Below, one piece after another: positions 1 through 32,252 of a stretch of 32,252 bases of DNA. Every line of letters starts with the position of its first letter. The stretch's first letter is position 1. A program made the translations under genes and the position numbers. The stretch is from positions 1 through 32,252 of the forward strand of contig CASERY010000108.1 of NCBI GenBank assembly GCA_949290385.1. The letters run 5' to 3'. The DNA is from an uncultured bacterium. Its GTDB lineage: Bacteria > Verrucomicrobiota > Lentisphaeria > Victivallales > UBA1829. The notes under the pieces are model-generated. The model was not told the DNA's origin, made no database searches, and saw only the letters and a list, made by a program, of their open reading frames with translations.

Positions 1-1753
<1,753 letters not shown>

Positions 1754-1813
1754 TCATCGAGATCAATCGCTTATGATTCTTTTTCAGTTTTTATTCGAGA
1801 ACGTTTCCAGCCA

Positions 1814-2110
1814 TCAGTCAATTACAGCCAGAATATCGGAAGCATTCAGGATCTTGTATTCCTGATCATCGTATTTGATTTCAGTTCCGCCGTATTTGCT
1901 GGTAAGAACCGTATCTCCAACCTTCACATCAAATGCAACACGGTTGCCCTTTTCATCAATTTTACCAGTGCCCAGAGCAATTACTTTCGCTTGCTGCGGC
2001 TTTTCCTTGGCTGCATCCGGGATAAGAATTCCACCCTTCATCTGTTCTCCGATTTCAATGGTCTGAACCAGAACTCTGTCGCCAAGCGGCTGAATCTTGC
2101 AATTTGCCAT
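1814..2110 (-). CDS. groES: co-chaperonin GroES (10 kDa)
   Basis: This is the heptameric lid of the GroEL chamber. The 98-residue protein starts [16 protein letters not shown] and contains the mobile loop/hairpin [29 protein letters not shown] and the C-terminal [16 protein letters not shown] strand. A start at 2110 is chosen over an ATG 51 bases upstream because AGGAG (2121-2125) lies ten bases before it and because family members begin here. It stops with TGA. A hairpin separates it from dnaK upstream, so groES-groEL may have its own promoter in 2111-2170; I could not identify a convincing one, nor a CIRCE operator. Confidence 0.98.
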
Positions 2111-2171
2111 GGTTTTGTGTCTCCTGTTTAATTTATGTTGAACTGTATGAATAATATTCATATGAAAGAAC

Positions 2172-2203
2172 CGTCAGTCTGGGGTTTTCACATCAGACTG
2201 ACG
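2172..2203 (-). terminator. rho-independent terminator after dnaK
   Basis: A perfect 10-bp inverted repeat, CGTCAGTCTG (2172-2181) and CAGACTGACG (2194-2203), has a 12-base loop and starts 11 bases past the dnaK stop. On the minus strand it is followed by a T-rich run (TTCTTTC). It would uncouple dnaK from groES-groEL, at least partly. Confidence 0.75.
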
Positions 2204-2214
2204 TTTCCAATTAC

Positions 2215-4128
2215 TTACTTGTCGTCATCCACGACTTCAGCATCAACTACGCCGTCATCGTTTTTATTTCCGGTGTTTGTCTGAGCTCCAGCCGCACCCT
2301 GCGCACCAGCTGCGCCCTGAGCCTGCTGCTGTTTGTAAACTTCCTGACCAATAGCCATCAGTTTTTCTTCAAGATCTTTCATCGTGCTCTTCATCGCTTC
2401 GGTATCATCGCGCTCAATCTCTTTCTTGAGCTGTTCCACCGCAGCTGTGACGGGGGCTTTGACGCCATCCGGGACTTTGTCTCCAAGTTCCTTCAGCTGT
2501 TTTTCAGTCTGGTAGACCATTGAATCTGCACGGTTGCGGATCTCAATTTTCTCCTTGATGGCTTTATCCTCATTTTCATGGGCTTTGGCATCATCTACCA
2601 TCTTCTGGATATCCTGTTCAGAAAGACCGCTGCTGGCTGTAATGGTAATTTTCTGTTCCTTACCGGTGCCAAGGTCTTTTGCAGACACATTCAGAATGCC
2701 ATTTGCATCAATATCAAAGGCCACTTCAATCTGAGGAACGCCACGCGGAGCAGGAGCAATGCCATCGAGTCTGAAGCGTCCGATAGACTTGTTGTCTTTG
2801 GCCAAATTACGCTCACCCTGCAGAATATGAATGTCTACAGAAGGCTGGTTATCCACCGCAGTGGAGAATATCTCACTCTTGCGTGTAGGAATGGTTGTAT
2901 TGCGTTCAATCAGCCGAGTCGTAACACCTCCAAGGGTTTCAATTCCCAAAGAAAGCGGAGTCACGTCCAGAAGGACCACATCGCCCAGGCTTGAGTTACC
3001 ACTCAGTACACCACCCTGGATGGCAGCGCCTGCAGCAACAACTTCATCGGGGTTCACGCCTTTGTGCGGCTCACGATGGAAGATTTCTTTGACAACTTCA
3101 GAAACCTTCGGCATACGAGTCATACCGCCTACCAGAATCACCTCATTGATCTGACTGGTAGAAAGACCTGAATCTTTCAGGCAGTTTGTGCAAGGCAACT
3201 TACTGCGCTCAAGAAGAGGATCCACCAGTTTTTCAAGCTGAGCACGAGTCAGTGTCATCTGCAGATGAATAGGACCACTCTGATTCATGGTAATGAACGG
3301 CAGATTGATATCAGAGCTCATGCTGGATGACAACTCAATCTTTGCCTTCTCTGCGGCTTCTTTCAATCTCTGAAGAGCCTGCGGATCATTGCGCAGATCG
3401 ACGCCGTTTTCAGCTTTGAACTGATCAGCAATCCAGTCCATCACAACCTTATCGAAGTCATCACCGCCCAAGTGTGTATCACCGTTGGTAGCCTTCACTT
3501 CAAAGACACCATCACCGATTTCCAGAATGGAGATATCAAAAGTACCGCCGCCCAGGTCATATACAGCAATTGTTTCGTCTTTGCTCTTATCCATACCATA
3601 TGCAAGAGCTGCAGCGGTAGGTTCATTGATAATACGTTTCACATCCAGTCCGGCAATCCGGCCTGCATCCTTTGTAGCCTGACGCTGTGTGTCGTTGAAG
3701 TAAGCAGGAACAGTAATGACAGCTTCTGTAATCTTTTCACCCAGGAATGCTTCAGCATCGGTTTTAAGCTTCTGCAGAATCATTGCGGAAATTTCCGGAG
3801 GTGAATAGAGCTTGTCGCCCACTTTAATATAGGCATCGCCGTTTTTTCCTTCAACGACTTCATAAGGAACTCTTTCCAGTTCGCCTTTCACTTCGTTGAA
3901 TTTACGCCCCATGAAACGCTTGACAGAAAAGATTGTGTTCTTCGGATTGGTTACAGCCTGACGTTTAGCGGTCTGGCCAACCAGTCTTTCTCCATTTTTC
4001 GTAAATGCTACAATGGAAGGCGTTGTATTCGCACCTTCGGCATTGGGAATAATCTTAAAGGTATTTCCATCCATTACAGCCATGCAGCTGTTTGTGGTTC
4101 CAAGGTCAATTCCAAGAATTTTGCTCAT
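2215..4128 (-). CDS. dnaK: Hsp70 chaperone DnaK
   Basis: This is an ATP-driven Hsp70 that binds exposed hydrophobic segments and works with DnaJ and GrpE, neither of which is in the window. It has 637 residues, like the family. The N-terminal phosphate loop [13 protein letters not shown] is followed by [39 protein letters not shown] and [11 protein letters not shown]. The substrate-binding linker is [16 protein letters not shown], and the protein ends in an acidic EVVDDDK tail. The start at 4128 is preferred over an ATG 18 bases upstream because AGGA (4138-4141) is nine bases before it and the protein then begins [10 protein letters not shown]. It is preceded by a sigma-54-type promoter. There is no in-frame TAG; it stops at TAA. 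Confidence 0.99.
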
Positions 4129-4185
4129 AGTAAGGAATCCTTTCATGGTTATTTGATTTTTTTGATAACTTACGCCTTACTAATA

Positions 4186-4201
4186 AGCAAAGATCATGCC
4201 A
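4186..4201 (-). promoter_or_regulatory. sigma-54 (-24/-12) promoter for dnaK
   Basis: The minus strand reads CTGGCATGATCTTTGCT. It matches the RpoN consensus TGGCACG-N4-TTGC with the invariant GG and GC exactly 12 bases apart and one mismatch in the TGGCACG part. Transcription would start near 4175, leaving a leader of about 47 bases before the dnaK ATG. This is a sequence match only. Confidence 0.65.
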
Positions 4202-4309
4202 GGTCTTCTTCTATTTGATTTTTCTCTTTTGTTTTCAATGATTTATTTTTTTACTCATTCAAAGAGTCTTCAAAAATACTTCCTGAAATCAAAAAACTGA
4301 AGTGTGCCA

Positions 4310-4328
4310 TTGTGTCAATCTGTCACAA
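4310..4328. promoter_or_regulatory. dyad upstream of the dnaK sigma-54 promoter (candidate enhancer 1)
   Basis: TTGTG-N9-CACAA, centred at 4319, lies about 120 bases upstream of the -24 element. Sigma-54 activators usually bind 80-200 bases upstream of the promoter, so the placement fits an enhancer site. Confidence 0.4.
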
Positions 4329-4358
4329 AAGAATCCAGAATCTGCGACATATGGAACA

Positions 4359-4371
4359 CTGTGTGACACAG
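4359..4371. promoter_or_regulatory. dyad CTGTGT-G-ACACAG (candidate enhancer 2)
   Basis: This is a 13-base palindrome, perfect apart from the centre base and centred at 4365. It shares the TGTG/CACA core with the dyad 46 bases away and lies about 166 bases upstream of the -24 element. Apart from these sites, the 405-bp gap 4129-4533 between hrpA and dnaK shows no gene. Confidence 0.4.
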
Positions 4372-4533
4372 GCATCCTGCAGTCGCCGCAGGAAAAGTAT
4401 TCCACCTCCGTTTTTTATTTTTCCTATTCTTGTTTTGTGTCTTGTGTTTCAGGAAATTCCCCCTCTTTCCTATTTTCCGCCTCTCTCGGAGGGGCAATAC
4501 ATCCTCCATCGCCCCCCTTTTTCCAGGAGAATA

Positions 4534-7500
4534 TCAGGAAGGCATTTTCAAGGCATTCCACGCCTTTTCCAGCAAAGGTGGAGAAACCTTCCGAAGCGTC
4601 TGAAGTTCAGGGGTGAAAGCGGAAATTCTTGCTTCTTCCAGATACAGGAAAAAGTCTGCCAGGGATTTCATTCTCTCAAGAGGCTGGTCCATTGATAAGA
4701 CCAGATGAAATTTCCGGAGGTAAGGATCCAGCCATAATCCCTTTTCCCTGTCTTTGGCAGGAGACTGGAGAGCCCGTTCCAGACGAACTGTCAGAGATTT
4801 CAGATACCTCCGGTACTGCTGTACAGCTTCAGGTATACGCAGAAATCCCTTTCTGAACAGAAAATCCAGTTGGCGGGATGCATCCATAAAAGTAAAAGAC
4901 TCCTCCGGCAGGCGATCCAGCAGTCTATCTGCTTTTCCCAAGGCTTCATGAATCTGTTCAAGCATTTCCAGATTCTCTGCAACCAGTTCAGAAAGGATGT
5001 CCCTTGATTCTTCACAAAGTTTTTGAAACTGAGCACCCGAACGAATTTCCACAAGCGGGATCCGCAAGGCTTCTCGAATGGCATTGTTCATAAAATCATC
5101 CTGCCATTCCGAATATTTCTGGAAAAGAGCAAGCTTCATGGAGGAGGGAATCTTCAAAGAATTTTTTAAATAACGCACCAGACTGCCCTGCTCCATCCGG
5201 TACAGTCTGAAAATTCCACGCTCATGCTCAGCAGCCGCCTCATCCGAATTCAGGAACAATGAAATGCCAACGGTTTTTTCAGATTCATCCGTCAACGCAG
5301 GATACACCAAGCGGCTCCGGTCGTCAGCAACCGGAAGAGAAATGGGCAGGACATCCGCTCCTGGCCAGGAAGTGCATCCGGAAACTTCATAGAGTTTGGA
5401 AATCTTGTGGGCACTGGAAATTTTTGAACCTGACTCACGACTTTCCGGCATTTCTGTAACGACCCGTAAAATCCGACCGTTCTCAGAACTGTGCACCGCA
5501 AGTTTCATGCGAAGGAATTCCGGCAGATATTCATCTTCCATACCGGACGGATCTGCGATTTCCTGTCCATAAACGGATTTCAGAAAATCTGCCAAAGCTG
5601 AAGAAAGTTTCTGGTCCATCAGGATATTACCCTTTCTGCATTCCTCCACAAACAGTTCCGTACAGTCTGAAAGCGGCATCAGCTCTTTCCGGATACTTTT
5701 CGGCAGACCCCGGAGCATATAATCCACCTTCCAGCCCAAGTATCCCGGTACAAGATAATCCAGCACATGTCTTGGAAGAAGATTCAATTCATCCTCCCGG
5801 GCATGAAGCGTAATGCCATCATCTTTCTCTCCAGGATCAAATTCATAGACAAGTTTGAAATGCAGTCCGGCAAAACTCAGTCTGTCCGGGAAATCCTCCT
5901 CCCGTACAGACTCCGGAAGAGGAAGTATATAGTCCTCTTTTCTGGGTGCAAAGGCCTGTTTGTGTTTCTGCCAGCAGCGCTTCAGCGATTCCGCACTGTA
6001 AGCCCAGGACGGCAGCACGGAGTCAAAAAAGAGGTACAACGCCTCACTGTCCACCAAAGAATCTTCTCGCCGCATTTTCTGTTCCAGGTGTCGCGCATCC
6101 GCCAAATCTTTTTCGAATGCCTGCACCCAGGGAATTCCCGGCAGATGCACTTTTCCCGTCACAAGCCCTTCCCGGATAAAGACCTCCCGGGCGGCCTATG
6201 GATGAATCGGACCATAATGACGCCGTCTCCCAGGATGAATCACCAGCTGCCCGGCCATAACTTTTTCCCTGGCATACACAAATCCCGATGTGGCATCCCA
6301 ATGAACCGAATCATAGTGCTTCGTGCAGATATGGGGAGCTGTCTCCTCCAGCCATTCCGGCAGAACCACACAACAGTTGCGGGCAAAAACACGGCTGGTC
6401 TCCACCAGAGCAAAAGTCAGAATCCATCTGGGAGGCGCTTTCAGACGTGTTAAAGAAGACCCTGGAAACAGCAGAAAAGAACGTCCGTTCATATCCTGAT
6501 ACATTTTGGTTTCCGGATTCAGACATGCCAGCTGCCGAGGCAATCCGCTCATAAAAGACTTGTGAATATCGTCCTTCCGCCATGAATGTTCCTCTTGTTC
6601 AAGAGATTTTGACAAGTGTTCCGGATGAAAATCTGGAAACAGCTCCAACAGATCTTCTGCGAGGTTGCTCCATTCCCGCATTCTTCTAAAATTCAGAAAA
6701 TATTTTATGCAGAATCTCCGCAGGGCTGAGTTGGAAATATGTCGTTCTCTTTCTGTCGCTTTCCATAAATTCAGGATTGTCAGAAAATCCGATTCCGGAT
6801 CCAGAAATTCCTTTCTTGAGGCATCGGCTTCCGCCGCTTTTTCAAACGGACGCTCCCGTGGATCCTGTATGGAAAGAAAAGACACCGCAGCAATCAGTTC
6901 CGGTAGCACCTGTCTCTTTTTTCCTTCCAAGAGCATTTTCCCCAGATGCGGATCCAGCGGAAACTCTGCCAGAGTCCATCCAACCGACGTAAGATGCTGT
7001 TTTAAATCAATGGCATGAAGATCTTCCAATGCACGAAGCCCTTCCCGTATGTGCGCATTTCCCGGCGGATCCACGAAAGGAAAATCTTGAATAGGCGGCA
7101 GTTTCAAAGCAGCCATCTGGAGAATGACTCCGGCTAGAGAAGAACGCTGAATTTCCGGATCGGTATACGGATCCGCATTTGCCAGATCCTCCTCGCTGTA
7201 CAAATGCACACAGACACCATCCCGCAACCGCCCGCAGCGTCCTCGACGCTGGCGTGCACTTGCCTGGGAAATCATTTCAATCCGAAGCTCCTGAATGCGG
7301 CTTTTCGGATTATAGCGACTGAGACGCACCAGACCGGAATCTACAACAAAGCGAATCCCCGGAATCGTCAGGGAAGTTTCCGCGACATTGGTAGACAGGA
7401 TAATCCGCCTCCGGGTGGAACGTTGAAAAATCCTGGCCTGGTCCGTGGAACTCAAACGGCCGAACAGCGGAAGAATTTCTGTACGGGAATACCGTCGTCC

Positions 7501-8451
7501 CTCCAGGAAATCCAATGCCTCACGGATTTCCCGTTCCCCCGGCAGAAAAACAAGAATGTCTCCGTCGGAATCCAGATCAGACAGAAAATCAATTCCCCGG
7601 GCAACAGCTTCAGAAAGTTCTTCATCCTTGTCCGGCTCCAGAAAACAATCCTCCACAGGAAAAAGCCTGCCTTCCACTTCAATTACCGGAGCATCGTCGA
7701 AAAAAGCGGCAATCCTGGAGGATTCCAATGTGGCCGATGAGATAATCACACGAAGATCTTTTCTGCGCTGCAGCAGAAGTTTCATATATCCAAGCAGAAA
7801 ATCGATATTCAAACTGCGCTCATGTACTTCATCCAGAATAATACAGTCGTACTGAAGAAGATCAGGATCTTCCCTGGTCTCTGCCAGAAGGATGCCGTCT
7901 GTCATGAACTTAACTACCGTTTTGTCGCTTGTACGGTCATCAAAGCGAACCTTGTAGCCGACACCCTGTCCAGGAGCTGTATGCAGTTCAGCACTCAGAC
8001 GCTGAGCCAGCGCTGATGCAGCAATTCGCCTTGGCTGTGTACAGCCGATTCTTCCAGTGCGTCCGAACCCTTGTTTCAACGCGGCTTTGGGCAGCTGGGT
8101 CGTCTTCCCGGACCCAGTGGATCCGCATACGATTACAACCTGGTGATCCCGGAGAGCTTTTTGGATTTCAGGGATTTTTTCAGTAATAGGCAAATCCTTC
8201 GGGAACTCACAAACCAGGCTGTCCGCAACCGGAACCAAAGAACGGTCCTGAGCCAGTACAATCCGATTCAGAAAAGAAGCTGTCTGCTGAGTAAATTCTT
8301 GCACTTTCAACTGGTCGGGAGGCAGTTCCATCAGGCGAAAAAGACGGCGGCGTGCTCCTTCCAGTCTTTTTCTGTCCGAAAGCCGGAGGCGTGCCCATAC
8401 AGCATTCACTTGCTCCTGCAATAAGCAGCAGGAAAAACTTTGTTTTCTCAT
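4534..8451 (-). CDS. hrpA: ATP-dependent RNA helicase HrpA, one gene read through an in-frame UAG
   Basis: This is a DEAH-box 3'-5' RNA helicase; in E. coli HrpA acts on mRNA and stalled ribosomes. Walker A GSTGSGKT is at 110-117, DEVH at 207-210 and SAT at 239-241. The motif VI-type QRRGRCGR is followed by HA2/OB regions, and the C-terminal half is the HrpA-specific DUF3418-type domain. A TAG (6196-6198) falls at residue 752. The same frame continues directly with AAREVFIREGLVTGK, matching E. coli …IDPALCRELFIRHALVEGD…. The combined length of 1,305 residues agrees with E. coli HrpA (about 1,300). The downstream piece has no start codon or ribosome binding site until 12 codons past the TAG. 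No frameshift or other stop is present, and it ends at TGA. The alternative is two split pseudogene pieces, which I consider less likely given the other TAGs. Confidence 0.93.
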
Positions 8452-8547
8452 GTTTTTTCCATACTAGAATTTCCGATGTACTGAATTCTGTCTGTAAGCC
8501 CCCCGCTTAAGTCATTGCGCAGCCGATATTCTGAAATATCCCTCTAC

Positions 8548-8632
8548 ATTTTCATAACGGATTTATACTTCCCCGAGAAGAAAATTTCCTTGTTGATATG
8601 CGAACTCAATCTGAATTTTCACAACGGATTTG
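8548..8632. repeat. short direct repeat pair upstream of hrpA
   Basis: ATTTTCATAACGGATTTA (8548-8565) recurs as ATTTTCACAACGGATTTG (8615-8632) with two mismatches and a 67-base period. It lies upstream of hrpA (minus), so it may be an operator pair or a small duplication. Confidence 0.4.
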
Positions 8633-8670
8633 CGCTTTCCCTTCTGAAAACTTCCTGCAAAATCTCTAGT

Positions 8671-8684
8671 CTATAGATCTATAG
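8671..8684. repeat. perfect 14-bp palindrome CTATAGATCTATAG
   Basis: This is a fully self-complementary site with no loop, in a stretch without genes. It could be a dimeric protein-binding site. No family is assigned. Confidence 0.35.
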
Positions 8685-9007
8685 CGTAAAACTACCTTTG
8701 AAAAAAGAACAGGGAGAACAACCGTTTCCACGCAAAACCTCACCCTCTACTAAGGAATACCACCCCGAACAGGAAGCAGCTCTTTGCCTGCCATTTCAGA
8801 AAACATCTTTTGTCCCTGCCGAATGGAAATCGCAAAAAACAACGCAGTAATATACCGCGGAAAAGATTTTATACAATCCTATTAGGAGGATTCTTTTTCT
8901 GTCTCACGTTTCTGAAAATGCCTTTCTATACTTACAGTTCTTGTAATTTACTATAAACCATCTCATCCTTGTCAAAATTTTCCATGAAAAACTAAAAATC
9001 CATCATA

Positions 9008-9081
9008 GAATTTTTTTGATTTCTCTTGACAAGTTTCATATTCCGGTATATGTTGCTTAATCAGGAATTTTTTTGATTTCT
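9008..9081. repeat. 17-bp perfect direct repeat bracketing a promoter
   Basis: GAATTTTTTTGATTTCT occurs at 9008-9024 and again at 9065-9081, one copy just before the -35 and one just after the expected transcription start. The second copy is also part of a hairpin, TTTTTTGAT-N5-ATCAAAAAA (9069-9091), at the 5' end of the leader. Confidence 0.5.
9026..9054 (+). promoter_or_regulatory. sigma-70-type promoter for the small secreted protein
   Basis: TTGACA (9026-9031), a 17-base spacer and TATGTT (9049-9054, within TATATGTT). It would leave a leader of about 140 bases before the gene at 9203. Confidence 0.5.
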
Positions 9082-9202
9082 TATCAAAAAACAAAAAGAT
9101 CTGTATTTTATTCTGGCTGTAGATTGTCCATGGGTAACAGTCAGAAAAATAAAGCATTTCACAACCAGAAACAAAAACAACACAAAATAAACGGAGATTT
9201 TT

Positions 9203-9661
9203 ATGATGAAACACCGTACTATACTGTTTATGCTTTCCTGCCTGGCCATGTTCCTCTTCACAACAGGCACTGTTTCTGCTCAGGCTCAAGCAGAACTCGA
9301 ATGGAACGAACTTGACATCAAAACCACCGTTCAAAATGCAGATGGCTCCAGATCCAGATACTCCATCGAATTGAAAGTCTACCGCGACAATTCCTATGCC
9401 CAGGTAGAAGTTGAATGCAATGATATTGAATGCAAAATGGATTCAGCCAACCGCAAAGTTCTGGAAGGATGCTCCATCAACACATTGAAAGTCTATGCTG
9501 ATCCCAGCTGTGGCGTTCGGTTCACGCTTTCAGACCCGACCACAGGCAAAGTAGTAACCTGCACTCCAACAGTCCGCGGTATTACCAGCACTGTCACAAC
9601 CGCCGGCACCGGAAGCACAGCAGTGGAAAAACCTGCTGCAACCAATCCATTTGCCAGATAA
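9203..9661 (+). CDS. small secreted protein of unknown function
   Basis: I do not recognise a family. The 152-residue protein starts with a signal peptide (basic MMKHR, hydrophobic core, likely cleavage after VSAQA), so it is exported. The mature part is hydrophilic and beta-rich in character. It has four cysteines (VECNDIECKM, EGCSIN, PSCGV plus a later TCTP) and a Thr/Ser/Gly-rich C-terminal tail ending NPFAR. GGAG (9193-9196) lies six bases before ATG 9203 and nine before a second ATG at 9206, so either start works. It stops at TAA, 47 bases before the thioesterase gene, so the two may share a transcript. The function is open. Confidence 0.75.
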   Translation: MMKHRTILFMLSCLAMFLFTTGTVSAQAQAELEWNELDIKTTVQNADGSRSRYSIELKVYRDNSYAQVEVECNDIECKMDSANRKVLEGCSINTLKVYADPSCGVRFTLSDPTTGKVVTCTPTVRGITSTVTTAGTGSTAVEKPAATNPFAR

Positions 9662-9708
9662 CAGGAATTATCTTCAGTAAAAGACTCAAACTTTCTCAGA
9701 GAAAACCA

Positions 9709-10506
9709 ATGGAAACTCCAGCCTCATGGACAGGCGATTATTCGCTTCAGCTTAATGAGATTGCTCCGGATGGGAAAATCCGAACTTGCGTACTCTTCAA
9801 CATTCTTCAGGATGCTGCAGGGAAGCATGCAGATCAGCTGGGGCTGGGGCTTCGTCAACTTCGAGAAAACCATCTGATATGGGTACTTTCCCGTATTCGC
9901 CTTCGCATGGACGAATATCCCGAATACGGGGACAGTATCCGGATTGTTACGTATCCCAGCGGTTTTGACCGGCTTTTTGCCTATCGACAGTTTGAAATGC
10001 TTTCCGCTGACAGTGGAAAGCGTCTCGGGGTAGCAGGCAGTGCCTGGTTGACACTGAACCCAGAAAACTATCATCCTGTTCCGCCTGAAAAATACATCCG
10101 GAACAGAAGGCCATGGAATCAAAACCGGGAAATTTTCTTTCAGAAAGATCTCGGAAAAATCCATATGCCGCAGGAACAGATGTCCAGCCTGATTCTGCCG
10201 CATCGCATTTCCTGCACAGAAATTGATTATAACAATCATTTGAACAACGCCTATTATGCGGTCTTTACAGAAGATTTTCTGGGAGAAGCCTCCAAGTCCC
10301 TTGTGCGAATGCGGGATGTCCAGATTAATTTCAATGCTTCAACCGCTTTCCAGGATACCTTATACTGTCAAGGTGTTTAGGAGAATGCTTCCGGTCTTTT
10401 TTATGTGGAAGGCATTCAAAAAAGTTCTGGAAAAAATGCTTTTCAGGCACATGGGATCTTTGAGAAAGTGCCCATGCCTTCTAAATCTTGTTCAATCAAC
10501 CGCTGA
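9709..10506 (+). CDS. acyl-ACP thioesterase (FatA/FatB-like), read through an in-frame UAG
   Basis: This enzyme hydrolyses acyl-ACP to release free fatty acids in the cytosol. The 265-residue protein has the double hot-dog layout. The first domain contains VLFNILQDAAGKHADQLGL and HLIWVLSRIRLRM. The second contains the catalytic pattern EIDYNNHLNNAYY, with the D-x-N-x-H residues of the family. A TAG at 10378-10380 (residue 224) interrupts the second hot-dog. The frame continues with ENASGLFYVEGIQKSS…QAHGIFEK to TGA at 10504-10506, which supplies the missing last strands. No ribosome binding site or start follows the TAG. The ribosome binding site before ATG 9709 is weak. The gene converges on lysR, with 28 bases between their ends. 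Confidence 0.88.
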
Positions 10507-10534
10507 ATACGGTAAGTATTTCTTTTACGCTGTT

Positions 10535-11437
10535 TTATATGTCCTTTTTTTTCTCCGGACAGCAGTCTCTAATTTGATCCAGAAAAACTGCAGCCGCTTT
10601 TGAAAAAACCTGATATTTCTTCCAGACAAGGCTGGAACCTGATTCCAATACAGGATTCAAGGGTAGAAAGCAGAGATTTTCCCCAGCGATATTTCCAAAT
10701 TCCAGTGTAAGTGCACTGGCAAGGCCTCTTTTTACAAGAAGAGAAGCGTTTCCAATCAGATTGTGCACTGCTACAATATTCAGTTTTTCAAGAGTTCCCC
10801 CAAACCATTCCACGTAAGGATTCCTCACCGCCTTGCTGTGCAGATCACATCTGGAACAAATCAGCGGAATATTCCGCAAATCTTCCGGAGAAACAGACCT
10901 TTTTCCTGCAAGCGGATTATCAGTACGTGTCAGTAATCCCCAACGGTCCTTGCCAGGTAGTGTTATGCTTCCATATTTTGTAACATCCACAGGTTGTAGA
11001 AGAATACCGAAATCAAGCAGTCCGTTATCAAGCCGGCTCATCACATCATCTGCAACGCCTGTATATAAATGATATCGTATGTTAGGGTAAATACTATGGA
11101 GTTCACAAATTGCATCTGCAACTAATTCCATTGCCTGACATTCTCCCCCGCCAATATAAATATCTCCGGCAATATTTTCGCCAATTGAATTGAACTCAGA
11201 TTCTGTTTTCTATACCAGTGCCAGAATTTCTTCTGCACGTTTACGCAGAAGAATCCCCTCCGGTGTCAATGTGATATCATGAGTTTCGCGGTTCAGCAGT
11301 TTCTGTCCAAGTTCCTCCTCCAGATCCATCATCTGTCTTGAAAGCGTCGGCTGTGTGACATGCAGATATTTTGCAGCACGGGTGAAACTGCGTTCTCTGG
11401 CAACCGCCAGGAAATAACGAAGTAATCTGAGCTCCAT
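10535..11437 (-). CDS. LysR-family transcriptional regulator, read through an in-frame UAG
   Basis: This is a DNA-binding regulator controlled by a small ligand. The N-terminal winged helix-turn-helix reads MELRLLRYFLAVARERSFTR and then AAKYLHVTQPTLSRQMMDLEEELG, followed by the coiled linker. TAG (11210-11212) falls at residue 76 in that linker, in EEILALV-TAG-KTESEF, where LysR proteins usually carry Glu, Gln or Asp. The frame then continues through GDIYIGGGECQAM and the whole effector-binding domain to TAA. The combined 300 residues is the normal LysR length. Alone, the first piece has no ligand domain and the second has no DNA-binding domain. AAGGA precedes the ATG. Divergent from the redox operon at 11834, it is the likely regulator of that operon and of itself. 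Confidence 0.93.
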
Positions 11438-11463
11438 AAGAAAATCCTTTCATTTCCTATCAT

Positions 11464-11492
11464 ACTATAATCTACCAATCCATGCCTGTAAA
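11464..11492 (-). promoter_or_regulatory. promoter of the lysR gene
   Basis: On the minus strand TTTACA (11487-11492), a 17-base spacer and TATAGT (11464-11469). The -35 box lies at the centre of the dyad at 11473-11505, which would allow autorepression. Confidence 0.5.
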
Positions 11493-11505
11493 GCATAGGC
11501 TGGTA
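11473..11505. promoter_or_regulatory. LysR-type operator dyad
   Basis: A 33-base dyad centred at 11489 has nested arms TACCA (11473-11477) with TGGTA (11501-11505) and ATGC (11482-11485) with GCAT (11493-11496). All arms share one centre. It sits 36 bases upstream of lysR in the divergent gap, the usual place for a LysR recognition site. Confidence 0.6.
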
Positions 11506-11604
11506 TATCAAGAAAGTATTTGCTGCCATTCCATATTGAATTACATTAAAATCATAGAGGAGACAAGACATAAATCTATTTTACAAATTACAAAACGCGC
11601 TGTC

Positions 11605-11712
11605 ATGGATTTTGAATCCATACTTCTCGACATTCAAAAGGATGTCCTGAAAAAAATACTCGAAACAAATCCAGGATCGCAAACGTCTTCTTCTGTCTCT
11701 GAAAAAAAATAA
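11605..11712 (+). CDS. possible very small protein in the divergent gap
   Basis: A 35-residue frame, MDFESILLDIQKDVLKKIL…, ends in SSSVSEKK at TAA. An amphipathic helix is possible, but no good ribosome binding site precedes the ATG; the nearby AGAGGAGA at 11557 has no close start. It lies between the operator and the flavodoxin gene and may simply be leader sequence. Confidence 0.2.
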   Translation: MDFESILLDIQKDVLKKILETNPGSQTSSSVSEKK

Positions 11713-11833
11713 ATCATGCGGAATATACCGCTGTAAAGGGACAAATAAATAGAATCCAATTCACTGATTGAATTCCCTTGAGGAATCTTCGGCAGATAGA
11801 AAACAAAACACTTTAAAAAAGGAGAACAGCAAA

Positions 11834-12427
11834 ATGATCAAAAAAGCAATGGCGTGTATGATGGCTGCGGCAATGATTTCAGGAGCCGGATGTGCCGACA
11901 ACAAATCCTTCAGCACTTCATCAGAAAAGGTGGCTGCTGAACCCTCCAAGGTGCTTATTGCCTATTTTTCATGGAGCGGCAACACTCGTACTGCTGCTGA
12001 ATACATCCAGAAAGCCACCGGGGGTACGCTTTTTGAAATAAAACCTCTTAAAGCCTATCCGGATGACTACGATGAGTGTGTGGATCAGGCAAAAAAGGAA
12101 TGCCGTGACGGATTCAAGCCTGAACTTGCCTCAAAAGTGGATCAAATGGATCAATACGATGTCATTTTTGTCGGAAGCCCGAACTGGTGGGGAACCATGG
12201 CGCCTCCCGTTGCCACCTTTTTAACATCTTACGATTTCAAGGGGAAAACGGTAATTCCATTTTTCACGCATGGCGGCGGCGGAGTGCAGAACTGCGAACG
12301 GGATGCCCATCAGTTGTGTCCGGATTAGAATATGCCAAAGGCTGGAGTTTTTTCCGGAAGCCGCATTCAGCGTTCTGAGGAGGATGTCATCCAGTGGGTT
12401 AATAACTCTTTAACCATCCATAAGTAA
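11834..12427 (+). CDS. flavodoxin, predicted lipoprotein, read through an in-frame UAG
   Basis: This is an FMN-binding electron carrier. The 197-residue protein starts MIKKAMACMMAAAMISGAGC, a lipoprotein signal with the lipobox Cys at residue 20, so it is probably anchored on the outer side of a membrane. The FMN phosphate loop AYFSWSGNTRTAAEYI follows, then DVIFVGSPNWWGTMAPPV and GKTVIPFFTHGGGG. TAG 12326-12328 (residue 165) follows AHQLCPD. The frame continues NMPKAGVFSGSRIQRSEEDVIQWV, the final strand and helix expected in this family (…GxxFSGS…W). Start 11834 is chosen for GGAGA (11821-11825) eight bases upstream and for the signal peptide. It is the first clear gene of the redox operon and ends 14 bases before the CMD-cupin ATG. 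Confidence 0.9.
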
Positions 12428-12441
12428 TTATGAGGAAAACT

Positions 12442-13503
12442 ATGAAAAAGATTGCTCTGCTCGGAATTCTTCTTGCTTTCTTCTGCACTGCGAATCAAAC
12501 GGAGGCTAAAAATTCCATGAATACACTTGACGCAAAAGAAACTGCCCTTGTTGCAATCAGCATGTACACAGCACAGGGGGATATGCCCAGACTGAAACAA
12601 GCTCTCAGTACAGGCCTTGATGCCGGCCTTACAGTCAATGAAATCAAGGAAGTGCTTGTCCAGCTGTACGCTTACTGTGGCTTTCCGCGCAGTCTGAATG
12701 CCCTGGGGAACTTCATGCAGCTTACTTAGGAGCGTGAGGCAAAAGGCATTCAGGATGACTTCGGGAAACTGCCTGGTCCGCTTCCTGCGGGGACAAGTCT
12801 CGAGTTCGGGACAGTCAACCAGACCAAGCTCTGTGGTGCTCCCGTTCAGGGGAAACTTTTTGATTTTGCCCCCGCCATTGATGAATTCCTTAAAGCACAT
12901 CTCTTCGGGGACATCTTCGCACGTGACAACCTCGACTGGCGTACCCGTGAAATCGCAACCATTGCCGCTCTTGCCGCCATGACAGGCACTGAAAGCCAGC
13001 TCAATTCCCATATCGCCATAGGGAAACTCAACGGCATTACGGATGAACAGGTTTCCCAAATTCTGTCAATGGTCTACGGCAATGAACTTGGTGTTCCGAA
13101 GATCAGTCCATTTCCTGTTGGCAGTGAAAATTCTGCTTATGCACAGTATTTCTCAGGAAAATCCTATCTTGCTCCAATGACAACCGACAAACGGCTCAAT
13201 GTTCCTGTCTCCAATGTCTCCTTTGAACCCGGATGCAGAAACAACTGGCACAGCCATACCGGAGGCCAGCTTCTGATTGCGGTTGGAGGCACAGGGTTCT
13301 ATCAGGAACGCGGAAAAGAAGCTCGGAAACTGCTCCCGGGTGATGTGGTTGAAATACCGCCCGATGTAGAGCACTGGCACGGTGCTGCCCCGGACAGCTG
13401 GTTCTCCCATCTTGCCATCGAGTGCAATCCATCTTCCAACAGAAACACCTGGTTGGAACCTGTCAGTGATGCAGATTATCAAAGCGCAACCGCTCAAAAA
13501 TAA
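12442..13503 (+). CDS. carboxymuconolactone-decarboxylase-like / cupin fusion protein, read through an in-frame UAG
   Basis: The 353-residue protein has a signal peptide (MKKIALLGILLAFFCTANQTEA). A first CMD-type helical domain spans about 30-105 (…GLTVNEIKEVLVQLYAYCGFPRSLNALG). A second spans about 130-205 (WRTREIATIAALAAMTGTESQLNSHI). A cupin at about 250-340 has metal-type histidines in NWHSHTGGQ, EHWHG and FSHLAI. TAG 12727-12729 (residue 96) lies in NFMQLT-TAG-EREAKGI, where related proteins read …LEERKAKGI, pointing to Glu or Gln. The frame then continues for 257 codons to TAA. ATG 12442 is preferred because GAGGA lies just before it. The substrate is unknown; an exported role in quinone or aromatic redox chemistry is a guess from the neighbours. 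Confidence 0.9.
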
Positions 13504-13520
13504 ACTGGAAATTCATCCTT

Positions 13521-14828
13521 ATGAACTTACTTTGGAAAAAATGTCTGTTCGCTTTCTTCGCTGCAGTGTTGCTGCTTCCTCTGTCGGGAGCCGAACTTTC
13601 TCAGGAATCCACCCTGTTCCTTACTGAAAGACCTGCTGACGCACAGCAAACGATGACGAAGGCTGTCCGTGATTAGATTGCCGGAAATCTTGACCCCCTG
13701 AACAAGGTTCGGACTTCCACGCTCAAGGATACAGAACCCCCTCCAGGAATCCGAGTGGAAAACACGTTCACGGACGGAAGAAAAATCCGTTTTTATTTTC
13801 CGTCTGAAAAACCGGGGAAAAGCATTGTTCTCTATCTGCATGGCGGAGGCTGGACTATAGGAAGCATTGAAGGCAGTGCCCGAATCTGTGGAGACCTGGC
13901 AGCTGAGACAGGGATCGATATTGCCACCTTGGATTATCGTCTTGCTCCGGAATACAGAGCACCGGCAGCGTTGGATGATGTACTCGCCGCTGTGCAGATG
14001 CTTCAGGACCGGGGATATGAGCGCATTTATCTTGCCGGGGACAGTGCCGGGGGCAATCTTGCTGCATGCGCAGGCTGGAAACTGCGCTCGGAAATTGCAG
14101 GTCTTCTTCTTTACTACCCGGTCGTACTGGCAAAACAGGATGGATCTGAATCCTGGAAAGAATATGCCGAAGGATTTGGACTTGACGGAGATCTTATGGA
14201 TGCATTCAATGAATCCTATGCTCCTGGGAAATAGGCGGAAATGCCTGAAGTTTCTCCGCTTCTCGCAAAAGATTTTTATCATTATCCGGAAACCCTCATT
14301 GTGGCTGCGGAATGTGATGTTCTGCACGATCAGGGAAAAGCATTTGCCAGTCTTCTTGCTCAAAACGGTATTGCGGTAACCCACATAACTATCCCGGGAA
14401 CGCTCCATGCATTCATGACTTATCCGGGAATGGAAAAAGCCTATCGCTCAGGCTTGGATGCTGCAGTAAAATTTCTTCAAAAAAAGGAGAAAGAAACCAT
14501 GAAAACATCGGTAACTCCGGCAAGCATTGTCCGTCTCTCCCGCATTGAAGTCGATCCTGCACGGCTTCCGGAGTATCTGACTCTTGTAACAGAATGCGGG
14601 AAAAAATCCATGGCTCAGGAACCCGGAGTGTGGATGATGTATTCCATGCAGGAAAAAGCACATCCAGAAAGGATCACCATTCTGGAAATCTATGCAGATC
14701 CAGCCGCTTATGAGAACCATATCAAAACCGAGCATTTTCAAAAATACAAGAATGAAACCCGGGAAATGGTCCGCAAGCTGGAACTTCTTGACCAGAATGC
14801 GCTGATTCCCTCGATGAAAATGAAATAA
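13521..14828 (+). CDS. secreted alpha/beta hydrolase fused to an antibiotic-biosynthesis-monooxygenase domain, read through two in-frame UAGs
   Basis: The 435-residue protein starts MNLLWKKCLFAFFAAVLLLPLSGA, a signal peptide. The first TAG is at 13674-13676 (residue 52). The hydrolase core follows with oxyanion HGGGW at 107-111 and nucleophile Ser175 in GDSAGG. A second TAG at 14232-14234 (residue 238) is followed by the acid Asp266 (AECDVLHDQG) and His296 (PGTLHAF). The signal peptide, nucleophile and Asp/His of the triad therefore lie on three pieces that join only if both TAGs are read. The C-terminal 109 residues form a YgiN/ABM-like domain (IVRLSRIEVDPARLPEYLTLV). The junction has AAGGAGA (14484-14490) eight bases before ATG 14499, so the ABM domain may also be made alone. 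It ends in tandem TAA TAA. Confidence 0.88.
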
Positions 14829-14844
14829 TAATTGCAAATCCTGA

Positions 14845-14866
14845 CAGGGGAAGAATTCTTCCCCTG
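14845..14866 (+). terminator. terminator of the redox operon
   Basis: A perfect 22-bp palindrome has half-site CAGGGGAAGAA, 16 bases past the stop codons, followed by CCCTTTCTTCC. The stem is GC-rich with a moderate T tract on the plus strand. Confidence 0.6.
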
Positions 14867-15290
14867 CCCTTTCTTCCATTTCCAAAAGTCTATCTGCCAG
14901 TCAACTGCCGATAGATTTTTAGATGGAATTCAAATACGTGTTTGTGCCGTTTGTACGGTTTGTTTCCCGGATATTTCATAACAGCAGCAGTTCATGCAAT
15001 CTCTGTTCTCAGCAGACACCCTTCTTTCCTCATAAAGGGGGAAAAAGGCTTTGATTCCGGCTGAATATGATCCAGCACTCAGCAGTGGCAGTCTTTTAAA
15101 AGCAGAAGTAAAAAAACGGAATTACTTAAAAAAATTGATTCATCCTTAACGGGTTTTATTGAATTTTCCGTACGACTGCCGTGTTTGAAAGAAAAAGATT
15201 TTTCATTTTTTTTGAAAAAATCAGTTTGACTTACGCCGTCTGCCATATTTTAATAACTGGCAGTAAATTTGGAAGGGAAGAGACATATCT
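14867..15290. other. intergenic region before the polyferredoxin operon
   Basis: Over 400 bases without a credible gene on either strand. The right end carries the promoter at 15226-15254 and a purine-rich ribosome binding site (GGAAGGGAAGAG, ending nine bases before ATG 15291). I see nothing else definable. Confidence 0.5.
15226..15254 (+). promoter_or_regulatory. sigma-70-type promoter of the polyferredoxin-lar-tat operon
   Basis: TTGACT (15226-15231), a 17-base spacer and TTTAAT (15249-15254), 36 bases before the ATG at 15291. Confidence 0.55.
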
Positions 15291-16655
15291 ATGAAAAATC
15301 CGTATAAAATATACCGATTCACACGAATTGGAATATCCCTGCTTTTTCTGGCATGCGCAGGAATGGCATTTTCAGGATTCAGCAGGATTGCAGATGTTCT
15401 GCTGAAAATGCAGTTCGGTCCGGCTCTGATGAAATGTTTTGCCGCCTTTTCAGCGGGAGCTCTTGCTTGTGTCCTGTCCATTGCACTGATAACAATTCTT
15501 TTCGGACGTTTCTATTGTTCATTTTTCTGCCCGTTCGGTATTCTGCAGGACTTTTTCGGATGGATTTCACGACGCAAGGCAAAAACTGTGCCGGATTTTC
15601 GGAAGACACGTTATGTAATCGGAGGAATTTCTTTCGGAATGCTTATTGCAGGATGGACAGTGCCCTTCCTGTTTCTGGATCCTTACTCAAACTTCGGGAG
15701 AATTGTCGGGGCTTTTACAGCCGGAGGATTCCTGCCGCTTCTGCTTATTGCAGCTCTCGCATTCTGGAAAAAAAGAATCTATTGCACCACTGTCTGTCCG
15801 GTGGGAATGTTGCTGGGACTGCTGGCAAAACACAGTCTTTTCCGTCTGCATATTGCCGAAGAAAACTGTGTTAAATGCGGTATATGCGCAGGCTTCTGTC
15901 CATCCGGATGCATCGATTCTTCAAAAGGCACCCTCGACAATGAACGCTGTGTTCGCTGTATGAACTGCCTCGCAGAATGCCGTACACACGCCATTCATTT
16001 TTCCATGCCGAACTTCAGAGAAAAAGCAGAAAATGCAAAAAATACGGAAAAAGCCAGCCTTCCAGTCGATCAAAGCCGTCGGGCATTCCTGATCAATGGC
16101 ACGGTGCTTCTTGCCGGTCTTGCAGCAGGAATCGTCCTCGCAAAAACCGGAATGAACAAATAGATTCAATACGCAAGAAAACTTTGGATCCTGCCGCCGG
16201 GGGCCGGAGACATCCAGCGTTTTGCATCCAAATGTACAGCCTGTCAGCTTTGTACAGCGAATTGTCCGGCACAAATTATTCTTCCCTCCCCGGGAGGGGC
16301 AGGCCCTGTTTCACTGGATTTGTCAAAAGGCTTCTGCCAGTATAACTGCAAACGCTGTTCAGAAGTGTGCCCCACCGGTGCAATCCGTCCGCTAACCCTT
16401 GCTCAAAAACAGAAAACGAAGATCGCCGAAGCAAAATTCAATCCGCGTGTCTGTATTGTTTTCCAGGACGGGGAAAAATGCGGCAGATGCGCAAAAGTCT
16501 GTCCGACAAAAGCTATAACACTGCGCACAACAGGCGCCCCCCGATTGAACTCGACACTCTGCATTGGCTGCGGAGCCTGTCAGACAGTCTGTCCAGCCCC
16601 CGAAAAGGCCATGACTGTCCACGAAATTGAGAAACAAATATTTCTGAAGGTTTAA
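15291..16655 (+). CDS. NapH/NapG-like membrane polyferredoxin with internal twin-arginine motif, read through an in-frame UAG
   Basis: The 454-residue electron-transfer protein has several parts. The N-terminal membrane part carries two NapH-type loops (FYCSFFCPFGILQDFFG and IYCTTVCPVGMLLGLLAK). Two 4Fe-4S motifs follow (CVKCGICAGFCPSGC and CVRCMNCLAEC). Then comes a twin-arginine-like segment, QSRRAFLINGTVLLAGLAAG, near residue 260. TAG 16161-16163 falls at residue 291, directly after that helix. The same frame goes on with LPPGAG and four more Cys clusters (CTACQLCTANCP, CKRCSEVCP, CGRCAKVCP, CIGCGACQTVCP) to TAA. It resembles NapH joined to a Tat-exported NapG-type ferredoxin. larB starts two bases after the stop. 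The physiological partner is unknown. Confidence 0.88.
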
Positions 16656-16657
16656 CC

Positions 16658-17344
16658 ATGCAGCCGTATAAAGATCTTGGATTTGCCAAACTGGACCTGG
16701 AGCGCACTTGCCGGACAGGACAGGCGGAAACAATCTACTGTCCCGGGAAAAACGCTGAGCAGCTTGCCCGGATTATGCACTCTTTTCAGGAATCCGGGAC
16801 ACGCGTTCTCGGAACAAAATGTTCTCAGGAACAGTTTGATTTCCTGTGCGCTGCATCTATTCCGGTCAAATATTGTTCTGTTTCAAAACTGCTGTTTTCA
16901 GAATGGGGATCCATTCCGCATCTTCAGGGACATATTGCTGTCTGCACCGGAGGCACTGCCGATATTCCCGTAGCGGAAGAAGCGGCAGGAACGGCAGAAT
17001 TCTTCGGTGTCAAGACTGAACGGTATTATGATGTCGGGGTTGCAGGACTTCACCGACTGCTGGCAAAACTGGACACTATCCGCCAAGCCGATGTTGTCAT
17101 AGCCGTTGCAGGCATGGAAGGCGCTCTCGGGAGCGTCCTTGCAGGACTGATTGAAGCCCCGCTTATTGCAGTGCCCACCTCGGTTGGATACGGGGCCAGC
17201 TTCGGAGGCATTGCACCTCTGCTGACAATGCTTAATTCTTGTGCGGAAGGCATGTCTGTTGTCAATATCGACAACGGCTTCGGTGCCGGAGTTCTTGCAT
17301 GCCGGATCTTGCGAATAATGGAAAGGAGATCCAAAGACAAATGA
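16658..17344 (+). CDS. larB: nickel-pincer cofactor biosynthesis protein LarB
   Basis: LarB carboxylates and hydrolyses nicotinic acid adenine dinucleotide, the first step toward the nickel-pincer nucleotide cofactor of lactate racemase and related enzymes. The 228-residue protein has the PurE-like core: AVCTGGTADIPVAEEA near residue 90, then DVGVAGLHRLL, VVIAVAGMEGALGSVLAGL and PTSVGYGASFGG, and NIDNGFGAGVLA near the end. It starts two bases after the polyferredoxin stop and overlaps larC by ATGA. Neither LarE (sulfur insertion) nor LarA is in the window, so the user of the cofactor is not shown here. No TAG; it stops at TGA. Confidence 0.93.
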   Translation: MQPYKDLGFAKLDLERTCRTGQAETIYCPGKNAEQLARIMHSFQESGTRVLGTKCSQEQFDFLCAASIPVKYCSVSKLLFSEWGSIPHLQGHIAVCTGGTADIPVAEEAAGTAEFFGVKTERYYDVGVAGLHRLLAKLDTIRQADVVIAVAGMEGALGSVLAGLIEAPLIAVPTSVGYGASFGGIAPLLTMLNSCAEGMSVVNIDNGFGAGVLACRILRIMERRSKDK

Positions 17345-18621
17345 GTTCCATACTTTATCTTGAAGGTTCATCCGGCATTTCCGGGGATATGACAGTGGCC
17401 GCACTGCTTGATCTGGGAGGAAACCGGACTAAGCTCGACAACGCCCTGAACAGTCTGCAGCTTGATGGATTCAGCTACGCCATATCCCGAAAAAAATCTT
17501 ATGGAATTGCCGGATGTGACTTTGATGTCCATCTGTCAGGCCATCCCCATGAGCACGATCATGACCATGAATCAGGCCATCCCCATGAACACGATCATAA
17601 CCATGAATCTGACCATCCCCATGAGCACAATCACAACCATGAACACAGGAATCTGGCGGATGTTTATGCAGTCATTGATCGAGCAGATATAACGGAACAT
17701 GCCAGTTTCCTGGCAAAAAAAATCTTCCGCATTGTAGCCGAAGCCGAAGCACAAGCCCATGGATGTGCCCTGGAGGAAGTTCACTTTCATGAAGTCGGTG
17801 CGGTAGACTCCATTGCCGACATTGTGGCTGTCTCTGTACTCGCAGATGACCTAGGAATCACAGAATGCATTGTTACAGGTCTTTCAGAAGGAAGAGGTTT
17901 TGTACGCTGTCAGCATGGAGAACTGCCCGTTCCCGTTCCGGCGGTTTTAAATATAGCAAAGAAATACGACATTTCACTGCGGACTGTCCAAGTCTGTGGG
18001 GAAATGGTTACGCCTACAGGCATTGCCATTGCCGCCGCTCTCAGAACAAGAACTGAACTGCCCGCAGAATATCATATAGAAAAAGTTGGTATCGGGCTTG
18101 GCAAACGGGATTTTGGACGGGCAAATATTCTCAGGGTCATGCTCCTACGTGAGGAAAGCAATCCAGAACAGGTTTATCTCGCAGAATGCAATATTGACGA
18201 CTCCACCGGGGAAACCTTCGGCTATGCCATGGAAAAACTTATGCAGGCAGGTGCGCTGGATGTTCACTTTATTCCCTGCTTCATGAAGAAAAACCGTCCA
18301 GCTTATCTTCTGCGGGCAATCGTCCCCAAAGTTCTTCTCCCGGAAATTGAGAGAATTATTTTTGAAACGACAACAACGATCGGGCTTCGGAAAATCCCTC
18401 TGGAACGGACTCGCATGAACCGGGAGGAAGTGGAAATTTCCCTTCCCGTTGGAAAAGTAAAGGCAAAAAAATGCACCTGGGGAAATATTGTCCGTTGTTA
18501 CCCCGAATATGAAAGTGTCAGACAACTTGCCGATGCAGTCGGCATAGATTTCCCATCCCTTTTCAGACAGGCACAGGAAATGGGAGAAAGTCAATTACAG
18601 TTATCTGGAAACAATGAATGA
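17341..18621 (+). CDS. larC: nickel insertase LarC
   Basis: LarC is the CTP-dependent nickel insertion enzyme (cyclometallase) completing the nickel-pincer nucleotide. The 426-residue protein starts MSSILYLEGSSGISGDM and has a His-rich stretch at residues 68-104. It then has EEVHFHEVGAVDSIADIV near 145, GEMVTPTGIAI near 220 and the C-terminal domain with ECNIDDSTGETFGYAMEKL. In Lactiplantibacillus plantarum larC is two frames joined by programmed frameshifting; here it is one continuous frame. The start at 17341 overlaps the larB stop and is chosen because the family begins here. It stops at TGA. Confidence 0.95.
   Translation: MSSILYLEGSSGISGDMTVAALLDLGGNRTKLDNALNSLQLDGFSYAISRKKSYGIAGCDFDVHLSGHPHEHDHDHESGHPHEHDHNHESDHPHEHNHNHEHRNLADVYAVIDRADITEHASFLAKKIFRIVAEAEAQAHGCALEEVHFHEVGAVDSIADIVAVSVLADDLGITECIVTGLSEGRGFVRCQHGELPVPVPAVLNIAKKYDISLRTVQVCGEMVTPTGIAIAAALRTRTELPAEYHIEKVGIGLGKRDFGRANILRVMLLREESNPEQVYLAECNIDDSTGETFGYAMEKLMQAGALDVHFIPCFMKKNRPAYLLRAIVPKVLLPEIERIIFETTTTIGLRKIPLERTRMNREEVEISLPVGKVKAKKCTWGNIVRCYPEYESVRQLADAVGIDFPSLFRQAQEMGESQLQLSGNNE
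17542..17649 (+). repeat. 36-bp tandem repeat encoding the His-rich loop of LarC
   Basis: Three consecutive 12-codon units, HPHEHDHDHESG, HPHEHDHNHESD and HPHEHNHNHEHR, lie at 17542-17577, 17578-17613 and 17614-17649. The DNA copies are nearly identical, which suggests recent tandem growth. His residues in LarC-type loops are expected to bind nickel. Confidence 0.85.
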
Positions 18622-18741
18622 TCCTTATTGCCGATGTTTGCAAAAAGTACGGATAGGATGAAAATACAGTCAGGCTTGAAATGCCGACAAGGGTTTCGAA
18701 AAAATACTGATTCGTTACAATAAAGTCGCAGGAGGTATGGT

Positions 18742-19002
18742 ATGTCACTGGGATTCACAGAAATTATTTTAATTGTACTCTTCATTCTTATTGTTTTCGG
18801 AGCAAAGCGTATTCCTGAGCTTGCCCGGGCTCTTGGAAGGGCTTCCTACGAATTTAAAAAAGCCAAGGAATCCCTCTCTCAGGAAGGACAGGAATGGATG
18901 AATGCAGCAGAAAAAGCCGCTGAAAAGGAAAATAAACAGGAAACAATTAAAGAAGCGAAAGCGGTCGAAAAAGAAGAACGGAACAACGTGCATGAAGAAT
19001 GA
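18742..19002 (+). CDS. tatA: Sec-independent translocase protein TatA
   Basis: TatA is the pore-forming subunit of the twin-arginine export system for folded, cofactor-loaded proteins. The 86-residue protein has one N-terminal membrane helix (LGFTEIILIVLFILIVFGAK), the conserved FGAKRIPELARALG hinge and amphipathic helix, and a charged Lys/Glu-rich tail. AGGAGG lies just before ATG 18742. It starts 120 bases after larC and overlaps the start of tatC by 11 bases, so tatA-tatC are co-translated. It stops at TGA. Confidence 0.95.
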   Translation: MSLGFTEIILIVLFILIVFGAKRIPELARALGRASYEFKKAKESLSQEGQEWMNAAEKAAEKENKQETIKEAKAVEKEERNNVHEE

Positions 19003-19732
19003 GGATACGGAAAATACATTCATTGCACACCTGACTGCACTCCGGAATACACTCCTCCGATGTATTGCAGGAACTGTACTGCTGTATCCGATAGGTTATC
19101 TGCTCTCCCCGTATGCAATCAGCTTCCTTGTACAGTGGAGTTTTCCGGAAACAGCTGGCAAGCTGCATTATTTTGCACCCATGGAGGTTTTTTGGGTACA
19201 GCTCAAACTCGCCCTGATTCTTGCCCTTGTCATGGCTTATCCATGGAATATTCTGCAAATCTGGCGTTTTCTGCTTCCGGCTCTCTACAAAGAGGAACGG
19301 CATGCTTTCGGCTGGTGGCTGATTTTTTCATCCGTATTATTCTTCGGCGGAGCAACCTTCTGCGTCGGTCTGATTCTGCCAATGCTCATGAACTTTTCCG
19401 GAGGTTTTGCCACGCCGGAGCTTCAGCCCATGCTGGGACTCTCAAACTTTCTGAACCTTGCAGGATGGCTCATGCTTGCTTTCGGTGTCATGTTTCAAAC
19501 TCCAATTGCAGTTCTGCTGGCAGTGCGTTTCGGCATTATTACAACAGAATCTCTGAGAAAGAAACGCCCTTACGTCATGACAGTCATTCTTATTGCAGCG
19601 GCCATTCTGACACCTCCGGATGTCATCAGCCAGATCATGCTTGCACTTCCAACGTGGCTTTTATTTGAACTGGGACTTCTACTGTCCTCAAAAATTGAAA
19701 AACATCAGGAAATGGAGGCCTCTCAGAACTGA
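18992..19732 (+). CDS. tatC: Sec-independent translocase protein TatC
   Basis: TatC is the receptor for twin-arginine signal peptides in the cytoplasmic membrane. The 246-residue, six-helix protein starts MKNEDTENTFIAHLTALRNTLL and carries APMEVFWVQLKLAL, WRFLLPALYKEER, LAFGVMFQTPIAVLL and the signature LRKKRPYVMTVILI…LTPPDVISQ. The start at 18992 overlaps tatA and matches the family start. Tat genes next to the polyferredoxin and the Tat-leader reductase suggest a dedicated export role. It stops at TGA. Confidence 0.96.
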   Translation: MKNEDTENTFIAHLTALRNTLLRCIAGTVLLYPIGYLLSPYAISFLVQWSFPETAGKLHYFAPMEVFWVQLKLALILALVMAYPWNILQIWRFLLPALYKEERHAFGWWLIFSSVLFFGGATFCVGLILPMLMNFSGGFATPELQPMLGLSNFLNLAGWLMLAFGVMFQTPIAVLLAVRFGIITTESLRKKRPYVMTVILIAAAILTPPDVISQIMLALPTWLLFELGLLLSSKIEKHQEMEASQN

Positions 19733-19958
19733 TCACACTTCAGAATAAAAAAAATTGCCGATAAACAGAACCTGCAGAATTCCGGATTTTCCGGTTGAAC
19801 TGTCCTGTCGGATTCTGCCTGACAGCTAAACAGGTGGAAAAAACTTGTCCGGCATTCCACAGATCTATCTCTATCTGCCCTGTTCCCGCCTGCCTCCACT
19901 ACAGAGGGAGGCAAATCCAGAGAAAACAACTTCAACAGAAATATTTGGAGAATGCCCT

Positions 19959-21200
19959 ATGAACAGACGCGAATTTCTGAAAAGTGCGGCAGCAGCCATT
20001 GTCCTGACAGCTGCCGGCGGTCTGCTGAACCATCCCTGCATGGCAGCCGGCAGTACTCCTGCAGCAAAAACAGGAGCCCGGATTACACGGCGGCGCTATA
20101 AAAATACGGATCTTACTCTGCCCCTGCTCGGGTTCGGCACAATGAGGCTTCCACAGAAAAATGGACGCATTGATGAAACTGCTGCACAAAAACTCATTGA
20201 CCGGGCCATGGAAGCCGGACTTAATTATTTTGACACGGCCTGGCCCTACCATGGAGGCAAAAGCGAAACTTTCGTAGGAAAAGCCCTGAAAAAATATCCA
20301 CGTGATTCTTATCTTCTGGCTGACAAACTCCCACTCTGGTCCATCCGCAGCGTCAAGGAGGCCGAACGGATCTTTGAACAGCAACTGAAAAAATGCCAGA
20401 CGGAATATTTTGACTTTTATCTGCTGCATGCGTTAAACAAATCCACTTGGAACACTGTTCAGAAGCATGATCTCTTCCATTTTGTTCAGAAAATGCGCGA
20501 TCAGGGGAAAATCCGGAAAATTGGATTTTCCTTCCACGACAGTCCGGAACTTCTGAAAACCATTGCTTCCGCGCATCCCTGGGATTTCACGCTTCTTCAA
20601 ATCAATTATCTGGACTGGTACAATTATCACTCCAAAGAACAATATGAAATCGTCACAGAACTCGGTATTCCCGTGCTGGTCATGGAACCGCTGCGCGGCG
20701 GTACACTTTCTTCGCTCAATCCGACGGCATCAAAGATTCTTAAAACTGCTGATCCGGATGCCAGTATTGCCTCCTGGGCATTCCGCTATGTGGCAAGTCT
20801 TCCGAATGTTCTCTGTGTTCTGTCCGGCATGACTCTGATGGAACACCTGGAAGACAACATCCAGACCTTCACAGATTTTAAGCCGTTGACTGACAGCGAA
20901 CGCCTGACACTGAATTCTGCACTGGCAGCTTATCGTCAAACCGATTCCATTCCCTGTACAGCCTGCAGATATTGCGTTCCATGTCCTGCCTGTGTCCAGA
21001 TTCCTGAAGTCTTTGGTATTTACAATCAGTATAAGATCAGCGGAGATCATGCCGCATTCAAGAAAGCCCTTGCGGCACTGCCGGAGGAAGGCGGTCCGGA
21101 ATACTGCGTAGACTGCAATGCCTGCCTGAAAAAGTGTCCGCAGCATATTAATATTCCAGCGGAACTGAAAAAAGTTCTGGCAGAATCCCAAAAAGCTTGA
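19959..21200 (+). CDS. Tat-exported aldo/keto reductase with C-terminal ferredoxin-type cysteines
   Basis: The 413-residue protein starts MNRREFLKSAAAAIVLTAAGG, a twin-arginine signal, so it is exported folded. The AKR barrel follows, with LGFGTMRLP, LNYFDTAWPYHGGKSETFVGKAL (Asp and Tyr of the AKR tetrad), a Lys in LADKLP and FYLLHALN carrying the tetrad His. The C-terminus has two Cys clusters, CTACRYCVPCPACV and CVDCNACLKKCP, typical of ferredoxin-linked AKRs. GGAG (19947-19950) lies eight bases before the ATG. It follows tatC by 226 bases, which contain only weak hairpins. An oxidoreductase working outside the membrane, fed by the upstream polyferredoxin, is inference. It stops at TGA. Confidence 0.93.
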   Translation: MNRREFLKSAAAAIVLTAAGGLLNHPCMAAGSTPAAKTGARITRRRYKNTDLTLPLLGFGTMRLPQKNGRIDETAAQKLIDRAMEAGLNYFDTAWPYHGGKSETFVGKALKKYPRDSYLLADKLPLWSIRSVKEAERIFEQQLKKCQTEYFDFYLLHALNKSTWNTVQKHDLFHFVQKMRDQGKIRKIGFSFHDSPELLKTIASAHPWDFTLLQINYLDWYNYHSKEQYEIVTELGIPVLVMEPLRGGTLSSLNPTASKILKTADPDASIASWAFRYVASLPNVLCVLSGMTLMEHLEDNIQTFTDFKPLTDSERLTLNSALAAYRQTDSIPCTACRYCVPCPACVQIPEVFGIYNQYKISGDHAAFKKALAALPEEGGPEYCVDCNACLKKCPQHINIPAELKKVLAESQKA

Positions 21201-21240
21201 ACGGTAAAACCCCGAAGCAATAGAGAGTGTATGCACCTCT

Positions 21241-21520
21241 GAACTTGAGCATAATCCTGCAAAATATGCATTGGCACAGTCAAATATGGGTTGGACTCTG
21301 GTAAGCGAAGAAGCCACAGCACATAAAAAATCTGCAGCATTTCTTCGGTCCAAATCACCAGGTCCTACATATAACGCAGTTGTCCTATATACATGTTCAA
21401 GGCTGCATACAACTCTCAATATAATGTCATTGCTCCTTTTTGGCTGGAAACTGGTGTGGACCATACAGCTTGCATACAACGCTCAATACAAATATGCCAT
21501 TGCCCTTCCCGCACAAGCCC
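21241..21520 (+). pseudogene. decayed Sel1/TPR-like repeat remnant
   Basis: Short fragments resemble Sel1 repeats (A-x-Y-N-L-G-x-x-Y…G-x-G-V): LAQSNMGWTL at 21271, SQYNVIAPFWLETGV at 21414 in another frame, and NAQYKYAIALPAQAP at 21478. The frame changes and the absence of a start suggest a broken gene. The match is by eye and weak. Confidence 0.35.
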
Positions 21521-21614
21521 CACTAAAAGAATTCTTTTTGAGCTATAACTATAAAAGGATTGTGCAGAAGCAACATTTTTCTTTCCTCTGTTTTTTAACT
21601 CTGGAGATAAGTTT

Positions 21615-21709
21615 CGTTTTTATTATCCGGAGTCTTTGTTTGGACTTCCTTGCTCTAGCTATGTACTTTTGAATATCTGTCGTTTTTATTACCCGGAGTC
21701 CTGTTTGGC
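21615..21709. repeat. 29-base imperfect direct repeat
   Basis: CGTTTTTATTATCCGGAGTC… (21615-21643) recurs as CGTTTTTATTACCCGGAGTC… (21681-21709), both ending TGTTTGG, with few differences and a 66-base period. It lies in the gene-free stretch after the aldo/keto reductase. The meaning is unknown. Confidence 0.55.
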
Positions 21710-22476
21710 CCCGCTAGAAACAGCTTCAAAGATGAATCATAGAAAAGAGCCCCCTCTATACATTTTTCTTTGATCCAATTCAATATATCTGTAAGACAGA
21801 GTCTTTTTCCGATTTATTTTTTCTTTTCCCCCCGCTACCATACGGTCCTGCTGAAAATAAATCTGTTTATCTTGAAACTCATTCATTGCATAGCGTGTAT
21901 GGCTTCCTCGATCTGTACATATTCCTTGCAGGATAGGTTCATTTTTTCCATTTCATGACTGAATACAGACGAACTGTTTGCTGTTCCCTGGAAAAATCTG
22001 TGCTTTTTATTCATGACGGCACATCCAAAGCATGCAGTCCTGAACAAAAAAAATGGAGCATGAAAAGAGAGAGCCATGAAATACTTTCCAATTTCCATGA
22101 CCAGATTTTTGAATCTAAAATATCTTATAATAAATAGATGTTAAAATAGAAAAATCATATTTTTATTTAAAAACATATTGACAATTAAATCTAAATATAA
22201 TATATTTATGTTTTAAACTGAAAAAAATATAAAATCAAGAAAAATCAATAAAATTATTTCTATTTGTATCAGTACGTTTTCTGCTTAAATATCAAAATAT
22301 TATACTAATTATTATTCTATTATTACATTGAATTATAAAAATTTTCTTATTTTTTTATTGTATTTTAAAAAATGGAAATATATAGTCACTCCAGGAAGCA
22401 TCAATCGCATATATAAGTAATTCAAATAAACAATATGACCGGACACAAAATCATACAGAAGAAGGATGGTACTACG
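21710..22476. other. gene-free stretch with a very AT-rich island
   Basis: No frame here looks coding. In 22141-22380 I count 30 G or C in 240 bases (12.5%), far below the rest of the window. The island contains a good promoter (22178-22206) and ends before the pseudopilin ribosome binding site. Confidence 0.5.
22178..22206 (+). promoter_or_regulatory. sigma-70-type promoter in the AT-rich island
   Basis: TTGACA (22178-22183), a 17-base spacer and TATATT (22201-22206). It would give a leader of about 260 bases before the pseudopilin. In DNA this AT-rich, chance matches are common. Confidence 0.35.
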
Positions 22477-23187
22477 ATGAAGCTCAAACATTTTACCCTG
22501 ATTGAAGCTGTAGCAATTGTTTCGACTCTTCTTGTCCTGGCAGGCATGTCTATGCCGGTACTTAATCATTCAAAGGATCAGGCACACACCCTTGTCTGCG
22601 CCAATAATTTAAGGCTTCTGCATTCCGCTGCCATGATGTACTATGAAGACTGGGCCTCCTTACCTCCAGTGGGGTTTGAACCGACACATCGTACGCCAGA
22701 AGAAGAACGCAATGATCCGAAGGCTACAGCGGTTGTACTTCACACCTCATTCGGTTCTTATCATTCCTACTTTCCTGAATACGATGGATATGACATGGAT
22801 CAGGCCTACTTCTGCCCAGCCGCCTATCCGCACAGAGAAAGTACCAACAGCTCTGACTATGGTGTGAATGTAGGTCTGTTCCGGAGAATGAATACCGGCA
22901 AACATGAGCAGTACCCCACCGCCATTATCTTCGCTGATGGATACGGAGATTATCATTTATCGAAAAGACATGACTGGATCGGCTTCCGTTGGAGACATGG
23001 GGAAGGCGTCAAAACAGCCAATGTCTATGCTCCAGTTGCCGGTGGCAATACGGATGTTGTCGGACGTTACGGTGATGGAAGCATTCAGTCCATTTTTGTA
23101 GACGGTTCTGTCCACATGTTCAAATACGCAGATCGCGAACAGGTTTACGAAAACCATATCGGCATTGTGCCGGATGACAGATATTGA
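22477..23187 (+). CDS. type II secretion/pilin-like pseudopilin with DG-type C-terminus
   Basis: The 236-residue protein starts MKLKHFTLIEAVAIVSTLLVLAGM, a class III prepilin leader with Phe+1 and Glu+5. The Gly at -1 is replaced by His, as in the KHFTLIE leaders I associate with Lentisphaerota. One hydrophobic helix is followed by CANNLRLLHSAAMMYYEDW and a globular part with DGYGDYHLS. The end SIFVDGSVHMFKY recalls the DG motif of the large DUF1559/H-X9-DG pseudopilin families. GAAGGA (22460-22465) precedes ATG 22477. It is the first gene of the surface operon; 65 bases separate it from the next. It stops at TGA. Confidence 0.85.
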   Translation: MKLKHFTLIEAVAIVSTLLVLAGMSMPVLNHSKDQAHTLVCANNLRLLHSAAMMYYEDWASLPPVGFEPTHRTPEEERNDPKATAVVLHTSFGSYHSYFPEYDGYDMDQAYFCPAAYPHRESTNSSDYGVNVGLFRRMNTGKHEQYPTAIIFADGYGDYHLSKRHDWIGFRWRHGEGVKTANVYAPVAGGNTDVVGRYGDGSIQSIFVDGSVHMFKYADREQVYENHIGIVPDDRY

Positions 23188-23252
23188 AACCGACCGTCAT
23201 TATTCATGCTCCGAAGGCAGTTTAAATCAATACAGCAAAGGGGGAATCCGTT

Positions 23253-24137
23253 ATGAACAAAATATCCGGATGGAAAATAGTTTTTCTTTTTCACCTATGG
23301 ATTCTGTCCTTTTTTGGTATTGCCATTCCCAATGCGTTGTCTTCGGACGACAGTAGCAGCACTCAGCCTCTGAGCAGAAATATGGAGCTTCTGAATTTGA
23401 TTACAGGAAATACCGATCAAAAAGATTACGTCCCGCGAGCCAATGCAGTTCTTTTGCTGAACGACTATCTTACCGAAGAGGAAATTGCATCTGTCAAAGA
23501 ATTTCTCTATCAGAAGAAACTGGATCTTTCGAATATGCAGATCAATTCCATCAAAAATGATCTGGTTATTGTTCTTATGAGACAAAAAAAGCCAGTTCAG
23601 GATCTGGCCCTGTGGCTGATGGAAATGTTTTCTGATCCGGAATACGGCGATACATGGAGAGATTACTGCATGCAGTTTCTCGGGCAGATTTATCCAGATA
23701 CATCAGAACAGGTCCGGGAAAAAATCCGCGGTGTTTTTCAGAAAGGCATGAAAGAAAGAGCCAATGGAATTGCCGGAGCTGCCATGATTGCAGTGAACCG
23801 CAACATAAATGATCCCCTGATCGACCGGAAAGCCCTAGCCAGGACAGCCTGTGAAGTTGCCGTATCGGAAGATTCTCCAGATTATCTGAAAATAACTGCT
23901 GTTCAAATTGCCGCCTTGAATGGAGAAAAAGACATTCTGAATTTCTGCGAAGAAGTGCTGACCAGTAAAAATGCGAAATATTCCGTTCAGTTAAAAATGT
24001 CAGCCATGTCTGCCATCGGAATTCTTGGAGATTCGGAAAAACTCCCTCTTCTCCGCCGTTATGCAGGCATGAGCGATATTCGTTTGTAGGTATCGGCAGA
24101 GTCTGCCATTGAAAAGATTGAAAAAGAAGCATTTTAA
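23253..24137 (+). CDS. secreted HEAT-like repeat protein, read through an in-frame UAG
   Basis: The 294-residue protein has a signal peptide (MNKISGWKIVFLFHLWILSFFGIAIPNALS), so it is exported. The rest is alpha-helical with HEAT-like pairs: RANAVLLLNDYLTEEEIASV, GIAGAAMIAVNRNINDPL, YLKITAVQIAALNGEKDIL and LKMSAMSAIGILGDSEKLPLLRRYA. TAG 24087-24089 (residue 279) follows MSDIRL. The frame goes on VSAESAIEKIEKEAF to TAA, completing the last helix with the typical A-x-x-A-I-x-x-I pattern. AAAGGGGG (23237-23244) lies eight bases before the ATG. It lies 35 bases before the giant gene, so they are co-transcribed. The role is unknown; a scaffold or assembly partner for the giant protein is a guess. 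Confidence 0.82.
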
Positions 24138-24172
24138 ATATCAGATCAACATCTTACCGGAGGTCGAACACT

Positions 24173-27100
24173 ATGAAACGACATTTTCTCTGCAAGATTC
24201 TTCTGCTTTCATTCCTCATCCATCTGCATGCTTATGGGGAGGAACCCAATCTCCAAGTTGAAAACGTAAGGGTATCGGATTTGTCCTATACCAGAGTGGT
24301 TCTTGCCTGGGATGCCCCGGCAGGATCGGAGTCCGTTTCCAGCTACAAGATCTACCGGGATGGTGAATATCTAACAACTGTATCCAATACGGTTTATGCG
24401 GACAATTCAGTTGTAAAGGGAGCATCCCATGTGTACCGGATTGCGGCTGTTTCGCAGAATGGCGATGAAATGGAATTGTCTGCTCCGGTTACCGTAAAAA
24501 CCTTTGAAGTCTTTAATTTCAATGACAGAGATGCTGTTGAACAGACAGAGCTTGAAGACGGGTCTAAAGTTCCGGGAGATACAACCGCCGCATTGATGAC
24601 GGGTTGCTTCTCTCTGCAGGAAGTTCTTGCAGATCTTCCCGGAACCCCCTTCGGAAATGCAGACGCCTTGGATCCTGCTGCCGCACAGTTCATCCAGGAG
24701 GAACAGGCCTATTCTGCATCTGTCCAGGATGGATCCATCGGTGAAGCCGGTCTTGCCGGAGCTGAATCCGCCATCGGTACAACTGCCACAGGAAATGTAT
24801 ATGTCAATAACCAGATTCTTGAGCTTGCAAGACGTTATCAGAATACAGGAGACAACGAAAAAGCTCTCATCCTTTATGAACTGGCTTTAGATTCTCTCGG
24901 AATTTATGAGGGTTCTACGGCTTATATTCTGGACCGCATTGCATCCATTCAAAAATCCGGATTGACGCAGAATTCAACCTTCCTTCAGACACAAGCCGCT
25001 CTTGCTAATGCAAGAACGACCTATCTGCGTTTCTTCAATACCTATTTCCCGGATTCAACCAGCAACATGGCTGAATTTATTCATCGTTCCATTGCTTCCA
25101 TGTACTTCAGAAAATTTCCAGTTCTCCTTTCTTATGAGAATTACAGTCTGACCGATTTCAACAACGCGAAAGCGGCAGCAGCAGCCCTGACAGGCATCAA
25201 AGCCTCCCCGGCCAATATGAAACTGGAAAGCATGATTCTTGCATGGGAACTGAAGGAATTTGACCTGGCTTCAAGACAGGATGCTGAACATTCGCTCGAT
25301 GGAACCGTTACAGTCAAAAATATTTCTGCTGAAAACGGCCTTGCTTATCTTTTCCCGGGAACGCCCTATACCGATGAACGCAGCTTCACGATTCAGGACG
25401 GATCCTGTGTCATTCCTGTATATGCCGGACATCTGTACAGTTTCTCTTTCTCTCTGCCGATCTCAGGCGGAGATGCCCTTCAGTATCAAATTTCACCTGT
25501 TGCCTGGCAGTCTGGAGTCAAACAAACCTTCGACTACCGGAATGCCGGTATTGCAGGCAACTGTCCTGCAGGCACATCCATGATAGAGCTTGCTATCCAA
25601 AAACCGAATTATCCATATAACCTTTCCGCAGTCAAGGATGTTGATGTATTTCATTTGACCTGGAGTTATGTTCCGCCGGCCGGAGGATCTCTTGATCATT
25701 TCAAGGTCTTCTGCGGAGACAGCGTCATTCGGACAGTAAGAGATCCGCAGGCCCTGTCCATTCCTCTGCAGAACAGCAGTGCCGTCTATACCTACAAGGT
25801 TGTAGCCTATGATGCCTCCGGAATGCCGTCTCAGGCCAGCAGCACCCTTGAAGTTCTGCCGGGAGACATGACCGTTTATTCCGATTACTACGCATGGAAT
25901 CTTGAACATTTTGGAGATCAGACTGTTTATGCCACCGATGATCCCGATCAGGATGGCATGGACAATTACCGTGAATTTCTGTTCGGTTCAGATCCGACAC
26001 TTCCTTTTGCCGATGACATGTCCCTTGAACGGGCAACCATGGGCCAGATCAAACTGATTCTTCCAGATGCGGATGAATCTTCTATTATCTATGGTATTAT
26101 GAGAAACGACACCCGCCTGGCTGATCAGCAGTCAACCTCCTTCACAGATACTCAGCTTTTACCAGGAGGCAGTTACACATACCGTGTCAAGATTTTTGCC
26201 AGTGACGGCACCCCTCTGACAGACTGGAGCAAAGGTCTGACGGTAAAAACCCAGTCTCCCACACTTCCACAGGCGGATATTGCGGCTTACAAAACCATTA
26301 CAGATTCCTTTATTAATACCGTACCGGAAAATTATACAGGCGCCTCCTTGCAATCTGCAGTCCAATCTGCTGTAGCATCCGCTACAGGCATAGCCGCAGA
26401 TCTGGGAAATACCGATGCCGAAAAACTTGAATCCATTACTGAAAAAGAACTGGCCGCAATCAATGCATTCCGTGCGGAACATTCTGCACCGATGACCAGT
26501 GAAGAACTCACACTGTTAAATGCATTGATCTCCCATTACTTCGGGAACGTTTCCTATGATGATGTCTATCTCTATATGAAACTGCTTGATCTTGGAGACC
26601 AGTACTATACCGATTATCTTGAAGACACCTCCAAAACCGAAAACCTGGACAAGGCAGTCGCTCTCTATGAAATTGCCCTGGGTTTCCGTCCGGCCACAGA
26701 AGAAGCACTTTTTACCGCACTTCGCAGACTCGGGGATTTCAAACTTGCAGAATATCCTGCCGCTTTGAATGATACTGAACGAATCGCTGTGCTGGAATCC
26801 TATCGAGATACCGTTCTGGCATTTGCCACAGCCTATCCGGATTCCGAATCCTATATGATGAAGCTTCTTTACGGATTGATTGTCAATGCAAATTTCAAAC
26901 ACTTCCCCGAACTTTTGAAATATTCAAACTATCATACGGATTTCTTCAACCACACCCTGGATGCAGCAGAACAGGGAATCATGATGGCTCCGGATAAGTA
27001 TATCTACATCCTTCGGAAAAATCAGATTTCCGCATGGAAACTCGGTACGCTGACAGTGTCAGCACCCGTGCCGGAAGGTTCCACCCGCTGTCCGGGGACC

Positions 27101-30100
27101 TTGATCATCCGCAATGTCAGTGCCGAAGAGAATCCTTCAGTTATTCCCATTGGAAGCGTTTTTGTTGATAACAGAGAATTTGATTTAAATGGCAGTTCTC
27201 TCACCGTGCCGGTCTATGAAGGACACCAATATGAAGTTTCTGCAGTTTTTGCTGTCCCCGGAGGCAATCCTCTGGTTTACAATCTGGGCAAAGTAACATT
27301 CAAGCCTGGAGAAAAAATGGTTTATACGCCGGAAGGCAACACCGTGATTGACCTGGATTCCCAGGATGCTTCCTCGGAATTGTCTTTCTCGGCTGCTGTG
27401 CCGTCTGTTCCCTATAACCTGTCCGCAGAGTTAAGAGAAAACGATACGTTCGATCTCTCCTGGGACTGGACTCCGGCAGGAGCTTTCATTGCCGATCACT
27501 TTGAAGTCTATCAGGGATCCGAAGAAGTTGCTTCAGTTCAGGGTACAGAAGCATCCGGACTCAGCCGGGCGTATAGAGAAGACAATGAATACACCTTTAA
27601 AGTCCGTGCAGTTTCTGCAGATGGAACTTCTTCAGAATTCAGTGGGGCTATTACAGTTACACCTTCCGATGACAATGAACTTTACCAATACCATCTCTGG
27701 AGTCTTGAGCACTTCGGCGAACTTGTCCCGCAGGACGGAGATCCTGACAATGACGGTCTGAGCAATTATCAGGAATTCCGTCTTGGTTCGGATCCGAATA
27801 CGGCTCCTGTCTCGGATTCAGGCGTAAAAATCAATGGTGCAGTCAACGGATACTGTGCTCGCTACTACGACGGAGTCTTTACAGACATTCCCGACTTCTC
27901 CAGCCTGACTCCATACCAGACAAGTGTTCTGACAAACTTCTCCACCACACCTGGAAATATTCTTTCTTCCGGAAGAGGTGAAAGTTTTGCAGCCTCCTTC
28001 TCCGGATATTTCATTGCGGAAGTTTCCGGTGTGTATCGCTTCTACCTTGAGGCCAACGATGTGGCCCGTCTCTATATAGACGGACACCTTGTAGAAGAAT
28101 CCAGAACCAATCAAACCACAATCAATCGCACAACTGAGATTGACCACTATCTGCTGGCAGGCACTCATACCATCTATATTGAGTATCTGCAGACTGCCGG
28201 ATACGGTTCTTTAAATCTTGCCTGGAGCGGTCCTGATTTCCAGAAATGCGATATGGACCAGACTCAGGTCTGGCATTTGAATCAGGAAGATATCGGTCTG
28301 AATGAAATCATTGAATGGCAGAAAGATTCTGATTTTGACGGAGTCCGTGATCTGCTTGAAATCCAGCATGGAACGGATCCATTGAATCCGGATTCTGACG
28401 GAGATGGACTCTCTGACTATGAAGAACTCTATGTTTATCAGACTAACCCTCTTCTTGCAGACAGCGATGGAGACGGCGTTTCTGATGAAGAAGAAGTCAA
28501 ATATATCCTGTCCAATCCGCTCACAGCAGATTTCAATGGCAACAATGCACTTCTCTCTTCTGTAAACGGTTCTGAAGCCTCTGCCACGACAGGAACCTGG
28601 GAAAGAAATGGAGATTCTCTCCGTTGCGCTATCCACACTGGATCAGCAGCGTATTCCATGCAGATTCCTTCAGAGGGGACCTATGCAGTCAAATTCAATG
28701 CTCGTGAAGGCCGTTATCTTGAAAATGGAGAAGAATCTACTTCCAGATTCACTATCAAATGCTATGTTAACGGAACTTACGTTATGACAAGAACCCTTGA
28801 AACAGTCAACAATATACAGAATTCAATGCTGTTCTATCTTCCGCAGCTTCCTGCTGGAAATGCAGACATAAAGTTTGTCTGGAACAATGTTGAAGAAAAC
28901 ACGTTCCTTCAAATAGATTCTGTTCAGCTGATGTCTCTGGGCGGACCTGACACAAATGCAAATGGTGTTGCGGACTGGATTGACAATCGTCTTGAAAAAT
29001 TATCTGAATTGAATATTCCTTCAGAATCAAAGACGTCTCCACTCTGTTTTGAAGGGAACCGCAATGCTGCCGGAAATCTTTCCATCTCAATCAAAGGGAA
29101 ACTTGGCAGCTCTGAAAAACTGCCCTGGCTGAACGGCATGGATGTGATCTGGCTGGATTCCGGACTTTCAGATGCTGAAACAGACAGTTATACTCCCTAT
29201 ATTCCATCCGCACGAACTGCTCTTGAAAGCACGTATTATGCAGATGTTCCACTCTATCAGGATGGAAATACACAAATTACGGTTTCCACAGCCGACGGCA
29301 CCTCTTCCACACAGGAAGTTGAGTGGGTCCGTACCAATATCCTGGAAGAAACAGCCATCACCATCCGCAAAGGAGATGCGCTCAAACTTGCAGCCTTTAC
29401 AGATGGCTCTGTCCAGGGAAGCGCCACCATTTCGGTGGAAGGAATGACAGCAGAAATATCGGAATCAGAATTTGTGGTTCATACGTTTAACAATGCTGGT
29501 ACGTTCAGTGTTTCTGCAGAATTTGTTCCTTCCGATGGATCCGCAGCCACATCCAATGTACTTGCAATTACAGTTGTCTCTGGGGAATTCTCCGGATCAC
29601 CTTATGTTATGCTTGGATTCGAAAGCAACTGGTTGAATCCGAATCTTCCGGCATCTGTCTATCTCGACTATGACCCGGAAATCACACTCTTCAGAACTGC
29701 AGCTGATCCCGGATCGAGAATCGTGTTTTACGGCAAAGAAATTGGAGAGAAACACATTCTTGCAAGACTTCAGGAAGACGGTCCCATTCTTGACAGCACC
29801 ACATTGGATGTCATCGACTGCCGGACACACCATGAGGAAGGCTACTATAAACTCCTCGAAACCTTCAGCGACGGTTCAAAACTTGTTGAAGGCAAGATTA
29901 TCATGTCTGACATTCCCGCTGATCTTAGAATCATACTCTCGATCAGCACGGCCGGAACCACGTTCCTTGACGGTTCTGTAATCAAAGAACTCACGGCTGC
30001 AGACTTTGATGAAAATGGTGTCTGCCGCTTCCAGCTACTGAAAGCTCCGGATTCACCTTCGTCCACCTGTCATAACATGGACTTCTATCAGGGCGATAAC

Positions 30101-30124
30101 AAGCTGTTCAGTTACCAGAGATAA
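24173..30124 (+). CDS. giant secreted multidomain protein (FN3, TPR-like, PA14, TSP3 calcium repeats)
   Basis: A 1,983-residue exported protein (signal MKRHFLCKILLLSFLIHLHAYG). Approximate order: FN3 at 25-110; copy 1 of a duplicated unit at 210-612 (TPR-like helices, beta domain, FN3, Ca-type loop DPDQDGMDNYREF); a further FN3-like domain at 625-690; copy 2 at 795-1212 ending DGDPDNDGLSNYQEF; PA14 at 1225-1357 (ARYYDGVF…YRFYLEANDVARLYIDG…HTIYIEYLQ); TSP3 repeats at 1385-1444 (DSDGDGLSDYEE, DSDGDGVSDEEE); a CBM-like beta domain at about 1465-1600; then Ig-like C-terminal domains. PA14 and CBM-like parts suggest binding of surface glycans. GGAGG lies nine bases before the ATG. No TAG in nearly 6 kb; it stops at TAA. 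The RHS gene follows after 35 bases. Confidence 0.9.
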   Translation: MKRHFLCKILLLSFLIHLHAYGEEPNLQVENVRVSDLSYTRVVLAWDAPAGSESVSSYKIYRDGEYLTTVSNTVYADNSVVKGASHVYRIAAVSQNGDEMELSAPVTVKTFEVFNFNDRDAVEQTELEDGSKVPGDTTAALMTGCFSLQEVLADLPGTPFGNADALDPAAAQFIQEEQAYSASVQDGSIGEAGLAGAESAIGTTATGNVYVNNQILELARRYQNTGDNEKALILYELALDSLGIYEGSTAYILDRIASIQKSGLTQNSTFLQTQAALANARTTYLRFFNTYFPDSTSNMAEFIHRSIASMYFRKFPVLLSYENYSLTDFNNAKAAAAALTGIKASPANMKLESMILAWELKEFDLASRQDAEHSLDGTVTVKNISAENGLAYLFPGTPYTDERSFTIQDGSCVIPVYAGHLYSFSFSLPISGGDALQYQISPVAWQSGVKQTFDYRNAGIAGNCPAGTSMIELAIQKPNYPYNLSAVKDVDVFHLTWSYVPPAGGSLDHFKVFCGDSVIRTVRDPQALSIPLQNSSAVYTYKVVAYDASGMPSQASSTLEVLPGDMTVYSDYYAWNLEHFGDQTVYATDDPDQDGMDNYREFLFGSDPTLPFADDMSLERATMGQIKLILPDADESSIIYGIMRNDTRLADQQSTSFTDTQLLPGGSYTYRVKIFASDGTPLTDWSKGLTVKTQSPTLPQADIAAYKTITDSFINTVPENYTGASLQSAVQSAVASATGIAADLGNTDAEKLESITEKELAAINAFRAEHSAPMTSEELTLLNALISHYFGNVSYDDVYLYMKLLDLGDQYYTDYLEDTSKTENLDKAVALYEIALGFRPATEEALFTALRRLGDFKLAEYPAALNDTERIAVLESYRDTVLAFATAYPDSESYMMKLLYGLIVNANFKHFPELLKYSNYHTDFFNHTLDAAEQGIMMAPDKYIYILRKNQISAWKLGTLTVSAPVPEGSTRCPGTLIIRNVSAEENPSVIPIGSVFVDNREFDLNGSSLTVPVYEGHQYEVSAVFAVPGGNPLVYNLGKVTFKPGEKMVYTPEGNTVIDLDSQDASSELSFSAAVPSVPYNLSAELRENDTFDLSWDWTPAGAFIADHFEVYQGSEEVASVQGTEASGLSRAYREDNEYTFKVRAVSADGTSSEFSGAITVTPSDDNELYQYHLWSLEHFGELVPQDGDPDNDGLSNYQEFRLGSDPNTAPVSDSGVKINGAVNGYCARYYDGVFTDIPDFSSLTPYQTSVLTNFSTTPGNILSSGRGESFAASFSGYFIAEVSGVYRFYLEANDVARLYIDGHLVEESRTNQTTINRTTEIDHYLLAGTHTIYIEYLQTAGYGSLNLAWSGPDFQKCDMDQTQVWHLNQEDIGLNEIIEWQKDSDFDGVRDLLEIQHGTDPLNPDSDGDGLSDYEELYVYQTNPLLADSDGDGVSDEEEVKYILSNPLTADFNGNNALLSSVNGSEASATTGTWERNGDSLRCAIHTGSAAYSMQIPSEGTYAVKFNAREGRYLENGEESTSRFTIKCYVNGTYVMTRTLETVNNIQNSMLFYLPQLPAGNADIKFVWNNVEENTFLQIDSVQLMSLGGPDTNANGVADWIDNRLEKLSELNIPSESKTSPLCFEGNRNAAGNLSISIKGKLGSSEKLPWLNGMDVIWLDSGLSDAETDSYTPYIPSARTALESTYYADVPLYQDGNTQITVSTADGTSSTQEVEWVRTNILEETAITIRKGDALKLAAFTDGSVQGSATISVEGMTAEISESEFVVHTFNNAGTFSVSAEFVPSDGSAATSNVLAITVVSGEFSGSPYVMLGFESNWLNPNLPASVYLDYDPEITLFRTAADPGSRIVFYGKEIGEKHILARLQEDGPILDSTTLDVIDCRTHHEEGYYKLLETFSDGSKLVEGKIIMSDIPADLRIILSISTAGTTFLDGSVIKELTAADFDENGVCRFQLLKAPDSPSSTCHNMDFYQGDNKLFSYQR

Positions 30125-30159
30125 TATAAACATACTCACAATACGAAAGAGGTATGCTC

Positions 30160-32252
30160 ATGAATACCATTTACAAGATGAAAAAGTTTGCGTTGCTTCT
30201 TGCAGTTCTGTTTCTGATCCCAAGTACTTATGGAGGCACGAACAGTCCCACAACAGGTCCTGGGAAAGATGAAAATGCCCAAGGTAAGGAATGTTGTGGA
30301 AGCAAAAGTCCAACAAACCCTAGTGAATGCAATGACTGTATAAGCTATCAAATTTAGTTTGGAAGAAACGGGTATGGAGTGGATTTATCCACGGGCTCAT
30401 TGAGTCTATACTCTCTTAATCCAACGCCTTCGATTGCGACCCCTGGAAAACTTGTGTATACACACCCTCTTTTTACAAGACTCCTGAGAACGCAGACGAG
30501 TGATTTGTATGCAGATGTCAATCTTGCTGTTTTCCTGAATCAGGGACGCGGAGAAGTGCCGTATGCATTCCGGCGCAATGAATCCATCGGCTATCCGGAC
30601 GGTGTTGCAGCGGCAAACAGCAATGCCCGTCTGGAACGGCTGGATGCCCAGATGAATCCCATGACGGGAACCAATCCGGCTTACTATCGGCTGTATGATG
30701 AAAGCAATGGATATCTTCTGATCAACGCATCGACACAAGCAACTGAATCTTACACGACTGCCACAGGACGAGTGATTACAGTCTCCTCTCCGGAAGTTCG
30801 TCTGGATATTGTGTATGATGAAGCAGGCTCCATTCGCCAGATCCATTCTGGTCTGGATGGACTTGCAGACATTGTCACAGAAAGTTCCCAGCGTTATCAG
30901 ATTAACCTTTATGAACCTTCTCAAGTTGGTTCAAAGGATTCAGGACTTTATACGTTTACAGGGTCTCCGTATGCGGTATATGATGTCCAGACAACCAATT
31001 CTGCTGGAACGGAAGTAATCATCAACCGCATTGTTGGAGAGAACGAATATCTCACCACCTTCACGTATAATGATTCCATTGGAGACTGGGTTCTGGTCAA
31101 TGGGGATACTCCGGCAACGGCTGTGACCTCTGAAAGGACAAGAACATGGCTGAATGCGAACCAGACACAATATGAAACCACTCTTCGCAAAAAAGCTCCA
31201 GACGGTACCGTTGTCTCTGAAAGTGTTGAAATCATGGAAGTCAAAGATTACGGCGACTTTCCGATCAAGGAGTACGACGGTCCCAAGAGCTACGGCATTC
31301 TGACAGAAAAAACGTATGACTTGAATCCCTCATCCAACAAACTTGGAAATTACGCAAAGATCACCAGCATAAAATATCCTACCGGCAACTGGGAACGCTT
31401 CACGTATGAGACAGTGAACGGCAAAGGAACCGGCCGCATGATTAAGAGTGTTTCAGCGTGGAAAAACAATGCGTACGGCACGGCGGACAATCTGAACCGT
31501 GAAAACATCTATACCTATTCATCCACGGATCTCTTTGACCAGCGTCCTCGGACAGTTGAAGAAAAAATAACGGGCGTTACAGTCTCCAAAACATATTACG
31601 ACTACATAGTGGATTCGGAGAGTGGAGAATATCTTGAAATTGAAGAATCCGCTGCAGCTCCGGATGCAGCCTATGGTGCGACAGGAAATTTGCGGACAAC
31701 AAAGCGCTATTATGCCCCGGATGCGGCTTCCCAGTTGGCCGGTCGCCTAAAAAGCATTGTTTATCCTGATCAGACCTGCGACACATATACCTATGACTAC
31801 GGCACCTTCAGTGCCGGCACAGACTTTGGCTCCTATGTGTTCAATGTGGACAATACAAACGGTTACGCCCTGCGCGTAATGGTTACCCATGGCACAGTTT
31901 CAAATCCTGACGGCATAGCGAATAAAACGGAACGAACCGTAGCTATTTATGATTCGTTCGGTGATATGGTTGCCACAGAACGCTATATTTATACAGGATC
32001 CGGATATGAAAAAGTTGCCTGGAAGGAATTCCGTTATGATGGAGAACACCGGGAACTTGCGACATGCGACAGTGTGGGACGGCAGACCGAAACCACATGG
32101 AATTGCTGCAAACGTTCTTCCTTTACAGACTGGGACGGCACACAGTATACTTATGAATACGACACACTTCTTCGTCTGATTGCGGTAAATAAACTCGGTA
32201 TTGGAGAAAACAGTTCTGTTTATCGGACTGAATATGTTTATAGTGCGGATGG
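30160..32252 (+). CDS. RHS/YD-repeat protein, partial, read through an in-frame UAG
   Basis: The gene is cut by the right edge; 697 codons are visible. It has a signal peptide (MNTIYKMKKFALLLAVLFLIPSTYGG) and a Cys-containing segment (ECCGSKSPTNPSECNDC). TAG 30355-30357 is at residue 66. The frame then stays open for 631 codons to the edge: FGRNGYGVDLSTGSLSLYS, typical of the start of RHS proteins, then YD-type units (VYDEAGSIRQIHSGLDGL, YEYDTLLRLIAVNKLG). ATG 30160 is preferred to 30154 because GAAAGAGG (30145-30152) lies seven bases before it. RHS proteins form large shells around C-terminal toxins or anchor surface polymers; the C-terminus is not in view. It is probably translated in operon with the giant protein. 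Confidence 0.88.

Follow-up and report, generated by a model that had tools for sequence, protein, structure and literature searches.

In the nuclear genomes of ciliates and some other eukaryotes UAG is a sense codon, most often for glutamine, the single release factor eRF1 being altered rather than deleted and suppressor tRNAs usually being present; TAG-recoded phages (code 15) likewise read UAG as Gln by means of suppressor tRNAs inside prokaryotic cells, and in some archaea TAG specifies pyrrolysine genome-wide. In Bacteria, release factor 1 (RF1, encoded by prfA) is the only factor that terminates translation at UAG. A 2021 Codetta screen of more than 250,000 genomes lists only UGA among the known bacterial stop reassignments, as Gly in Absconditabacteria/Gracilibacteria and as Trp in Mycoplasmatales and insect endosymbionts, while the five codes newly described in it involve arginine codons (PMC8629427). 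In Escherichia coli without RF1, UAG is decoded as Gln, Tyr, Asp and Val (PMC6207430). Within the part of the literature that was searched, we found no description of UAG reassignment on a bacterial chromosome.

The window analyzed here, a stretch of 32,252 nucleotides, is contig C108 of a Victivallales (Lentisphaerota) MAG of 2.68 Mb, 78% complete and with 2% estimated contamination; the host is an uncultured relative of Victivallis, and this one MAG underlies all the data. We consider it highly probable (about 93%) that this genome uses UAG as a sense codon in all its parts and that RF1 has been lost. The gene under study has the following layout.

13521..14828, forward strand: esterase ORF of 435 codons, stop TAA, with Abhydrolase_3 and ABM domains and two UAG codons, very probably sense
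13674..13676, forward strand: esterase codon 52, TAG; Ala in the nearest homologues
14232..14234, forward strand: esterase codon 238, TAG; mostly Leu in the nearest homologues

A preliminary description had presented this gene as a catalytic triad split over three frames by TAGs at residues 52 and 238, with every motif intact. Both TAGs are real, but the three pieces share one reading frame, and the ORF contains no frameshift. Translated with TAG as a sense codon, the ORF yields 435 residues with a hydrophobic N-terminus, followed by Abhydrolase_3 (residues 103-299; 183 bits against a curated cut-off of 25) and by a second domain that had been overlooked, Pfam ABM, within the last ~100 residues (337-410). 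The HGGGW, GDSAGG and Asp/His motifs are all present and conserved, and 18 homologues show no variation at Ser175, Asp266 and His296. The predicted structure of the joined protein (mean pLDDT 84.8) matches family IV esterases (6kmo, 2yh2, EST2) with a Foldseek probability of 1.00 and places codon 52 at the end of a helix (residues 41-53) and codon 238 inside another (236-240). Against the nearest relative, pN/pS is about 0.34/0.74, 0.20/0.76 and 0.16/0.68 for the three pieces; pN is well below pS in each, with no sign of relaxed selection, and since dS is saturated these low values reflect long-term constraint. Judged by this pattern, all three pieces are under purifying selection. The homologues are single uninterrupted proteins, not naturally separate ones, with 67-70% identity in Victivallales MAGs and 57-72% in the other genomes compared, and the esterase-ABM fusion is common to other Victivallales. 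Sequence and model together identify the gene product as a predicted exported, two-domain enzyme of the HSL type that works as one continuous protein. The earlier view that the continuous protein is the working form therefore stands, while the double readthrough invoked for it does not, as UAG is evidently no stop in this organism and RF1 is gone.

The TAG pattern is not specific to this gene: a minimum of eight further genes in the window show it too.

4534..8451, reverse strand: HrpA-type RNA helicase with DUF3418; TAG at codon 752 (6196-6198)
9709..10506, forward strand: acyl-ACP thioesterase; in-frame TAG at 10378-10380
10535..11437, reverse strand: LysR-family regulator; in-frame TAG at 11210-11212, with the HTH before it and the substrate domain after it
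11768..12427, forward strand: flavodoxin; in-frame TAG at 12326-12328, homologues mostly Ala
12430..13503, forward strand: carboxymuconolactone decarboxylase (CMD)-cupin protein; in-frame TAG at 12727-12729, homologues K/E/N/R
15291..16655, forward strand: 4Fe-4S membrane ferredoxin-type protein; in-frame TAG at 16161-16163
23253..24137, forward strand: secreted repeat-like protein; in-frame TAG at 24087-24089
30154..32250, forward strand: ORF open at the window end; in-frame TAG at 30355-30357

Among the genes of the window, the 18 ends that were checked all use TAA or TGA. The flavodoxin, CMD-cupin and esterase-ABM genes, each interrupted by one TAG or more, are closely spaced on the same strand (11768-14828) and likely form one operon. 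An ORF of 1983 amino acids at 24173-30124 has no in-frame TAG. A contig binned in the relative G015 (L123, G015:C5) holds the N-terminal half of an HrpA that is 64-66% identical to that of the window, against ~54% for other HrpA homologues, and has its own in-frame TAG; this contig may have strayed into the bin from a sister species that shares the code.

The census of stop codons covered 611 kb of the 2.68 Mb, compared with relatives and mostly with G008, a genome of the same family. Within the MAG's own genes, 73 TAG, 9 TAA and 14 TGA were found in frame per 59,959 distinct aligned codons, a TAG density of about one per 820 codons. Counted per alignment, 145 of 153 TAG lie at least 20 codons inside, against 2 of 9 TAA and 8 of 15 TGA; most of the interior TGA come from one weak match (L146), and most TAA and TGA fall there or at alignment ends. 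The reverse comparison gave only 2 TAG in 57,072 codons of G008, both within matches in which several TAA and TGA occur as well. The excess of in-frame TAG is thus far beyond chance. It affects rpoC (85% identical to G008), alaS, secY, mreB, dapA and rplJ (ribosomal protein L10), as well as ruvA (a gene identified from sequence) and prfB, the gene of release factor 2 (RF2) itself.

The TAG-bearing genes are spread over 22 contigs, and most share 36-85% identity with genes of Victivallales. This speaks against an artefact, i.e., contamination from a UAG-recoding organism such as a ciliate or phage, or sequencing error, and although the source is a MAG with an estimated contamination of its own, such an origin is highly improbable, all the more so as sequencing errors would also yield TAA, TGA and frameshifts. 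To the idea that the esterase is a pseudogene with two nonsense mutations, which its two in-frame stops would suggest under the standard code, we give practically no credence: the reading frame is unbroken, selection (saturated dS notwithstanding) has acted on all pieces, the same TAG-only pattern recurs in essential genes genome-wide, and RF1 has been deleted. Here the preliminary description, which had also argued against a pseudogene, was correct.

At the 138 aligned gene ends of the MAG, the first stop is TAA in 73 cases, TGA in 60 and TAG in 5, but four of these TAG lie at least 31 codons beyond the aligned end and the fifth is followed by a TGA three codons on, leaving no clear TAG terminator among them. 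Readthrough of bacterial stop codons has been proposed (PMC7918605), and programmed readthrough confined to the esterase and a handful of others, UAG otherwise remaining a stop, could account for the interrupted frames; however, with no clearly UAG-ended gene and no RF1 at its locus, it is extremely unlikely. In G008 the corresponding ends are TAA in 66 cases, TGA in 62 and TAG in 1 (n=129), so that UAG terminators were already nearly extinct there.

A TIGR00019 search of the MAG did not find RF1, matching only RF2, which is present, and a distant homolog. RF1 was scored at E 1e-100 among 97 genomes of the order (the MAG and others at least 85% complete), and 95 of the 96 others have kept it; G122 (92% complete, 8% contamination) is the sole other genome at this completeness without a match. 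In six relatives (L232, L234, L241, L242, L244, L248) rpmE, prfA and an ABC-transporter gene lie on one strand in the same order. On contig C43 of the MAG, only 411 bp, devoid of prfA, separate rpmE (944-1138) from this ABC gene, which is found from about position 1550; as these two genes are direct neighbors, the absence of prfA represents a deletion and not an assembly gap. The intervening segment (G000:C43:1139-1550, L252) gave no significant match to a prfA relic (E 0.07-0.5). A short stretch of it is weakly, non-significantly RF1-like (ERSxxR...RILKx).

No tRNA with a CUA anticodon is present among the 46 tRNAs of this 78%-complete assembly. Since other expected tRNAs, such as Ser-GCT, are also missing, a CUA tRNA may likewise be absent only from the assembly. 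Both tRNA-Gln(CUG) and tRNA-Gln(UUG) were found, with ordinary anticodon stems. A tRNA-like element that carries CTA as its anticodon and has a long variable arm (G000:C164:65-149, reverse strand; L129) was rejected, as its best match, to tRNA-Sec, does not rise above noise (19.4 bits against a gathering score of 47; genome-wide E 0.38).

For fitting the residue inserted at UAG, 60 TAG columns remained after local quality filtering. Rate-adjusted pairwise fits over these columns ranked Gln first and Lys next, with a divergence fitted at 4-5 times the value for sense codons, the TAG columns being unusually variable; under the strictest filter (29 TAG columns) Lys leads by 2 log units. Samples of equal size drawn from ordinary sense codons were all assigned to the correct residue. 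Background-normalised column scores put Gln in first place in three of the four settings; in the remaining one it ranks second, behind Ser. In a control mimicking tolerant sites, Gln columns were called Gln in 39 of 40 cases, but Lys columns were likewise called Gln in 29 of 40, so that Gln is favored yet not separable from Lys. On these alignments, the odds tilt slightly toward Gln as the UAG residue, with Ser and Ala next after Gln and Lys and, given the variable columns, not firmly separated from Gln either. At the TAG columns, PDB homologs have R/Q in AlaRS, mostly R/K in SecY and Q/R in MreB; in RpoC the TAG falls within an unaligned stretch. The few deeply covered TAG columns often show Ala, and Ala was considered from four of them and dropped, the wider column set favoring Gln or Lys. 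Gln at both esterase sites, as assumed in the joined protein proposed earlier, agrees with this genome-wide best guess, although homologs of the enzyme themselves have other residues at codons 52 and 238.

That Lys is among the better-scoring residues, and that UAG is the pyrrolysine codon, would fit genome-wide use of pyrrolysine as in some archaea; this is nevertheless very improbable, as no pyrrolysyl-tRNA synthetase (PylS) was found in the 78%-complete MAG or in 120 relatives. A stronger competitor is that UAG is unassigned following the loss of RF1 and is read by various near-cognate tRNAs, among them those for Gln, Lys and Tyr, so that it is carried only at sites tolerant of a mixture, a proposal to which we assign a minority share of the probability. 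Lack of a CUA tRNA among the 46, the broad mix of residues at TAG columns with a weak Q/K preference, and the several residues inserted in RF1-less E. coli (PMC6207430) are all in line with it; on the other side, a TAG in every ~820 codons, including those in rpoC, secY and prfB, requires fairly efficient decoding, and the tRNA set of the assembly is incomplete. The bacterium may, equally tentatively, be just past RF1 loss, with no dedicated UAG tRNA, ambiguous decoding and UAG kept where several residues are tolerated.

For the reading that we prefer, UAG as a sense codon genome-wide, we infer the sequence of steps, the inserted residue and the decoding tRNA as follows. UAG terminators would first have become nearly extinct in the family, whereupon prfA would have been deleted from its site between rpmE and the ABC-transporter gene, leaving RF2 to handle termination at UAA and UGA; UAG codons would afterwards have built up, mainly at tolerant positions. 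UAG would now be translated, most likely as Gln, by a CUA tRNA that the assembly lacks or, alternatively, by tRNA-Gln(CUG) pairing with UAG through a first-position G-U pair. Because UAG would be sense genome-wide, the esterase mRNA would be translated straight through into a single exported enzyme with two domains.

The preliminary description had thus caught one local sign of an altered genetic code. Many genes of this MAG are broken by standard gene calling, and its completeness of 78% may be underestimated, since marker genes are cut at UAG when genes are called under table 11. The route suggested is near-extinction of UAG terminators and then loss of prfA. The esterase itself has the HGGGW and GDSAGG motifs, the Ser/Asp/His triad and the fold of HSL-type (family IV) carboxylesterases but differs from them in its fusion to a C-terminal ABM domain.

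The MAG resembles genomes with ciliate-type codes in having UAG as sense, most often (here, probably) for Gln; those codes, in contrast, are eukaryotic with an altered eRF1, whereas here the genome is bacterial and prfA is deleted. Code 15 is found in phage genomes, while the MAG represents a cellular chromosome without RF1. Pyrrolysine archaea similarly use UAG as sense across the proteome, yet no PylS was found here. The bacterial UGA codes (PMC8629427) are likewise genome-wide changes from stop to sense on a bacterial chromosome, typically accompanied by loss of the corresponding release factor, but they concern UGA and RF2 instead of UAG and RF1, and the MAG, with 45% GC and at least 2.7 Mb, is neither very low in GC nor reduced, unlike the genomes that carry them. 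Recoded E. coli without prfA (PMC6207430) also has no RF1 and leaves UAG without a release factor; it was engineered, its genomic UAGs having been removed, whereas the Victivallales genome accumulated its UAGs naturally and, if our reading is true, constitutes with its UAG-bearing essential genes a natural counterpart of that strain.
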